This document shows, one piece after another, positions 1 to 64,000 of a DNA stretch of 64,000 nucleotides. Positions within the stretch are counted from its first letter, which is position 1. The number at the start of each line of letters is the position of its first letter. The translations under genes were made by a program, and so were the position numbers. Source of the stretch: Acidimicrobiales bacterium (GTDB lineage: Bacteria; Actinomycetota; Acidimicrobiia; Acidimicrobiales; SHLQ01); contig JAHDEJ010000002.1 in assembly GCA_020628865.1 (NCBI GenBank), forward strand, positions 1 to 64,000, written 5' to 3'. The notes beneath the pieces are model-generated. The model saw only the letters and a list, made by a program, of their open reading frames with translations. It searched no databases and was not told the origin of the DNA.

Positions 1-1
1 C

Positions 2-91
2 GAGGCGTTCGCTTTCACCGAAAGGGCTGAGGATCGGGCCCACAACGCCCACCAAACAGGCCTCCCTTGGAACGAAGGCACCGTCCCTTGA
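2..91 (+). CDS. C-terminal end of an unidentified protein (partial)
   Basis: An open frame enters from the left edge and runs 29 codons to a TGA at 89-91. Its translation ends in LPWNEGTVP and has ordinary amino-acid composition, unlike the Arg/Pro-rich shadows elsewhere in this window. The other two forward frames close sooner or look non-coding. It would lie just upstream of, and on the same strand as, the small membrane protein that follows. The family cannot be recognised from so short a tail, and a chance open frame is possible. Confidence 0.4.
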   Translation, partial: EAFAFTERAEDRAHNAHQTGLPWNEGTVP

Positions 92-164
92 GAGCGCATT
101 GGGGCTCCAGAAACCCATGCGGGCTTCAGCAATCCTGACCTCCGGACCACAACCAGGGATCGAG

Positions 165-524
165 ATGGTCGCACCAACCCTGCTGCTGATTGCGCTCGGT
201 TCGGGACTCTGGATGCCGGCTGCCGTCGGTCTCGCAGCGCTCACGGTTGCGGCGACCCGAATAACTCGGCGATCGACAACGGCATTGCTGTCTGCAGACG
301 AGTTTGTCCTCGTCCGCAACTCCCGTCGTAGCCAGAGGCCACAGATCGACGAACGTGTTGTGCGTTTACCGATCACTGCCGTGAACATTCAAGTCGATCG
401 AGAGTTCGTCGGTTCCATCCGTGTGGTTGTCAACGGCACCCGGTACTGGGCGTTGGGTGGCCACTCGGACGACGTCCGGAAGTTGATCCGCGAACTCCCG
501 CCCACGAGCGACAACAAGGAGTGA
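165..524 (+). CDS. small membrane protein of unknown function
   Basis: About 119 residues. The first 35 residues are hydrophobic (two short membrane helices or one hairpin), followed by a positively charged stretch and a soluble beta-rich tail of about 80 residues. The topology resembles small actinobacterial membrane proteins with a PH-like tail, but no family is recognised. I chose the ATG at 165 because AGGGA lies 6-10 bases upstream and the protein then starts at the membrane segment; in-frame ATG at 117 and TTG at 99 are alternatives. Confidence 0.6.
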   Translation: MVAPTLLLIALGSGLWMPAAVGLAALTVAATRITRRSTTALLSADEFVLVRNSRRSQRPQIDERVVRLPITAVNIQVDREFVGSIRVVVNGTRYWALGGHSDDVRKLIRELPPTSDNKE

Positions 525-576
525 ACCCGGGCGGGGACCGTGTCACTGTCGATCTCCATATGTCCCGTTGCCTCGG

Positions 577-1431
577 TCAGTTCGACGTGAGCCAGTCGAG
601 GTTGCCTTCTGCGGCTCCTCGGCTCCATCCGGCTGTCGTTCGTGTCTCTCCGTCCTGATTGATGAAGACGACCGTCGGGATGCCCGTGGGGCGATGCTCG
701 CTGAGGTACGTGTTCGTCGCCTGCTGGTTGGTCCACTCGGAGACGTTCGTCAGGTTGGTCGCGCCGGTGTCGATCAGGAACTGCTCGATCTCTGCCTCAC
801 CGCCGTCGACGGCGACGGCGATGAAGTCGACACTGGGATAGTGCTGCTGAAGCTCTGCGACCGCAGGAGCCGATGACCGACAGTGCGGTCACCAGGGTGC
901 CCAGAACCACAGGAGTTGGTCCCCTGACGCGGCCGGTGCCGCGGTTGTCGTGGTGGTTGGTGCTGCGGTCGTGGTCGTGGTTGGTGCTGCAGTCGTGGTC
1001 GTTGTGGGCGCAGCGGTGATGGTCGGCGCTGCGGTCGAGGTCGTCGTCGCGAGCACCGTCGTCGTAGTTGTCGTCGTGGTTGAGCTGGTCGCCGCCGCCT
1101 GACGCGTGGCCTGCGCATCGACGGCAGCCGCTGCCGACTCGACGTCCCACCGGTCGGAGGCCTCGTCCGCTGCGGACGATTCCTCGGGCGAGACTTCGGC
1201 GGCGGACGTGGCTGTTCGGGCCAGCGCTGCGGGAGCCGTCGTCGATACGGCCGCGCTCGCTTCGTCCGCCGACACCGAGGGCTCGAAAGCGCCGCCGAAT
1301 CCGCTGGTCGTCATCTCGGATGCCTCGCCGGCTCCACAGGCAGCGAGAAGGCCGGACGCGACAACGAGCACGACGAGCGATCTCCACCTCGGCGAGGTGG
1401 CTGGCGGGATGGCGGGCATTCCCCCGTGCAT
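577..1431 (-). CDS. selenocysteine-containing thioredoxin-fold lipoprotein (in-frame UGA = Sec181)
   Basis: Secreted thiol-disulfide oxidoreductase of the thioredoxin/TlpA type, 284 residues if the UGA at 889-891 is read as selenocysteine. A lipoprotein signal ends in LLAAC (Cys32). Residues about 40-170 form an Ala/Ser/Thr-rich linker with repeated APTTTTTA units, a tether off the membrane. The catalytic domain starts near 170: W-A-P-W-U181-P-H-C184-R, then a normal thioredoxin core with the cis-proline loop G-I-P252-T and a closing helix. Sec takes the place of the attacking Cys of a CPHC motif. Downstream of the UGA the frame stays open for 103 codons, and the RNA folds into a SECIS-like hairpin (separate entry). 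It follows an SDR gene on the same strand with a 69-base gap. A nonsense mutation is the alternative, but that would not predict the SECIS or the intact downstream domain. Automatic annotation would truncate it at 889 or miss the domain. Confidence 0.85.
852..870 (-). promoter_or_regulatory. SECIS-like hairpin after the UGA codon
   Basis: Read on the minus strand the RNA is GCU-C-CUGC-GGUC-GCAG-AGC: three base pairs, one unpaired C on the 5' side, four base pairs and a GGUC apical loop at 862-859. The E. coli fdhF SECIS has the same plan (stem, one bulged U, four pairs, GGUC loop bound by SelB). There are 26 bases between the UGA and the loop, versus 18 in fdhF. A second, mutually exclusive pairing of GACCGCA (starting in the UGA) with UGCGGUC is also possible. 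Function as a SECIS is inferred. Confidence 0.75.
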
Positions 1432-1500
1432 CGACGGTCACGATGGATTTCTTGAGAACCCGTTCAGCTCGAGGCGGGCCACCGCACGCAGTCGACTCCG

Positions 1501-2298
1501 TCAGAAGTCGACCTCGCCGGCTCGGGCGTCGTCGGGAAACGCCGTACGCAGCGTTTCGGTGTAGCCGTCGACAGAGATGATCTGTCCGTTGATCAGCCGC
1601 GCTGCGTCGCTGCAGAGGTAGGCGACCGTGGCTGCAATGTCGGTGGCGTCGACGAACGACCGCATGGACACCTGGTCCTCGTAGGCCGCTTTCACCTCGG
1701 CCGCATCAACACCCATGGCGGACGCCTCCCGGTCGATCACCCCCTGCATCCGCGCACCGGCGATCGTTCCCGGTGCCACACAGTTCACGCGGATCCGGTG
1801 GCGGCCGAGCTCCATCGCCCACGTTGCCGTCAGTCCTTCGACCGCCCACTTCGATGCGGCATAAGGCGACCGAAGCGGATACCCGAAGTGCCCGGCCGTG
1901 GACGAGATGTTCACGATGCTCCCCCGGCCGGCTGCGCGCATCCGCCGCACCGCCTCCCGAGTCACGCGGAACGTGCCGCCGAGGTTGATCTGCACACAGC
2001 GGTCGAATTCTTCGGGGTCCATCTCTTCCACGGGCCCGGTCGGACCTGCAACGCCCACGTTGTTGACGCAGATGTCCAAGCCGCCGAGCTCGTCGTCGAG
2101 CCGGGTGAAGAGCTCGCCGACGGCGTCTGCGTCGCCAACGTCGCAAATGTGGTCGGCGCCGCTGTTGGGGTCGATGTCACACGTGCGCACCTCGGCCCCG
2201 GCGGCCCGCATCGTCGCCGCAATCGCCTCCCCGATCCCGGATCCCCCACCGGTCACCAGTGCCCGCCGGCCCGTCAGGCTCGTGTCGAATTCGTTCAT
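1501..2298 (-). CDS. SDR-family NAD(P)-dependent oxidoreductase
   Basis: Classical short-chain dehydrogenase of 265 residues, the usual length. Visible motifs: the cofactor loop TGGGSGIG (16-23), Asp41-Ile-Asp after beta-2 suggesting NAD(H) preference, NNVG (79-82), Ser132/133, Tyr146 and Lys150 in the YAASK active site, and the C-terminal G-Q-I-I-S-V-D-G-Y segment typical of the family. The substrate cannot be told from sequence. It is transcribed ahead of the selenothioredoxin gene, 69 bases apart; co-transcription is possible but a functional link is not shown. Start is the only sensible ATG, just before the first beta strand. Confidence 0.92.
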   Translation of the reverse strand: MNEFDTSLTGRRALVTGGGSGIGEAIAATMRAAGAEVRTCDIDPNSGADHICDVGDADAVGELFTRLDDELGGLDICVNNVGVAGPTGPVEEMDPEEFDRCVQINLGGTFRVTREAVRRMRAAGRGSIVNISSTAGHFGYPLRSPYAASKWAVEGLTATWAMELGRHRIRVNCVAPGTIAGARMQGVIDREASAMGVDAAEVKAAYEDQVSMRSFVDATDIAATVAYLCSDAARLINGQIISVDGYTETLRTAFPDDARAGEVDF

Positions 2299-2459
2299 GC
2301 CGCGAAGTTATGCGGTTGGTCAAACCCCCGTCTCATCCAGACGACAGATGGCCCCACGTCGCCAACCAGTCCGATGGCAACCACACGACGCACACCGTGA
2401 ACTCACCGGCTAGGTTGCGCCCAGGCACCCGCGGGAGGTGCCAGAAAAGGAGACGACCA

Positions 2460-3446
2460 ATGGGCGAGCGGGTCCTGCTCACTGGCATCACGGGTTACAT
2501 CGGGCAGCACTGCGGAGCGGAGCTGTTGAACCACGGCTACGAGGTGGTCGGAACGGTTCGGTCGCAGACAAAGGCTGCAGCTGCGACTGCAGCACTCGCC
2601 GAAGTCGCACCGGTCGACAAGCTGACGATCGTCGAGGCCGATCTTCTTTCCGACGACGGCTGGGCCGCAGCTGTCGAGGGCTGCACCTATGTGTTGCACG
2701 TTGCCTCGCCGTTCTTTCTCTCCGAACCCGAAGACGAAAGCGAATTCATCACTCCGGCGGTCGAAGGCACGAAGCGAGTGGTCGGAGCCGCGATGCGCTC
2801 CGGGGTGAAACGGCTCGTGCTCACTTCATCGGTTGCTTCCATCTCCGCCGGCCACGGTTCCGGCACATTCGGACCGGAGTCGTGGTCCGACACGAATGCC
2901 GACATCGGCGCATATTCGAAGAGCAAGACCCTCGCCGAACGAGCAGCCTGGGACATGGTCGAGGACGGCGACATGGAACTCGTCGTGATCAACCCCGCTG
3001 CGGTTCTCGGTCCATCGCTCGGCGGGAATCCGGACGCACAGAGCGTCGCGCTCATGACTGAGATGATCACCGGAAAGATGCCGATGTACCCCGACCTCTC
3101 CCTGGGCGTCGTCGACGTGCGAGATGTGGCCCGCCTCCATGTGAAGGCGATGACCACACCGGCTGCGTCCGGCAAGCGGTTCATCGCATCCACAGCCGAA
3201 CCGATCACGATGGGCAGGATGGCAGAGGTCCTTCGCGGCGCCGGCTTCGACAAGGCCCCGAAACGCAAGGCACCCACCCCCCTCCTGCGCCTGATGAGCC
3301 TGTTCGACAAGGACGTGAAGGCGATGTTGCCGCTCCTCGGCACACGGGCCGTGCTCGACAACTCGGCGACGATCGAGATCCTCGACTGGCAACCGACTCC
3401 ATTCGAGGAGTCGGCAGTTGAGATGGCACAGGCCATTCAGCGATAG
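2460..3446 (+). CDS. NAD(P)-dependent epimerase/reductase, extended SDR (dihydroflavonol-reductase-like)
   Basis: Extended SDR of 328 residues. N-terminal TGITGYIG (8-15) is the extended-SDR cofactor motif, LTSSVASISAG holds the catalytic Ser, and Tyr152-S-K-S-Lys156 the active-site pair. The overall pattern (VLHVASPF, then INPAAVLGPSLG) matches the dihydroflavonol 4-reductase / cinnamoyl-CoA-reductase-like branch, which in bacteria reduces aldehydes or ketones of varied kinds. Start ATG at 2460 follows AGGAGA about 6 bases upstream; an open frame extends further upstream but overlaps the divergent SDR start and lacks conserved residues. The gap to the divergent SDR is 161 bases and should hold both promoters. 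Confidence 0.9.
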   Translation: MGERVLLTGITGYIGQHCGAELLNHGYEVVGTVRSQTKAAAATAALAEVAPVDKLTIVEADLLSDDGWAAAVEGCTYVLHVASPFFLSEPEDESEFITPAVEGTKRVVGAAMRSGVKRLVLTSSVASISAGHGSGTFGPESWSDTNADIGAYSKSKTLAERAAWDMVEDGDMELVVINPAAVLGPSLGGNPDAQSVALMTEMITGKMPMYPDLSLGVVDVRDVARLHVKAMTTPAASGKRFIASTAEPITMGRMAEVLRGAGFDKAPKRKAPTPLLRLMSLFDKDVKAMLPLLGTRAVLDNSATIEILDWQPTPFEESAVEMAQAIQR

Positions 3447-3532
3447 CCCAAGCGGAGCAGCCGCTCTGCCCGGCCGCCGTCGTCGAGATCGCGCCGGAGG
3501 TTTCCTGACGCCGCTGCGACTACCCTTGCCGA

Positions 3533-4408
3533 ATGGTCGATCTTGGACACCGTCGTGAAGCGCCTCCGGTGGACGTGGAGTACTCGCCGCCCCGCCACCT
3601 GCAGGGATTGCCGTATGAGGTCGTGGACCGGTCGGAGATTCTGACGCGCAAGACCGAGCGCGACCTTGCGCTCCGCCAGCGCTCCGGCTTCCATCAGTTG
3701 ATCCTGTGCACCGAGGGCGAGGGCTACCACGACGTCGACTTCGAGCAGGTTCGCTTTCGCCCCGGTGGACTCCTCCGCATTCACCCGGGTCAGGTGCAAC
3801 GGTTCACTCCGGAACCGAGGTTCGAGGCGCAGATGGTCGTCTGGCCGACCGCCTCGCATCACCGAGCCCCCGATGCCCCCGCCTGGTACCCGGGTTGCGA
3901 TGTACCCTCCTTCTGGCAGCTCGACGACGAGCTCCACCGGCGCGTGGCCGGCTGGATCGGCGAGCTCCGCTCCGAGCAGAACGCCTTCGTCAGCTCCGCA
4001 AATCAACGGGCGCTCCTCCAAAGCGTGTTGGCAACGCTCCTGCTGCGGCTCGAGGTGGAGCTTCCCTCAGCCACCCCGACCACCAGCCGGTTGCCGACGG
4101 CGTACGTCGCCTACCGCCAAGCCATCGAAACCCACCTCTACGAACGGCGATCCGTCATCGATCTCGCCGCCGACCTCGGCTACAGCACCCGAACACTCGA
4201 CCGCGCATGCCAACGGGTCAGTGGTCTCACCGCCCGACAGGTCCTCGACGAGCGATTGGCACTCGAGGCGCGACGCCTCCTCACGCACACGAGCCGACCG
4301 GCCATGCGAATCGGCGAGGACCTGGGCTTCACCGACCCGGCGAACTTCTCGCGGTTCGTGAAGCGGCATCTGGGCCAGACACCGGGCGAGGTTCGTCGCA
4401 CGTCCTGA
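3533..4408 (+). CDS. AraC-family transcriptional regulator
   Basis: 291 residues. An N-terminal cupin-type sensing half (about 30-130; GLLRIHPGQVQRF is the typical beta-barrel segment) precedes a C-terminal double helix-turn-helix (about 195-291) with SVIDLAADLGYSTRTLDRAC and the AraC signature I-G-E-D-L-G-F-T-D-P-A-N-F-S-R-F-V-K-R. Such proteins bind a small molecule and activate a nearby promoter. Possible targets are the upstream reductase or the downstream lipoprotein; the sequence does not decide. ATG at 3533 is chosen because the protein begins at the start of the sensing domain. Confidence 0.9.
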   Translation: MVDLGHRREAPPVDVEYSPPRHLQGLPYEVVDRSEILTRKTERDLALRQRSGFHQLILCTEGEGYHDVDFEQVRFRPGGLLRIHPGQVQRFTPEPRFEAQMVVWPTASHHRAPDAPAWYPGCDVPSFWQLDDELHRRVAGWIGELRSEQNAFVSSANQRALLQSVLATLLLRLEVELPSATPTTSRLPTAYVAYRQAIETHLYERRSVIDLAADLGYSTRTLDRACQRVSGLTARQVLDERLALEARRLLTHTSRPAMRIGEDLGFTDPANFSRFVKRHLGQTPGEVRRTS

Positions 4409-4426
4409 CGGCAAGGCCGAACGATC

Positions 4427-4524
4427 AGGATTGTCGTAATACGACAGCACCTTGTCACTTTCGACCACGACCTGAACCTCTGTCGCGTTCCGACAAGCGG
4501 CTGTCCCCCGCGGACCTAGACGGT
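4427..4524. promoter_or_regulatory. two small inverted repeats upstream of the lipoprotein gene
   Basis: Two inverted repeats sit in the gap between the AraC gene and the lipoprotein gene: TGTCGT-aat-ACGACA near 4433-4447 and GACGGT-tgc-ACCGTC near 4519-4533. Either could be a regulator-binding site; the first may also terminate the araC transcript. No convincing -35/-10 pair was found. Confidence 0.3.
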
Positions 4525-4588
4525 TGCACCGTCTGCCGGAACGCTAGGCCCGGTATCGACCATGCCCACAATCAGGAGAGATCACGTC

Positions 4589-5131
4589 GTGAAAAACAGA
4601 AGCATTCGAGCGTTGACCATTGCGGTCGCAGTGATCGTCGCAGCGTGCGGCAGCGACGCCGGCCCGCTGAGCGGCGCCGGGGACATCACGCTTCGGAACA
4701 CGCTCGAGGAGGGTGGCGGCCCCGAGACCGCGTTCCCGGCCTTGTTCGGCCTCCCCGAGGACGCCTTCGACGAAGCCGGCAGCTTCAGCGCCGAAACCTC
4801 GGAGTTCCCCGCAGCGCTCGCGCAGCCCGAGACGCCCCTCGGCGAGATCAGCGGCCTCTACGACATCGACTTCACCGAGGGGCAGGTCACCTTCACGTTG
4901 CTGCCCACCGCAGACGACCCGTTCTGGGTGAACGTCTTCGAGGTGTTCCCTGAAGGCAAGTTCGACCGGTACTACTTCACCTTCGACGGCGGCCATGGCG
5001 TCACCGGATTCGAGAGCAGCGATGACACGGTCACGCTTCGCATCGACTCTTCGACCGTGCTCGTGGTCGAGATCAGCGAGGGGTACGACATGAACCCAGG
5101 AACCACGTTCACGATCGATCTGGAAAGCTGA
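4589..5131 (+). CDS. lipoprotein of unknown function
   Basis: 180 residues from the GTG at 4589, which follows AGGAGAG by 7 bases; an in-frame ATG at 4562 lacks a ribosome binding site. A short charged n-region, a hydrophobic core and the lipobox VAAC give an exported lipid-anchored protein. The mature part is acidic, with repeated short beta-strand-like segments (FTEGQVTFTLLPT, DTVTLRIDSSTVLVVEISEG), consistent with a small beta-sandwich. No known family is recognised. It stands alone between the AraC gene and the convergent LysR gene. Confidence 0.75.
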   Translation: MKNRSIRALTIAVAVIVAACGSDAGPLSGAGDITLRNTLEEGGGPETAFPALFGLPEDAFDEAGSFSAETSEFPAALAQPETPLGEISGLYDIDFTEGQVTFTLLPTADDPFWVNVFEVFPEGKFDRYYFTFDGGHGVTGFESSDDTVTLRIDSSTVLVVEISEGYDMNPGTTFTIDLES

Positions 5132-5158
5132 TCCCCTCCCGTCACGTGGGGTTCACCA

Positions 5159-6061
5159 TCATCCGCCGGTGCGTGACAGACCAGCGGCGAGCAGACCCTC
5201 GACGAGTTGCCGGACCTCGGCAGCCCGCGGGTTCGACGCTCGGATGGTGAGCACCCACGGCGGCGGGGAGTGTTCGATTCCGGCAGTTGCCATGGCCACG
5301 ACTCGTCCGTGGCGCAACGCATCGGCCGACACGTCATCGGGGATCAGGCTGGCCCCCATTCCCGCTTCGACCGCCGCCAGAGCGGCCCGGATGTCTGGAA
5401 CCACCACTCGCACCTCGGTGGGAGCGACCGATCCCGTGAGCTCGGCCCAGACCCGACGGGTGAGCGGGAGCTCCTCACTGAAGCCGACCCACGGTGTGGA
5501 CCGCACCCACTCGCCGAGCGCTTCGGCCGATGCTGCAGCGTCGTCGGCGAGGGACGGTGCCGCGACGAGCACGTAGCGGCGGGCGGCCAACGCGTGCGAC
5601 ACGGTTCCCGCGCTCGCTCCCGGGTACGTGTGGGTGATGGCCACATCCACCCTCCCGGCTCGAAGCTGTTCGAAAGCCTCGCCGTCGTCGAGACCGAATC
5701 GGGCCCGGACCGGCGGCGCCGAGTCCAGGGCACGAACTGCGTGATGCTCGAACCACTCGGGCGCACAGCTGAGCACGAGTGGCAGGTCGGGCATCTCGGC
5801 AGCGCCTCGCTCGAGGCCCGACAGCAACCATTCGATCTGCTCGAGCGGCGTGGCGACCTCGCGCAGGAAACGGGCACCATCATCGGTTGCCGCCACGCCC
5901 CGACGAGATCGTTCGAACAGCTCGAACCCCAGCGCTCGTTCGAGGTGTGCCAATTGCTGGCTCGCCGCAGGCTGCGAGAGTCCCCGCTCCGCCGCGCCTG
6001 CGGTGACGGAACCGGCCGATTCCACGGCAATCGCCGTCCGAACCCACTCGACCTTCGACAT
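5159..6061 (-). CDS. LysR-family transcriptional regulator
   Basis: 300 residues. N-terminal winged helix with AGSVTAGAAERGLSQPAASQQLAHLERALGFELFER, the LysR signature, then a substrate-binding-like effector domain of two alpha/beta lobes (PLVLSCAPEWF ... DVAITHTYP ... GASLIPDDV). ATG at 6061 is preferred over one eight codons upstream because the family normally begins about there. It is divergent from a DMT transporter gene, the classic LysR arrangement, so that transporter is the likely target. An inverted repeat of suitable size lies between them. Confidence 0.92.
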   Translation of the reverse strand: MSKVEWVRTAIAVESAGSVTAGAAERGLSQPAASQQLAHLERALGFELFERSRRGVAATDDGARFLREVATPLEQIEWLLSGLERGAAEMPDLPLVLSCAPEWFEHHAVRALDSAPPVRARFGLDDGEAFEQLRAGRVDVAITHTYPGASAGTVSHALAARRYVLVAAPSLADDAAASAEALGEWVRSTPWVGFSEELPLTRRVWAELTGSVAPTEVRVVVPDIRAALAAVEAGMGASLIPDDVSADALRHGRVVAMATAGIEHSPPPWVLTIRASNPRAAEVRQLVEGLLAAGLSRTGG

Positions 6062-6133
6062 GCGCCGATCCTTCCTCTCCCCCACATTCGCGGGGACCTT
6101 CCATTGCTCCAGCTTATGGAACCCATCATCAAT

Positions 6134-6152
6134 CAGACTTTTTCAATGTCTG
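6134..6152. promoter_or_regulatory. candidate LysR operator between divergent genes
   Basis: CAGAC and GTCTG form an inverted repeat separated by nine AT-rich bases. It lies in the 113-base gap between lysR and the transporter it faces. LysR regulators usually bind an interrupted dyad of this span in such gaps. Only the dyad is seen; binding is inferred. Confidence 0.4.
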
Positions 6153-6174
6153 GGCCTTCCATCACGCTGGAGGC

Positions 6175-7059
6175 GTGTGGATCCTCATCACCCTCGCCGC
6201 CACGGTCTTCCAGATCGCCCGAACCTCGGAACAGCACCGCCTGAAGGCGCTGCTGGACCCCATGGAAGCCGGCTACGTGCGATTCGCGTTCGCGTTGCCG
6301 ATGGCTCTGGCCGGTGCTGCAGCATGGTTCACGCTCGGCCCGAACCCGGTGCCCACCACAAACCCCACGTTCTGGGTTGCCGTGACCGGCGGAGGAATCA
6401 CCCAGATCCTGGCGACCGTCGCACTGCTCGTGTCGTTCCGCCAGCGGGACTTCGCCATCGGCACCGTCTACGCAAAGACCGAGGTCGTGTTCGTTGCGCT
6501 CGCTTCCGTCGTCCTGTTGGGCGAAGGGGTGACGGTGCTGGCCGCCCTCGGCACGCTGCTGTGCCTCGGCGGCGTTGCCGCACTGGCAACCGATGGACAA
6601 CCGCGCCGCATCATTGAGGGCGGCGTGGACCCGGCGCTCTGGTTCGGCATGGCGGCCGGCCTCGGATTCGCGTTGGCGGCCGTCGGCATGCGGGCTGCGA
6701 CGACTGCGATCGATGGTTCCGCCGTCGACCGATCCATCGCCACCCTCACCGCCATGCTCACCGTCCAGACGCTCGTCCAGGGCATCGCCATCCGCCGGTC
6801 GTCAACGTCCTCGATCCGACGGATCCTCCGGGCCTGGCGGAACGCCACCGGCGTCGCATTCCTCTCCTTGGCCGGTTCGACTGCGTGGACGTGGGCGATC
6901 GCACTGGAGAACGCCACCCGGGTTCGCACGCTCGGTCAGATCGAGGTGATCGCCGCCTTCGTTGTTGGCATCATCGTGCACAACGAACGCCATGGCTGGT
7001 CGAGCTACGCGGCCGCAGCGGTGACGCTGGCCGGCATTGGCCTGGTCGTGCTCGGCTGA
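6175..7059 (+). CDS. EamA/DMT-superfamily transporter
   Basis: About 294 residues with ten predicted hydrophobic segments in two five-helix halves, the EamA plan; the second half repeats the first (VASVVLLGEGVTV versus VVGIIVHNERHGW at the ends). Members export or import small metabolites such as amino acids. The GTG at 6175 is the proposed start, but its GGAGG lies only 1-2 bases upstream, so the true start may be slightly downstream. Probably controlled by the divergent LysR gene. Confidence 0.85.
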   Translation: MWILITLAATVFQIARTSEQHRLKALLDPMEAGYVRFAFALPMALAGAAAWFTLGPNPVPTTNPTFWVAVTGGGITQILATVALLVSFRQRDFAIGTVYAKTEVVFVALASVVLLGEGVTVLAALGTLLCLGGVAALATDGQPRRIIEGGVDPALWFGMAAGLGFALAAVGMRAATTAIDGSAVDRSIATLTAMLTVQTLVQGIAIRRSSTSSIRRILRAWRNATGVAFLSLAGSTAWTWAIALENATRVRTLGQIEVIAAFVVGIIVHNERHGWSSYAAAAVTLAGIGLVVLG

Positions 7060-7066
7060 GCGACGA

Positions 7067-8245
7067 TCAGCTCCGGTGGCGCCACTCCGCCGCTCGGGCG
7101 GGGTCCATCTGCGCCAGCGCCTCGTCGCGGATGCGTTCCCGTTCCGCTCGGCGAGGGTGGTTGATGCCGGCGCCCGGAACCTGCTCGTCGTGTCCCGCCA
7201 CGATGTAGCGGCTGACCCGCTGCGCGTGTGGTGAGAGCGTCTCCCACATGTCGTGGGTCATCGACCGGTTGAGCGCCTCGCTCCGGAACCACGGCGCCAT
7301 GAACTCGACGTTGGGCATCGCCCGAACCTCGCGGGACAGGTTCGGGGTGCCACCGTGCCAGCAGCGGGCATCACGAATGATGGCCGAACCCGCCGGGAGC
7401 GGGCAGACCGTGCTGAGCCGCATCCACTCGGGTTCGTCTGCCAGCGTGGGAATCGGTGCACGAGAGCGCTGCGAGCCGGGAATCTGGCGGATCGGGCCGT
7501 TCTCCGGCGTGAGGTCCACGAGCGGAAAGTTGATGTGCACCACCGGCACGGGAAGATCACGCATGGTCAGGCCGCCGACAGGGTCGTGGAGCTCGGTCCA
7601 CACGTTGTCGCTGTGCAGGCCCTGATATTCGATCGCTCCCGGAAGGGCGAGATCGCCGCCGGCCCCGTACACGATGTACTCCGGAGAACCGAAGATCGAC
7701 GTGAGAATCGGGGTGGTGGTCGGCAGGTCGATCAGCTCGCACCATTCGGGCCGATGGAACATGTGGCGCGAGACCGACGTGCCACCGAAGGAATAGCGGT
7801 GCGGCAGGCCGCCGGCGCCTCCCCCGACGGCACCGTCCGGATCAGCCTCCTGGATCATGGTGATCACCTCGTCAGCGGCCGAGCGCAGCCGGTCGAGCTG
7901 TGTGGCGTCGAGTGCGTCGCGGACCGCCACGAACCCGTCGCGGTGAAACAGCCGGGTCGCCCGGTCGACGTCGCCGGGGTCGACGACCTCCAGCCCCGGA
8001 ATCCCGTTTCGTTCCCGCATGCGCTCGCGCAGCGCCGTCACGCCCGGGTCGTTGTAGGCGCGGGTCCAGCCATCGCAACGGGGGTCGCCGGCCACCAGGT
8101 TGAGGTGTTCCGGCGTGGTCTCGATGTCGACGGCGCCCGCCTGCGTGGCCAGCCCGTCGGGGTTGTCGTTCGACCCGACCGTCGCCACGTCGGGCCGGTT
8201 GTGAAAGCCGTTCGGCGGCACCTGCTGATTCCATCCAATGGCCAT
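7067..8245 (-). CDS. phytanoyl-CoA-dioxygenase-family Fe(II)/2-oxoglutarate oxygenase
   Basis: 392 residues from the ATG at 8245. The metal triad is visible: His211-x-Asp213 in GLHSDN and His297 in CWHGGT, followed by an Arg about ten residues on (SREVR) that would hold the 2-oxoglutarate carboxylate. PhyH enzymes hydroxylate lipids, secondary metabolites or phosphonates. The N-terminal 90 residues are not part of the core fold and are of unknown use. It is the last gene of a minus-strand run after a second PhyH gene (51-base gap), a HAD phosphatase and an ABC permease. The substrate is unknown. Confidence 0.88.
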   Translation of the reverse strand: MAIGWNQQVPPNGFHNRPDVATVGSNDNPDGLATQAGAVDIETTPEHLNLVAGDPRCDGWTRAYNDPGVTALRERMRERNGIPGLEVVDPGDVDRATRLFHRDGFVAVRDALDATQLDRLRSAADEVITMIQEADPDGAVGGGAGGLPHRYSFGGTSVSRHMFHRPEWCELIDLPTTTPILTSIFGSPEYIVYGAGGDLALPGAIEYQGLHSDNVWTELHDPVGGLTMRDLPVPVVHINFPLVDLTPENGPIRQIPGSQRSRAPIPTLADEPEWMRLSTVCPLPAGSAIIRDARCWHGGTPNLSREVRAMPNVEFMAPWFRSEALNRSMTHDMWETLSPHAQRVSRYIVAGHDEQVPGAGINHPRRAERERIRDEALAQMDPARAAEWRHRS

Positions 8246-8296
8246 GTCGCCATGATGTTGCAGGCGGGCTGGTGCCGTCAACGAAGGTTGCGCAGG

Positions 8297-9160
8297 TCAG
8301 TCCTGCCAGTCCTCGATCGCCTTCACGTCCTTGAGCCACAGCCCGCCACCACGCCGTTCGCCGGGCGTGTACGAGCGATGACCGAGGAGCAGCTGGACCC
8401 GTTCGGATTGCTGCGCCAGGTCTTCGGCTCGGTAGTCGAGCGGCGAAGCTTCCTCCGGGGTCAGCCAACCGGCGACGAAGCTGAGGTGCATCGCATGGCG
8501 CCACCGATCCGTGCGGTTGGCGCCCCCGCCGTGCAAGACGTTCCCGGAGTACACGAACGCGTCGCCAGGACCGAGCTCGGCGGGGACCGAATCCTCGTCG
8601 GAGTAGAGCTCGAGTTCGCTTCGACGATGGCTGCCGGGCACGACTCGGGTGGCCCCGAGCTCTTCGGTGACGTCGCCGAGCCCGATCATTGCGCTGAGGG
8701 TGACCTCGGGAGTGCTGGGCCAGGTGCGGGAGATGAACTCCCACCAGTTGTCGGCGTCGCGATGCAGCGCCTGGGCCTTCTCCCCCGGCCCGATGAACAT
8801 CACCTGGCCGGTGTTGACCCAGTACGACCCGCAGTGTGGGAGGAGCACGGCGTCGGCGAGGGCCGCAAAGACGTCGTTGTCGAGCATCTCGAAGAACGCC
8901 GGGCTGAGCAGACCGAGGCTGGAGAAGCGGATGGTGTTCGCCCCCACGAACGCTGCGCCGGCCTCGCCCATGCCCTGGGTGGCCGAGCCGGGCACGATCT
9001 CCCGTGCACGTTCGATGGCCGCCTCGTGCATCGAGTCGATGACCGACTGGGGAAACATCTTCTCGACGATGACGCCGCCGTCGGCGTCCAGGTGGGCCAG
9101 CATCTCCTCGACCGGAGCGGTGGCTGCCACTCGGGCGAGGGAGCGCAGTGCGTCGTCCAT
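8297..9160 (-). CDS. second phytanoyl-CoA-dioxygenase-family oxygenase
   Basis: 287 residues, the normal PhyH size. His133-x-Asp135 (LHRDAD) and His210 (VLHGGG) form the iron site; R-H-A-M-H-L-S-F-V at the end of the barrel contains the 2-oxoglutarate-binding Arg. It is not a close copy of the neighbouring PhyH protein, so the pair is unlikely to be a recent duplication and may act on different substrates or at successive steps. The gap to the upstream HAD gene is 28 bases, pointing to one transcript. Confidence 0.9.
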   Translation of the reverse strand: MDDALRSLARVAATAPVEEMLAHLDADGGVIVEKMFPQSVIDSMHEAAIERAREIVPGSATQGMGEAGAAFVGANTIRFSSLGLLSPAFFEMLDNDVFAALADAVLLPHCGSYWVNTGQVMFIGPGEKAQALHRDADNWWEFISRTWPSTPEVTLSAMIGLGDVTEELGATRVVPGSHRRSELELYSDEDSVPAELGPGDAFVYSGNVLHGGGANRTDRWRHAMHLSFVAGWLTPEEASPLDYRAEDLAQQSERVQLLLGHRSYTPGERRGGGLWLKDVKAIEDWQD

Positions 9161-9188
9161 GGGCCGACAGTACCCCAGGCCCGATCGT

Positions 9189-9857
9189 TCAGAAATGGTT
9201 GAGCAGATCGACGAAGCAGTCGAGGACGAGCAGTCGGTCGTGGTCCGGGACCTCGCCGTCTTCGTGCCCCCACGTGTCCGGGTGTGGGATGTGCACGGCG
9301 CCGAGCCCGACGGAGAGGGCGGGAACGATGTCGCTCCGGGGCGAGTTGCCGATCATCCAGGACTCGGCGACGTCGAGCCCCTGGTCGGCCACCACGCCGC
9401 TGTAGGCGTCCGGCGTCTTCTCGGGAACGATGTGGATCGAGTCGAAGTGGGATTCGAGCCCGGAGACCTCGAGCTTCTTCGATTGCTCCGTTGGGTCGCC
9501 CTTCGTCACGAGGTGCAGATCGTGACGGTCCCGAAGTGCTTCGAGCGTGGGCACCACGCCCGGCAGGAGGTCGACCGACTGCCACTCGAACGGTTCCACG
9601 AGCAGGTTCACACGTTCGTGCTGCTCACGGGTCGGTTCCGCCCGCTGGTGGCGGCGGATCGTCTCCAGCAGGCTGAGCCGGAACGTGGCGGCACCGTAGC
9701 CGTGGCGAACGACGAGCTCGCGTTGCACCTGGTCGGCGAACTCGAGGAAGGCGGTCGGCGCCTCGGGAGCGATCCAGTCGGCGAATCGATCGTTTACGTC
9801 GTGGAAGACGCGAATGTTCTCCCAGAGCGTGTCGTCGGCGTCGATCAGCAGCGCCAT
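9189..9857 (-). CDS. HAD-superfamily hydrolase
   Basis: 222 residues. The motif I LLIDADDTLWEN has the nucleophile Asp6 and acid Asp8; motif II is LVTKGD with Thr and the following Lys; the later Lys and M-I-G-N-S-P-R-S-D form motifs III and IV. The insert between strands marks a C1-capped, YjjG/PpaX-like phosphatase acting on small phosphorylated compounds. It starts three bases after the stop of the ABC permease gene and precedes two PhyH oxygenases, so the four are probably co-transcribed. Confidence 0.9.
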   Translation of the reverse strand: MALLIDADDTLWENIRVFHDVNDRFADWIAPEAPTAFLEFADQVQRELVVRHGYGAATFRLSLLETIRRHQRAEPTREQHERVNLLVEPFEWQSVDLLPGVVPTLEALRDRHDLHLVTKGDPTEQSKKLEVSGLESHFDSIHIVPEKTPDAYSGVVADQGLDVAESWMIGNSPRSDIVPALSVGLGAVHIPHPDTWGHEDGEVPDHDRLLVLDCFVDLLNHF

Positions 9858-9860
9858 CGG

Positions 9861-10967
9861 TCAGCGAAGGACCGGCGGCACATCGTCGCGTCGACCGGGA
9901 CGAAGGAGGTGCTGGACGAGGCGGAGGAGCAGGTCGAGGACGAGAGTCAGGAGGATGGCCACCCCGAGCCAGACGAGCATCTGGTCCATCCGCAGGAAGG
10001 TGCGGGCGGTCCAGATGGCAGAAACCACACCGGTGGCCGACCCCACGACCTCCACCAGCGCCAGCGTGGCCCAGGCGAGGGGCAGCGCCGAACGGATTCC
10101 CTCGACGACTCGAGCGCCCACAGCGAAGGTCCAGCCACGACCCGCGTCGGCGAAGGCCCCGGCAGTGGTGAAGCTGACGGACGCGAACACGGCGATGGCC
10201 GGTGGGATGAAGAGCGGCACGTCCAGGCCCCACCACACCAGCAGGATCGGGAAGAACACGGCAGGGGCGGCGAAGCGGAACAGCGCCGGGATGGGCTGGA
10301 GCAGCCGCCCGAACCTGGGCGAACCGCCGATCACCCGCCCAAAGCCAAGGCCGACGACACCGCCCACGACGATTGCCCCGACGAGCCGAGCCGCCGTGTG
10401 CAGGATGTGGTCCCAGAACTCGTTCTGCCCGATCATGTCGGACAGTGCGTCGAACGTGACCTTCGGCGACGGCAGATCCACCTCGGCAACGACGGGGTTC
10501 GGGCTGCGAGTGAGTGCCCACCACGCTCCGGCCAGTGCGCCAACCCACACGAGGATCCCGAGCCCCGCCCACACGACGGCACCGGTGTCTCGCCCGGTCC
10601 GGTCCACGAGCGGGGCGTCCGGTTCGCCGGTCGCAGACCCATCGGCTTCTTCGGGTTCGGCCGGCGCTTCAGCGACGAAGTCGGGTGCGGAAACGATCGG
10701 TGGCACGGCAACGGTCGGATCGGCCAGGCCGGTGGGCGGCCCGGTGAACACGGTTGGTGGAGGTTCCGGGGGTCCGGAAGGCATGTCGATCGACACGGTG
10801 TCCTGGCTGGCGGCCGCATCGGGCGGCAAGGGCGGCGCAGGCGTGGTGTCGATGACCGGAGGGCGAATTTCCACTGTCGGCAAGGGCGGAGGCGTCAGGG
10901 CAGCCTGCTCAGGCGTCGGAAGATCGGCCCAGGGGTCGTTCTCTTGGGGCGCATCGGAGTCGGGCAT
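9861..10967 (-). CDS. ABC transporter permease (SsuC/TauC type) with long proline-rich N-terminus
   Basis: 368 residues. Residues 1 to about 125 are Pro/Ala/Asp-rich and look disordered, an extension unusual for this family. A membrane helix follows, then the binding-protein-dependent permease domain with five to six helices and the coupling-loop region around GVVSAIWTARTFLRMDQM. Relatives import taurine, alkane sulfonates, nitrate or related anions. No ATPase or binding-protein gene is adjacent, so the partners must be encoded elsewhere or the protein has another role. Confidence 0.82.
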   Translation of the reverse strand: MPDSDAPQENDPWADLPTPEQAALTPPPLPTVEIRPPVIDTTPAPPLPPDAAASQDTVSIDMPSGPPEPPPTVFTGPPTGLADPTVAVPPIVSAPDFVAEAPAEPEEADGSATGEPDAPLVDRTGRDTGAVVWAGLGILVWVGALAGAWWALTRSPNPVVAEVDLPSPKVTFDALSDMIGQNEFWDHILHTAARLVGAIVVGGVVGLGFGRVIGGSPRFGRLLQPIPALFRFAAPAVFFPILLVWWGLDVPLFIPPAIAVFASVSFTTAGAFADAGRGWTFAVGARVVEGIRSALPLAWATLALVEVVGSATGVVSAIWTARTFLRMDQMLVWLGVAILLTLVLDLLLRLVQHLLRPGRRDDVPPVLR

Positions 10968-10982
10968 CCTCCGAGTATGGCG

Positions 10983-12623
10983 TCAGACGCACGTATGCGT
11001 GGTTTTCACCCCTCCGGGACGAATCACGATGACGAAGGCGTCATTGGCTCCACCGGGAATCGTGTAGCCGGCTGCACCGTCGGGGGCAGTGACCAACCAG
11101 CTGCCGTTGCGTCGAACGTTGACGTCGTTGAACGCAGCATCCCAGGAGAGGACCATGTCGTTGCCGACCGCGGTGGCTTCACAGGGCGCGTTCGGTGGTG
11201 GCGGCGCACCATCCCGCTCGCATGGGAAGTCCGTACGCACACCATCGATGCGCACCCGCACGAGATAGGTGGCGGCGTCGTTTGCGGCCCCGGCGATCGT
11301 CGTGGTCGTCACGTTGCCGGGCGTGCTGTGCCACGACGCACCCCGTCGGATGACTGCACGGCCGAAGCCGTCGGTCCAGCTGAGGACGAGATCGTTGCCG
11401 ACGGCCGAGGCGGTGCATTCGAGCTCGGCCGGTGGCGGCGGAGGTGGTGGCGGCGGCGGGGCGTCCCCACCGACGCGGACGGCGATGTAGTCGCGGCCGC
11501 CCACCATCTCGACTGCATCGTCCACGTCGTCGACGACGACCGGCGCGGTCCGATCGGTGGTCGAGCCATCGCCCAATTGGCCGGAGTCGTTGCGTCCCCA
11601 CGCCCGAATGGTTCCATCGGCGGCAGCCGCCATGCCGTAGTCGCGGCCGGAACCGATCGCAACGGAGGTGGGAACCCCGACTCGCACTGGGCGGGTTCGT
11701 TCGATCGTGGTGCCGTCCCCGAGCTGACCCAGGTTGTTGCGGCCCCACGCCCACACGCGGCCGGCCGAGTCGAGGGCGATGCTGTGGAACCCGAACGCCT
11801 CGACCTGGACGATGTTCGAAAGGCCCTGGACCTGCTGCGGGACGGTTCGGTCCGTGGTGGTGCCGTCGCCGAGCTGGCCGTAGTTGTTGTCGCCCCAGGT
11901 CCACACGGTTCCGTCCGTTCGCAGGACGATGGCGTGGATCCGGCCGCTCGAGATCTCGCTGACACCGGAGATGCCCGTGACCGCGACCGGGGTCGCCGAC
12001 GCCGTGGTGTTGCCGCGTCCGAGCTGACCGTTGTCGTTGTCGCCCCAGGCTCGCAGGGTGCCGTCGGAGCGGAGGGCGAGCGTGTGTTCACGCCCGCCGG
12101 CCACCGCGACGACGCCGCTGATCCCGCCGACCCGCTGCGGTGAATTCCGGTTGACCTCGTCGCCGAGGCCGAGCTGGCCGTGTGAGTTTCGACCCCAGCT
12201 CCACACCTCGCCGTTGCGAACGGCAAGCGAGTGGTAGTGGCCGGCGCCGACTGCGGTGACGTTGTCGAGTCCGGGCGAAACAGGGTTGGCCCGATTGGCG
12301 GAGGTGCCGTCGCCCAGCTGGCCGGAGCCGTTCCAGCCCCAGGTCGAGACGGACCCGTCGGACTCAGCCGCCACCACATGGTGACGGCCACCGGCGATGT
12401 CGACCGTGCCGGCAACACCGGATTGCACCGCGTTGCCGCGATACGAGGTGGTGCCGTCGCCGAGTTGGGAGAGTTGATTGGCGCCCCACGCATACACGTC
12501 GCCGTCGGCGGCAACGGCCACGCCTGGCGTCGCCACCACCACCGTGGCCACGACCGCCAGCGCAACGCCGATTCGGGTCCCTGTCTGTACCGCCGCCTGC
12601 CACGCACCACCGATTGCCCTCAT
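10983..12623 (-). CDS. secreted RCC1-repeat (beta-propeller) protein
   Basis: About 546 residues. A Sec signal peptide ends near AVAADGDV. Seven RCC1-type repeats follow, each with a W-G-x-N-x-x-G-Q-L-G-D-G-T core, enough for one seven-bladed propeller. A proline spacer (about ten Pro in a row) leads to two copies of a module starting CxAxAVGNDxVLSW, a fibronectin-like segment common in secreted actinobacterial proteins. Bacterial members bind partners at the cell surface or outside; the partner is unknown. ATG at 12623 is chosen because the signal peptide then has normal length. It lies 15 bases upstream of the permease gene. Confidence 0.85.
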   Translation of the reverse strand: MRAIGGAWQAAVQTGTRIGVALAVVATVVVATPGVAVAADGDVYAWGANQLSQLGDGTTSYRGNAVQSGVAGTVDIAGGRHHVVAAESDGSVSTWGWNGSGQLGDGTSANRANPVSPGLDNVTAVGAGHYHSLAVRNGEVWSWGRNSHGQLGLGDEVNRNSPQRVGGISGVVAVAGGREHTLALRSDGTLRAWGDNDNGQLGRGNTTASATPVAVTGISGVSEISSGRIHAIVLRTDGTVWTWGDNNYGQLGDGTTTDRTVPQQVQGLSNIVQVEAFGFHSIALDSAGRVWAWGRNNLGQLGDGTTIERTRPVRVGVPTSVAIGSGRDYGMAAAADGTIRAWGRNDSGQLGDGSTTDRTAPVVVDDVDDAVEMVGGRDYIAVRVGGDAPPPPPPPPPPAELECTASAVGNDLVLSWTDGFGRAVIRRGASWHSTPGNVTTTTIAGAANDAATYLVRVRIDGVRTDFPCERDGAPPPPNAPCEATAVGNDMVLSWDAAFNDVNVRRNGSWLVTAPDGAAGYTIPGGANDAFVIVIRPGGVKTTHTCV

Positions 12624-12677
12624 GTGGCAATCGTAGGTCACGCTCTGTGCCGTTGAACAGGTCCGTGCGGATCGGGG

Positions 12678-13436
12678 TCAGTTCGACGTGCGGAGCGTGC
12701 GCAGCCGGTCGAACACGGCTTGCGTACAACCGGCGACCGGGGTCCGTCGCTCCGCGTGCTCGAGCGTGAGCAGCGAACGATCGAACGCATCGCCGGTGGC
12801 CACGCCGACCTCCTGGCACACGAGGACGGCGCCGAGGTAGTCCCACACGCCGTGCGCGTTGTCGTCGAAGTCGACGTAGCCGCCGAGTCGCCCCTCCGCC
12901 ACGGCGCACAGGTCGAGGGCTGCCGCTCCGAACGTGCGAAATTGCCCCCAGCCAGGGCTCGCGGGCGGCCGGCCGTTCACGCCGATGACCGTGTCTTCGA
13001 ACGAGCGGGCCAACGGTGGCGCCATGGGGTGCCCGTCCCGGGTCGCTCCCCCGCCTCGCGTCGCCTCGAACCGGGTCCCGGATGCGTGGTTGACGACGAT
13101 CGACTGCAGCGGGCCGTCGTCGTCGACGACACAGATGCTCGTGGCGTACCAGGGCAGCCCCAGCGAGGCGTTGGTGGAGCCGTCGACGGGGTCGACGACG
13201 GCGATCAGCGCCCGGTCTGGATGCTGCACTCCTGCCTCTTCCGACAGCACCCCGAGACCGGCGGACGACAACGCATCGACGATCGGACCGTCCACGTCGA
13301 GGTCGAACGCGTACTGCCCGTCGCGTTCGCCGCTCTCGCCACGCGCCTCGTCCGTTCGTGTTGCCACCTCCGCCAGCACCGTGGCGGCGAGGTCGCACGC
13401 GTGACGGAGCACGTCGTCGAGCGAATTCGTGGACAT
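12678..13436 (-). CDS. inositol-monophosphatase-family phosphatase
   Basis: 252 residues. The metal-binding signature VVDPVDGSTN (motif A) and the C-terminal WDYLGAVLVCQEVG (motif B) are both present, with an upstream Glu-Glu pair (LSEEAG) completing the site. The family cleaves inositol phosphates, 3'-phosphoadenosine 5'-phosphate, fructose-1,6-bisphosphate or histidinol phosphate; the sequence does not discriminate clearly. ATG at 13436 fits the family's usual beginning; a longer frame upstream has no conserved residues. It is divergent from a hypothetical gene with a 110-base gap. Confidence 0.9.
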   Translation of the reverse strand: MSTNSLDDVLRHACDLAATVLAEVATRTDEARGESGERDGQYAFDLDVDGPIVDALSSAGLGVLSEEAGVQHPDRALIAVVDPVDGSTNASLGLPWYATSICVVDDDGPLQSIVVNHASGTRFEATRGGGATRDGHPMAPPLARSFEDTVIGVNGRPPASPGWGQFRTFGAAALDLCAVAEGRLGGYVDFDDNAHGVWDYLGAVLVCQEVGVATGDAFDRSLLTLEHAERRTPVAGCTQAVFDRLRTLRTSN

Positions 13437-13546
13437 GCGACGGCCTCCGTCGGGTCGAGATGATCTTCCCGGCCAGTTTGCCCCGTCGAACGAGCCGAGC
13501 GGGTAGCCTGCCCAGACGGACAACCGGGGGGTTGAAGGGCACCGTA

Positions 13547-14119
13547 GTGGCGATCATCGACATTGCAGGATTCATCACCGATCTGAAGGACCACGCGACC
13601 CACCACGGTTTCCACGTCCACGACGAGCGGCACTTCGTCGAGACGTACTCCATGCGTCAGGCGTTCGAGGTCGACCTCCACCCCGAGCACGCGTGCGGCG
13701 GCCCGCTCGACCTGCACCTGTCGCTCGAGATCGACCCACGCGTGCTGCTTGCGTTCGAGGACGAGGTCTACTCGATGCCCGATCCGGGGGATGCACCGAG
13801 TGAAGACCTTCGCTTCCCACTGTTGTTCACGTGGAGCCTCCCGCCGCTCATCCACGGTCCGGACCTTCTCGTCCTCGCCACCGAGCTGGCCGGCATCGGC
13901 GGGCCCGACCTTCCGCTGGACATCAGCGCCGTCGACGGCTTCGCCGCCGTCACCGACGCGCCTGAGCGAAGCCTCAACGTGGTCGCTCGGGTCGAGCTCC
14001 CGCTTTCGCGCATCTATCTCGGCGAAGACGACCTGTGCGACGTCCTCGACCGCTGCCACGCCGTGAGCGATTACCTCCTCGACCGGGCCGTGATGTGGCT
14101 CGACGAAGGCCTCGCCTAG
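13547..14119 (+). CDS. conserved-looking hypothetical protein
   Basis: About 190 residues, acidic, soluble, with regularly spaced His and Asp (THHGFHVHDERHFVE, LHPEHACGG) and an alternating pattern of strands and helices ending in a long helix (LDRCHAVSDYLLDRAVMWLDEGLA). The composition and the clean frame argue for a real gene. I do not recognise the family. Starts possible at GTG 13547 or TTG 13532. It shares a divergent promoter region with the IMPase gene. Confidence 0.7.
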   Translation: MAIIDIAGFITDLKDHATHHGFHVHDERHFVETYSMRQAFEVDLHPEHACGGPLDLHLSLEIDPRVLLAFEDEVYSMPDPGDAPSEDLRFPLLFTWSLPPLIHGPDLLVLATELAGIGGPDLPLDISAVDGFAAVTDAPERSLNVVARVELPLSRIYLGEDDLCDVLDRCHAVSDYLLDRAVMWLDEGLA

Positions 14120-14251
14120 CCAAATCCACCCATCGGTCATGTCATTTTGGTGACATTCGATGGCCACGTGTTCACGCATCGTGCAACTCAAGTAGGTTGG
14201 CCGCACAACGCAGCCACGAAGAGTGAGGCTGCGTGCAGGAGGGAATTGCAC

Positions 14252-14428
14252 GTGACGGTCACCGCACCGTTCGGCGCCACAGAGGACGCCGCACCGCGAA
14301 CACAACGAATCGAACAGGTCGACCCGCCATCGCTTCGTCGCGACCCGGTCCTCCCCTTCATCGTTGTCGGTGTCGTGACGCTCGTGGCGATCATCGCCCT
14401 CGGCTACCTGCTCACCGCTCCCGTCTGA
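14252..14428 (+). CDS. small single-pass membrane protein
   Basis: 58 residues from the GTG at 14252, preceded by an excellent ribosome binding site (AGGAGGG eight bases upstream). A polar N-terminal half of about 30 residues is followed by one strongly hydrophobic helix (LPFIVVGVVTLVAIIALGYLLTAPV) at the very C-terminus, a tail-anchored layout. No family recognised. Confidence 0.65.
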   Translation: MTVTAPFGATEDAAPRTQRIEQVDPPSLRRDPVLPFIVVGVVTLVAIIALGYLLTAPV

Positions 14429-14439
14429 CCGTTCCCAAA

Positions 14440-14462
14440 CTTCTGAACGAATCGTTCAGAAG
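14440..14462. terminator. 23-base inverted repeat (terminator or operator)
   Basis: CTTCTGAACGA and TCGTTCAGAAG are perfect arms around a single A. It lies 11 bases after the stop of the small membrane protein gene and 119 bases before the spondin-domain gene. It could end the first transcript or bind a regulator of the second; there is no T-run. Confidence 0.4.
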
Positions 14463-14471
14463 GCTGAACGA

Positions 14472-14487
14472 TGTAAGACGCCTTACA
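14472..14487. promoter_or_regulatory. candidate operator upstream of the spondin-domain gene
   Basis: TGTAAG-acgc-CTTACA, a 16-base dyad with arms of six, ten bases after the 14440-14462 repeat. Its size and symmetry suit a TetR-like dimer. The regulator is unknown and no such gene is adjacent. Confidence 0.35.
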
Positions 14488-14581
14488 ACGTCGGTAACAA
14501 GGCGACCACTCTTCCCCGCAGCCCGCGGCACTTCCTTACGTTCTCCCCTTGCGAACACAAACCACTCGTAAGGGAGATGCA

Positions 14582-15856
14582 ATGCGCACAATGAAAGCAA
14601 TCCTGGCCTCCGTGCTGGGGCTGGCGGTCTTCGCCTCACTACTCACGGCTCCAGCCGGAGCACAAGGCGTCGCTGACGACGCCGTTCAGCTGCAGAACGG
14701 TCCGGGCCGGTCCTACGAGGTCACGATCACGAACGTGTCCGGACAGCCCGTGACACCGCCGGTCGTCGCTGTGCACAACCGACTCGCCGACCTGTACGAG
14801 GTTGGCGAAGCCGCCTCCACCGAAATCCAGGAAGTCGCTGAGAACGGCAACATCACCCCGCTGGTCGAGCTCGCCGGGGAGACCCGCGGCGTGCACGGTG
14901 CTGCCGTGGCCGGCGAGGGTCCGCTGTTCCCCGGTGAGTCCGTGACCGTCCAGGTCGACGCGGACCGCGGCCGCCGCCTCTCCCTCGTCTCCATGGTCGT
15001 GTGCACGAACGACGGCATCACGGGCCTCGACACCGTGAAGCTGCCCCGCCGCTCCGGCCAGACCAGCAACTTCAGCACCGTCGCCTACGACGCCGGTACC
15101 GAGCAGAACATCGAAGACCCCGACTGGTGGGTCCCGCCGTGCGGCGGCAACGGAGAGAACCTCCACACCGCCGAAGACGGTGTCATCACCGCCCACCCCG
15201 GCCTCGAAGGCTTCGAAGAGCTCGACTTCGCCACCGGCGACACCATCCTCGAGGTCGAGGTCACCCGCCTGCCGCGTCGTACCCGCACCTACGAGGTCAC
15301 GGTGACCAACAACTCCGGTCAGCCGGCCACCCCGCCCGTCGTGGCGCTGCACAACCGCTCCACCAGCCTCTACCAGGTGGGTCAGGCCGCAAGCGAAGCC
15401 GTTCAGGCGATCGCCGAGAACGGCGACAACTCACTGCTCGTCGAAGCGGCAGCCGGTCTTGGCGGCGTCGGCGGGTTCGCCGTCGTCGGTGACGGTCCGA
15501 TCCTTCCGGGTGAGTCGGCCACGGCCACCATCACCACGGATGCCCGCGGTCGGGTCCTCAGCCTCGTGTCGATGATCGTCTGCACGAACGACGGCTTCAG
15601 CGGCATCAACAGCATGCGTCTCGCTCGTGCCACCGGTCGTACGGTCACCGTCGAGCCCCGCACCTACGATGCCGGCACCGAGCAGAACATCGAAGACCCC
15701 GACTGGTGGGTCCCGCCGTGCGGCGGCAACGGAGAGAACCTCCACACCGCTGAAGACGGCGTCATCACCGCCCACCCCGGCCTCGCCGGTTTCGACGCTC
15801 TCGACTTCGCCGCCGGCGAACGTCTCCTGAGCGTGGAGATCACCCGGGTCGGCTGA
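14582..15856 (+). CDS. secreted protein with two tandem Spondin_N domains
   Basis: 424 residues. A signal peptide ends at PAGAQG (about 25). Two Spondin_N-type domains follow, about 38-200 and 230-390. Each runs through YEVT(I/V)TN.SGQP.TPPVVA.HNR, a G-E/D-G-P-(L/I)-x-PGES loop, and LSLVSM(V/I)VCTNDG. Each is followed by the same about 40-residue segment rich in Trp, Pro and Gly (TEQNIEDPDWWVPPCGGNGE...). In bacteria such proteins are exported and probably adhesive or matrix-associated; Spondin_N is a C2-like fold that can bind metal. The DNA of the two tail segments is nearly identical (see repeat entry). ATG at 14582 follows AAGGGAGATGCA. Confidence 0.88.
   Translation: MRTMKAILASVLGLAVFASLLTAPAGAQGVADDAVQLQNGPGRSYEVTITNVSGQPVTPPVVAVHNRLADLYEVGEAASTEIQEVAENGNITPLVELAGETRGVHGAAVAGEGPLFPGESVTVQVDADRGRRLSLVSMVVCTNDGITGLDTVKLPRRSGQTSNFSTVAYDAGTEQNIEDPDWWVPPCGGNGENLHTAEDGVITAHPGLEGFEELDFATGDTILEVEVTRLPRRTRTYEVTVTNNSGQPATPPVVALHNRSTSLYQVGQAASEAVQAIAENGDNSLLVEAAAGLGGVGGFAVVGDGPILPGESATATITTDARGRVLSLVSMIVCTNDGFSGINSMRLARATGRTVTVEPRTYDAGTEQNIEDPDWWVPPCGGNGENLHTAEDGVITAHPGLAGFDALDFAAGERLLSVEITRVG
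15084..15206 (+). repeat. intragenic near-identical repeat, copy 1
   Basis: 123 bases matching 15663-15785 with about four differences, all at third codon positions as far as I can see. The flanking parts of the two Spondin_N units differ much more, so this segment was duplicated or converted recently or is under strong constraint. Confidence 0.85.
15663..15785 (+). repeat. intragenic near-identical repeat, copy 2
   Basis: Second copy of the 123-base segment at 15084-15206, in the same reading frame 579 bases downstream, closing the second Spondin_N unit. Confidence 0.85.
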
Positions 15857-15868
15857 TTCCCATCAGCT

Positions 15869-15948
15869 GATGGTGCTGGGAATTCCACAGCACCAGCACC
15901 ATCGGTTGCCTCCGGGCGAGCCCGCCGGTCGTTTCGATCGGCGGGCTC
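15869..15948 (+). terminator. double hairpin terminator after the spondin-domain gene
   Basis: Two strong stems follow the stop codon: GATGGTGCTGG (15869-15879) with CCAGCACCATC (15893-15903), and GAGCCCGCCGGTCG (15918-15931) with CGATCGGCGGGCTC (15935-15948) around a TTT loop. No long T-run follows, as is usual for actinobacterial terminators. Confidence 0.65.
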
Positions 15949-15978
15949 TCCCGCGTTCCGATGACCTACGCTGGCGCA

Positions 15979-17283
15979 ATGGTGCTCGCACCCGACTTCG
16001 CCGAAACGCCGTACTGGTGGGTTCGGTCCCCGCCATCCCACGTGCCGGCCGAACTCCCGGCCTCGACCGACGTCGCCATCGTCGGTGCCGGCTACACCGG
16101 CCTCAACGCGGCGCTCCGACTCGCACGAGCCGGCCGGGACGTCACCGTGCTCGACGCCGGCGTGATCGGTGCCGGGGCCAGCTCCAGGAGTGCTGGATTG
16201 GTCTCTGGCCGGGCCGGTATCTCCAAGATGATCGACCTGACCGCGCTGGTTGGCGAACGGCGGGCCAACGCAATCCTCGATGAAGCCGACGACGCGTATG
16301 ACGAACTCCGTCGCTTCGTCGCCGACGAGAACCTCGACTGCTCGCTCGACCACTGCGGGCGATTCGTCACGGCAACCACCGAACCGATGCTGGCCAAGCT
16401 CGAGAAGAAGATGCACGAGTACAACGCCGTCGGCCTCGACGAGCCGTTCGAACTCGTCCCCCGAGCGCGTCAGGCCGAATGGGTCCGGTCCGAGCTGTTC
16501 CTCGGTGGCATGGCCGTTCGCAACGCCGGCACCATCGACCCAGCCGCCTACACCGCCGGCCTCATCGGCCTGTGTCGCGACGCCGGCGTCCGACTCGTCG
16601 GCCAGGACGCCGTGCTCGACATCGAACGGAGCACAACCGGCTTCGCCGTACGCACCCAGTCCGGTGCGCTCACCGCCGGCGACGTCATCATCGCCACCAA
16701 CGGCTACACCGGCAAGCTCACGCCATGGTTGCAACGACGCATCGTCCCGATGTCCAGCACGATCGCCGCCACCGAACCGATGGATCCCACCATCGTGGCC
16801 CGCCTCCTCCCCCAACGGGCGCCGTACATCGACGGCCGCCGCCTCATCACGTACGCCCGGCCCAGCCCCGACGGCAGCCGCATCCTCTTCGGCGGACGGG
16901 CCCGCTTCCGCCCCATCTCGCTCACCACGTCCGCAGAGATCCTCCACGCCCAGATGGTCCAGGTCTTCCCCGAACTCGCCGACGTCGCCTTCACCCACGC
17001 ATGGAGCGGCTTCATGGCGTTCACCACCGACTACCTGCCAAAGGTCGGCACACTCGACGGCATGCACTACGCCGTCGGCTGCAACGGCGGAAGCGGCATC
17101 GTCGCCATGAGCTGGCTCGGCCAACTCACCGCCGCCAAGATCCTCGGCGAAGACCGGGCGCCCAGCCCGCTCGAAGGAATCGAGTTCACCCGACAGCCCG
17201 CCGGCACACTCACCCGCCACTTCATTCCCGTCGCCGGCACCTGGTATCGGGCCCGAGACTGGTGGGACCACCGACCCGCCTGA
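15979..17283 (+). CDS. FAD-dependent oxidoreductase (DAO family, PuuB-like)
   Basis: 434 residues. The dinucleotide motif VAIVGAGYTGLNAALRLARAG starts near residue 27 and is followed by the acidic end of beta-2 (VLDAG). The ASSRSAGLVSG segment and the C-terminal G-C-N-G-G-S-G-I-V are typical of gamma-glutamylputrescine oxidase and related amine oxidases of the DAO fold. It would oxidise a secondary or primary amine, passing electrons to oxygen or a carrier. The lead-in W-W followed by Pro-rich residues is also family-like. ATG at 15979 is chosen over ATG 15961 because it gives the usual N-terminal length. No glutamine-synthetase-like partner lies nearby. Confidence 0.88.
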   Translation: MVLAPDFAETPYWWVRSPPSHVPAELPASTDVAIVGAGYTGLNAALRLARAGRDVTVLDAGVIGAGASSRSAGLVSGRAGISKMIDLTALVGERRANAILDEADDAYDELRRFVADENLDCSLDHCGRFVTATTEPMLAKLEKKMHEYNAVGLDEPFELVPRARQAEWVRSELFLGGMAVRNAGTIDPAAYTAGLIGLCRDAGVRLVGQDAVLDIERSTTGFAVRTQSGALTAGDVIIATNGYTGKLTPWLQRRIVPMSSTIAATEPMDPTIVARLLPQRAPYIDGRRLITYARPSPDGSRILFGGRARFRPISLTTSAEILHAQMVQVFPELADVAFTHAWSGFMAFTTDYLPKVGTLDGMHYAVGCNGGSGIVAMSWLGQLTAAKILGEDRAPSPLEGIEFTRQPAGTLTRHFIPVAGTWYRARDWWDHRPA

Positions 17284-17298
17284 CCCACGCCAAAACGT

Positions 17299-17328
17299 AC
17301 GATGGACCGCCCGGAGGCGGCCCATCGT
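17299..17328. terminator. hairpin between FAD oxidoreductase and tRNA-Asn
   Basis: A 13-position stem with one A-C mismatch around a CGGA loop. It stands between two converging transcripts (the FAD gene on plus, tRNA-Asn on minus) and can serve either. Confidence 0.6.
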
Positions 17329-17338
17329 CACTTCTGCG

Positions 17339-17411
17339 CTCCGGGGGTGAGGCTCGAACTCACGACCTACTGATTAACAGTCAGTTGCTCTGCCAGCTGA
17401 GCTACCCCGGA
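17339..17411 (-). tRNA. tRNA-Asn (GTT)
   Basis: 73 bases forming a full cloverleaf on the minus strand: acceptor TCCGGGG/CCCCGGA, D arm GCTC...GAGC, anticodon loop CTGTTAA giving GTT, variable loop AGGTC, T loop TTCGAGC. CCA is not encoded. A promoter-like pair lies upstream: TTCGAA (17446-17451) and TATCAT (17423-17428) on the minus strand, 17 bases apart. Confidence 0.95.
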
Positions 17412-17422
17412 TCAACGGATTG

Positions 17423-17451
17423 ATGATAGCAGTGGCGCCCCCGACTTCGAA
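17423..17451 (-). promoter_or_regulatory. promoter for tRNA-Asn
   Basis: On the minus strand TTCGAA, a spacer of 17 and TATCAT, ending 11 bases before the mature tRNA 5' end. The -10 fits the TAnnnT rule; the -35 is a weak match. Confidence 0.5.
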
Positions 17452-17495
17452 CCCCTCGGCCCCGGTTTTGCGGACCAGCGATCTAGACTCTCGCC

Positions 17496-17569
17496 GGGCT
17501 CGTAGCTCAGTTGGTTAGAGCACACGACTCATAATCGTTCGGTCGCGGGTTCAAGTCCCGCCGGGCCCA
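17496..17569 (+). tRNA. tRNA-Met (CAT), elongator type
   Basis: 74 bases: acceptor GGGCTCG/CGGGCCC with one G-T pair, anticodon loop CTCATAA giving CAT, T arm GCGGG/CCCGC with TTCAAGT. The paired first acceptor position argues against initiator tRNA. An Ile-type with modified CAU is less likely from resemblance to actinobacterial Met-tRNA. CCA is not encoded. TAGACT at 17484-17489 is a possible -10. Confidence 0.92.
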
Positions 17570-17822
17570 CGGCAACTCTGCGAGTTGCTTCGAGTTTGGC
17601 TTCGCCAAACATCGGAGCCGTTCGCCGACATCACGTACCGCCTTTCGGCCCTGGAGGGCCGAAACGCTCTGGGACCGACCGGGTGGGCACATTGACCTGC
17701 TTGTGTTTGTTTTTGCGGCTGTCAGTGTTGGAGGACGGGTCCGGGTGATCGTGTACCGCCGCCGCTGTCACCTGTCGAACGGGGCGACCTCCCCAAGGGT
17801 TCGCCCCGTTCGAGGCGCGCCC

Positions 17823-17886
17823 GGGTGACGGGGTCGCGTCTCACTTTCACCCAATTGGGTGACGGGGTCGCGTCTCACTTTCACCC
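17823..17886. repeat. two 30-base direct repeats
   Basis: Identical 30-base units at 17823-17852 and 17857-17886, separated by AATT. Each begins GGGTGA and ends TCACCC, so each unit has inverted ends and the junction TCACCC-AATT-GGGTGA is itself a palindrome. Confidence 0.9.
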
Positions 17887-17897
17887 GTCAGCGGCGA

Positions 17898-17939
17898 AAG
17901 GGCTCTGACCCCTGGAGCGCTCCAGGGGTCAGAGCCCTT
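17898..17939. repeat. perfect 42-base palindrome, copy 1 of a dispersed element
   Basis: Arms of 21 bases meet without a spacer (AAGGGCTCTGACCCC... outward-in, centre GAGCGCTC). An almost identical sequence occurs at 54924-54963. It could be a REP-like element; here it lies downstream of the minus-strand rpoD and may also act as a terminator. Confidence 0.9.
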
Positions 17940-18066
17940 CACACAACCGCGGGCAGATTTGCCTGATCAGTTGGGCGTCGCGAACGACGATGGAACAGGG
18001 TCGTCGGGTGGAGTCGATTCCCGCAGAGCTGGCACACCCGGCGACATCTCCCCCGTGGTCGGGTCG

Positions 18067-19092
18067 TCAGTCGACGAGGTACGACTTGAGGTGTTCGCTG
18101 CGCTGCGGATGGCGGAGCTTTGCCAGCGTCTTCGACTCGATCTGACGGATGCGCTCGCGGGTCACTCCGAACGTGCGGCCGACCTCTTCCAGCGTGCGAG
18201 GACGACCATCCTCGATGCCGAAGCGAAGCTTCACGACTTCCTGCTCCCGCTCGGACAGCAGGCCGAGCACCTTCGTGACCTCCTGCACCAACATCTTGCG
18301 GGTGGCCGCATCGACCGGACGGATCGCCTGCGAATCCTCGACGAAGTCGGCGAGGCTCGTGTCGTCTTCAGCGCCGACCGGCGTGTCCAACGAAAGCGGA
18401 TCCTGCGCGATCTTCAGCAGTTCCTCGACCTTCGCCGTGGGCAGATCGCACACCTCGGCCAGCTCGTCCATCGTGGGTTCGCGGCCGTACTCCTGCGTCA
18501 TCCGCCGCTGCTCGCGGCGAACGCGGCTCATGATCTCCACCATGTGCACAGGGATCCGGATCGTTCGAGCCTGGTCGGCGATCGCCCGGGTGATCGCCTG
18601 GCGAATCCACCACGTGGCGTAGGTGGAGAACTTGAAGCCCTTCTGGTGATCGAACTTCTCGACCGCCCGCATCAGACCGAGGTTGCCCTCCTGGATGAGG
18701 TCGAGCAGCGGAATGCCGCGCCCGGAGTAGCGCTTGGCGATCGAGACGACGAGGCGAAGGTTCGCCGACGTGAGGTCGTTCTTGGCCGCATCGCCGGCAC
18801 GAACATGGCGTTCGAGCAACGATCGACGGCCGGGCTCGATGGAGTCCAGAGTTTCAGCCGCAGCGTGCAGCGCGAGCTCGTCCTCGGCCTTCATGCCCTT
18901 GGCGACCTTCTCGGCGAGACGAACCTCCTCCGCCTGCGTGAGCAGCGGGACGCGGCCAATCTCCTTCAGATAGACGCGGGTGGAATCCGTCGTACGAGAG
19001 GTGCGGTCGCCGCTGAGCGCATGCTGACGTTGCTTGCGCGCCCGTGCCTCTCCGACTTCGTCCCGTTCCCAGGACGCGGAAGTGTCACTCAT
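18067..19092 (-). CDS. rpoD: primary sigma factor RpoD/SigA
   Basis: 341 residues. Region 1.2 is [13 protein letters not shown]; region 2 has [23 protein letters not shown] and [15 protein letters not shown] (core and -10 contacts); region 3 covers the RIPVHMVE segment; region 4 ends in the -35-binding helix-turn-helix [22 protein letters not shown]. The N-terminus is short, as in many actinobacterial group 1/2 factors, so an additional HrdB-type paralogue elsewhere cannot be excluded. Its ATG overlaps the dnaG stop (ATGA), so dnaG and rpoD are translationally coupled, the order found in the classic macromolecular-synthesis operon. Confidence 0.93.
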
Positions 19093-20864
19093 GCGGCTTC
19101 GCCCGAATTCTTCATTGCCACCCAATCGGCAAGTGGCAGCAGTTCGCTGAGCTCGGCACGAGGTTCTCTCAGATCGATGGCCCACTGACGGAGGAATTTC
19201 ACGTCCGAGGCGACAGCAGCGATGTCGCCGGTGGCCCGCGCTTGCGCCTCGAGCTCACGAGCCAACCGGTTGGCGGCCCGACCGAGCAGGCGAGACGCGA
19301 CGGCACCCGCATCGAGTTCATCGTCGTCCGATGCGGCCAGTTCCCGCAGCAGATCGGCCTCATCTGCGCCAAGCATGTCGACAGCTTCGCGCACGGATGG
19401 TGCATCGCGCACGGCAATGAACACGTCTCTGCGTCGGGCGGCCACGAACAGGCCCTCGGAAAGCAGCGCTCGGATCATCTCGTCGCCCTGCATCAACAGT
19501 TGGAGCGCCTGGTCCTCGACGCTGTCGGTCTGTGGCGCAGGCGCCACGGGCCTAGATGTGGGCACAGCACGGGCGCGGGACCGGGGCGCATCGAGGACTT
19601 CTCGAAGTTTCGCTTCGTCCATTCGGGTTTTGAAGGCAATGTGCATCACGTATTGATCTCGGACGAGCTTGTCTGGATGCTCCCTGACAAGATCCAGCGC
19701 CTCCTCCGCCGAACGAGCCCTGCGTTCAACAGTCGAGAGGTCGCCGCGGTCGAGCAGCCGATCCAGACGGAATTCAAGAAATGGTTTCCGGTTTTCGATA
19801 GCGGCCCTTACCCGCTCAGGATCCTCGCGGGACAGATCGTCGGGATCCACGCCCGGAGGAAGATCGGCCACAAAGACGTCGATGTCGTACTTGCGCTCCC
19901 ATTCATAAACCCGATCGGCGGCAGCCTTGCCAGCGTCGTCGGCATCAAACGCTAGGACGATCTCGCGCGTGAACCGCTTCAGCAGCTTGAGGTGGTCGTC
20001 GGTGAGCGCGGTGCCGCAGGTGGCCACGGCGTTGAGCTGACCGGCCCGAGCAAACCCGGTGACGTCGGTGTAGCCCTCGCAGATGATGGCGACGCCACCA
20101 TCGCCGGCGGCGACCACGTGTTCCTTCGCCCAATTCAGGCCGTAGAGCACTCGGCTCTTCGAGTACACGAGGCACTCCTGGCTGTTGATGTACTTGGCGC
20201 CCTCTCCCCCGGGCATGATGCGACCGCCGAAGCCGACGGCGTCGCCCCGTTCGTCGAACACCGGGAAGACGATGCGGCCCCGCTGCCAGTCCATCTGCTT
20301 GCCGATCGAGTTGATCTTGCCGAGGCCGGAGTCGATCAGATCCTTGTCGTTGATGCGAAGGTGGCGTGACAGCACGTCCCAGCCCTCGGGCGCCCAGCCC
20401 ACCTTGTAGGCCTTGACCATCTCGCCCGTGAAGCCGCGAGACCGCAGATAGCTACGGGCAGGCCCGCCATCGGGATGGTTGAGCAGACGCTCGTGGTAGA
20501 AGTCGACGGCCGTTTGCACGTGGTTGGTGAGCTGCTTGCGCCGGGACCGCACCGCACCTTCGTTGGCGTCGGTGTAGCGGAGTGTGATGTTGGAACGACG
20601 CGCCAGCGCCTCGATTGCCCCGGGAAAATCGAGGTTCTCCTTCTCCCGGACGAAGGTGATGGCGTCGCCGGATTCCTTGCAACCGAAGCAGTGGTACAGG
20701 CCCTCTTCGGCGTTGACGGAGAACGACGGCGACTTCTCGGTGTGGAACGGGCACAGGCCGCTCCACCGTCGACCGACCTTCTTCAGCTGCGTGTATTCGG
20801 ACACGAGCTTGACGATGTCGGTCGACTGGCGCACACGCTCGATGTCCTCGTCGACGATTCCCAC
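19089..20864 (-). CDS. dnaG: DNA primase DnaG
   Basis: 591 residues. The CHC2 zinc finger is visible ([13 protein letters not shown] ... [11 protein letters not shown], about 38-65). The primase core follows, then TOPRIM with the glutamate motif IICEGYTDV and AFDADDAG (about 255-320). The C-terminal region after about 430 is variable and should contact DnaB helicase. It makes RNA primers for replication. Slightly shorter than mycobacterial DnaG. Transcribed into rpoD with a 4-base overlap and divergent from an HNH endonuclease gene. Confidence 0.96.
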
Positions 20865-20958
20865 ACCCGCAACCTACAACCGCACTCTGTCACTCGCAGC
20901 TTCGGCCAGTGGGGTGCAGGCCCCGGCGCAGAATTTCTCGAATTTCTTCGCCAACCCC

Positions 20959-20988
20959 TTGCAAACCGAACATTTGTTCGACTACACT
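20959..20988 (+). promoter_or_regulatory. LexA-controlled promoter (SOS box) of the HNH gene
   Basis: TTGCAA (20959-20964) and TACACT (20983-20988), 18 bases apart, form a promoter. Between them sits CCGAACATTTGTTCGA (20966-20981), which differs by one base from the actinobacterial LexA consensus TCGAAC-N4-GTTCGA. The mycobacterial SOS regulon is known to include 13E12-family genes, as here. LexA would block this promoter until DNA damage. Confidence 0.75.
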
Positions 20989-21073
20989 CGCTGTACCAGC
21001 TCGCCTCCCCCAGCCGAAGGCTTCTTCTTTGTGAAGGAACCGTTCTGTCGCTGATGTGAGGAGGTGCGAGCAC

Positions 21074-22318
21074 ATGCAAACCACGAATCTCGAGAGCATC
21101 CGTTCCGTCGACGACGTGCACTCGGTCAGCCAGGCGCTCGCCCTTGCGGGAGCATTGCTGGCCCGAGCCGGCACGCTCGTGCACTTCGGTGCATCGGTGC
21201 TCGAAACCGAAGATCTCGCCGTGGCGGCCGTGACCGTGGCCGAGCAGGCCAAGGCCGTGGCCGCCGACCGGGTGGCAGAGGCGCATCGCGCCGGTGCGCC
21301 CCGCCGCCGATCGTGCCGTTCGATGGGGGTCCTGCTCGGCGAGCGGCTGGCCACGGACTCGGCCACCATGGCGCCCTACGCAACCCTCGGGCTGTGGCTC
21401 GGCGACTTTGGCGACTTCGCCGCCGCCTGGCAGTTGGGCCGCATCACCGACGCGCACGTTCGTCTCCTCCGCCAGCTCGACACGCCCCTCACCCGCAGCC
21501 TGCTGCAGCGCGATCAGGATTTCCTGCTCGGCCACGCCGCCGTGCTGCAGTGGGACGACTTCGTGTCGGCCTGCCGCCACTGGCTCAACTGCGCCGACCC
21601 GGACGGCACGCTGCCGTCCGAACGGGAACGCGCCTACGGCACCACGACCAAAACACACGCCAACGGCGATGTGGAGATCCGTTCAGTCCTCGACCCGGTC
21701 GCCGGCGAAGCCGCACTCACGGCCATTGAGCACGAAGACCAGAAGCTCTTCCGCCAGTCGGAGAACGATCCCGACGCGGCCCCGGAACTGGTGCGGATGA
21801 ACTCGCGTCGTCGCAAGTCCATCGCACTCCTGAACCTTCTGACCCGTGGCTTTCAACGCCAGGACGGTTCGTTCCCAACGCCAATGGTGAACATCGTGAT
21901 GAGCGAGAAGGTCGCCGAACGGCTCCTTCAGAGCATCTCTGAGCCGGACGAGCCGATCGAGTTCGACCTCGCTTGGGACGACATCGACCGAAGATGCGAA
22001 ACCATTCGGGGCGTGCCCATCCATCCCCGAAGAGCCCGAACCGCACTCCTGCTCGGCGCCTTCCGCCGACAACTCTTCAAACCCGACGGGATTCCGGCCA
22101 GTTACACCAAGCCCGCTCGCCTTTTCGACGAGCACCAGAAACAGACGTTGCTCGTTGCCGCCCGCGGACGCTGCCAACACGTCGGCTGCGGCAGTCCATG
22201 GATCTGGCTCACGGCCGACCACAGCCATCCATCGTCACGCGGCGGTGGTACGTCCGTGGTCAACGGCCAGATTCTCTGCGACGCCTGCAACAAGTGGAAA
22301 CGGGATCGGCTGCTCTAG
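21074..22318 (+). CDS. 13E12-family (DUF222) HNH endonuclease domain protein
   Basis: 414 residues. A long helical DUF222 region (about 20-330) is followed by a C-terminal HNH domain: CQHVGCGSP, TADHSHPSSRGG with the catalytic His pair, and ILCDACNKWKRDR with the second CxxC and the final residues. These genes are repeated in actinobacterial genomes, where their job is unclear; a role in DNA repair or in self-spreading is debated. The start at 21074 follows GAGGAGGTG; an SOS box lies about 95 bases upstream. The stop overlaps the convergent acetyltransferase gene by four bases. Confidence 0.88.
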   Translation: MQTTNLESIRSVDDVHSVSQALALAGALLARAGTLVHFGASVLETEDLAVAAVTVAEQAKAVAADRVAEAHRAGAPRRRSCRSMGVLLGERLATDSATMAPYATLGLWLGDFGDFAAAWQLGRITDAHVRLLRQLDTPLTRSLLQRDQDFLLGHAAVLQWDDFVSACRHWLNCADPDGTLPSERERAYGTTTKTHANGDVEIRSVLDPVAGEAALTAIEHEDQKLFRQSENDPDAAPELVRMNSRRRKSIALLNLLTRGFQRQDGSFPTPMVNIVMSEKVAERLLQSISEPDEPIEFDLAWDDIDRRCETIRGVPIHPRRARTALLLGAFRRQLFKPDGIPASYTKPARLFDEHQKQTLLVAARGRCQHVGCGSPWIWLTADHSHPSSRGGGTSVVNGQILCDACNKWKRDRLL

Positions 22319-23358
22319 TCGAGCGCCAGGCGGGCAATCGCCTCGTCCTCGTCGTACTCACCCGTGGGCACGAAGCCGATGCCCGTGTAGAAGCGCTCAG
22401 GAGAACCGACGCCTTCGACATAGGAGACGAGGAGCGAGGTCGCGCCCCACTCCCGGCACTGGTCGATGACCTGCTCGAGGACGCGTGCGCCGATCCCCCG
22501 GCTCTGATGCCTCCGGTCGATCAACAGGCGCCACAGGTACGGCTCAGGCATGGTGGGGGTGGGTTCTTCCATCATGACGAATCCCACGGGCTCGCCGTCG
22601 GCGTGAATGATGCGCGGCCACGGGACCACCCGCGGCAGATCGTCCCCCTCACCCTCTTCATACGGCGGCACGGCAACCTGCGCCAACGAGGTGGCGATGT
22701 CCGACACGAGACGCCGCTGTGAATGGTGAACGCCGAGGTTGACGACATGGCGTAAGCCGACCGGATACGGCTCGACCAGTTCAACGGTCTCCGGCGCGGT
22801 GGTTGGCCGACTCCGCCAGTCTTCCCAGAGCTCGGGCGTGAGACCGTAGATCCAGTCGTCGGAGTTCTCGTCGCCCACCCAGAAGCTGTTGCGGGTGTGG
22901 CCCTCGAAGAGAAACCCATTGCGTTCGGCGACGCGGGCCGACGCCAGATTGTCCGGATGCACGTTCGCCTGCACCCGGGTGACCTTCTGCTCCTCCATCA
23001 GCCAGCGCAGGAGCCGCTCCACGGCCTCTGTGGCGTAGCCGTTGCCCCAGTGCCGCCGACCGAACGTCCAGCCCACCTCGGCCGCCCTGCCACTCCATTC
23101 GAGCTTCACGACGACGTCGCCGTAGATCTCGGTGTCGTCCCGGTTGGTCACGGTGAGCATGTAGAACTCGTCGTCGACGGGTCCGTCCATCGCCATGGCT
23201 GCATCGACCAGCGCCTCGGCGCGCTCCATCGGGTACGGCGTGCTCCACGCCTGCAAATGGGCCACCTCGGGATCGTCACGGCGCCCCTGCAAAGCGGCAA
23301 CGTCCGTGGCGCGGACGGGCCGGAGCAGCAGCCGTTCGGTCGTCAACGGGGCGAACAT
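22315..23358 (-). CDS. protein with two GNAT acetyltransferase domains
   Basis: 347 residues. The first half is a RimJ/RimL-type GNAT domain (TTERLLLRPVRATD ... WGNGYATEAVERLL ... NLASARVAERNGF). The second, from about 190, is another GNAT domain with RRHQSRGIGARVL as its acetyl-CoA loop and SPERFYTGIGFVPTGE at the end. Both pyrophosphate loops (R/Q-x-x-G-x-G/A) look intact, so both halves may be active. Acceptors are unknown. ATG at 23358 begins just before the first domain. Confidence 0.88.
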   Translation of the reverse strand: MFAPLTTERLLLRPVRATDVAALQGRRDDPEVAHLQAWSTPYPMERAEALVDAAMAMDGPVDDEFYMLTVTNRDDTEIYGDVVVKLEWSGRAAEVGWTFGRRHWGNGYATEAVERLLRWLMEEQKVTRVQANVHPDNLASARVAERNGFLFEGHTRNSFWVGDENSDDWIYGLTPELWEDWRSRPTTAPETVELVEPYPVGLRHVVNLGVHHSQRRLVSDIATSLAQVAVPPYEEGEGDDLPRVVPWPRIIHADGEPVGFVMMEEPTPTMPEPYLWRLLIDRRHQSRGIGARVLEQVIDQCREWGATSLLVSYVEGVGSPERFYTGIGFVPTGEYDEDEAIARLALD

Positions 23359-23440
23359 GCCCCCAGTCTTGCCGCCCCCACCATGATCTGTGAAGCGGCA
23401 GGTGCCGAATCGGCACACAGCGCTGCACAGATCCTTGGGA

Positions 23441-24766
23441 TCAGCTGGGTAGACGCTCGCTCAGGTACTCGACGAGACGGTCGATCGACACCCGGTCCTG
23501 TTCGCGGCTGTCGCGCTCGCGCACAGTGACCGCACGGTCCTCGAGCGTGTCGAAGTCGACCGTCACGCAGTATGGCGTGCCGATTTCGTCGGCCCGGGCG
23601 TACCGCTTGCCGATGGACTGGGTCTCGTCGTAGTCGCTCATCCAGCGGCCCTTGACCAGGTCGAAGACCTCGTGCGCGGTCGGCGTGAGCGTGTCCTTCT
23701 TGGACAGCGGCAGCACGGCCACCTTGTACGGGGCGAGGCGCGGGTCGAGACGCAGCACCGTGCGGGTGTCGTCGTTGACCGTCTCTTCGTCGTAGGCGGC
23801 GAGCAGGAACGCAAACGCGGTACGCGTGGCGCCGGCTGCGGGCTCGATGACGTGCGGGATCCACCGCTCGTTGGCCTGCTGGTCGAAGTACTCGATGCGC
23901 TCGCCACTGTGCTGGGCGTGCTGGGTGAGGTCGTAGTCGCCGCGGTTGGCGATGCCCTCGAGCTCGTCCCAACCCCACGGGAACAGGTACTCGACGTCGG
24001 CGGTGCCGCTGCTGTAGTGCGACAGCTCATCGGCGTCGTGCTCACGCATGCGGATCCAATCCGCCGGCATGCCCAGGTCCAGGTACCACTGCATGCGCTC
24101 GTTCTTCCAGTACTCGTACCACTTGCCCGACTCGGTCGGCGGAACGAAGTACTCCATCTCCATCTGTTCGAACTCGCGCGTCCGGAAGACGAAGTTGCCT
24201 GGCGTGATCTCGTTGCGGAAGCTCTTGCCGATCTGGGCGATGCCGAACGGCGGCTTCTTGCGGCTCGTGTTGAGCACGTTCATGAAGTCCACGAACATGC
24301 CCTGGGCCGTCTCGGGGCGCAGGTACACCTCGTGGCCGGAACCCTCCACCGGACCGGCGTGCGTCTTGAACATCAGGTTGAAGGCGCGGGGCTCGGTGAA
24401 CGTGCCGCTCTCGCCACAGTTCGGGCAGGTGTTCGGGTCGTCCAGCTTGTCGAGGCGATGCCGGGTGTTGCAGTTCGTGCAGTCCACAAGCGGATCGCTG
24501 AAGTTCGCGAGGTGGCCCGAGGCCTCCCACACCTGTGGCGGGGACAGAATCGCGGCGTCGAGGCCGACGACGTCGTGGCGCATCTGCACCATCGAACGCC
24601 ACCACTGGTCCTTCACGTTGCGAAGCAGGAGCACACCGAGGGGCCCGTAGTCGTACGTCGAACGGAAGCCGCCGTAGATCTCGGCGGACTGGAACACGAT
24701 GCCGCGCCGCTTGGAGAGATTGACGATCTTGTCGAAGAGTTCGGGATCCGGAGTCGGTTCGCTCAT
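23441..24766 (-). CDS. glyS: glycyl-tRNA synthetase (single-chain, alpha2 type)
   Basis: 441 residues, class II synthetase of the alpha2 kind used by actinobacteria. Motif 1 region near the N-terminus (RRGIVFQSAEIYGGFRSTYDYGPLG), a CTNCN...CPNCGESG zinc-ribbon insertion, motif 2 (FRNEITPGNFVFRTREFEQME), motif 3 (GATRTAFAFL) and a C-terminal anticodon-binding domain are visible. It charges tRNA-Gly. It follows the GGDEF/EAL gene with a 33-base gap. Confidence 0.96.
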   Translation of the reverse strand: MSEPTPDPELFDKIVNLSKRRGIVFQSAEIYGGFRSTYDYGPLGVLLLRNVKDQWWRSMVQMRHDVVGLDAAILSPPQVWEASGHLANFSDPLVDCTNCNTRHRLDKLDDPNTCPNCGESGTFTEPRAFNLMFKTHAGPVEGSGHEVYLRPETAQGMFVDFMNVLNTSRKKPPFGIAQIGKSFRNEITPGNFVFRTREFEQMEMEYFVPPTESGKWYEYWKNERMQWYLDLGMPADWIRMREHDADELSHYSSGTADVEYLFPWGWDELEGIANRGDYDLTQHAQHSGERIEYFDQQANERWIPHVIEPAAGATRTAFAFLLAAYDEETVNDDTRTVLRLDPRLAPYKVAVLPLSKKDTLTPTAHEVFDLVKGRWMSDYDETQSIGKRYARADEIGTPYCVTVDFDTLEDRAVTVRERDSREQDRVSIDRLVEYLSERLPS

Positions 24767-24799
24767 GGAGCAAGAGGCTATCGCCGGACGGGCGGCAAC

Positions 24800-26998
24800 C
24801 TAGGCAACTGCGGGCTGTGAAACCTGACCCAGCAAGACGGGAAGGATGGCATCCGGTCGGCCCGGCCGGGCGAGCAGGTAGCCCTGGGCGTACTGCACCC
24901 CACAGGACACCAACAGATCGAGCTGTTCGATCTCTTCGATGCCTTCTGCCACCAGCGGCACGCCGCAGGCCTCGCCCATGCGAACTGTTGCCTCGATGAC
25001 GGCGCGTCCGGCAACTTCGCGGTCCGCTCCGTCGATCGACAACAGGAAGGAGCGGTCGAGCTTGAGCAGGTCGAATGGCAGGCGAAGCAGCTGGCCCAGA
25101 CTCGAATAGCCGGTGCCGAAGTCGTCGATGGCGATGCGCACGCCATGGGCCTGCAGTTCGGCGAGCACCTCGGCGACGTGTTCGTTGTCCAGCGCCATGA
25201 CCGTCTCGGTGATCTCCAGCACCAGACGATCGCCGGCCACTCCGGTGCTCTGCAGGGCGGAGAGCACGTCGTCGACGAAGCCGCCCTCCTCGAGCTGGAC
25301 GTAGGACACGTTCACGGCGACGGCCACATCGTCGGCCACGCCCTGGTTCTCCCACTCGCGCAGCTGACGCAACGCTTCCCACAGGACCCAGCATCCGATC
25401 CGGACGATGGCACCCGAGTTCTCTGCCTGCGGAATGAACTGATCCGGCGGAACGAAGCCGAGCTCCTCGTGTTCCCATCGAAGCAACGCCTCGATGATGC
25501 GTGGGCGGCTTCCGTCCGCTTCGAAGATCGGTTGGTAGACGAGGTGGAAGTCCTCGGACACGTCGGCCATCTGCAACGCCCGGTTGATCGCGTCGGCTCG
25601 ACGAACCCGATGCTCCATCTCCCGTTCGAATCGAACCACCGAGGAACCGACGAGCGCCTTCGCCTCGTACATCGCAATGTCGGCCCGCTGCATGAGCTCA
25701 GTCGGATCGGCGCATCCGGTTCCACAGCAGACGCCCACGCTCGCGCCCACCCGCACGTTGCGACCGGCGAGGTCGATCGGGCTCCGGAGCGACTCGACGA
25801 GCGCCGTGGCGAGGTCGGTGGCGCGGTCCATGGCGTCCGCACCGGTCACGTAGACCGCAAACTCGTCGCCGCCGAGCCGCACGAGTGTGTGCTCCGTGCC
25901 GACCACACTTTCGAAGCGTTGGGCAACCAGCACCAGCAGGAGGTCACCGGCGGCATGGCCGAGCGTGTCGTTGGTGCGCTTGAAGTCGTCGAGGTCGATC
26001 ATGACGAGGGCGGCACCGGCCTCGCTGGCCCAGTCCTCGTGCATGCGGGTCGACAGCTCACGACGGTTCGGAAGGCCGGTCAGGTCATCGGTCGCAGCGC
26101 GGCTTCGAAGCCGCTTCTGCAGGAGCACCTCTGCGGTGACGTCCCGGCAGGTGAACACCCGCCCCCGGATGGACGGATCTTCCCGGCGGTCCGCCACTCG
26201 AAGATCGAACAAACGGCGTTCGCCCACGTGCGTCGTCACGGCGACCGGTTCGCTCGTGTGCGCATCGGCCACATCGGAAAGCCAGGCCCGCGCCTCGGCG
26301 AAGGAGGTGTCCGGCATCCGGTGCACGATCTCCAGGGCCGTCTTCGGGAGCATCTCGCCGAAGACCGAATGGCCCGAAGCGGACATGAACGAGATGCGAC
26401 CATCGGAATCGAGCACGAAGACGATGTCCGGCGAGTCGGCCGAGATCGCCTCGAACTTCTTGGCGGCGGCGAACACCGCTTCCTGGCGGACGCTCTCCCG
26501 CTCGTCGCGGCGGCGGAGCACTGCGGCGCCGAACAACATGATGCCGGTCAGGGCGTAGGTCGAGCTGGAGACCCAGAGCAGCCGGCGATGCGCCGAGGTC
26601 GCCGCCAGATCGGCGTTGGTCTGGGCTGAATGGAACGACGCCCGCAGTTCATCGACCGCAGTCTCCGCTGATCCCGACCACGGAATCTCCGACTGCTCCA
26701 TGTAGCCGCCCCAGAAGTCATCCCAGATCATCTTCTGCGAGTCGGAGAGCACGTCGACGACGTCGGCGTGGAACGTCTGCAGCTCGGCGGCGAATCGCAC
26801 ATGCGTCGTCTCGTCGGTGGTCCGCAGATCCAGCTTCTCGAGGCAGGTTCGTGCTGCGGAAAGCGTGCGCACCTCGTCGGTCGCCTCGGCGCTGCGTTGC
26901 CAGAACAGATAGCAAACGACCGCAGAGCAGAGCACCAATCCACGCGCAAAGAGGGTCATCCATCGCGTCAGGGTTCGGTTCGCCGAATCGTTGCCCAC
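24800..26998 (-). CDS. membrane GGDEF-EAL protein with PAS domain (cyclic di-GMP)
   Basis: About 732 residues. Two membrane helices (about 14-32 and 155-175) flank a 120-residue helical extracytoplasmic sensor. A PAS domain follows (about 195-310, ISADSPDIVFVLDSDGRISFMS), then GGDEF (about 325-480) with intact RLGGDEFAVYV, and EAL (about 490-732) with EALLRW, the DDFGTGYSSL loop and KLDRSF. Both catalytic cores look complete, so it may make and/or break cyclic di-GMP in response to an external signal. Start is uncertain: GTG 26998 or ATG 26959. It is inserted between recO and glyS. Confidence 0.88.
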   Translation of the reverse strand: MGNDSANRTLTRWMTLFARGLVLCSAVVCYLFWQRSAEATDEVRTLSAARTCLEKLDLRTTDETTHVRFAAELQTFHADVVDVLSDSQKMIWDDFWGGYMEQSEIPWSGSAETAVDELRASFHSAQTNADLAATSAHRRLLWVSSSTYALTGIMLFGAAVLRRRDERESVRQEAVFAAAKKFEAISADSPDIVFVLDSDGRISFMSASGHSVFGEMLPKTALEIVHRMPDTSFAEARAWLSDVADAHTSEPVAVTTHVGERRLFDLRVADRREDPSIRGRVFTCRDVTAEVLLQKRLRSRAATDDLTGLPNRRELSTRMHEDWASEAGAALVMIDLDDFKRTNDTLGHAAGDLLLVLVAQRFESVVGTEHTLVRLGGDEFAVYVTGADAMDRATDLATALVESLRSPIDLAGRNVRVGASVGVCCGTGCADPTELMQRADIAMYEAKALVGSSVVRFEREMEHRVRRADAINRALQMADVSEDFHLVYQPIFEADGSRPRIIEALLRWEHEELGFVPPDQFIPQAENSGAIVRIGCWVLWEALRQLREWENQGVADDVAVAVNVSYVQLEEGGFVDDVLSALQSTGVAGDRLVLEITETVMALDNEHVAEVLAELQAHGVRIAIDDFGTGYSSLGQLLRLPFDLLKLDRSFLLSIDGADREVAGRAVIEATVRMGEACGVPLVAEGIEEIEQLDLLVSCGVQYAQGYLLARPGRPDAILPVLLGQVSQPAVA

Positions 26999-27075
26999 GA
27001 TCGACTTTCGGCACCGGGTTTCCGGATATGAGTCTTTTGACCCAGATCTTTGCCGACGAGTGTGGGCCGTTCGGC

Positions 27076-27798
27076 CTACGCCTGTTCGAGCACCGTCGCC
27101 GAGCGCAACCGCCGTTCCAGCATGTGCTCCATCAGCCGGGTCGACAACACATCGAGTTCGCGGGTGGGCGGCGACGGTCGCTGATTCAGCACCGCCCCCA
27201 ACTGTCCACCGAGCGCCAACTGCAGCAACGCCAGTGCCTCGACCGAAAGGAACGTGCCCGTTCGACACGAGGTGCACGTGGTGCCGCCGTCCGCCACCGA
27301 AATGTGGGTGAGGTCGCTGGTCGAGCCGCACAGCACACAGACGTCGACGGCCGGGGCAAACCCCTCCAGCGCCAAGACCTTCAAGAAGAAGCCCGCCACC
27401 ACCAGGTGGCTGTCGGATTCGGCCACCGTGTGCATCGCCCGGGCGAGCATCGTGTACAGCGCCGCGTTGGGCTCCCGATCCTGAGCGACGTGATCGACCA
27501 CCTCGAGGATCGAGGAGGCGCGAGCGAACCGCTCCAGATCCTCGCGCAGCGTCGGGAATCGGTCGATCGTCTCGACCTGCGTGAGCGTGTCCAGGTCGCC
27601 CTTGCCCCGGTACAGCTGCACCTGCAGGTGGTTCGTCGGCTCGACCCGGGACCCGAAGCGACTCTGCGTCTTGCGCACACCTTTCGCAACGCACCGGATC
27701 TTGCCGTTGCTCTGCGTCATCAGGCTCAGGATTCGGTCGGCCTCGCCGAGCTTCCACGATCGGATCACGACCGCGTTGTCCCGGTACAGGCCGGTCAC
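27076..27798 (-). CDS. recO: DNA repair protein RecO
   Basis: 240 residues. An N-terminal OB fold (GLYRDNAVVIRSWKLGEADRIL) precedes a helical domain and a four-cysteine zinc finger (CVLCGS ... CTSCRTG), the usual RecO plan; it loads RecA with RecR. GTG at 27798 overlaps the uppS stop by four bases (GTGA), so translation is coupled; an apparent longer frame runs back into uppS and lacks homology-like sequence. Confidence 0.93.
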   Translation of the reverse strand: MTGLYRDNAVVIRSWKLGEADRILSLMTQSNGKIRCVAKGVRKTQSRFGSRVEPTNHLQVQLYRGKGDLDTLTQVETIDRFPTLREDLERFARASSILEVVDHVAQDREPNAALYTMLARAMHTVAESDSHLVVAGFFLKVLALEGFAPAVDVCVLCGSTSDLTHISVADGGTTCTSCRTGTFLSVEALALLQLALGGQLGAVLNQRPSPPTRELDVLSTRLMEHMLERRLRSATVLEQA

Positions 27799-28508
27799 GC
27801 GGTGACGCCTCCGTAGCGACGGGAACGGCTCTGATATTCGGCGACCGCGTCGCGCATGCTGTGGCGGGTGAAGTCCGGCCACAGCTCTTCGGTGAAGAGC
27901 ATCTCGCTGTAGGCCAGCTGCCACAGCAGGAAGTTGGACGTGCGGTACTCCCCCGACGTGCGGATCATCAGGTCGACATCGGGCATGTCGGGATCGTAGA
28001 GCTGACGGGCAAGCATCTTCTCGGTCACCTTGTCCGGCGACACCCCGGATGCCATCAGCTGCTTCATCGCGTCGATGATCTCGGCTCGCCCGCCGTAGTT
28101 GAACGCGATCGTGAAGACCATCTTCTTGTTCTTGCGGGTGAGCTCGGCCGCCTCGTCCATTCGCCGGATGAGGCCCTTGGGGACGCGCCAGTCTCGACGC
28201 CCGATGAAACGGATCTGCACACCCATCTCGTGCAACTCGTGCTTGCGCCGATCGAGGATCTCCTCGTTGAAGTTGATGAGGAACTTCACCTCGTCCGGCG
28301 GCCGCTTCCAGTTCTCGGTGGAGAAGGCGTACACGGTGAGCCAGTCGATGCCGAGCTCGAGTGCGCCTTCCACCGCTTCGAAGAGTGCATGCTCACCCTG
28401 TTTGTGCCCCTCGATGCGCGGGAGGCCCCGTTGCTGGGCCCATCGCCCATTTCCGTCCATCACGCACGCCACATGACCCGGAATCGCCTTTGGATCGATC
28501 GAAACCAT
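27795..28508 (-). CDS. uppS: polyprenyl diphosphate synthase (cis-prenyltransferase) UppS
   Basis: 237 residues. HVACVMDGNGRWAQQRGLPRIEGHKQG carries the catalytic Asp and substrate loop; TVYAFSTENWKRP, the RIRF-like FIGRRD and the final RTSGEYRTSNFLLWQLAYSE are family signatures. It makes the undecaprenyl or decaprenyl carrier for cell-wall synthesis. ATG at 28508 is chosen since the 48 codons upstream are non-conserved and enter the divergent promoter region with dinG. Confidence 0.95.
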   Translation of the reverse strand: MVSIDPKAIPGHVACVMDGNGRWAQQRGLPRIEGHKQGEHALFEAVEGALELGIDWLTVYAFSTENWKRPPDEVKFLINFNEEILDRRKHELHEMGVQIRFIGRRDWRVPKGLIRRMDEAAELTRKNKKMVFTIAFNYGGRAEIIDAMKQLMASGVSPDKVTEKMLARQLYDPDMPDVDLMIRTSGEYRTSNFLLWQLAYSEMLFTEELWPDFTRHSMRDAVAEYQSRSRRYGGVTA

Positions 28509-28606
28509 CCCTGCGAACCTACCGTCTCCGATTGCCCACACTCGGGATTGCAATCTTCTCTTTATGCCCTTCCGTTCCTGTCGGTCGTGGCCGTTAGGCT
28601 GCGCCG

Positions 28607-30502
28607 ATGGGTCTTGGCACGCGGGTCGAACGCGCACTCGCATCGGTGACATCAGAACTGCCCGGTGGCGGCGAGGCCCGGCCGGGCCAGACCGAGATGG
28701 CGGTGGCCGTCGCCGACGCCATCGACAGCAGCAGCCACCTCCTGGCCGAAGCGGGAACGGGCACCGGCAAGTCGCTCGCCTACCTCGTTCCGTCGATCCT
28801 CAGCGGGAAGCGCACGGTGGTCGCCACCGCAACCAAGGCGCTCCAGGATCAGCTCGCCAACAAGGACCTCCCGTTCCTCGTCGAACACCTCGACGTCCCG
28901 TTCGAGTTCTCCGTGCTGAAGGGCCGCAGCAACTACGTCTGCCGTCAACGACTCACCGAACTCGAACAAGACGGGCAACAGCTCGGCCTCGAGGTCGTCG
29001 AGGAAACGGTCAACGCCGACGAGCTCGACGACATCATGACCTGGGTCTCCTTCACGCACACCGGGGACCGGGCCGAGCTGCCCTTCGAACCTTCCGGTCG
29101 TACCTGGGGCGCGGTCAGCGTCGGCCCGACCGAATGCCCCGGAGCGGCCAGATGCCCGTCTGGCAGCACCTGCTTTGCCGAGAACGCCCGTGCAGCGGCG
29201 CTCGAGGCCGACGTGATCGTCGTCAACACGCACCTCTACGCGCTCGACCTCGTCACCGACAACGCCGTTTTGGGTGAGCACGAAGTGGCCATCATCGACG
29301 AGGCCCATCAGATCGAAGACATCGTCGCCAATGCGGCAGGCTTCGACCTCACGTCGGGGCGGCTTCGCAACCTGGCCCTGACGATCAAGTCGATCATCGC
29401 GGACGACGGACTCACCGGTGAGCTGATCGATGCCGGCGAAGACCTCGGTCTCGAACTCGAACCACACGCCGGCAACCGCCTGCACGACGCCGACTTCGAT
29501 GGCGATCTCGCCCGAACCCTCAACCGGGCCCGAGACAAGTCCATGCGGGCAATCGATGCGTTGCGGAAGATCCCGAACGAGTCCTCACCCGACGTGATCG
29601 GTCGCAAGGAACGGGCCATGCAGGCGGCCACCCATGTGGTCGCCGACATCGACATTGCGTTGGAGATGGTCGACGGCACGGTCGCCTGGGTCGAGGGCGG
29701 CCGCAACCCGTCGCTGAAGGTCGCCTCGATCGAAGTGGCCGACCTGCTCCAGGAGAAGTTGTTCGCCCAACGCACCGCCATTCTCACGAGCGCCACGATC
29801 CCGGGGAACCTCACCAGCCGCATCGGCATGGCCGATCAGCCCCACACCCAGATCAACGTCGGCAGCCCCTTCGACTTCGAGACCGCCGGAATCCTCTACT
29901 GCGCCGCCCACATGCCCGACCCCCGCTCGGACGACTATCGCGACGCCGTGCACGAGGAGATCGAGGCGTTGACGATGGCGGCCGGTGGCCGCACCATGGC
30001 GCTCTTCACCTCCTGGCGGGCCATGGAGGCCGCCGTGGAGCATCTCATCGACCGGCTCCCCTACGAGGTGTTGGCCCAGGGGCAGGCGCCCAAGCCCGTG
30101 CTCATGGAACGGTTCCTGGAGGACGAGGAGTCCGTCTTGTTCGCCACGATGAGCTTCTGGCAGGGCGTGGACATCCCCGGACGGGCCCTGAACTGCGTGA
30201 TCATCGACAAAATTCCGTTCCCCCGCCCCGACGACCCGTTGCTCGGCGCCCGCCGCGATCAGGTGGGCTCGGCCGCCTTCCGCGAGATCGACCTGCCGCG
30301 GGCGGCGATGCTGCTCGCCCAGGGCGCCGGACGGCTCATCCGCTCCACCGAGGACCGTGGCGTCGTCGCAATCCTCGACAAGCGCCTGGCGACGTCGAAG
30401 AGCTACCGATGGGATCTCATTCGGGCGCTCCCGCCACTGAAGCGCACACGCCACCGCGACGAGGCGGTCGAGTTCCTCAAAGAGCTCCGCGACTCGGTCT
30501 AG
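28607..30502 (+). CDS. dinG: DinG-family ATP-dependent helicase
   Basis: 631 residues, XPD/DinG superfamily 2 helicase. Walker A is AEAGTGTGKSLAY (about 48-60), Walker B the DEAH of IIDEAHQIEDIV. Four cysteines between them (NYVCRQR, then CPGAARCPSGSTC) would hold an iron-sulfur cluster. C-terminal motifs include FWQGVDIPGRAL and QGAGRLIRSTEDRG. It unwinds DNA or RNA-DNA hybrids 5' to 3'. It is divergent from uppS (98 bases) and convergent with cdsA (40 bases). Confidence 0.92.
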   Translation: MGLGTRVERALASVTSELPGGGEARPGQTEMAVAVADAIDSSSHLLAEAGTGTGKSLAYLVPSILSGKRTVVATATKALQDQLANKDLPFLVEHLDVPFEFSVLKGRSNYVCRQRLTELEQDGQQLGLEVVEETVNADELDDIMTWVSFTHTGDRAELPFEPSGRTWGAVSVGPTECPGAARCPSGSTCFAENARAAALEADVIVVNTHLYALDLVTDNAVLGEHEVAIIDEAHQIEDIVANAAGFDLTSGRLRNLALTIKSIIADDGLTGELIDAGEDLGLELEPHAGNRLHDADFDGDLARTLNRARDKSMRAIDALRKIPNESSPDVIGRKERAMQAATHVVADIDIALEMVDGTVAWVEGGRNPSLKVASIEVADLLQEKLFAQRTAILTSATIPGNLTSRIGMADQPHTQINVGSPFDFETAGILYCAAHMPDPRSDDYRDAVHEEIEALTMAAGGRTMALFTSWRAMEAAVEHLIDRLPYEVLAQGQAPKPVLMERFLEDEESVLFATMSFWQGVDIPGRALNCVIIDKIPFPRPDDPLLGARRDQVGSAAFREIDLPRAAMLLAQGAGRLIRSTEDRGVVAILDKRLATSKSYRWDLIRALPPLKRTRHRDEAVEFLKELRDSV

Positions 30503-30506
30503 CGGG

Positions 30507-30550
30507 CGACGCGGCTCGATCGAGGAGTCGACGCGGCTCGATCTAGGAGT
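30507..30550. repeat. 22-base tandem duplication at the dinG/cdsA junction
   Basis: Units at 30507-30528 and 30529-30550 (CGACGCGGCTCGATC-G/T-AGGAGT) differ at one base. The second copy contains the cdsA stop codon (30543-30545), so the duplication may have set the present end of CdsA. Confidence 0.8.
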
Positions 30551-31988
30551 AGAGAACGGCCTGGGCCAGGAAGTACATGGCCGGCAGCACGAACAGGAGC
30601 GCATCGAAGCGATCCAGGAACCCGCCGTGGCCCGGCAGGACCGAACCCATGTCCTTGATGCCGAGGTCCCGCTTGATGAGCGACTCACCGAGATCGCCGA
30701 GCGGCGCCATGATGGCGCCGACGAGACCGATGAAGACCGCATCGAGGAACGACGTTCCGGCGCTGTCCCACGGCTCGATGAAGCCGAGCATGCCGAAGAA
30801 GACGATGCCGGCCACGAGGCTGGCGACCGCACCACCGACGAGGCCCTCGACGGTCTTGTTCGGGCTGACCGTGGTGAGCGGCGTTCGGCCAATGCTGCTT
30901 CCGGCGAAGAAGGCGCCGATGTCGTAGGCGATGGTGACGATGATGGCGGCCAGCAGGATGCCGGTGCCGTCGCCGTTGCCGAGGCGGTTGCTCATCTCGA
31001 GCATCGCCGCACCGAACGAGCCGAGCACGCCCACGTAGCCGATGCCCAACAGGGTCACGCCCAGGTTCATCACCGGGAGCTCCGTGGACACCCCGGACAG
31101 GAACCACAGGAGGCCGAAGATGACACTCAACGCAATGATGAGGGGTATCGCCTGCTGCCCTCGCCAATACACGGCCAGGGGCATCGCAACCGATGCGGCC
31201 AGGCCGAGCAGCGTGGCGGGCTGATAGCCGGCCACCCGCAGTGCGTTGAAGAGTTCGCCGGCAGACAGCGCAACGACGAGCACGATGAGTGCAAGTGCGA
31301 CGGCCGGGCCGATGGAAAGGGCCACGACGGCGATGGCGAGCAGCGCCACGCCGGTGATCAGCGCAGACTGCATGTCTCGACCGCTTGACGGCTCGTCGAC
31401 GAAGCCCTCGTCGTAGGCGGACTCGTCGTCGTAGGTGAAGAACCGTTCGCTGGGCTCGCCGATCTGCACCATGGCGGGCTCGTCGACCTCGGGCACGGGG
31501 CCGGGGTCCCAGGCTTCGGCCTGCGGGGTCTCCACGGCCGGTGCGGGCTCGTTGTCCCACATGGGCGCTGCGCCAAGGCCGGACCAGGCGTCGAGGTCGT
31601 CGCTTTCCTGCGGTTCGACGTCGAGGGCGACGGTCCGGTCGGTGCCGGTGTCCCAATCGTCGACGGTGACCACCTCGGGCTCACCCCACGGATCGGCGGC
31701 GAGCGCAGCCGATTCGTCGTCGAGCTGCACCTCGGCCACCGGTTCATCGTCACCGAAGACGGAGGCGGACGGCTGGGCGTCACCGAAGACGCTCTGCTGG
31801 CCGCTCATCTCGCTCTCGTCGCCGAAGACGGAGCTGCCAGGATCGCCGAACACGGACTCACCCTCGGCTGCAGGCGCGTCGTCACCGAACACGGAAGCAC
31901 CCGTGTCGTAACTCGCGTCGTCTCCGAACACCGAGCTGCCGGGGGCACGCTCGTCGGACTCGTCGTATTCGTTGTCGTAGCTGTCCAC
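30543..31988 (-). CDS. cdsA: phosphatidate cytidylyltransferase with repeat-bearing acidic N-terminus
   Basis: About 481 residues; typical CdsA is about 270. The C-terminal 270 residues hold eight or so membrane helices and the complete signature SLIKRDLGIKDMGSVLPGHGGFLDRFD, so it should make CDP-diacylglycerol for phospholipid synthesis. The first 205 residues are acidic and disordered-looking, with six copies of S-V-F-G-D spaced by 10-15 residues near the start. GTG at 31988 is preferred: it follows GGAGG by eight bases, whereas the GTG at 32003 has none. Last gene of the rpsB-tsf-pyrH-frr-cdsA operon; dxr and rseP, often next, are absent. Confidence 0.9.
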   Translation of the reverse strand: MDSYDNEYDESDERAPGSSVFGDDASYDTGASVFGDDAPAAEGESVFGDPGSSVFGDESEMSGQQSVFGDAQPSASVFGDDEPVAEVQLDDESAALAADPWGEPEVVTVDDWDTGTDRTVALDVEPQESDDLDAWSGLGAAPMWDNEPAPAVETPQAEAWDPGPVPEVDEPAMVQIGEPSERFFTYDDESAYDEGFVDEPSSGRDMQSALITGVALLAIAVVALSIGPAVALALIVLVVALSAGELFNALRVAGYQPATLLGLAASVAMPLAVYWRGQQAIPLIIALSVIFGLLWFLSGVSTELPVMNLGVTLLGIGYVGVLGSFGAAMLEMSNRLGNGDGTGILLAAIIVTIAYDIGAFFAGSSIGRTPLTTVSPNKTVEGLVGGAVASLVAGIVFFGMLGFIEPWDSAGTSFLDAVFIGLVGAIMAPLGDLGESLIKRDLGIKDMGSVLPGHGGFLDRFDALLFVLPAMYFLAQAVLYS

Positions 31989-32011
31989 GAAGGGTTCCTC
32001 CACGCTCGAGA

Positions 32012-32578
32012 CTAGACCTCGAGCAGCTCCTTCTCTTTGCTTTCCCGTGCGGCTTCGATCTCGCCCTCGGTGTTCCGGGTCAGTTCATCGAGCGACTTCT
32101 CTGCCCGTTCGATGTCGTCCTCGGAAATCCCACCCTCTTTTTCGAGGTCTTCGAGATCCTTGCGGGCGGATCGGCGAACGCTGCGCGCCCGCCCCTTCGC
32201 CTCTTCCGCCATGTTGTTCACGACCTTCACGAGCTCCTTGCGGCGCTCGTTGGTCAAGGGAGGAAAGGACAGGCGGATGGCCCGGCCGTCGTTCGACGGG
32301 GACAGTCCGATGTCGGAATTCCTGATGGCTCGCTCGATCGGTTCCACGTTCGCCATGTCGTGTGGCGTGATGATCAGCTGACGCGCCTCGGGCACCGAGA
32401 AGGTGGCGAGTTCCTGGAGCGTCATTGCGACACCGTAGGCCTCGACTGGGAGCTTCTCGATGAAGGCCGAGCTCGCACGCCCGGTCCGGATGGTGGCGAA
32501 CTCGCGCTTCGCGTGCGCGACCGCTCCGTCCATCTTCTCTTCCGATTCAAGAAGGACCAGCTCGATCTCTTCACTCAT
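32012..32578 (-). CDS. frr: ribosome recycling factor
   Basis: 188 residues, the standard length. FATIRTGRASSAFIEKLPVEAYG and the closing helix ending in EKELLEV define the family: an L-shaped three-helix bundle with a small beta domain. It splits post-termination ribosomes with EF-G. Lies 27 bases after pyrH in the same operon. Confidence 0.97.
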   Translation of the reverse strand: MSEEIELVLLESEEKMDGAVAHAKREFATIRTGRASSAFIEKLPVEAYGVAMTLQELATFSVPEARQLIITPHDMANVEPIERAIRNSDIGLSPSNDGRAIRLSFPPLTNERRKELVKVVNNMAEEAKGRARSVRRSARKDLEDLEKEGGISEDDIERAEKSLDELTRNTEGEIEAARESKEKELLEV

Positions 32579-32605
32579 TGCCGTCCTCCTTCGGTTCGGT
32601 GGGGT

Positions 32606-33349
32606 TCACGAATGGACCAGCGTTCCCACGGGCTCGCCCCGCAGAATCGCCTGCACGTTGCCATCGCCCATGAGGTCGAACACAACGATCGGTAGTTCAT
32701 TGTCCATGCAGAGAGTGATCGCCGTCGAATCCATCGCCTTCAATCCCTTCTGCAGCACCTCGATGTGCGAGACCTCGTCAATCTTGGTCGCTGTGGGATC
32801 GAGTTTGGGATCGGCCGTGTAGATACCGCCGGTGCCCGAGTGGGTGCCCTTCAGGACCACGCCGGCTTCGATCTCCACCGCACGAAGTGCCGCAGTGGTG
32901 TCGGTCGTGAAGAAGGGGTTGCCGGTGCCGCCGGCGAACACGACGACCCGGTCCTTTTCGAGATGACGAATGGCCCGGCGGCGGATGTACGGCTCGGCCA
33001 CCTGCGCCATGTGGATCGCGCTCATGACACGGGTGGGCTGACCGGCTCGTTCGAGCCGATCCTGTAGCGCCAGACCGTTGATCACGGTGGCCAACATGCC
33101 CATGTAGTCCGCTTGGGAACGGTCCATGCCCGCTCCCGCACCCTTCAGGCCACGCCAGATGTTGCCGCCACCCACGACGACGCCGACGGACACGTCGAAC
33201 GCCTCGCGGACCGCAACGATGTCGTTGGCGATCCGCTGAACGATCTCGCCATCGATGCCGTAGGAGGCCTCGCCGGCGAATGCCTCACCCGAGACCTTGA
33301 AGAGGATTCGTCCCCAACGAGGTGTCGCTTTGGCTTGGGTGTCTGACAT
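32606..33349 (-). CDS. pyrH: UMP kinase
   Basis: 247 residues, amino-acid-kinase fold. RILFKVSGEAFAG (phosphate loop), VGVVVGGGNIWRG, ADYMGMLATVING and FAGGTGNPFFTTDTTAALRA are the hallmark segments of hexameric bacterial PyrH, which makes UDP from UMP and ATP. Second half of the translation operon after tsf (23-base gap). Confidence 0.97.
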   Translation of the reverse strand: MSDTQAKATPRWGRILFKVSGEAFAGEASYGIDGEIVQRIANDIVAVREAFDVSVGVVVGGGNIWRGLKGAGAGMDRSQADYMGMLATVINGLALQDRLERAGQPTRVMSAIHMAQVAEPYIRRRAIRHLEKDRVVVFAGGTGNPFFTTDTTAALRAVEIEAGVVLKGTHSGTGGIYTADPKLDPTATKIDEVSHIEVLQKGLKAMDSTAITLCMDNELPIVVFDLMGDGNVQAILRGEPVGTLVHS

Positions 33350-33372
33350 TCGCGCTCCTTGCGAGTAGAGAT

Positions 33373-34164
33373 TCAGCCTCCGAGGTAGGCCTGGCGGAAT
33401 GACACGATGCTGCCACCCCCGAGGGAGTCCTGCACGGATGTCTTGTCTCCGTTCAGACCCTGCTCCAGGAGAACCTGTTCGGCGTACCAGGCCGACAGGC
33501 GACCCTCGACGATCTTGTCCCAGGCCTGCTCCGGCTTGCCCTCGGCCTTGGTGAGGTCGAGAAGGGCTTCGCGCTCCTTGTCGGCGGCGGCCTGGTCGAT
33601 GTCGTCACGGCTGAGACCGAGCGGCTTCGCAAAGGCGATGTGCAGCGCGACCTGGTGCAGCATGTCCTGATCGACACCGGCTCCTTCGACGATGACGCCG
33701 TTCACACCGCGGCCGTCCTGGTTGTGAAGGTAGACGTCGAGGATGTTGCCCTCGCCCGCAGTGACGCGGTCGACGAGGCCGAGCTCGATGTTTTCCTTCT
33801 TCGTGATCTGCAGCTCCTCGATCGCAGCGGTGTGGGCGCTGACGGCATCGGGGCCGTCGGCCAGCACGGCGGCGGCGAGGTCGTTGAGCACGGCGATGAA
33901 CTCTTCGGACTTCGCAGCGAAGTCGGTCTCGCTCTTGAGGTGCACGATGGCGGCAACGCCATCGGCCTGCGCGATGGCGACGGCGCCTTCGGCGTTCTCG
34001 CGATCACCGCGGGTCGCGGCCTTGGCCAGGCCCTTCTCGCGGAGGATCTTGCGTGCTTCTTCGGCGTCGCCGCCTGCTTCGGTGAGGGCCTTCTTGGCGT
34101 CCATCATGCCGGCGCCGGTGGCGTCGCGGAGGGCCTTGATGTCTGCTACGGAAATGTCAGCCAT
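33373..34164 (-). CDS. tsf: elongation factor Ts
   Basis: 263 residues. The N-terminal UBA-like part (VADIKALRDATGAGMMDAKKAL) and the TDFAAKSEEF motif that contacts EF-Tu are present, followed by the two-subdomain core. It exchanges GDP for GTP on EF-Tu. Follows rpsB by 33 bases. Confidence 0.97.
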   Translation of the reverse strand: MADISVADIKALRDATGAGMMDAKKALTEAGGDAEEARKILREKGLAKAATRGDRENAEGAVAIAQADGVAAIVHLKSETDFAAKSEEFIAVLNDLAAAVLADGPDAVSAHTAAIEELQITKKENIELGLVDRVTAGEGNILDVYLHNQDGRGVNGVIVEGAGVDQDMLHQVALHIAFAKPLGLSRDDIDQAAADKEREALLDLTKAEGKPEQAWDKIVEGRLSAWYAEQVLLEQGLNGDKTSVQDSLGGGSIVSFRQAYLGG

Positions 34165-34197
34165 GTCGTTGTCTCTTCTGTTTCGATGCTTGGTGAG

Positions 34198-35343
34198 TTA
34201 CTTGCCGGCCTCGGTGAAACCGGCGGCGCTTGCGGCCTCCGGCGTGGCGAACCACACCTCGGCGACGGTGTTCTCGTACCAGCGGCCGTCCGGCTGGTGG
34301 AACTTCATGGAGTCGGCGTTGCCCTTGATCGGGAAACCCTCAGGCATGGAGCCGTCCTCGAGCGGAGCGTGGCTGCCTTCGCCATGGGGCGCGGCTGCGG
34401 CCTCGGCCGGAGCGGCTTCCTCAGCCGGTGCAGCCTCTTCGGCCGGAGCGGCTTCCTCAGCTGCTGCTTCCTCGGCCGGGGCCTCGTCGGCGGCGGCCTG
34501 TGCGGCGGCCACACGGGCTTCACGCTCGGCGGCGGCTGCGGCGGCCTGGGCACGAGCCTCGGCCTGAGCGGCGTCGACGGCGGCCTGCTCTTCAGCGGTG
34601 CGCTCGGTGGACTTGGGAGCGGCTTCGGCGGGGACGCCGGCGGCTTCCATCTTCTTGGCGCGGATGAAGCGGCCCTCGAGCACGGCGTCGGAGATGACGC
34701 GGCACATGAGGTCGCCCGAACGGATGGCATCGTCGTTGCCCGGGATCACGTAGTTGACGAGATCGGGATCGCAGTTGGTGTCGACCACGGCGACGAGGGG
34801 CAGACCGAGCTTGTTGGCTTCGGTGACGGCGGTGTGCTCGAGCTTGGTGTCGAGCACGAAGACGGCGTCGGGTGCCTTGGTGAGGCCGCTGATGCCGCCG
34901 AGGTTGCGCTCGAGCTTCACGAGTTCACGCGAGAGCAGGAGGGCTTCCTTCTTGGGCATCGATTCGAACTCGCCGGAGTCCCGCATGCGGCGGTACTCCT
35001 TCATCTTGTCGACGCGCTTGGAGATCGTCTGGAAGTTGGTGAGCATGCCGCCGAGCCAACGCTGGTTGACGTAGGGCATGCCGCACTTCTCGGCGTAGGA
35101 CTGGATCGAGTCCTGGGCCTGACGCTTGGTGCCCACGAAGAGGATCGTGCCGCCGTTGGCCGTGAGGTCACGGACGTAGGTGTAGGCGTCCTCGAGACGG
35201 TTGAGCGTCTGGTGGAGATCGATGATGTAGATGCCGTTGCGCTCACCGTGGATGAACCGCTTCATCTTGGGGTTCCAGCGGCGGGTCTGGTGACCGAAAT
35301 GCACGCCGGCGTCGAGCAACTGCTTCATCGTGATGACTGCCAT
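34198..35343 (-). CDS. rpsB: 30S ribosomal protein S2 with long C-terminal extension
   Basis: 381 residues; S2 is normally about 240-260. The S2 core runs from [19 protein letters not shown] to the [13 protein letters not shown] and [10 protein letters not shown] region (about 1-225). Then come about 90 residues almost wholly Ala/Glu/Pro/Arg, including four near-repeats of E-E-A-A-P-A. The last 55 residues form a compact-looking unit: [41 protein letters not shown]. That pattern (Tyr/Trp, T-x-A/P-E-x-W-F, AAGF) occurs as a small stand-alone domain at the ends of various actinobacterial proteins (I recall the name sunset domain). First gene of the operon. Confidence 0.93.
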
Positions 35344-35511
35344 GTCGTATCGCTTTCCCTGTGGTTTCGTCGGCGGAATCCCGTGCGCCAGCGGCGACCA
35401 CAGATCGGGATTCCGTACTTCACTCGACAGCTGCCCTGGCAGGACGGCTGGTGGACAACTTTTGCCCGAGACAACGATATCGGCCGTGGGGTCAAAGTCC
35501 GACGGTTCCGA

Positions 35512-36006
35512 TCAACGGATTGGGACGAGCCGGACGGCCCAGCGGGGCACCACGAAGAGGAGGGCCGGGTCGATGTACGAGCCGTTTCGCCGGGCCGTGA
35601 AGTGAAAGGGCCCACCGGCGATGGCGATCGGGTCCCCGGCGGCCACCAGATCGCCAGCCGCGACGAGCACCTCCCCCACGAACGCTGCGGTCGTCACGAG
35701 ATCCGGAGCATGGCGAACGGTCACGTGGCGGGCTCCTGCAACCGGGCCGGCGAAGACGACGACGCCGGGTGCCGATGCCCGAATCAGGTCACCGACGGCC
35801 GTGTCGTATTCGATGCCGCGGTTGCCGGCGAGCCAGGGTTCCGGCGGGTCGCGGAACGGATCGAGCACGGGCGCGTCCACGGGCGGTTGGTGCACCAGCG
35901 CATCGTGTTCCTGTGCCGGTTGCGCCGTTCCGGCGTTGGCGACGGCCGGCGCAAGCAGCAGCGCGCACGAGACGGCGACGCAGACAAGGACGGTTCTCGC
36001 CGACAT
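35512..36006 (-). CDS. secreted degenerate M23/LytM-fold protein
   Basis: 164 residues with a cleaved signal peptide (ends APAVANA). The core resembles the M23 beta-sheet (GNRGIEYDTAVGDLIRASAPGVVVFAG ... HVTVRHAPDLVTTAAF ... HFTARRNGSYIDPALLF). In active enzymes the first part reads H-x-G-x-D and a later part H-x-H; here the first His is replaced and only one His of the pair remains, so zinc binding and cleavage are doubtful. Such members often activate other wall hydrolases. Located between whiG and rpsB, a common place for M23 genes in actinobacteria. Confidence 0.8.
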   Translation of the reverse strand: MSARTVLVCVAVSCALLLAPAVANAGTAQPAQEHDALVHQPPVDAPVLDPFRDPPEPWLAGNRGIEYDTAVGDLIRASAPGVVVFAGPVAGARHVTVRHAPDLVTTAAFVGEVLVAAGDLVAAGDPIAIAGGPFHFTARRNGSYIDPALLFVVPRWAVRLVPIR

Positions 36007-36057
36007 GGCGATCTCCCGAGTGCAATTGCAGCGACGGGGGAAGTGTCGGAACGAAGC

Positions 36058-36837
36058 CTACGCGGGAGAGTATTCGTTCGCCAGCAGTCGGGACCGCAGC
36101 CGGAGAACGGACTTCGTGTGGATCTGACAGACCCGGCTCTCGGTCACGCCGAGGACGCCGCCGATTTCGGCCAGCGTGAGACCCTCGTAGTAGTAGAGGG
36201 TGAGAACGATCTTCTCGCGCTCGGACATCGAGTTGATCGACTCGGCGAGCAGCTGGCGCATTTCCTCGACCTCGAACGAGCCCACCGGGCCGGCGTTCTT
36301 GTCGGGGATGGTGTCGCCGAGGGTGACGGAGTCGCCACGTTCGCCACCGGAGAGCATCTCGTCGAGTGCCACGACACCGACGAACGAGATCTTGGAGAGC
36401 ATGCCATCGAGGTCGGCGACGGTGATGCCGAGTTCGTCGGCGATCTCCTCGTCGGACGGGGCACGGCCGAGCTTGGCTTCGAGCTTTGCGTTGGCCTGTT
36501 CGATCTTCTTGGCCTTCGTGCGAACGGAACGGGGCACCCAGTCCATCGAACGGAGCTCATCGAGCATTGCGCCCTTGATGCGGGAGATTGCGTAGGTCTC
36601 GAACTTGTACCCGCGGGCCGGGTCGAACTTGTCGATTGCGTCGATCAATCCGAAGATGCCGTAGCTGACCAGGTCGGCCTGTTCGACGTTCTGAGGAAGA
36701 CCTGCGGCGACGCGGCTGGCCACGTACTTGACCAGTGGCGAGTAGTGGACGATCAGCTGGTCTCGCGTTTCCCGGTCCGGCTTGGCCGTGTAGCGCTCCC
36801 AGAGCATCTCTGCTGCTGCTCGTTCTCGTTCTTCCAC
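36058..36837 (-). CDS. whiG: sigma-28 family RNA polymerase sigma factor (FliA/WhiG)
   Basis: 259 residues from a GTG. Region 2 reads [14 protein letters not shown] ... [52 protein letters not shown], which is diagnostic for FliA/WhiG; region 3 and region 4 ([29 protein letters not shown]) follow. In Streptomyces WhiG starts sporulation; in motile bacteria FliA drives flagellar genes. Nothing in the window shows which applies. Sits between xerC and the M23-like gene, as in other actinobacteria. Confidence 0.9.
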
Positions 36838-36874
36838 GTGGTGCTCTTCCTTGATGCCTGGGTGCCGCTGAAAT

Positions 36875-37759
36875 CTAGGCCCGGGGATGGCTGGACCGGT
36901 GCACCCGCTGCAAGCGTTCCTTGCTCACGTGCGTGTAGATCTGCGTTGTCGACAGATCCGAGTGGCCCAACAACTCCTGTACGGTCCGTAGATCGGCACC
37001 TCCGTCCAAAAGATGAGTCGCAAATGTGTGTCGTAGGGCATGAGGGTGCGTTGGGGCTATGGCCCGACGGTCGAGAATGCGCCGAACGTCCCTTGGCGTG
37101 AGGCGTCGTCCTCGTGTATTGAGGAACATCGCTTCGGGTTCGTCGCCGGGCAGGTCGACGGCGAAGTGCACCTCGATGTGCGCGCGGAGCGCGTCGACGG
37201 CCGGCTTCGACAGCGGAACGATGCGTTCCTTGGCGCCCTTGCCCCACACCCGCACGACGCCGCCACGCAGGTCGACCGAGTTGCGATTCAGCGAGCAGAC
37301 CTCGCTGACCCGAAGGCCACTGCCATAGAGCAGCTCGAGCACGGCGTCGTCCCGCAACCGGTCCGGCGATTGATCGGATTCGTCCACTCGAGCCGTCGGG
37401 TCATCGCCGAGCAAACCGCCGAGTTCGCGATCGGTGAGCACCGACGGCAGGTGCCGTGACGCTCCGGGCGTCGAAAGACCCACGGTGGGATCCGCCTGTG
37501 TGTGGCCGGCCTTGCGCGACCAGTCGAAGAACCGGCGGAGACCGCTCATCTTGCGGGCGATCGTGCGGCGGGCGTACCCCTGCGAGTCCAAATGGGCGAG
37601 GTAGCGGCGAACCAGTCGGCGATCGACCTGGTCGATCCGTTCCACGCCAGTCGTCTCCAACCACTCGGCGAACGCCAGGAGGTCTCTCCGGTAGACCGAC
37701 GCCGTCGCGTCGGAGACACCCGTGAGGGAGTGCACAAACTCCGCCACGAAGTTCTGCAT
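36875..37759 (-). CDS. xerC: tyrosine recombinase XerC/XerD
   Basis: 294 residues. N-terminal SAM-like core-binding domain ([21 protein letters not shown]), then the catalytic domain with Arg in [12 protein letters not shown], the Lys loop, H-x-L-R in [42 protein letters not shown], and the nucleophile Tyr near the end. It resolves chromosome dimers at dif together with its partner. XerC is preferred to XerD from its place beside dprA, but the two are hard to tell apart. ATG at 37759 is the conventional start. Confidence 0.9.
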
Positions 37760-37807
37760 GCCATCGACGGTAGCTGCGTGGCCGCCCGATCGGACGGAGC
37801 CCACCGA

Positions 37808-38899
37808 TCATCGAACCCGCTCGATCCACGGACCGGACCGCACGCATCGCCCCTCCGCCACCAACCGCTCGAGTTCGGCGGCGACCTCGATCGGGTCCGC
37901 CTGCACCCGCAGGCAGAGCTGTTCGAGCAGCGTCGGGCCCCAGCCCATCGCCAGCAGGAGCGCCGGGACACCATCGGCCTCGGCCGATGACTCGGACCGA
38001 CCCTCAACGGCAACATGGCCGATCAGCCCGAGCACGTCGTCGAGGCCCAGCACGGGTGTGGCGCCATCGGCCAGGAGACGGTTGGTTCCCGTCGCCGACC
38101 CCGACGTGATCGGCCCGGGAACGGCACCGACCGCCACATCGCGCAGTTGTGCTTCGTCGACCGTGAGGAGCGACCCACCCGACTCGTGAGATTCGACGAC
38201 CACCACGGCATCCGCCAGCCCCGCGATGATCCGGTTGCGGGCAGGGAACCGCCACGGCTCGGGCTGCGTGCCCGGAGGCGATTCGGACAGCAACGTGCCC
38301 GCCTCGGCGACCCGCTCCCACAGGCGGGCATTTCGCTTCGGGTAGATCACGTCGAGGCCGCTCCCGACCACGCCGACGGGTGGCGCCGCCGAGGCGCTCA
38401 GCGCTCCCTGATGTGCGGCTGCGTCGATGCCGAGCGCCAGGCCGGACACGACGGAAACGCCCGCCGCAGCAAGTTCGGCGCCCAGTTCGAATGCGACCCG
38501 TTGCCCGTAGCTCGTGCACTTGCGGGTTCCCACGATCGCCACCGTCGGGTGATCGGTGATGGGCTGGCCTCGACGGAAGACCAGCAGCGGCGGTTCGATG
38601 TCGTCGAGGAGACGCAGCGGGTACCCGGCGCCGCCGAGTTCGGCGACGTGGACGCCGAGTGCCCGGGTTGCCTGCCACATCGCCGCCACGTCGGTCGATC
38701 GTGCCGCGCTTCGCCAACCGTCGATCACCGACCCGCCGACCCGATCGATCTGGATCGGGGCGCCGCTGCGGATGCGCTCCCAACACGCGGGAGCGTCGTC
38801 CTGCTCGAGAAGGTTCGAGAGCCGGCCCGGGCCCATCCGCGGCAGCGAGAGCAGCGCCGTCAGCCAGGCCTCGTACGGAATCTCCACTCCCCCGCTCAT
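37808..38899 (-). CDS. dprA: DNA-processing protein DprA
   Basis: 363 residues. The Rossmann-like DprA domain contains VAIVGTRKCTSYGQRVAFELG, VSGLALGIDAAAHQGAL, VGSGLDVIYPKRN and FPARNRIIAGLADAVVVVES; a SAM-like N-terminus and a winged-helix-like C-terminus flank it. It protects incoming single-stranded DNA and loads RecA in natural transformation. The ATG overlaps the comM stop (ATGA). Confidence 0.95.
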   Translation of the reverse strand: MSGGVEIPYEAWLTALLSLPRMGPGRLSNLLEQDDAPACWERIRSGAPIQIDRVGGSVIDGWRSAARSTDVAAMWQATRALGVHVAELGGAGYPLRLLDDIEPPLLVFRRGQPITDHPTVAIVGTRKCTSYGQRVAFELGAELAAAGVSVVSGLALGIDAAAHQGALSASAAPPVGVVGSGLDVIYPKRNARLWERVAEAGTLLSESPPGTQPEPWRFPARNRIIAGLADAVVVVESHESGGSLLTVDEAQLRDVAVGAVPGPITSGSATGTNRLLADGATPVLGLDDVLGLIGHVAVEGRSESSAEADGVPALLLAMGWGPTLLEQLCLRVQADPIEVAAELERLVAEGRCVRSGPWIERVR

Positions 38900-40404
38900 C
38901 GGGCGAATCCGAACGGATCGACGCGAAGCGACATCGCGAGGCAGAGGTGCTCGAGCGACAGCGGTCCGTCGTCGGTCTCGTCCAGGTCGGCCAGCGTTCG
39001 GGCAACCGCCCGCACGCGGGCCACCCCGCGCGCCGACAGCCGGCCGCCGCGGAGAGCTTCCTCGAGCACCGCCTGCGCCTCGGAAGAGACCGGCGCATGT
39101 TCGTCGAGCAGCGGACCACGGAGCGCCGCATTGAGCACGCCGGCGCGAGCCAGCGCACGATTGCGAGCGGCCAACACCCGTTCCGCAACGTCGGCCGTCC
39201 GTTCGTCGTCCGGCCCGCCGAAGAGCTCGGTGGGCTCGGGACGAGCCACCCCGATACGAAGATCGAAGCGATCGAGCAGCGGCCCCGAGACGCGGCGGTG
39301 GTACCGGGCGCGGGCGGCGTCGGAGCATCGACACGCTCCGGGAGCCCCCGACTCGCCACACGGACACGGGTTCATCGCGGCCACCAGCAGCAGGCCGGCG
39401 GGATAGACGACACTCCCGTGGCCCCGGCTGACCCGCACCTCGCCGTGTTCCAACGGTTGGCGAAGACCGTCCAGCGCCACTGCCGAGAACTCGCCGAGCT
39501 CGTCGAGAAACAGCACGCCCCGATGGGCAAGCGAGATCTCCCCAGGCCGCATCACGGAGGAACCGCCGCCCACGAGCGCAACCGCCGACGCGCCGTGGTG
39601 CGGCGACCGGAACGGCGGGTCCAGAACCAGCGAAGTGTCCTCGCCCAGCCGTCCCGCCGCCGAGTGCACCCGAGTCACCTCCAACGCTTCCCCGTCCGAC
39701 AACGTGGGCAGGAGCCCGGGCAGACGACGGGCGAGCATCGTCTTGCCTGCGCCTGGCGGACCGACCATCAGCAGGTGATGACCGCCGGTCGCCGCCAGCT
39801 GCAGTGCAAGCTTCGCCATCCGTTGGCCTCGGATGTCGCTCAGGTCGAGGGCTGTCGCCACCCGCTGCGGGCGCGGCGCCGACCGCACGACCGGCCAGGG
39901 CTCGTCTCCGCGGATGTGGGCGATGAGCTCCTTCAACGTGGCCACCGGATGGACGCGGTCGAGTTCGAGCAGCGAAACCTCGTGGGCGTTCGCCGCAGAG
40001 ACGACGAGCCGATCGGTACCGATCTGATCCGCCATCGGCAGTGCGCCGCGGACCGGTCGGATGGAGCCGTCCAGCCCCAACTCCCCGAGGAACCCGATGT
40101 CGGCCACGTCGTCGACCTTCAGCGTTTCGATCGCGGTCAGGATGCCGATGGCGATCGCCAGGTCGAGCGCCGCCCCGGACTTCGGTACCTCTGTCGGTGC
40201 GAGGTTGACCGTGATCCGAAGGCTGGGCCAATCGTGCCCGCTGGAGAGCAGTGCGGCCCGGACCCGATCTCTTGCCTCACGGCAGGATGCGTCGGGCAGG
40301 CCGACGACGGTGAAGCCGGGCAGACCGCCCGAGGCATGCACCTCGACCTGCACGGGATGGCCGTGGACGCCGACGAGGGTGGCGGAATGGATGGTTGCGA
40401 GCAC
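38896..40404 (-). CDS. comM: Mg-chelatase-like ATPase ComM/YifB
   Basis: 502 residues. N-terminal Lon-S5-like domain (GLPGFTVVGLPDASCREARDRVRAAL), central AAA+ module with Walker A VGPPGAGKTMLARRLPG and Walker B GVLFLDELGEF, then a cysteine cluster CPCGESGAPGACRC and the C-terminal helical part ARGVARVRAVARTLADL. ComM is a hexameric helicase that aids branch migration during transformation. Coupled to dprA by a 4-base overlap; together they suggest a competence function. Confidence 0.95.
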   Translation of the reverse strand: MLATIHSATLVGVHGHPVQVEVHASGGLPGFTVVGLPDASCREARDRVRAALLSSGHDWPSLRITVNLAPTEVPKSGAALDLAIAIGILTAIETLKVDDVADIGFLGELGLDGSIRPVRGALPMADQIGTDRLVVSAANAHEVSLLELDRVHPVATLKELIAHIRGDEPWPVVRSAPRPQRVATALDLSDIRGQRMAKLALQLAATGGHHLLMVGPPGAGKTMLARRLPGLLPTLSDGEALEVTRVHSAAGRLGEDTSLVLDPPFRSPHHGASAVALVGGGSSVMRPGEISLAHRGVLFLDELGEFSAVALDGLRQPLEHGEVRVSRGHGSVVYPAGLLLVAAMNPCPCGESGAPGACRCSDAARARYHRRVSGPLLDRFDLRIGVARPEPTELFGGPDDERTADVAERVLAARNRALARAGVLNAALRGPLLDEHAPVSSEAQAVLEEALRGGRLSARGVARVRAVARTLADLDETDDGPLSLEHLCLAMSLRVDPFGFAR

Positions 40405-40496
40405 GATGGAACCCGATCATGGAAGTGACGGGGTGCCTTCGACCGTGGCAACCGAACGGTGCCCGCACCTTAGGGACGGGGTCTGACAGCGTCGGG

Positions 40497-42083
40497 TCAG
40501 TTGCCGTTGATGCTCCAGTGCCACGGCTCGGCCGGGTGGTTGAAGAAGCCGAAGCCGGGAGCGTTGGCCTCGAGCCAGGCGAAGGCCGCGCTCGCACGCG
40601 AGGTGATGAGCGCGCCGTCGTTGGTGAAGTCGACGGCATGCCCGGTCTCGTGCAGCGACTGGCCCGGCCGGGCCGTGGGCGGCGAACACTCCGAGGCCGG
40701 CATCTCCCACACGGCGTAGTCTGAAGTGCCGCAGTTGGCCCGCCGCAGGGCGATCTGTCCGGCCGGGTCCCGGTAGCCGCCACCGGAGAGGTTGAACCCG
40801 TCGAGCCGAGCGGCTTCGAGCAGCGCGGCCAACGACACTGCGATCTCGGAGTTCACCTGGATGCCCTCCACGTCGACGATGAGCACCGCTGCGTCTTCGG
40901 GTTCGCCTTCTGGTTCGTCCTCGACGACCGCCGTCGGGGTGAAGTTCTCGATGACCACGCTGAGCTCTTCGTCGGCGATGAGGCGGCTCTGATCGAAGCC
41001 GTACTCCAACGGGACGCCCGTGGCTTCGTCGAAGGTTGCGTTGACCGAAATGTTGGTGCCGTCGAGCAGAGCGCCGATCCGAGCCAGATGATCATCGATC
41101 GTCTGGGCCTCAGGGACCCACACCTCTTGTTCGTCCGTCGGCTCATCGACCGGCGCCTCGGCGACGATCTCGCCGTCCACGACCTCGACCGCAACGCTGA
41201 CGATGCCCGGACAGAAGCAGATGTTCCGGAAGACGAAGGAGTAGCTGTCGACCGCCCGTTCGAGCCACGTCTCCAGCGCCGTGGCATGTGCGGCGCGCAG
41301 GTCGTCTCGCAGCTCGACGTCGGACAGGTACACGACACCAACGTCGAGAGCCTCGAACTGCACCGGAAGGCCGAGCACCGGATCGAAATCAACGCTGAGG
41401 CCGGCCTCCATCGCCTCGGCGGCTGCCGCGAACAGTTGGGCGGCCGTGAGCGCCACGGTGGTGGGGCGCTCGCCTATGGCGACGTCGCCGTTCACCCGGA
41501 CGACCTCCGGGCCTCGGAGCACGGCCGCACAGGCCTGGCCGGGCGGGCAGATCTCTGCAACCGAGCGGGCGTACACGAACTCGGTCGCACCGGACGCCGC
41601 CCACCGTTGTTCGGCACGCTCGAGCAGGAGCGCACCGGTCTCGCAGCTGCGGGCCCGAGTGCGGCCGGCGGCGTCAGCACACGAGTCCAAACCGCCACCG
41701 CCGAGCAGCCAGTCGCGGCCTCGGCCGCCTTCGAGGATGTCGGCGCCACGTTGGCCGTTCAGCCGGTCGGCGCCGCGCTCCCCGTCGAGATCGTCGGCCC
41801 CCGTTCCGCCGAGCAGCGTGTCGTTGCCGGACCCACCCCGGAGCGTGTCGTTGCCCGGGCCGCCGAGCAGGCGATCGTTCCCGCCTCCACCGTTGATGAC
41901 GTCATCGCCGCCGAGACCACAGATGACCTCATCGGCATCCGTGCCGTTCAGAACGTCCGGGCCGTCGGTACCGACGAGGTCGCAGCCGTCGGTCTGGGCC
42001 GATGCCGTGGCCGGCACGACGAGGAACGCCAGCAGGGCGAAGAACCCGACGATGCCGACGCGGGTGAAAGACGAAAGTGACAT
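40497..42083 (-). CDS. secreted RTX-repeat protein with VanY-type carboxypeptidase domain
   Basis: 528 residues. Signal peptide (ends ATASA, about 28). Residues about 40-125 are nine or more G-G-x-G-x-D calcium-binding RTX nonapeptides. Two related segments follow (DLRAAHATALETWLERAVDSYSFVFRNICFC and a later QTIDDHLARIGALLDG region) resembling DUF6174-like modules. The last 90 residues hold S476-L-H478-x-x-G-x-A-x-D485 and E519-P-W-H522, the full zinc site of VanY/D-Ala-D-Ala carboxypeptidases. It could trim peptidoglycan outside the cell. RTX repeats at the N-terminal side of a wall peptidase are unusual. Confidence 0.85.
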   Translation of the reverse strand: MSLSSFTRVGIVGFFALLAFLVVPATASAQTDGCDLVGTDGPDVLNGTDADEVICGLGGDDVINGGGGNDRLLGGPGNDTLRGGSGNDTLLGGTGADDLDGERGADRLNGQRGADILEGGRGRDWLLGGGGLDSCADAAGRTRARSCETGALLLERAEQRWAASGATEFVYARSVAEICPPGQACAAVLRGPEVVRVNGDVAIGERPTTVALTAAQLFAAAAEAMEAGLSVDFDPVLGLPVQFEALDVGVVYLSDVELRDDLRAAHATALETWLERAVDSYSFVFRNICFCPGIVSVAVEVVDGEIVAEAPVDEPTDEQEVWVPEAQTIDDHLARIGALLDGTNISVNATFDEATGVPLEYGFDQSRLIADEELSVVIENFTPTAVVEDEPEGEPEDAAVLIVDVEGIQVNSEIAVSLAALLEAARLDGFNLSGGGYRDPAGQIALRRANCGTSDYAVWEMPASECSPPTARPGQSLHETGHAVDFTNDGALITSRASAAFAWLEANAPGFGFFNHPAEPWHWSINGN

Positions 42084-42145
42084 GGCAGAGAATGACCTTT
42101 GTGTGCACGCGCCCGCGTGGTGGAGCAACGTAGCAGACGCGTCCG

Positions 42146-42490
42146 TCAGAGGATCTCGCGGGTGTACCGCACCACGGCGTCGATCTCGCGCTCGCTGAGC
42201 GTCGACCCGAAACGAGGCATCGTCTTTCGACCGTTCACGACCACATCGCGTTGAGCCTGATCGTCGAGTTTGGTCTCGATCTGTTGCAGGGTCGGCCCGA
42301 TGCCGCCACGACCGCTGGCACCGTGGCAGCGGGCGCAGCTGTTTCGGAAGACCTCGGCGCCCTCCACGAGTTCCGGATCGGCGTCGGCGGGCAATGCCAC
42401 CTCTTCGGCGCACGCCGAGAGCACGAGCGCCACCAGAAGAACCAACGCACCGATCAGGCGACGTGAGCGATCGACCACGGAAGCCACCAT
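42146..42490 (-). CDS. small c-type cytochrome lipoprotein
   Basis: 114 residues. Lipoprotein signal with lipobox LSAC (Cys27). A single class-I cytochrome c domain has the haem site C52-A-R-C55-H56-G and an axial Met in KTMPRFG; helices at both ends (LVEGAEVFRNS, SEREIDAVVRYTREIL) complete the fold. Anchored outside the membrane, it should carry electrons to or from an oxidase. No oxidase gene is near. ATG at 42490 is chosen; the start codons of this gene and of the divergent small gene are only ten bases apart. Confidence 0.88.
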   Translation of the reverse strand: MVASVVDRSRRLIGALVLLVALVLSACAEEVALPADADPELVEGAEVFRNSCARCHGASGRGGIGPTLQQIETKLDDQAQRDVVVNGRKTMPRFGSTLSEREIDAVVRYTREIL

Positions 42491-42500
42491 ACTGACCGCC

Positions 42501-42611
42501 ATGGGATTCGACCCGTCGCGACCGCAACGAAAAGGCGTCTTCGAATACGCCTTCGTCGCCGGAGCCATCATCGTGGGTGTGCTGCTCGTGATCTGGGCGT
42601 TCTTCGGCTGA
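42501..42611 (+). CDS. 36-residue single-pass membrane protein
   Basis: M-G-F-D-P then a basic stretch and one membrane helix (FVAGAIIVGVLLVIWAFFG). Small proteins with the same MGFDP/basic/one-helix/W-x-x-F-G layout recur in actinobacteria, which makes a real gene likely. It is divergent from the cytochrome c gene and convergent with yraN (9-base gap). No clear ribosome binding site; the mRNA may be almost leaderless. Function unknown. Confidence 0.65.
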   Translation: MGFDPSRPQRKGVFEYAFVAGAIIVGVLLVIWAFFG

Positions 42612-42620
42612 CCGGCCGGT

Positions 42621-42965
42621 TCAGAAGGCGGCCTCGAGCACTTCGACCTCCCGCCCGGTGACGGCGACCACATCGAACCGCAGCGTCGTGGCCCGACGAC
42701 GGCGCTCCTGGAGCCAGGCCACCGCCAACCGGCGGATCCGACGCTGCTTGTCGTGATTGACAGCCTCCGCCGGGCTCCCCCACCGACGGGACGAGCGGGT
42801 CTTCACCTCGACGAAGGCAACCGTTCCGTTGCGTTCGACGATGAGGTCGAGCTCGCCCCGCCCGCTCCGCCAGTTCTGGTCCATCACGATCCAGCCGTGC
42901 TGCTCGTACCACCGGGCGGCGAGTTCTTCGCCCTGCCGCCCCAACTTCTGCCGCGCATGTGTCAT
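42621..42965 (-). CDS. yraN: UPF0102 (YraN) endonuclease-like protein
   Basis: 114 residues. [40 protein letters not shown] (the PD-(D/E)xK-type core) and the closing LRFDVVAV segment define the family. In actinobacteria it normally lies just before comM-dprA, as here, with the cytochrome and RTX genes inserted between. Start ATG 42965 by fit to the family. Confidence 0.93.
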
Positions 42966-43016
42966 GCCCCGCACCGTACGAAGGGGGTCTGACACTGGCG
43001 TGCCGCAAAACGAGAA

Positions 43017-43044
43017 ATGGCCCCGACGTTGCCGTCGGGGCCAT
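43017..43044 (-). terminator. intrinsic terminator of rplS
   Basis: On the minus strand ATGGCCCCGACG, loop GCAA, CGTCGGGGCCAT (12 perfect pairs) followed by TTCTCGTTTTG, 13 bases after the rplS stop. A textbook terminator, rare in this window for having a T-rich tail. Confidence 0.85.
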
Positions 43045-43056
43045 CGCTGTTCGATC

Positions 43057-43404
43057 TCAGAATTCGCGCTTCTCGCGGACCTTTGCGGCCTTACCGACAC
43101 GGTCACGCAGGTAGTAGAGCTTGGCCCGGCGCACGTCGCCCCGGGTCACACGCTCGAGCTTGGCCATGATTGGCGAGTGCAGCGGGAAGGTGCGCTCGAC
43201 GCCGACGCCGAAGCTGAGCTTGCGCACAGTGAAGGACTCGTTGATGCCGCTGCCACGACGGGCGATGACGACGCCCTCGAAGACCTGGACACGTTCCTTG
43301 TTGCCCTCGACCACGCGGACATGCACCTTGACGGTGTCGCCGGCCTGGAAGTCCGGGATGTCGTCCCGAAGGCTCTTCTTGTCGACAAGATCGGTGATGT
43401 TCAC
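43057..43404 (-). CDS. rplS: 50S ribosomal protein L19
   Basis: 115 residues. [44 protein letters not shown] is the L19 signature; the C-terminus [22 protein letters not shown] is also typical. GTG at 43404 follows AGGAGCGACC. It ends the rimM-trmD-rplS run, followed by a strong terminator. Confidence 0.97.
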
Positions 43405-43495
43405 GGTCGCTCCTGATGGCTGCGGTGCCAGACGTTCTTCGGCCTCCGGGACTCCGGTCGGGCCAGCACACAAGCCTAGGCCCGACGTCGGGGCG

Positions 43496-43900
43496 CTACA
43501 ACGTGACGACGAGTTCGAGATCCGTCGGATCGACTTTGTGAATGTCGCGGAACGTGCGCACGATGCCCGACGCAACGGCGGCGGGGTCGACGGGTGCGGT
43601 CCAGTCCCAGAAGAAGGACCCCCAGCTGGCCGAGGCCGCGGAGAAGCCGACGGCGAGCACAGCCCGCTCATCGCGCACGGTCAGGCGGTTTGCCCCGGAC
43701 AGTTCATCGTTGCCCCGGGCGGTGAGCCGAATGCAGCGATCGGCGGTGCGATGGCCGTCGATCCGGGCCTCCTGGCCCTGCACGGTCACACCGATGCCGG
43801 TCACCCGCTCGGCGATGAGGTCGCCGACGGCGTGCTCGATCGAGCGTGCGACCTCGTCCCAGGTCGCCGTTCCGGCGGGAAGCAGCAGTTCCGTCGTCAT
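43496..43900 (-). CDS. hypothetical protein between trmD and rplS
   Basis: About 134 residues, soluble. It starts [34 protein letters not shown], continues with a set of beta strands ([24 protein letters not shown]) and ends in a helix and strand ([26 protein letters not shown]). Composition and frame look genuine. No family recognised. A hairpin (GGGCC-GAAA-GGCCC) covers the start region; an in-frame ATG at 43918 is an alternative. Confidence 0.65.
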
Positions 43901-43919
43901 ATGGGCCTTTCGGCCCATA
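43900..43919 (-). terminator. hairpin after trmD, at the start of the next gene
   Basis: TATGGGCC-GAAA-GGCCCATA on the minus strand: eight pairs with a GNRA-type loop, 28 bases after trmD. Without a T-run it may attenuate transcription or hide the start codon of the next gene. Confidence 0.45.
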
Positions 43920-43947
43920 CGCGCTGGAGTTGAGCGGGTTCGGCCGC

Positions 43948-44679
43948 TCAGTCGAATTCGTCAAGAAGCTTCTGATCGGCGGCGCTGAGCCCGCCACGCC
44001 GCTCCATGAGGTCGGGGCGTCGCTCCATCGTCCGCCGAATCGCCATCGCCCGACGCCAGCGATCGACCCGACCATGGTCGCCGGAGCGCAGCACGGCCGG
44101 CACCTCCATGCCTTCGAAATCGGCGGGACGGGTGTAGTGCGGGTATTCGAGCAGCCCGTCGCTGAAGGACTCGTCGGCGATGGACTCGCGGTTCCCGAGC
44201 ACGCCGGGCACGAGTCGGGCCACCGCTTCGATCATCACCGCAGCCGCAACCTCGCCACCGGCGAGCACGAAATCGCCGATCGACACTTCCTCGTCGACGA
44301 ACGTGTCGAGAATGCGTTGGTCGATGCCCTCGTAGCGACCGCACAGGATCGAGAATCCGCTACCGGCCGCGAGTTCGTGCGCCATCGCCTGATCGAACGG
44401 CCGGCCCGATGCCGCCATTGCCAGCAGCGGCCGTGGCGGATCGGCGGCACGGATGCTGGCGGCGAGCGGCTCGGGGCGCATCACCATTCCCGCTCCCCCA
44501 CCGAACGGCGTGTCGTCGACCGTGCGGTGGACGTCCGACGTGTGGTCGCGCGGGTCGTGAAGCCGCAGATCGACGAGCCCGTTCGTGCGAGCCCGGCCGA
44601 TCACGCTGCTCGCCGTGGCGGAATCGACGATCTCGCCGAACACCGAGAAGACGTCGATGCGAATGCCGGGCTCAGTCAT
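43948..44679 (-). CDS. trmD: tRNA (guanine37-N1)-methyltransferase
   Basis: 243 residues. IDVFSVFGEIVD, the SPOUT knot segments LLAMAASGRPFDQAMAHELA, SILCGRYEGIDQRI, SIGDFVLAGGEVAAAVMIEAVARLVPGVLGN and the C-terminal GLLEYPHYTRPADFEG are unmistakable. It methylates G37 to prevent frameshifting. The start overlaps the rimM stop by eight bases. Confidence 0.97.
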   Translation of the reverse strand: MTEPGIRIDVFSVFGEIVDSATASSVIGRARTNGLVDLRLHDPRDHTSDVHRTVDDTPFGGGAGMVMRPEPLAASIRAADPPRPLLAMAASGRPFDQAMAHELAAGSGFSILCGRYEGIDQRILDTFVDEEVSIGDFVLAGGEVAAAVMIEAVARLVPGVLGNRESIADESFSDGLLEYPHYTRPADFEGMEVPAVLRSGDHGRVDRWRRAMAIRRTMERRPDLMERRGGLSAADQKLLDEFD

Positions 44680-45160
44680 TGATCTCGAACAGTCCGGCCG
44701 GCACGTCGACATGGATTCGCCCGTCGTCGTCGATCTCGACCACGAAGCCTGCCGGCACCAGCGCGCCGGAGTCGAGCACCAGAAGGTCGCTGGCCGGGTT
44801 GGCCTCGACGTGCTCCACGGTGCCTCGATCGATGCCGTCCTGGTCGACAACTGCGGCCCCGGTCAGCTCGTGCACCCACAGCTCGTCGGGGTCGTCGAGC
44901 GCCTCGGCGAACAGGTCGAGTCCGTGCAGCTCATCGGCCTGGTCGCGGAAGGCGACGCCGTCGAAGCGAACCAGATGGTCCTTGTCCTTCGGGCGCGACG
45001 AGGCGACGACGAGTTCGCGGTGATCCGGGCCGGCAAAGAGCGTGGCTCCACGATCGAGCCGTTCGAGACGGTTCGTCGTGAGCTTCACCACGACCTCGCC
45101 CTTCAGACCGTGGGCGCGCGAAACACGGCCGATCTGGAGACGTTCACTCTTGTCGGTCAT
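44672..45160 (-). CDS. rimM: 16S rRNA processing factor RimM
   Basis: 162 residues. N-terminal RimM barrel (LQIGRVSRAHGLKGEVVVKLTT) and a PRC-barrel C-terminal half (ELTGAAVVDQDGIDRGTVEHVEANPASDLLVL ... LVPAGFVVEIDDDGRIHVDVPAGL). It helps 30S head assembly through S19. Between khpA and trmD, the usual order. Confidence 0.95.
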   Translation of the reverse strand: MTDKSERLQIGRVSRAHGLKGEVVVKLTTNRLERLDRGATLFAGPDHRELVVASSRPKDKDHLVRFDGVAFRDQADELHGLDLFAEALDDPDELWVHELTGAAVVDQDGIDRGTVEHVEANPASDLLVLDSGALVPAGFVVEIDDDGRIHVDVPAGLFEIND

Positions 45161-45185
45161 CGTGAACCGACCCTGGTCTCGTCGC

Positions 45186-45470
45186 TCAGTCGACGAATTC
45201 GACGTCGATTTCGACGCCATCACGGGCGGCGGCCGCCCGGGTGAGGGTCCGAATGGCATTCGCGACCCGGCCACGACGGCCGATCACGCGACCCATGTCG
45301 TCGGGACCGACACGCACCTCGAGCTGCAGCGTGCGCTTGCTGTCGTCGACGTCGACGCGAACGGCGTCTTCGTCTTCGACCAGCGCAGCGACGATGTACT
45401 CGAGAACCGCCTTGGCGGTCTCTGCTTCGGCGCCCTCATCGACCGTCTCGTCAACCTCGACGTCGCTCAT
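45186..45470 (-). CDS. khpA: KH-domain RNA-binding protein KhpA
   Basis: 94 residues, with an acidic N-terminus slightly longer than usual. The KH core VLEYIVAALVEDEDAVRVDV ... LEVRVGPDDMGRVIGRRGRVANAIRTLTRAA carries the GxxG-like RNA loop (IGRRGR). It overlaps the rpsP stop by four bases, as in many Gram-positives. Confidence 0.93.
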   Translation of the reverse strand: MSDVEVDETVDEGAEAETAKAVLEYIVAALVEDEDAVRVDVDDSKRTLQLEVRVGPDDMGRVIGRRGRVANAIRTLTRAAAARDGVEIDVEFVD

Positions 45471-45901
45471 GCGTCTTCGCTCTCAGCGGCAGCGTCGTCG
45501 GCTGCGGCTTCTTCGGCAGCTTCCTCGGGAGCGGCCTCGTCGGCCGGAGCCTCTGCGACGGGCTCGGCCTTCGGCTTCGGCGGCGACGGCGGGGTGTAGC
45601 CCTTGTTCGGCGTGGGTTCCGGCGTCGGCGGGATCTCGACCGGGCCGCCGGTGAAGGTTTCCCATGCGCCAGAGATCTTCAGGAGCTTCTCGACACGCTC
45701 GGTCGGCTGGGCGCCCTTCTGGAGCCAGGCAACGGCCTTGTCGTTGTCGATGTCGATGACGGACGGATCCTGACGGGGCTGGTACGTGCCCACGATCTCG
45801 ATGAACCGGCCATCACGGGGTGAACGAGCATCGGCGGCAACCACGCGGTAGGTGGGTTGCTTCTTCTTGCCCATGCGCATCAGGCGGAGCTTTACAGCCA
45901 C
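45467..45901 (-). CDS. rpsP: 30S ribosomal protein S16 with acidic Ala-rich tail
   Basis: 144 residues; the S16 core (VKLRLMRMGKKKQPTYRVVAADARSPRDGRFIEIVGTYQPR, about 1-80) is normal. The last 60 residues are Pro/Lys then Glu/Ala-rich and low-complexity. GTG start. Similar acidic tails occur on S16 in other actinobacteria. Lies after ffh with a 78-base gap. Confidence 0.95.
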   Translation of the reverse strand: MAVKLRLMRMGKKKQPTYRVVAADARSPRDGRFIEIVGTYQPRQDPSVIDIDNDKAVAWLQKGAQPTERVEKLLKISGAWETFTGGPVEIPPTPEPTPNKGYTPPSPPKPKAEPVAEAPADEAAPEEAAEEAAADDAAAESEDA

Positions 45902-45979
45902 AGCAAAATCCTCTTCCTTGGAGTCTCGGCAACAGAGGAGACTCGACCGACAAATGCTAGCGGGACCCGCGAGCGGTTC

Positions 45980-47437
45980 CTACTCATCTCCACCGGGAAG
46001 CCCCGGCAGCCGCAGGCCCTGGAACTCCTCCACGCCCTCGGCGAGCACGGCGCTGGGATCGACCAGCGGTGCGTTGCCCTTCGGCGTGGTGCGACCGCCG
46101 CCCCGACGACCCTTCTTGCCCTTCTTGCCGCCCTTCTTGGCCTTGGCCTTCTTGGGCTGCACACCGAGCTGCTTCATCATCTTTTTCATCTCGCTGAATT
46201 GCGTGACGAGCGCGCTGACGTCCTGCGGCTTCATGCCACAGCCCTTGGCGATGCGGTTGCGGCGCGAACCATCGATGATTTCGGGCTTCGTGCGCTCCTC
46301 CATCGTCATCGACAGGATGATCGCTTCGAGCCGGTTGATCTGCGAGTCCTCGATCTCGACGTCCCGGACCTCCTTCGGCATGCCCGGCATCATGCCGAGC
46401 AGGTTGCCGAGCGGACCCATCTTGCGGATCTGCTTCATCTGATGGAGGAAATCGTCGAGTGTGAAGGTGCCTTCCATCAGCCGCTGGGCGGCTTCTTCGG
46501 CTTCCTCCTCCTCGTACGCGGCTTCGGCCTTCTCGATGAGCGTCTCGATGTCGCCCATGCCGAGGATGCGGCTGGCGAGTCGATCCGGGTGGAAGACCTC
46601 GAAGTCCTCGAGCTTCTCACCGGTGGAGGCGAAGGCGATCGGACGGCCGACCACTTCCTTCACTGACAACGCAGCACCACCACGGGCGTCGCCGTCGAGC
46701 TTCGTGAGGATGACGCCGTCGAGCGCGAGGGTGTTGTGGAACGACTCGGCGACGGTGACCGCATCCTGACCGGTCATCGCGTCCACCACGAGGAACGTGT
46801 ACTGCGGGTCGAGTACCTCGGAGATCTTGCGAACCTCCTCCATCAGTTCCTCGTCGATGGCGAGACGGCCGGCCGTGTCACAGATGATGACGTCGCGTCC
46901 CAGGCGCTTCGCTTCTTCGAGCGACGCCTTCGCGACCGACACCGGATCCGAGGCTTCCGAGAACACGGGCACGTCGATCTGGCGGCCCAGCGTGCGCAGC
47001 TGCTCCACGGCAGCCGGCCGCTGCAGGTCGGCGCCGACGAGCAGCGGGTTGCGCCCCTGCGACTTGAACAGGTTTGCGAGCTTGGCCGAATTGGTGGTCT
47101 TGCCGGAGCCCTGCAGGCCGGCCATCAACACGATGGTCGGCGGCTTCGACGAGAACGTCACCTGCATCGCTTCGCCACCGAGGCTCTCCGTGAGCTCCTC
47201 GAGGACGATCTTCACGATCTGCTGGCCGGGGTTGAGCGCCTTGGACAACTCGTCGCCAACCGCACGATCGCGGATACGAGATACGAGGCTCTTCACGACC
47301 TCGAAGTTGACGTCCGCCTCCAGCAGGGCGAGCCGGATCTCTCGCAGGGCCTCGTCGACATCCTGCTCGGACAGCTTTCCCTTGCCCCGCAGGCGCCCGA
47401 AGATGCCATCAAAGCGGTCGGTCAGCGTATCGAACAT
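45980..47437 (-). CDS. ffh: signal recognition particle protein Ffh
   Basis: 485 residues: helical N domain, GTPase G domain (P-loop GLQGSGKTTNSAKLA, DTAGRLAID, TKLDGDARGG) and methionine-rich M domain (about 300-450, QMKQIRKMGPLGNLLGMMPGMP ... RRNRIAKGCGMKPQDVSALVTQF). A Lys/Gly-rich tail is followed by an acidic end. It binds signal sequences and 4.5S RNA and docks on FtsY, encoded next door. Confidence 0.97.
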   Translation of the reverse strand: MFDTLTDRFDGIFGRLRGKGKLSEQDVDEALREIRLALLEADVNFEVVKSLVSRIRDRAVGDELSKALNPGQQIVKIVLEELTESLGGEAMQVTFSSKPPTIVLMAGLQGSGKTTNSAKLANLFKSQGRNPLLVGADLQRPAAVEQLRTLGRQIDVPVFSEASDPVSVAKASLEEAKRLGRDVIICDTAGRLAIDEELMEEVRKISEVLDPQYTFLVVDAMTGQDAVTVAESFHNTLALDGVILTKLDGDARGGAALSVKEVVGRPIAFASTGEKLEDFEVFHPDRLASRILGMGDIETLIEKAEAAYEEEEAEEAAQRLMEGTFTLDDFLHQMKQIRKMGPLGNLLGMMPGMPKEVRDVEIEDSQINRLEAIILSMTMEERTKPEIIDGSRRNRIAKGCGMKPQDVSALVTQFSEMKKMMKQLGVQPKKAKAKKGGKKGKKGRRGGGRTTPKGNAPLVDPSAVLAEGVEEFQGLRLPGLPGGDE

Positions 47438-47580
47438 CGTTTTCCAATCTGGTCAGGCCGTCCGGGCCGGTGTCGGGGCCTGTTCGGGACGGCTGGACCT
47501 TCTCTGTTTGCGTTCTGGTGGCCGGTGTATGGGCCGCGTTCCAGTTTGCCAGATCCCGCCGGCAAACCGACCGAGCCTCG

Positions 47581-48723
47581 CTAGGAGAACAAGGCGTCGA
47601 CGAACTCGTCGGCGTCGAACGGAATCAGGTCGTGCGGGCCCTCGCCCAGACCGACCAGCTTCACCGGGATACCCAGCTCGTTCTGCACGGCGACCACGAT
47701 GCCGCCCTTCGCCGAACCGTCGAGCTTGGTCAGCACCACACCGGTCAGGTCCGCCGCCTGCGTGAACTCACGCGCCTGCACCAGACCGTTCTGGCCGGTC
47801 GTGGCGTCGATCACGAGCAGCGTCTCCGTGACGGTGCCCGCGCCCTTCTCCGCGACCCGCCGCACCTTCGACAGCTCGTTCATCAGGTTCGTCTTCGTGT
47901 GGAGACGTCCGGCCGTGTCGGCCAGCACCACATCGGCACCGGCGGCAGCGGCGTGTTCGACCGCATCGAAAATCACCGACGACGGGTCACCGCCCTCGGC
48001 GCCACGCACCACGTGGGCCCCGGACCGGTCGCCCCACATGGTCAGCTGCTCGGCCGCCGCCGCGCGGAACGTGTCTCCGGCCGCAAGCACGAGGTTCTTG
48101 CCAGCCGCCACCTCACGAGTGGCGATTTTGCCGATCGTCGTCGTCTTGCCGACACCGTTCACGCCGACGAACAACCACACCGACGGGTCCCCGCCTTCCG
48201 CCAACGAAATGTCCTGGCCGCCGAGGCGAGCCTTCATCTCGTCCTTCACCAGCTCGATGATCGCGGCACCGTCCTTGATGCCTTCCTCCTGCGCCCGGTT
48301 CCGAACCGTCTCGAGGATCTCCATCGTCGCGGCCACACCGACGTCCGCCCGGACGAGTGCCTCCTCCAGCTCCTCCCACGTCTCCGCATTCGCATCGCCG
48401 CGGGAAATGACCGAGCCGAGATAGCCGGCCATCGCCGACCGGGCCCGGCCCAGACGATCGCGGAAGGTCGCCGGTTCCGGCTCCTCCATCGGCTCGTCGA
48501 CATCGAGCTCGGCCGCAGCCTCGTCGACCGTCCGATCGACGAGCACGCCGTCGGCATCGAGGTCGCCCGACCCCAGATCGATCTGCTCCAACTCCGCATC
48601 ACGCGAATCGAGCGCCGATGGCTCGATCGTCGGAGCGTGGGTGGAACGGCCGTTGCGGAGGAAGAAGAACCCACCCACCAACAGCACGGCGAGCACGACA
48701 AGAATCACGATCAGAAGTTCCAT
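47581..48723 (-). CDS. ftsY: SRP receptor FtsY
   Basis: 380 residues. Unlike E. coli FtsY it has an N-terminal membrane helix (LLIVILVVLAVLLVGGFFFL), then an acidic linker, the N domain (ATFRDRLGRARSAMAGYLG) and the GTPase domain (GVNGVGKTTTIGKIA, DTAGRLHTK, TKLDGSAKGG). Membrane-anchored FtsY is usual in actinobacteria. Start chosen at the membrane helix; upstream codons are low-complexity and not conserved. Confidence 0.95.
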   Translation of the reverse strand: MELLIVILVVLAVLLVGGFFFLRNGRSTHAPTIEPSALDSRDAELEQIDLGSGDLDADGVLVDRTVDEAAAELDVDEPMEEPEPATFRDRLGRARSAMAGYLGSVISRGDANAETWEELEEALVRADVGVAATMEILETVRNRAQEEGIKDGAAIIELVKDEMKARLGGQDISLAEGGDPSVWLFVGVNGVGKTTTIGKIATREVAAGKNLVLAAGDTFRAAAAEQLTMWGDRSGAHVVRGAEGGDPSSVIFDAVEHAAAAGADVVLADTAGRLHTKTNLMNELSKVRRVAEKGAGTVTETLLVIDATTGQNGLVQAREFTQAADLTGVVLTKLDGSAKGGIVVAVQNELGIPVKLVGLGEGPHDLIPFDADEFVDALFS

Positions 48724-49128
48724 AGCAGGCCTCAGGATACGGAGCGGAGGCCACAACGCCGCGCCCACGGCCGACCGAGCCGGCTCGGATCCCACGACGG
48801 CTCCGAGCCGGATCCGGCCGATGGGCATCGGCACCCGGCGGAGGACGGACAGAACCACCGGGTGCCTAACCCACGTTGTGCCGAACTGGAGGGGCGGAGG
48901 GGAGAGAGTCCCCGCCAGCCCGGCAGTACGAGAGCCAATCTAAAAGCACCGGTGTAAAGCGGCTGTAAGCGACGTTTGCTCGGCCCTGGGGGCCTCGCGC
49001 ACTTCCCGAGATTTTCTCCGCTTCGCTTCGAAAACTCGCCGCCAGACCGCCTCGCCTACATACCGAGATTTTCTTCGCTTCGCTTCGAAAACTCGTCGTT
49101 CTCCCGCACCACCCGGCCTTGCGGGCAG
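48724..49128. other. 405-base non-coding gap between ftsY and the histidine kinase gene
   Basis: No gene. It contains the palindrome CCGAGCCGGCTCGG near 48775-48788 and the two 33-base repeats listed next. The ftsY promoter should lie here, since the gap follows the kinase gene on the same strand; TAGATT near 48935-48940 (minus strand) is a possible -10 but no good -35 is spaced from it. Confidence 0.6.
49006..49095. repeat. two 33-base direct repeats with hairpin potential
   Basis: Units at 49006-49038 and 49063-49095 differ at one base. Each starts CCGAGATTTTC and ends GAAAACTCG, so each can form a hairpin with one bulged A. They lie 30-120 bases after the kinase stop codon on the minus strand and may act as terminators. 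Confidence 0.8.
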
Positions 49129-50427
49129 CTACCGCTGCTCTTGCATTGCTGGCAGGCTTACTGTTGGGAGCCAGATTACGAAGGTGGCGCCTTCTCCGAG
49201 TTCGGATTCGACTCTCACGGTTCCGCCGTGGGATTCGGCGATTTGTTTGACGATGGCGAGACCGAGGCCGCTGCGGCCGTCCTTGCGGACGGTTTGGGTG
49301 TTGTCGCCGCGCCAGAAGCGACGGAACACGCTCTGCTGGTCGGCCTCGGAGAGTCCGGGGCCCTGATCCTGCACGCCCATCCAGACCCAATCCTCGATGC
49401 GGCCGGCCCGAACCGAAATCGTCGTACCGGCCGGGGCAAGGCGGATCGCGTTTGCCAGTAGGTTCGCCAACGCTCGCCGCAACGCGACCGGGTCGCCCTC
49501 CACCAGGAGGTTCTCCTCGGCCGACACCGACAGCTCCACGGCGTCGGCTTCCGCCGGCACACCGAAATCCTCACCTGTGGTTCGCACCACCTGGCTCAGG
49601 TCCACGACCTCGACCCGCTCCGTCAGCGCCTCCTGACGGGCATGATCCAACAGGTCGTCCACCAGCGTCGTCATCCGTTCCGCCGACCGGCCGACGATCA
49701 CGCCGGTTCGCCGGAGATCGTCGGCCGTCGCATCCGGGTCCCCCAGCGCCACGTCGAGGTTCGTACGGATCACCGCGAGCGGGTTCCGCAGTTCGTGGGA
49801 CGCCTCGTGAATGAACCGGGTCTGCGCATCGAACGCGTTCGACAGCCGGTCCAGCATGTCGTCGAACGTGTCGGCCAGCTGGCCGAGTTCGTCGTCCGGG
49901 CCCGACAGGTTGATGCGACGGTTGAGGTCTGTTGCGTTGATGGAACGAGCCACGTTCGTGATTCGCTCGATCGGCCGCAGCACGATGCCGGCCACGTACC
50001 AGCCGACCGCCATGCTCGCCGCGAACAGCAACGCCAGCGCACCGAACGAATATCGGCGCAGGTCCTCCAGCGCCTGGCGGTCCACCTCCGCCTCGAAATC
50101 CTCGAGCTGCGACACGATGAGCTGGTCGCCCCGAGCCGTCTCGAGCACGACGTCCATGGATGGGTCGTCCATCAGCGTGCCACCGATGGACCGCGAGATA
50201 CCGGCGTAGATGCCACCGATCACAATGGCCGCGAGACCGAAGAGCAGCACGCTGTACAGCAGCGCCAGCCGGAACCGAATCGAACCGACCCACGCCGGAA
50301 GGAAGCGGTCGGTGTTCGCACCGACACTCATCGGTCGACGGACCGGCCCCTCCTGCGCCGCAGTCACCTCCGGCGGACGGAACTCCCCCGTGATCGATCC
50401 CGGGTCGGGGCGGCCCGGCAACCTCAT
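49129..50427 (-). CDS. sensor histidine kinase
   Basis: 432 residues. Two membrane helices (about 50-72 and 128-148) enclose a short extracytoplasmic loop of about 50 residues. HAMP (RPIERITNVARSINATDLNRRI), HisKA with FIHEASHELRNPLAVI, and a complete HATPase domain (NLLANAIRLAP, DQGPGL, GRSGLGLAIVKQIAESHGG) follow. It pairs with the response regulator whose stop overlaps its start by four bases. Placed between smc and ftsY; its signal is unknown. Confidence 0.93.
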   Translation of the reverse strand: MRLPGRPDPGSITGEFRPPEVTAAQEGPVRRPMSVGANTDRFLPAWVGSIRFRLALLYSVLLFGLAAIVIGGIYAGISRSIGGTLMDDPSMDVVLETARGDQLIVSQLEDFEAEVDRQALEDLRRYSFGALALLFAASMAVGWYVAGIVLRPIERITNVARSINATDLNRRINLSGPDDELGQLADTFDDMLDRLSNAFDAQTRFIHEASHELRNPLAVIRTNLDVALGDPDATADDLRRTGVIVGRSAERMTTLVDDLLDHARQEALTERVEVVDLSQVVRTTGEDFGVPAEADAVELSVSAEENLLVEGDPVALRRALANLLANAIRLAPAGTTISVRAGRIEDWVWMGVQDQGPGLSEADQQSVFRRFWRGDNTQTVRKDGRSGLGLAIVKQIAESHGGTVRVESELGEGATFVIWLPTVSLPAMQEQR

Positions 50428-51116
50428 GCGGCGTCCAACGGCTCGATCAGCCGGTAGCCGCTGCCGATCACGGTTTCGATGATCGGCTGCTCGTCACCGG
50501 CCTGCAGTTTGCGGCGAAGCGTTCCCACCGTCACCCGAACGGTGTTCGTGAACGGGTCGGCGTTCTCGTCCCAGACATGCTCGAGGAGATGTTCCTGGCT
50601 GAGCACCTTGCCCGCATGGGTCATGAAGTAGCGCAGCAGCGCAAACTCCTTCGGCGTCAGGTCCAGCGGGCGACCGGCGTTGGTGGCCACGTGGCGGGCC
50701 GTGTCGAGCGAAAGCTCACCGACCGACAACACCGAGGATTCCTGATCCCGGTCCCGCCGCAGCAGTACCCGGACCCTCGCGGCCAACTCGCCGAATGCGA
50801 ACGGCTTGATCATGTAGTCGTCGGCGCCGGAGTCCAGGCCCAGAATTCGGTCATCGACCGCGTCTCTTGCCGTCAGCATGAGGATTCGAGGCGACCCACC
50901 CTCCGGCGGGTTCTCGCGGAGGCTCGCACACACCTGAAGGCCGTCCACGTCGGGCATGGTCAGGTCGAGGCACACCAGGTCGTACGGCTGAAGGCTGGCC
51001 CGTTCGAGCGCATCCGCGCCCCCGTGGGCCACATCGACCGCATACCCCTCTCGACGCAGGCCGGTCGCCACCGCTTCGGCCAGATCGACTTCGTCATCCA
51101 CCACGAGAATTCTCAT
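50424..51116 (-). CDS. OmpR-family response regulator
   Basis: 230 residues. Receiver domain with acidic pair DDE (8-10), phospho-acceptor in LVCLDLTMPDVDGL (Asp about 52), Lys in MIKPFAFGELAARV; then a winged-helix DNA-binding domain (LDLTPKEFALLRYFMTHAGKVLSQEHLLEHVWDEN ... VRVTVGTLRRKL). Transcribed ahead of, and coupled to, its kinase gene; 64 bases after smc. Confidence 0.95.
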   Translation of the reverse strand: MRILVVDDEVDLAEAVATGLRREGYAVDVAHGGADALERASLQPYDLVCLDLTMPDVDGLQVCASLRENPPEGGSPRILMLTARDAVDDRILGLDSGADDYMIKPFAFGELAARVRVLLRRDRDQESSVLSVGELSLDTARHVATNAGRPLDLTPKEFALLRYFMTHAGKVLSQEHLLEHVWDENADPFTNTVRVTVGTLRRKLQAGDEQPIIETVIGSGYRLIEPLDAA

Positions 51117-51180
51117 CGGGATCCGAAGTTACCAGTGGAGTCCCCCATGGCCGGGGCGCGCCCGCGACGAGCGGCCACGG

Positions 51181-54100
51181 TCAGTTGGGAAGGTTCACCC
51201 CAGCGAGTGCCTCGTCCCGCTTCGGACCGCTGCCGAAGTTGCGTTCGACCTCGCTCCGTTCGCTGACGACACGGCTGGAACCGCCCGGCTCCATCGTGAC
51301 GCCGTAGAGCGAGTCGGCGGACTCCATCGTGCGCTTCTGATGGCTGACGATGACGAGCTGCGCTTCGGCCCGGAACTCTTCGACGAGGCCGAGGAAGCGA
51401 TGGAGGTTCACGTCGTCGAGCGCCGCTTCGACCTCGTCCATCACGTAGAACGGCGACGGCCGGCTGCGGAACACGGCGAAGAGGAACGCAAGCGCCGTCA
51501 GAGACCGCTCGCCACCGGAAAGGAGCGAGAGCTTCTTGACGTTCTTGCCGGACGGCTTCGCACTGACCTCGATACCCGTCTCGAGGAGGTTGTCGGGCTG
51601 GGTCAGCTTCAGTGAGCCCTTGCCACCCGGGAACAGCCGCTCGAACAGCGTTGTGAAGTTGTCGGCAACGTCGGCGTAGGCCGAGGCGAAGACCGTGACG
51701 ATCTCCTCGTCGATCGCCTTGATGACCTTGTTGAGTTCTCGTCGGCTCGACCGGATGTCGTCGAGCTGGCCCTGGAGGAACTCATGACGTTCCTGCAACG
51801 CTTCGAACTCCTGCAGCGCCAGCGGATTGATCGGGCCCATCAGCTTGAGGTCACGTTCGAGTTCGCGTGCTCGCGCGGCCGGAGTGACGTTGTCCGGGAG
51901 TTCCGGATGCGGCGCCTGCAGCGCCCCTTCGGGATCGATGTCGAGGTCCCGACGGAGCATCTCGGTCGTCGTTTCGAGGCGGAGTTTGGTCTCGGCCTCC
52001 TCGATGTCGACCCGGCTCATGCGTTCGCCGAGCTCGCGAAGCTCGGTCTCGGCATCGGTCCGCTGCTTGCGGAGGCCATCGAGGTGCTCGGTGAGATCCC
52101 GCACGATGGCGGACTGCTTGCGCCGCTCCTCGCGCCGGGCCTCGAGATGGACGTCGAGCTCGCGTGCCGTCGTGCCGAGCATCACCTGCAGGCGATCGGT
52201 CAGCTGCTCGGTTCGGTCGAGTACGACCCGGCGGTTCTCGGCCTCGGTCTCTTCGACGGCGAGGCGTTCGAGCCGATCCTGCACGTCGCCGAGGCGACGG
52301 CGCAACACGCCGCGGCGCTCTTCGATGGCGGCCTGCTTGACTTCGAGCGCCGTGCGCTGGTCTCGCAGGCCGGAGTTCCGTTGCGCCAGGGCGCTTCGGG
52401 TCGCTTCGAGCTCGCGGCCTCGTTCGGCGCTGGCCACCTCGGCGGACTCGAGCCCGGGCAGCAGACCCTCGAGCTCGTCGGCGCGGGCGGACTCGCGGTT
52501 GAGCCGCTGTTCCAGCTCGGACCGCTGCGAGACGAACGCATCCTGCTCGATGTCGATCTGTCGGACCTGCGCTTCGATCTGGTGCAGCGCCTCGGTGGTC
52601 GAGCTGAGGTCGGCATCGTTGCGGTCCAGATCGGCCGAAGCCAGCGCGTCGGCCGCCTTCAGCTGCTGGAGCTCGGCCTTGAGCACCTCGAGACGGTGGT
52701 CGCAGTCTTCGCGGTGGGCCTTGGCTGCATCGAGAGCGGCCTGCGCTTCGTCGAGCGCCGCCTTGGTGGCACCGACCGTGGACGAACCGATGCGCCAGAC
52801 ACCGCCGCCGATGCGATCGCCGCGGCGGGTGACGACCACGCGACCGGCGGAGGCGAGCGAGAGATCGAGGGCGGCACGCCAATCGCCCGGCACGACGTCG
52901 ACGTCGGCGAGCAGGCGCTGGAGCAGCTCGGAGACCTCGGCCCGCTCCGACGAGACGTGCTGGAGGATGGAGTCCGGGCCGGGGGTGAACGGCATCGGCG
53001 CCGCTCCCCCGAGGGCCAATACAGCGCCGGCGCCGGGGCCGGACTCGAACCTTTCGAGAGCCTCACGGGCTCGCTCGGGGCTTTCGACGACGACGGCGGA
53101 GAGCACGCTGCCCAGCGCGGCCTCGACCGCATCTTCCCAACCGGGCTCGATGGCGACGACGTCGAGGATTGTTCCGACGAGGCCGTCCATGTCGGCGAGG
53201 GCGTCGGCGCCCGCAGCCGAGCGGGCGGAATCGAGGGCTTCGGCGAGTGCCTTGGATCGAGCCTGGGCCGACCGGAACTCGGCTTCGGCTTCGGAACGCT
53301 CTTCGCGCAGGGCCGCCATTGTCTCCTGCGCCGCAGCATGGGCAGACTTCGCCTCGTCGGCGGTGACGACGAGCTCGGCCTCGCGGGCCACGGCAATGTC
53401 GAGCTTCTCCCGCTCGGTCGCCGTGCGGGTGTTCAGCTCTTCGCGGCGGGCATCGAGCGAGTCGGCCCGCTCACCGATTCCGGCCAGTTCGCGTGTGGCG
53501 CTTTCGATCGATGCGCGCAGCGCCACCAATTCGCCGCGCACTTCGGCGGCTCGGCCGGCGGCGGCGGCCTCGTTGCCGTCGTCGGATGCGGCGGCGAGTG
53601 CGAGCTCGAACAGCTCACGGTCTTCGGACAGGCTGGCTTCGACGCGGGCGAGTTCCTCGAACTCGGGCGCAAGCTCCTCCACGGAGGCGTCGGCGTCCGA
53701 GAGTTGGCGCTGGAGCTGCGACGCTTCGTCGCGCAGCGAGGAGAGGACGTCGCCGTCGATCGTGGCCTGTCGTTCCTTGGCGATCGAGCGCAGGCGCTCG
53801 GTGAGCAGCTCATCGGCGCCGCGGGCGCGCTGGCTCAGGCCTTCGAGTCGGGCGAGCGCATCGCCGAGGTCGACGGCGCCCTGAGCCGAGAGGTCGCTCT
53901 CGACGGAGATGATGTCGGTGTCGAGTTTTGCCAGGAGGCTGCGAAGTTCGTTGTTGCGAGTGCCGAACTCGTTGCGGCTCTGCGCATGCGTCTGCATCTT
54001 GGTGCGCAGGGCGTTGACCTGTCGGCCGGCCAGGTAGAGCTGGCAGGCGTGGAGTTCGGCCACGACGTCGCCGTGCCGGCGGGCGGCGTCGGCCTGCTTT

Positions 54101-54717
54101 TCGAGCGGACGCAGCTGCCGTCGGACTTCCCGGAGCAGGTCCTGGATGCGGGTGAGGTTGGCCTCGGTGGCCACCAGGCGGCGCTGCGCCTTCTCGCGGC
54201 GCTTCCGGAACTTGAGCACGCCTGCCGCCTCTTCGATGATGAGGCGGCGGTCTTCGGGGCGGGCGTTGAGCACGGCGTCGATCTGGCCCTGCGAGATGAT
54301 GACGTGCTGGGTTCGGCCCACGCCGGAGTCGGAGAGCATCTCCTGGATGTCCATGAGCCGGCAGGGAACGCCGTTCATCGAGTATTCGGAGTCGCCCGAG
54401 CGGAAGAGCGTGCGGGTGATCTGGAGTTCGTTGAATTCGGTGGGGAGAACACCGTCGGAGTTGTCGATGACGAGCGACACTTCGGCACGGCCGAGCGCCG
54501 GCCGCTTGGCGGTGCCGGCGAAGATCACGTCGTCCATCTTCTGTGAGCGGACGGACTTGGGTGCCTGGGCGCCGAGCACCCACGCGATGGCATCCACCAC
54601 GTTCGACTTGCCGCTGCCGTTCGGCCCGACCACGACCGTGACCCCCGGTTCGAGGTCCAGCGACACGTTGTCGGCGAAGGACTTGAAGCCCTTCATCGTG
54701 AGCGTCTTGAGATACAC
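51181..54717 (-). CDS. smc: chromosome condensation protein SMC
   Basis: 1178 residues, full length. Walker A GPNGSGKSNVVDAIAWVLG at the N-terminus, Q-loop region SQGQIDAVLNARPE, two long coiled-coil arms around a hinge (about 500-640, DGLVGTILDVVAIEPGWEDAVEAALG), and the C-terminal signature LSGGERSLTALAFLFAVF with Walker B FYVMDEVEAALDD. It loops and compacts the chromosome with ScpAB. The GTG at 54717 follows AGGAGCACAG by standard spacing; the frame continues upstream without conserved sequence. Confidence 0.96.
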   Translation of the reverse strand: MYLKTLTMKGFKSFADNVSLDLEPGVTVVVGPNGSGKSNVVDAIAWVLGAQAPKSVRSQKMDDVIFAGTAKRPALGRAEVSLVIDNSDGVLPTEFNELQITRTLFRSGDSEYSMNGVPCRLMDIQEMLSDSGVGRTQHVIISQGQIDAVLNARPEDRRLIIEEAAGVLKFRKRREKAQRRLVATEANLTRIQDLLREVRRQLRPLEKQADAARRHGDVVAELHACQLYLAGRQVNALRTKMQTHAQSRNEFGTRNNELRSLLAKLDTDIISVESDLSAQGAVDLGDALARLEGLSQRARGADELLTERLRSIAKERQATIDGDVLSSLRDEASQLQRQLSDADASVEELAPEFEELARVEASLSEDRELFELALAAASDDGNEAAAAGRAAEVRGELVALRASIESATRELAGIGERADSLDARREELNTRTATEREKLDIAVAREAELVVTADEAKSAHAAAQETMAALREERSEAEAEFRSAQARSKALAEALDSARSAAGADALADMDGLVGTILDVVAIEPGWEDAVEAALGSVLSAVVVESPERAREALERFESGPGAGAVLALGGAAPMPFTPGPDSILQHVSSERAEVSELLQRLLADVDVVPGDWRAALDLSLASAGRVVVTRRGDRIGGGVWRIGSSTVGATKAALDEAQAALDAAKAHREDCDHRLEVLKAELQQLKAADALASADLDRNDADLSSTTEALHQIEAQVRQIDIEQDAFVSQRSELEQRLNRESARADELEGLLPGLESAEVASAERGRELEATRSALAQRNSGLRDQRTALEVKQAAIEERRGVLRRRLGDVQDRLERLAVEETEAENRRVVLDRTEQLTDRLQVMLGTTARELDVHLEARREERRKQSAIVRDLTEHLDGLRKQRTDAETELRELGERMSRVDIEEAETKLRLETTTEMLRRDLDIDPEGALQAPHPELPDNVTPAARARELERDLKLMGPINPLALQEFEALQERHEFLQGQLDDIRSSRRELNKVIKAIDEEIVTVFASAYADVADNFTTLFERLFPGGKGSLKLTQPDNLLETGIEVSAKPSGKNVKKLSLLSGGERSLTALAFLFAVFRSRPSPFYVMDEVEAALDDVNLHRFLGLVEEFRAEAQLVIVSHQKRTMESADSLYGVTMEPGGSSRVVSERSEVERNFGSGPKRDEALAGVNLPN

Positions 54718-55093
54718 CTGTGCTCCTGATCCAACCGGCGACACCCGCCAGCTCCCCACGGTACATCGAGAAACTACAGGTGTGTAACTCGGGATCCACC
54801 ACTCCCCCAGGTCAATCCAGTATGCGCAGGGATCAGACCCCCCAGCGCTCCCCAAGCGCGCGGATGAAGCGAAACCCGGATGAGCCAGAGCGCGAGCAGC
54901 GATGCGGCGGTCGTTCGAAAGAAAGGGCTCTGACCCCTAGAGCGCTCCAGGGGTCAGAGCCCTCGCGCGCGCGGATGAAGCGAAACCCGTCTCGTGGTCT
55001 GAGCGCGAGCGTCGCTGTGGTGACCGGCCGAAGCTGACGTTGCAAGCGAAGCGCAGCTGGAGGCGAGGCTGGGCGCCAGAGCGACGCGGGCCT
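54718..55093. other. 376-base non-coding gap between smc and the Fpg-like gene, with a repeat element
   Basis: No gene. It holds a 40-base palindrome (54924-54963) flanked by direct repeats of about 42 bases (54856-54897 and 54967-55010), so the element reads repeat-palindrome-repeat. Another GGGATCAGACCCCC motif lies near 54829. The smc promoter must be here or further upstream. Confidence 0.75.
54856..55010. repeat. repeat-palindrome-repeat element, copy 2 of the dispersed palindrome
   Basis: The inner palindrome (54924-54963, one A-C mismatch) matches the 17898-17939 palindrome except at one or two bases. The flanks share GCGCGCGGATGAAGCGAAAC (54856 and 54967) and GAGCGCGAGC (54888 and 55001). 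No transposase is near. It looks like a short non-autonomous repeat. Confidence 0.8.
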
Positions 55094-55927
55094 CTACACC
55101 TGGGTTTCGCAGAAGTAGGTCCACTCGCCACCGAACTTCGCCCGCTGGATGGGGCTGCGGGATCGGGGGCTGAGCTCGCCGGCCTTGCCGAAGACCTGGA
55201 GGTGCTGGTCGAAGATTCCGGGCTCGCCGAACACGTCGGCCCACGGGCGGTCTTCGAGCGTCGTACCGCGGTACTTGATGACGTTGTGCAGCGTTTCGAC
55301 GAGCGAACGGTAGAGGCGGCGCACTTCCTGAGTGGAGAGCGAGGTGCTCTCCCGGTCGTAGCGCAGGCCGGCATCGAACAGCACTTCGTCGGCGTAGATG
55401 CCGCCGATGCTGACGAGTGCCTTGCCGTCGGTGAGCAGCCCCTTGAGCGAGGTGGGATGTGACTCGATGAGGTCGCGGAAGGCGAGCCACGACAGCGGCG
55501 TTTCGATCGGGTCGATGGCCGGATCGTTCAGATCCGGGAACTCGGCCATGACCTCTTCCTTGGCAACGACGGCAGCTTCGCCGGTGCCTTCGGGGTCGAT
55601 GAACCGCAGCTGGCCGCCCTGGGTGAACGTGATGGTCAGTTCGGTGCCGGGCTCTTCCTTGTCCTTGTTGGCGTTGCGACGGAACTGGCCATCGCCGGCG
55701 CGGATGACGAGGATGTCGTCGCTGTCCAGCGGGAAGATCAGGTGATGACCCTGACGGAGGACGGCGTTGATCTTCACGCCGTCGAGCTGGGAGGCGAACG
55801 CCTTGCGGTTGTTGTAGCGGGGCAGAACGGACATGCCGGCGGCGGCGACGTCCTTGATCTTTCGGCCGGCAATCTCTCGTTCGAGGTCGCGCTTGACCAG
55901 TTCGAGCTCCGGAAGTTCGGCTTTCAT
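55094..55927 (-). CDS. Fpg/MutM-family protein lacking catalytic residues
   Basis: 277 residues. The family is clear from ELPELE near the start and the H2TH segment VSIGGIYADEVLFDAGL. But active Fpg begins M-P-E-L-P-E and uses Pro2 as nucleophile; here the start is M-K-A-E-L-P-E and Pro2 is gone. The catalytic Lys of the R-x-(G/A)-K-Y-L motif is His (RQGHHLIF), the damage-probing DPRRFG loop is DPEGTGE, and the zinc finger keeps one cysteine (SPRSRSPIQ ... YFCETQV). It may bind DNA without cutting. Start is fixed by AAGGAGCACCGAC just upstream; the start overlaps the rnc stop by four bases. Confidence 0.85.
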   Translation of the reverse strand: MKAELPELELVKRDLEREIAGRKIKDVAAAGMSVLPRYNNRKAFASQLDGVKINAVLRQGHHLIFPLDSDDILVIRAGDGQFRRNANKDKEEPGTELTITFTQGGQLRFIDPEGTGEAAVVAKEEVMAEFPDLNDPAIDPIETPLSWLAFRDLIESHPTSLKGLLTDGKALVSIGGIYADEVLFDAGLRYDRESTSLSTQEVRRLYRSLVETLHNVIKYRGTTLEDRPWADVFGEPGIFDQHLQVFGKAGELSPRSRSPIQRAKFGGEWTYFCETQV

Positions 55928-56694
55928 GTCGGTGCTCCTTCGCCGACGCGGACGGCGTCGGCATTCTCCACCATGGTGGATGCTTGGGTTTCGGTGACCA
56001 CTCGGGCCGCGATCTTGTTCAGGGCATCGGCGGCAGCGGCCTGCTGTGCCTGCTTTTTTGAGGTTCCTTCGCCGGCGCCGTCGAGGTCTCCGACCTGCAC
56101 GGCCGCTTGGAAACGGCGTCCGTGGTCGGGGCCGTGGGCGCTGACCGAGTAGACGGGTGCCGCCCAGCCGAGTTCGGCCGCACGTTCCTGCAGCCGGGTC
56201 TTGTAGTCGCGGACGCCGGGTTCGACCTGGGCTTCGAGCGTGAGCTCTCCCAGGAGCGCATCGACGACCTGTTTGGCGACCACCCAGCCACCGTCGAGAT
56301 ACATGGCGCCGATGACGGCTTCCATGGCGTCGGCCAGGATGCTGTTCTTCTGACGACCGTCCGACATTTCTTCGCCGCGGCCGAGCCGAAGCAGAGGCCC
56401 GAGGTCGAGGCTGCGGGCCAGCTGCGCCAGGCTTTCGGCGCTCACGACCTCGGCCCGGGCTTTGGCGAGGTCGCCTTCGGCCTGGTCGGGTTCGTTCAGG
56501 TAGAGCGAGTCGGTGATGGCGAGGCCGAGCACGGCATCGCCGAGGAATTCGAGGCGTTCGTTCGACATGCTTCCGTCGTTCTCCGCGCACCAGGAGCGGT
56601 GCGTGAGTGCGAGTTGAAGCAGCCCCACGTCCGTGAAGCGGTGACCGAGTGCGCCGTAGAGCGATTCGTAGGAAGCAGGAGTGCCGTCAGCCAA
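55924..56694 (-). CDS. rnc: ribonuclease III
   Basis: 256 residues. Catalytic segment NERLEFLGDAVLGL and the second acidic cluster ILADAMEAVIGAMYLDGG are intact, as is the C-terminal dsRNA-binding domain (DYKTRLQERAAELGWAAPVY ... GTSKKQAQQAAAADAL). It processes rRNA and cleaves double-stranded RNA. The start is probably the TTG at 56694, overlapping acpP by eight bases; no in-frame ATG or GTG occurs before the conserved core. Confidence 0.93.
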   Translation of the reverse strand: MADGTPASYESLYGALGHRFTDVGLLQLALTHRSWCAENDGSMSNERLEFLGDAVLGLAITDSLYLNEPDQAEGDLAKARAEVVSAESLAQLARSLDLGPLLRLGRGEEMSDGRQKNSILADAMEAVIGAMYLDGGWVVAKQVVDALLGELTLEAQVEPGVRDYKTRLQERAAELGWAAPVYSVSAHGPDHGRRFQAAVQVGDLDGAGEGTSKKQAQQAAAADALNKIAARVVTETQASTMVENADAVRVGEGAPT

Positions 56695-56977
56695 GTCGGC
56701 CGACGACGTAGTCAACGGCGTCGCGCACCGTCTTGAGATCTTCCAGATCGTCGTCCTCGATACGGAAGCCGATGGAGCGTTCACCGAGCTCCTCTTCGAT
56801 GGCTTCAACGAGTTCGATGAGCGCGAGCGAGTCGGCATCGAGGTCGTCCTGGAAGGAGTCGCCCTCCCGAATGTCGTCCGGTTCGATCTCGAGAATCTCG
56901 GCCAAACGATCGCGAACGATCTTCAGTACTTCGTCTCGCCCGATTGGGCTCTGTTCGACGTGGGTTTCCGCAGGCAC
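56687..56977 (-). CDS. acpP: acyl carrier protein
   Basis: 96 residues, acidic four-helix protein with a 15-residue N-terminal addition. The phosphopantetheine site is DADSLALIELVEAIEEEL. It follows plsX and precedes rnc, a common bacterial order; it carries the growing chain in fatty acid synthesis and PlsX draws acyl groups from it. Confidence 0.95.
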   Translation of the reverse strand: MPAETHVEQSPIGRDEVLKIVRDRLAEILEIEPDDIREGDSFQDDLDADSLALIELVEAIEEELGERSIGFRIEDDDLEDLKTVRDAVDYVVGRLG

Positions 56978-57052
56978 GATCTCTCCCTCAACTCGTGTTG
57001 CGGACGGAATCGTATCGAGATCGGCAGCCGTTCGCAGGTTACGGCCCGGAAA

Positions 57053-58036
57053 TCAGGCGTTGACGGCCTCGCCGATGCGTCCGACAAGATCGGAGTTGAC
57101 CATCTCCGATGCAACGGAAATGGCGTTGACCATTGCTTCGTCGTTGGAGGATCCGTGGCTGATGATGCACACGCCCTTGGTGCCGAGCAGCATGGCGCCG
57201 CCATAGGTGTCGGCGCTGAACCGTTGATAGAGCGGGAGCAGTGCAGGCATGAGTTGCGCTGATGCGGCGCGGGCCTCGTCGCTGGAATCGAACGCCTCGA
57301 GAAGTGAACCCATGATGTTCTGGGCGCAGCCTTCGAGGGTCTTGAGCGCAACGTTGCCGGTGAAGCCGTCGGTGACCACCACGTCGACCTCGTCACCCAT
57401 GAGGTCGCGCCCTTCGACGTTCCCGATGAATTCGGCGCCTTGGGCGGACCAGTCGACGGCGTCGAGCAGTCCCCAGGACTCCTTGACGAACGGCGAGCCC
57501 TTTCCGGCTTCCTCGCCGATGGAGAGCAGTCCGACTCGCGGTGTGTCGATGTCGAAGCGGGTGCGAGCGAACACGGCGCCCATCTGGGCGAATTGCACCA
57601 GCCATTCCGGCTTGCATTCCGCGTTGGCGCCCGAGTCCAACATGACCGTGGGCGGGCCCGATGGTCCCGGGATCGCGGTGGCGATCGCCGGCCGCGAGAC
57701 GCCCTTGATCCGGCCCGTGCGCAGCAGGGCGGATGCCATGGTTGCGCCGGTGTTGCCGGCGGAGACCATGGAGGAGGCGACGCCGTCTCGAACGGCCTCT
57801 GCGGCTCGGACGAGGGACGAGTCCTTCATCGTGCGGACGGACGACCCGGGGTCGTCGTCCATGGCGATCACCTCGGAGGCCGCGATGACCTCGATGCCAC
57901 CGGTGTCGCCGAGTTCTTCCGGGCGACCGACGAGCACGACGGGAATGCCGCGCTCTTCGACGGCCCGCTTTGCTCCGGTGACGATTGCGTCAGGAGCGTT
58001 GTCGCCGCCCATCGCGTCGACTGCGACGGGAAGCAT
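57053..58036 (-). CDS. plsX: phosphate acyltransferase PlsX
   Basis: 327 residues. VAVDAMGGDNAPDAIVTGA, SAGNTGATMASALL, LDSGANAECKPEWLVQFA, VGLLSIGEEAGKGSPFVKE and DVVVTDGFTGNVALKT are PlsX landmarks. It makes acyl-phosphate from acyl-ACP for phosphatidic acid synthesis. ATG at 58036 lies two bases after the rpmF stop. Confidence 0.96.
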   Translation of the reverse strand: MLPVAVDAMGGDNAPDAIVTGAKRAVEERGIPVVLVGRPEELGDTGGIEVIAASEVIAMDDDPGSSVRTMKDSSLVRAAEAVRDGVASSMVSAGNTGATMASALLRTGRIKGVSRPAIATAIPGPSGPPTVMLDSGANAECKPEWLVQFAQMGAVFARTRFDIDTPRVGLLSIGEEAGKGSPFVKESWGLLDAVDWSAQGAEFIGNVEGRDLMGDEVDVVVTDGFTGNVALKTLEGCAQNIMGSLLEAFDSSDEARAASAQLMPALLPLYQRFSADTYGGAMLLGTKGVCIISHGSSNDEAMVNAISVASEMVNSDLVGRIGEAVNA

Positions 58037-58038
58037 GA

Positions 58039-58218
58039 TCAGTCGACGTCGATGGCCTGGCGGCCGCCGTACCATCCGCAGTTGTCACACACGGTGTGCG
58101 GGCGCTTCACCGAGCCACAACGGGGGCAGCTGGAGCGGCCGGACGAGCGGATGCGCCAGGCCGAGGAACGGCGGCTGCGGCTCTTGGCCTTCGAGGTCTT
58201 CTTCTTTGGAACGGCCAT
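58039..58218 (-). CDS. rpmF: 50S ribosomal protein L32
   Basis: 59 residues: MAVPKKKTSKAKSRSRRSSAWR start and a four-cysteine zinc ribbon CPRCGS ... CDNCGWY. The rpmF-plsX pair is widely conserved. Start fixed by the family N-terminus. Confidence 0.97.
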   Translation of the reverse strand: MAVPKKKTSKAKSRSRRSSAWRIRSSGRSSCPRCGSVKRPHTVCDNCGWYGGRQAIDVD

Positions 58219-58307
58219 GACGTCACCTGAGGTCGTATCGAACGGTCCGGGGATTCCCGGGGCGCGCCGTCTGCGGCGCACAGGGGTCAAAGGATAGCTG
58301 CTGTTGA

Positions 58308-58877
58308 TCAGTCTTCATCAAAGGTGAGTTCGGACAATGCCGCCCACCTCGGATCGATGGCCGGTTCGGCCTCTGCTTCGACGTCTGCATCGGCCGCTCC
58401 CGTGGTCGGGAAGCGTTCGGGGTCGGCACCGTCGCAGTCCTCACGGCACAGCGGCGTGAGGGGCAGCGCCAGCATCAGTTCCTCTCGGACGACCTCGCCG
58501 AGATCGGCCCATTCGCCATCGATCGGGTACGCGTCGGCGTCATCGTCGGCGTCGGTCACCAGTTCGACGAACGAGGCGACGACGTCCAGATCGAGCGGCC
58601 CGGAGACCGGTTCGACGCAGCGGCGGCACTCTCCTTCCCACTCGGAGGTGACCCGGGCGTGGAACTCCAGACCGGACAGTCCGGCTTCGAGGCGTCCGTC
58701 GACGTGGATCTCCGTGCCATCGGGAATCCGGGCCGTGGTGATCTCCATGGAGGACGCAACGACCGTGGCCTCGACCTCGAGGATCTCGGCGCCCGCGGCC
58801 CGCGAGCGGAGCTCGGTCAGGTTGTCGCGCTGACGGAGCCGGGCGACATTGAGCCGCAGCGCACCCCAACCGCTCAA
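58308..58877 (-). CDS. DUF177 (YceD-like) protein
   Basis: 189 residues. The family core WEGECRRCVEPVSGPLDLDVVASFVEL and C-terminal CREDCDGADPERFP (paired cysteines) are present. In E. coli YceD is linked to 23S rRNA accumulation and always precedes rpmF, as here. The first residues overlap the stop of the coiled-coil gene by four bases. Confidence 0.92.
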   Translation of the reverse strand: MSGWGALRLNVARLRQRDNLTELRSRAAGAEILEVEATVVASSMEITTARIPDGTEIHVDGRLEAGLSGLEFHARVTSEWEGECRRCVEPVSGPLDLDVVASFVELVTDADDDADAYPIDGEWADLGEVVREELMLALPLTPLCREDCDGADPERFPTTGAADADVEAEAEPAIDPRWAALSELTFDED

Positions 58878-59479
58878 GCGAAGTCCTGGTCGAACAGGTC
58901 GATGCGGTCGCCATCGTCGACGGGGTCGGGCGTCGACTCGGTGAGGTCGACGGTCGGAACGACACCCTGTAGGCGGTTCCGGCCGGTGGCCACCACGGTG
59001 CGGGTCCGGTCGAGAATGCCTTCGAGCGAGGCCAGCCGTGCGTCGCAGAAGTCTTCGGTTTCGCGTCGCATCCTGCGGGATTCGGCCTCGGCGTCGGCGA
59101 TCAGGCGTTGGGCGCGATGCTCGGCCGATTTCACCACTTCGGTGCGCTCGACCATTCGTTCCGCCCGGCTGCGGGCGACCGACAGGATCTCTTCGCCTTC
59201 GAGGCGGACGCGTTCGAGGTATTCCTCGCGCTCACGGAGCAGCCAGCGGGCGGAGCGCAGCTCGTCGGGCAGCCCGTTGAACGCCTGCTGCAGGAGTTCG
59301 AGCAGCTCATCCCGGTTGATGCGGGACGAGGTGGAGAGCGGGAGCGGCTGGGCCTGGTCGACCATTTCGATGGCGTCGCCGAGCAGGGCTTCCACCATCG
59401 GCGCATGGTTGGCCGGCGTGGACATGGGCAGCGCCGACGCGAAGTCGTCGTGCTCGTCGTGGGCGAGTGGCTGGCTCAT
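58874..59479 (-). CDS. coiled-coil septation-type protein (SepIVA/Rv2927c-like)
   Basis: 201 residues. A short N-terminal region is followed by a long charged coiled coil (about 50-150, RSARWLLREREEYLERVRLEGEEILSVARSRAERMVERTEVVKSAEHRAQRLIADAEAESRRM is its heart, described here in part) and an acidic tail. Mycobacterial Rv2927c, whose M. smegmatis counterpart SepIVA is a DivIVA-domain division factor, sits beside the same DUF177-rnc-fpg-smc genes, so I read this as its counterpart. Between coaD and DUF177. Membrane or septum localisation is inferred. Confidence 0.75.
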   Translation of the reverse strand: MSQPLAHDEHDDFASALPMSTPANHAPMVEALLGDAIEMVDQAQPLPLSTSSRINRDELLELLQQAFNGLPDELRSARWLLREREEYLERVRLEGEEILSVARSRAERMVERTEVVKSAEHRAQRLIADAEAESRRMRRETEDFCDARLASLEGILDRTRTVVATGRNRLQGVVPTVDLTESTPDPVDDGDRIDLFDQDFA

Positions 59480-59952
59480 TCGGTTCCCTTCTCGCGCATT
59501 CGACGAAGCGCCGCCTCCGGCACCATGGACGACACGTCGCCGCCGAACCGGAACACCTCTCGGATGAGGCGGGAGGCGAGGAACGATCGTGATGATGCGC
59601 TCGGGATGAACAGCGTCTGCACGCCGGAAATTTCCTTGTTCATCTGTGCCATCTGCAACTCGGACTCGAAGTCCGACACGGCGCGGAGACCCTTCACGAT
59701 GAAGTCGGCTTCGACCTCTTGGGCCAGGTCGACGACCAGAGAGGAGAAGGAGGTGATCGAAACGTTGTCGAGGTGGGAGAACGTCTCGGCCAGAATCTCC
59801 TGCCGCTCATCGAGCGTGAGGAACGGCGTTTTCGACGGATTGCGCACGACGGCGACGACCACGTGATCGAACAGCCCGGCAGCCGTCTGGACGATTTCCT
59901 GATGCCCGTTGTGCACGGGGTCGAAGGATCCCGGGTACAAGACCGTGGTCAT
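59476..59952 (-). CDS. coaD: phosphopantetheine adenylyltransferase
   Basis: 158 residues. VLYPGSFDPVHNGHQEIV holds the nucleotidyltransferase T/HxGH-type motif; KGLRAVSDFESELQMAQMN and the SASSRSFLASRLIREV segment are CoaD-specific. Penultimate step of CoA synthesis. Starts inside the rsmD stop (ATGA). Confidence 0.97.
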   Translation of the reverse strand: MTTVLYPGSFDPVHNGHQEIVQTAAGLFDHVVVAVVRNPSKTPFLTLDERQEILAETFSHLDNVSITSFSSLVVDLAQEVEADFIVKGLRAVSDFESELQMAQMNKEISGVQTLFIPSASSRSFLASRLIREVFRFGGDVSSMVPEAALRRMREKGTE

Positions 59953-60479
59953 CGGGAGGCGTCCTGACGCTTGAGCACGGTGACCACCGTACTCCCGTAG
60001 GCCTTCTCCCGAACGACATCCCAACGCGGGTGGGGCTCGAGTTCGCGTCCGGCTTCGGCGACCACCCACTTGGCGTTGAGCACATCGAGGAGACCGATCC
60101 AGGCGTCGTCGGCGTAGGGCGGATCGGCGAGGACGAGGTCGAATGTGGCGTCGCTGGCCTCGACCCAGGCGACGGCGTCGGCCTGCACGACGGTGCCCCG
60201 GTCGGTGAATCCGGTGAGTTCGAGGTTCGTCTCGATGCACGAGACCGCCCGTCGGTGCTGTTCGACGAAGATGCAGGATTCTGCGCCACGGCTGAGCGCC
60301 TCGATGCCGAGCGCCCCGCAGCCGGCGTACAGGTCGAGGACGCTCGCACCCTCGGTGGCCTGGAGGCTGAACAACATGTTGAAGATCGACTCACGGACCC
60401 GGTCCGACGTGGGTCGGGTTCCGGATCCCTCCGGTGCCATGAGAGTCCGTCCCCGGGCTTCACCCGCAACGACCCTCAT
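59949..60479 (-). CDS. rsmD: 16S rRNA (guanine966-N2)-methyltransferase
   Basis: 176 residues. MRVVAGEARGRTLMAPEGSGTRPTSDRVRESIFNML, VLDLYAGCGALGIEALSRGA (AdoMet loop) and the catalytic DPPY (LVLADPPYADDAW) identify RsmD. Coupled to coaD, as in many bacteria. Confidence 0.95.
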   Translation of the reverse strand: MRVVAGEARGRTLMAPEGSGTRPTSDRVRESIFNMLFSLQATEGASVLDLYAGCGALGIEALSRGAESCIFVEQHRRAVSCIETNLELTGFTDRGTVVQADAVAWVEASDATFDLVLADPPYADDAWIGLLDVLNAKWVVAEAGRELEPHPRWDVVREKAYGSTVVTVLKRQDASR

Positions 60480-60531
60480 GTGTTCGACGCTCCCGATCGA
60501 GATCCGCCATTGCAGCGGTGCGGCCCGCCGG

Positions 60532-60702
60532 TCATGCGTCGGTCTCGCTGTCGAAGACGAGATCCCAGCGGTCGAGGCAGTCTTCGCATCGGTAGGCGAC
60601 GACATCACCGTCGCTGAAGCCATCCTCTGGGATGTACGTCAGGCGATGGCACTGGCCGCCGCAGTCGACGCACACGATGGTCTCGGGGACCGTGATCTCC
60701 AT
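60532..60702 (-). CDS. small zinc-ribbon protein
   Basis: 56 residues. CVDCGGQCHRL and CEDCLDRWDLV are the two metal-binding knuckles. Small zinc ribbons occur at this place between recG and rsmD in related genomes as far as I recall; function unknown. Start ATG 60702; a longer frame upstream is antisense noise over recG. Confidence 0.75.
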   Translation of the reverse strand: MEITVPETIVCVDCGGQCHRLTYIPEDGFSDGDVVAYRCEDCLDRWDLVFDSETDA

Positions 60703-60775
60703 GCAGGCAAAAGTACCGGGATCGGGAGCCGATGGGTTGACTCTCGGCCCGAAACCCGATTCGGGGTGCATCGTT

Positions 60776-62911
60776 TCAGTTCTTGAGCAGGAAGTCGGTG
60801 TCGTCGGCGCCGAGCAGCACGGAGGTCTCGTCGACCAGTTCGGGAATGGCCGGATCGTTGCGTTCGACCAGGTCGACGGCCACCGATCGGGCGAGGACGA
60901 CCACGTCGCGATCCCGGCGCAACGAGGCGAGCCGGAGATCGTTGCGCCCCTTCTGCCGCTCCCCCATGATCGTGCCCTCGCCTCGCAGTTCGAGGTCCAC
61001 TTCGGCCAGCTCGAAGCCGTCGGTGGATTCGACGAGCGCTTCGAGGCGCGCCTCGCCGTCTGCGGTGGTTGCTTCCCCGGCCAGCCAGCAGGTGGACGCG
61101 TGGGCGCCTCGGCCGACGCGCCCGCGCAGCTGGTGCAGCTGCGCGATGCCGAACCGTGGCGCATCGAGGATCACCATGACGGTCGCGTTCGGAACGTCGA
61201 CGCCGACCTCGATCACGGTGGTCGCCACCAACACATCTGTGTCGCCGCTGCGGAAGGAGCTCATCACCGCTTCCTTCTCCTCGCTCGACATGCGCCCGTG
61301 CAGCAGGGCGACGTCGAGACCGTAGAGCTGGCCGCCCACGAGCTCGTCATGGGTTTCCGTGACAGACCGGACCTCGAGCTTGTCGGACGCCTCGATCAGC
61401 GGACAAACGACATACGCCTGGCGCCCTTCCGCCACCGCGGAGCGGACGTCGTCCCACATGCCGGCCTCCTCGTCGGGTGTGGCGGCCCAACGCGTGACGA
61501 TCGGGGTTCGCCCCGGCGGCAGTTCGTCGAGGATGCTGACGTCGAGGTCGCCGTAGACGGTCATGGCCGCCGTCCGCGGAATCGGGGTCGCCGTCATGAC
61601 GAGGACGTCGGGCTCCTTGTTCCCCGGACCCTTCTCCCGAAGCACCGCCCGCTGCTCGACACCGAACCGGTGCTGCTCGTCGATCACGACGAGGCCGAGG
61701 TTGAAGAACTGCACCGTCTCCTGAATCAGGGCGTGAGTTCCGATGAGGATGTCGACGTCACCCGATTGCGTTTGGGCGAGGATTCGCCGCCGGTCGGCCG
61801 TGGACACACTGTTGGAGAGCAGCTCGACCCGCAGCGGCCGATCCGGGAGCAACGATGCTGGGTCGTCGACCCGGATGTCCTTCAGTAATGCCCGGATGCC
61901 CAGGTGATGCTGTTCGGCGAGCACTTCGGTCGGCGCCATCAGCGCCCCCTGGAATCCGCCTTCCCGGGCCGTCAACAGCCCCCACAACGCCACCAGCGTC
62001 TTGCCGGCGCCGACGTCGCCCTGTAGCAGCCGGTGCATGGGAAAGTTCCGGTGCATGTCGTCGACGATCTCGTCGATGACCCGCTCCTGGGCGCCGGTGA
62101 GCGGAAAGCCGAGCGTGTCCAGGAGCGTCTGCGTGAGTTCGCCCGTGCCTGCGTGCTCGACGCCGACCGCCGTGGCCTGCCGGTCCTTCTGGCGCTGCAC
62201 GAGTTCGAGCTGAATCGAAAAGAGTTCGTCGAAGACGAGGCGGCGCCGCGCCTCGGTGACGGTGGCCATCGTCTCGGGCTCGTGGATGCTGCTCATCGCC
62301 GTCATACGGTCGACGAAACCGTTGGCCTCGACGACGGCCGCCGGGAGGGGGTCGTGCATCGAACGCGGGCGGATCCGCCGCAGCGCCTCCGCATTCCACT
62401 TGGCAAGCTCGCTCGACCCGTATCCGGCCTTCTCGGACTGTGGATAGACGGGGACGATGCGTCCGGTCTGGTCGCCGCCGATCACGTCGATCACCGGCGA
62501 GGTCATTTGCAGCGAGCCGCGGAAGCTGTCGACCTTGCCGAACAGCACGAGGTCTGTGCCTTCCGGCAGTTGCTTGGCCCGCCATGGCTGGTTGAAGAAC
62601 GTGACTTTGATGCGACCGGTGCCGTCGCTCACGGTGAGGGTGATCATGGAACGGTTGCCGCGCACACGCCGGTTCTCGACCCGTTCGACCCGCCCGAGCA
62701 CCATCCCCTCTTCGCCCTCGAGCAGTTCGCCGATGCGAGCCTCACGCGTTCGGTCGATGTATCGGCGCGGGTAGGTGCGGAGAAGATCGAGGACCGATTC
62801 GATCCCGTTGGAGCGGAGCGCCTTGGCGCGCTTGTCCCCCACGCCGTTCAATCGCTGTACGTCGAGCTGGTCGAGGTCGCGAAGCGTCAGTGGAGGCGGG
62901 TCGACGGTCAC
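60776..62911 (-). CDS. recG: ATP-dependent DNA helicase RecG
   Basis: 711 residues. N-terminal wedge domain with OB fold (VLGRVERVENRRVRGNRSMITLTVSDGTGRIKVTFFN), helicase motifs I (LLQGDVGAGKTLVALW), II (VVIDEQHRFGVEQR), III (MTATPIPRTAAMT), V and VI (VIEVGVDVPNAT, QLRGRVGRG). It reverses stalled forks and processes R-loops. GTG start. Follows the fakA-like gene by 100 bases that contain short GAAGC/GCTTC-type repeats but no gene. Confidence 0.96.
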   Translation of the reverse strand: MTVDPPPLTLRDLDQLDVQRLNGVGDKRAKALRSNGIESVLDLLRTYPRRYIDRTREARIGELLEGEEGMVLGRVERVENRRVRGNRSMITLTVSDGTGRIKVTFFNQPWRAKQLPEGTDLVLFGKVDSFRGSLQMTSPVIDVIGGDQTGRIVPVYPQSEKAGYGSSELAKWNAEALRRIRPRSMHDPLPAAVVEANGFVDRMTAMSSIHEPETMATVTEARRRLVFDELFSIQLELVQRQKDRQATAVGVEHAGTGELTQTLLDTLGFPLTGAQERVIDEIVDDMHRNFPMHRLLQGDVGAGKTLVALWGLLTAREGGFQGALMAPTEVLAEQHHLGIRALLKDIRVDDPASLLPDRPLRVELLSNSVSTADRRRILAQTQSGDVDILIGTHALIQETVQFFNLGLVVIDEQHRFGVEQRAVLREKGPGNKEPDVLVMTATPIPRTAAMTVYGDLDVSILDELPPGRTPIVTRWAATPDEEAGMWDDVRSAVAEGRQAYVVCPLIEASDKLEVRSVTETHDELVGGQLYGLDVALLHGRMSSEEKEAVMSSFRSGDTDVLVATTVIEVGVDVPNATVMVILDAPRFGIAQLHQLRGRVGRGAHASTCWLAGEATTADGEARLEALVESTDGFELAEVDLELRGEGTIMGERQKGRNDLRLASLRRDRDVVVLARSVAVDLVERNDPAIPELVDETSVLLGADDTDFLLKN

Positions 62912-63011
62912 CAGCAGGGGATGCTACCGCGAAGGGCGGAAGGCCGAGTTGGAAGCAGCAAGCGAAGGGCCGAGTTGCGAAGCAACTCGAGTAGTGAGCG
63001 AAGCGAACGGC

Positions 63012-64000
63012 TTACTCCACGCCGATGATGAACGGGTACAGCGGCTGTCCGCCGACATGCACTTCCGCCTCCAGATCGGGATGCGCCAGCCCGATCTGCG
63101 CCGCGAGGGTCGCGCCTTCGGCTTCGGTGGCGTCTTCACCGATGACGATGGTGACGATCTCGTGGTCGTCGTCGGCCAGCCGGCCGACGACGGCGACCGC
63201 AGCTTCGAGGGGGTCGTCTTCGACCGCCACGATCTTGCCCATGGCAAGGCCGAGCCAGTCCCCTTCGGCAATCTCGAATCCTTCGGCGGTCGTCGCTCGA
63301 ACCGACTGCGTGACTTCACCGGACAGCAGGTGCGACAGCGCCTCCCGCATGCCCTCGAGGTTCGCGTCGAGGTCGGCTTCGGGGTCGTAGGCCACGAGTG
63401 ACGCCATGCCGCCCACGATGCTTCGGCTCGCAACCACGGCCACGTTCTTGGAGCTTTCGGCGTTCACGTGTTCCGCGACCGGGATGATGTTCTTGTTGTT
63501 CGGCAGGATCACCACGTTGTCGGCGGGAAGCGCTTCGACCGCAGAGAGGAGATCGGCCGTGGACGGATTCATCGTCTGCCCACCCTCGACGACGTGCTGG
63601 ACGCCGAACGAACGGAAGATGTCGCCGACCCCGGTGCCCACGGAGACGGCAACGACGGCCGTGGTGCATGGTTCGATCTCGGCCATGGCGCTCTCGGCGG
63701 CCGCCTGCTTCACCCACTCCTGCTCCTCGAGTTCTTCGAGCAGGTCGGTGACACGAATGTCGTGGGGTCGACCGACGGCAATGCCGCACTCGATCGATGC
63801 GCCGATGTAGTCCGTGTGGATGTGGCAGTTGAAGAGACCGTCTCCGCCGACGACCACGATCGAGTCGCCGACCTCGGCCCAGGCAGCCTTGAAGCCCTCG
63901 ATGGAATCGTCCGGGGCGTCGAGGAGGAACATGACCTCGTAGCGAAGATCGGCGATGGAGCCCTGTCCGTGGTCGTCGGGCCGGTCGACGACCTCGATCG
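63012..64000 (-). CDS. fakA: FakA/YloV-like DAK2-domain protein, 3' part (5' end beyond window)
   Basis: The frame enters from the right edge (… G-S-I-A-D-L-R-Y-E-V-M-F-L-L-D-A) and runs 329 codons to the stop at 63012. Visible parts: the middle domain with VGDSIVVVGGDGLFNCHIHTDYIGASIE and the C-terminal DegV-like domain (GGQTMNPSTADLLSAVEALPADNVVILPNNKNIIPVAEHV ... GGQPLYPFIIGVE). The N-terminal DAK2 kinase domain should lie outside. FakA phosphorylates fatty acids held by FakB; actinobacterial members are less studied. fakA-recG is a conserved pair. Confidence 0.9.
   Translation of the reverse strand, partial: IEVVDRPDDHGQGSIADLRYEVMFLLDAPDDSIEGFKAAWAEVGDSIVVVGGDGLFNCHIHTDYIGASIECGIAVGRPHDIRVTDLLEELEEQEWVKQAAAESAMAEIEPCTTAVVAVSVGTGVGDIFRSFGVQHVVEGGQTMNPSTADLLSAVEALPADNVVILPNNKNIIPVAEHVNAESSKNVAVVASRSIVGGMASLVAYDPEADLDANLEGMREALSHLLSGEVTQSVRATTAEGFEIAEGDWLGLAMGKIVAVEDDPLEAAVAVVGRLADDDHEIVTIVIGEDATEAEGATLAAQIGLAHPDLEAEVHVGGQPLYPFIIGVE

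Follow-up and report, generated by a model that had tools for sequence, protein, structure and literature searches.

A gene of a bacterium of the order Acidimicrobiales very probably encodes a membrane-anchored enzyme for disulfide exchange, with selenocysteine (Sec) as the predicted attacking residue. The gene lies in a window of 64,000 nucleotides (the whole stretch of DNA analysed; positions 1 to 64,000 of contig JAHDEJ010000002.1, assembly GCA_020628865.1), and the reading of its in-frame UGA codon at 889-891 as Sec is strongly supported: the position of the UGA, homology running through it, a covarying SECIS hairpin, the Sec machinery and conservation were all computed and agree. We consider it highly likely, from sequence comparison, that the gene encodes a lipid-anchored, extracytoplasmic oxidoreductase of the Mt-DsbE/Mt-DsbF (TlpA-like) kind with a predicted Sec as the attacking residue.

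Results

The gene contains an in-frame UGA codon at the active site of a thioredoxin-like domain

The frame starts with the ATG at 1431 on the minus strand, reads into an internal TGA at residue 181 and continues for 103 sense codons to the stop codon. Sequence and translation thus bore out the initial annotation, which had described a frame with a single UGA followed by 103 sense codons. The features are:

577-1431, minus strand: predicted selenoprotein gene, 284 residues with Sec181, stop TGA at 577-579 (sequence, homologues)
1336-1431, minus strand: predicted lipoprotein signal peptide, residues 1-32, lipobox LLAA-C32 (sequence)
922-1335, minus strand: low-complexity Ala/Thr/Pro/Glu linker with TTTTTAAP repeats (sequence)
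580-921, minus strand: thioredoxin-like domain of the TlpA/ResA/Mt-DsbE type (Pfam, sequence and fold searches)
889-891, minus strand: predicted Sec181 UGA, position 1 of U-P-H-C (aligns with the invariant Cys of Cys homologues; UGA retained in orthologues)
880-882, minus strand: predicted resolving Cys184 of the UPHC motif (sequence; invariant Cys in the alignment, Sec in the UxxU paralogue)
673-684, minus strand: cis-Pro loop GIPT, residues 250-253, Pro252 (sequence)
851-870, minus strand: bSECIS hairpin with apical loop GGUC at 859-862, 26 nt 3' of the UGA codon (homologue comparison; bSECIS constraints of PMC13188914)
844-891, minus strand: match to covariance model R1 (UGA and SECIS region), 53 bits, the sole strong match in the window

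The UGA stands in the context LLWFWAPW-U-PHC. With Cys put at the UGA, the Pfam families Thioredoxin_8 (39 bits; cut-off 27), Redoxin (37.3 bits; cut-off 26.6) and Thioredoxin all scored above their cut-offs, with alignments extending past residue 181 to residue 262. No NCBIfam model exceeded its cut-off in a search with the protein. The earlier placement of the UGA at the first active-site position of W-UGA-P-H-C therefore stands, and the cis-Pro loop is intact as described. The signal peptide with its lipobox LLAAC (residues 28-32, spotted by eye) and the Thr/Ala/Pro linker are likewise present as claimed, and a lipobox-like motif lies 5' of the UGA in 20/20 further family members.

The base composition by codon position 3' of the UGA (0.61/0.50/0.80) is close to that of a neighbouring real gene (0.67/0.52/0.83). 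An open frame of 103 codons is not by itself decisive in GC-rich DNA, and it is the homology across the frame that we regard as decisive.

The predicted enzyme resembles Mt-DsbE and Mt-DsbF

In a fold search with an AlphaFold model of the thioredoxin-like domain (pLDDT 84), Mt-DsbE (MPT53, Rv2878c; 1LU4) ranked first and Mt-DsbF (Rv1677; 3IOS) second, followed by ResA; the same two proteins were the top bacterial matches in the sequence search. Model and fold search both point to a single TlpA-like thioredoxin domain in the product, as in the two mycobacterial proteins, which are also extracytoplasmic. They are the best fold match and a good sequence match at about 24-26% identity, and the wider actinobacterial family carries the motif WFWAPWCPxC. 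However, both have Cys where Sec is predicted here, so that UxxC replaces their CxxC, and their solved domains are without a long Thr/Ala lipoprotein linker. By analogy, we call the product a Sec relative that would work like Mt-DsbE and Mt-DsbF, and not a member of their group or an orthologue. The UPHC enzyme likely catalyses extracytoplasmic thiol-disulfide exchange, with the predicted Sec181 as the attacking and Cys184 as the resolving residue.

The direction of electron flow is where a rival reading of the same selenoprotein comes close to even odds: instead of acting as an oxidant of the Mt-DsbE/Mt-DsbF type, the protein may be a reductive surface thioredoxin, Etrx1-like or ResA/CcmG-like, that receives its electrons from CcdA. 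Two such proteins, the pneumococcal thioredoxin lipoprotein Etrx1 (4HQS) and ResA, likewise came out close in fold. Moreover, the genome encodes one CcdA/DsbD_TM protein (L161, G000:C108:19627-20259), followed by a Cys-containing TlpA-like gene (CDAC), a pair that is a candidate extracytoplasmic electron pathway; a VKOR partner was sought in the genome and not found. The dipeptide of the UPHC active site argues for an oxidant, as we take PHC to be a DsbA-like motif. So do the nearest neighbours in sequence and fold, since Mt-DsbE and Mt-DsbF support oxidative folding of hirudin and leave insulin unreduced; their proposed partner is DsbD-like (PMC3853704). The reductive reading is compatible with our preferred one, from which it departs solely in which way the electrons flow.

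The gene belongs to a family with conserved UGA codons

Besides this gene, the same genome contains five thioredoxin-like genes with UGA at the equivalent codon (UTRC, UPNC, UPFU with two UGAs, UPTC and UGTC), and the SECIS model located a seventh, L135 (UPTC). As a lower bound, the family thus counts at least seven predicted selenoproteins in this genome, one of them with UxxU. Five proteins (L015 at G000:C105:80398-80679, L034, L047, L194 and L195) carry two UGAs spaced by 9 nt, one at each active-site position (UPFU or UPHU), and have one GGUC hairpin for the pair.

Relatives with Cys at position 181, which the initial annotation had proposed to look for, exist: the UGA aligns with a Cys that is invariant in 29 Cys homologues. 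Cys homologues with WFWAPWCPxC are plentiful in Actinomycetota; a scan of named genomes used a Cys back-translation of the query and recovered Cys homologues only. In the orthologues L020, L021, L177 and L178, the UPHC motif with its UGA is retained and followed by about 100 open codons, so the decay downstream of the UGA that would have counted against the initial annotation is not seen in them. The nearest orthologues share about 36-42% identity with the protein, and three listed genus members (G171, G196 and G585) gave no match to it at E 1e-10.

In an order-wide search of 198 genomes, the best 150 matches fell in 87 genomes. Among these matches, UGA homologues occurred in 56 genomes (the active-site UGA was verified in 29 fetched loci, the other matches being scored by stop count only), and selA was found in 55/56; among the same matches, 16 of the 31 genomes with Cys forms only were without selA (Fisher p 3.5e-8 for UGA versus selA). 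The one listed genome with UGA homologues in which selA was not found, G170 (contigs C208 and C374), is 83% complete and in 520 contigs.

In a tree built from a short alignment, in which many forks are unresolved, L012, L020 and L021 grouped together (100/88) with L013 next (93/91), all of them Sec forms, and the UxxU proteins formed one clade (100/97). Sec and Cys labels changed at least 4 times on this tree, compared with 22 times in shuffles. Because the nearest orthologues are only about 36-42% identical to the protein, synonymous and non-synonymous changes were counted in close pairs of other family members; 3' of the UGA, synonymous changes outnumbered non-synonymous ones, e.g. 11 versus 2 and 19 versus 8. 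We take this pattern to mean that purifying selection acts on the family's sequence 3' of the UGA. A comparison of the gene neighbourhoods of the window, L162 and L163 revealed no conserved context hinting at function.

A covarying hairpin follows the UGA at a fixed distance

Counting the U of UGA as 1, GGUC occupies positions 30-33 and is closed by a C-G pair (C-GGUC-G, +29 to +34) in 29/29 UGA forms, and an intact hairpin was found at this position in 0/8 Cys forms. Loop and stem were also present in 20/20 further UGA homologues that had been excluded from model building. In a control set made up of the window and fetched stretches of the host genome and two related genomes, the hairpin motif followed 9 of 3,877 TGA triplets, eight of which belong to family members and one of which is a chance case. 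In the stem, 93% of cells were paired, with 18 double-change cells, a level reached in 0/500 shuffles, and controls slid along the sequence gave 23-61% paired; the exchanges were UA to CG, GC to AU, and CG to GU or GC. The folding energy of the region is unexceptional (z -1.4, simple shuffle), and energy alone was discarded as evidence, as it does not separate UGA from Cys forms; position and covariation do separate them.

As in the bSECIS of E. coli formate dehydrogenase, a GGUC apical loop sits on a short stem; however, the loop is here about 8 nt farther from the UGA and the stem sequence is different. The layout agrees with the published bSECIS constraints (PMC13188914). In UxxU proteins, the distance to a single hairpin is 26 nt from the first UGA and 17 nt from the second; each spacing falls inside the published range, and this one hairpin would serve both codons. 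Beyond the order, the strong readable matches to R1 were again UxxC thioredoxin-like proteins.

Two observations concern variants of this element. The Cys homologue L032 has GGTC at the loop position after its TGC, the closing stem pair being absent, and is possibly a relic of an earlier Sec gene that changed to Cys. Two divergent UPTC paralogues, L135 (G000:C2:203252-203290) and L160, lack the GGUC hairpin 3' of the UGA and have ACGTCGAG instead.

These data bear on the possibility that the UGA is a true stop, leaving either a pseudogene or a lipoprotein of 180 residues that has no thioredoxin fold. A standard-code reading does end at 889-891, the gene lies near the start of the contig, and no orthologue above about 42% identity was found. 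Nevertheless, the UGA and the open frame after it are kept in the four orthologues and in dozens of paralogues, the family appears to be under purifying selection 3' of the UGA, the SECIS is fixed in position and covaries, and the Sec machinery is encoded, and we regard a true stop as very unlikely.

The host genome encodes the selenocysteine machinery

The initial annotation had called for a search for the Sec machinery, and in the genome containing the window (113 contigs, 96% complete) tRNA-Sec, selA, selB and selD are all present. The tRNA-Sec, with anticodon UCA, scored 65.1 bits, above the Rfam cut-off; selA adjoins selB, both above their NCBIfam cut-offs, and SelB carries a C-terminal winged helix (SelB-wing_3); selD, also above its NCBIfam cut-off, is on the window's own contig. 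The SelD gene (L010, G000:C106:117069-117992) has its own in-frame UGA (motif GAGUGCK), followed by a hairpin unlike that of the thioredoxin family. A 96-nt tRNA-Cys called by ARAGORN at 51881-51976 was considered as a possible special tRNA and rejected as a false positive (no Rfam match, E up to 1).

A reading in which a near-cognate or altered tRNA inserts Cys or Trp at the UGA would fit the Cys position that this codon occupies and could invoke the ARAGORN tRNA-Cys in the window. However, that tRNA, besides being without Rfam support, has the anticodon GCA and not UCA, and both this gene and the neighbouring SDR gene terminate at TGA; moreover, tRNA-Sec(UCA), SelA, SelB and SelD are present and the UGA tracks selA across genomes, and we give this reading as small a chance as a true stop. 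Least probable of all is a sequencing or assembly error at a codon that is really TGC or TGT, for although the assembly is in 113 contigs, the UGA recurs at the homologous codon in many assemblies together with a SECIS that is missing from Cys forms.

In total, the UGA lies at a conserved Cys, is followed by a covarying bSECIS at a fixed distance, is conserved together with the frame, has relatives with Cys at position 181 and occurs in a genome with SelA, SelB, tRNA-Sec and SelD, all of which supports the initial reading of this codon as Sec.

Discussion

The proposed mechanism is as follows. SelB with Sec-tRNA(UCA) would bind the GGUC-loop hairpin just 3' of the UGA, and Sec would be inserted at position 181 during translation. 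The protein would then be exported and lipidated at Cys32, with the long Thr/Ala linker holding the domain away from the membrane. At the cell surface, the Sec181 selenolate may attack substrate disulfides or take electrons from substrate thiols, depending on the direction of electron flow, and Cys184 would resolve the mixed selenylsulfide; the likeliest electron partner would be a CcdA-type membrane conduit, which the genome encodes.

Thioredoxin-fold selenoproteins with UxxC or UxxU are already known, and TlpA-like and Redoxin families are among them. Thiol-disulfide isomerase-like UxxC (cd02966/PF13905) and Redoxin-family UxxC (PF08534) selenoproteins are inventoried in PMC13188914, and the GOS survey lists a UxxC family 'Trx-like 1' (COG0526; PMC2398784). 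In these families, and by prediction in the protein described here, Sec takes the place of the first CxxC Cys of a TlpA/thioredoxin-like domain; the Pfam domain and UxxC (UPHC) are both found in our protein, and the likeness is one of domain and motif. Acidimicrobiia, a lipid anchor, a linker and a multi-paralogue expansion are not named in the parts of the two sources consulted. In known UxxU selenoproteins (Prx-like thiol:disulfide oxidoreductase, PF00578; GOS Prx-like 2), both Cys of CxxC are replaced by Sec, as in L015 (UPFU); however, those proteins are peroxiredoxin-like, whereas the fold family of L015 is of the TlpA/DsbF kind.

What is new is the lineage (Acidimicrobiia and other Actinomycetota) and the paralogue expansion, which seems not to have been described previously. 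The initial annotation knew of no description of a UPHC lipoprotein of this kind; this holds insofar as a full-text search of an incomplete literature library returned no description of selenoproteins in Acidimicrobiia, but the UxxC kind is known and the gene has many paralogues in a large family. We tentatively propose, at somewhat less than an even chance, that Acidimicrobiia and some other Actinomycetota have a large, undescribed family of lipid-anchored Sec oxidoreductases in which one conserved SECIS hairpin at a fixed distance serves either one UGA (UxxC) or a pair spaced by 9 nt (UxxU), forming a selenylsulfide/diselenide redox system at the cell surface.

Automated gene prediction that ends at UGA would give a shortened lipoprotein, and the enzyme would go unnoticed. 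The host genome, in which SelD and seven members of the thioredoxin-like family are predicted selenoproteins, at least eight in all, reaches the published threshold of six for a 'selenoprotein-rich' genome, a class reported so far mainly for anaerobic groups (PMC5029168). These observations suggest that selenium is commonly used in the extracytoplasmic space by a large group of actinobacteria for which no such use is described in the literature searched. Nature supplies the same fold with UxxC, with UxxU and with CxxC, a set on which the catalytic value of Sec versus Cys can be tested, and this organism, with at least seven predicted selenoproteins of the family, is a good natural case in which to ask why selenium is used in place of sulfur.
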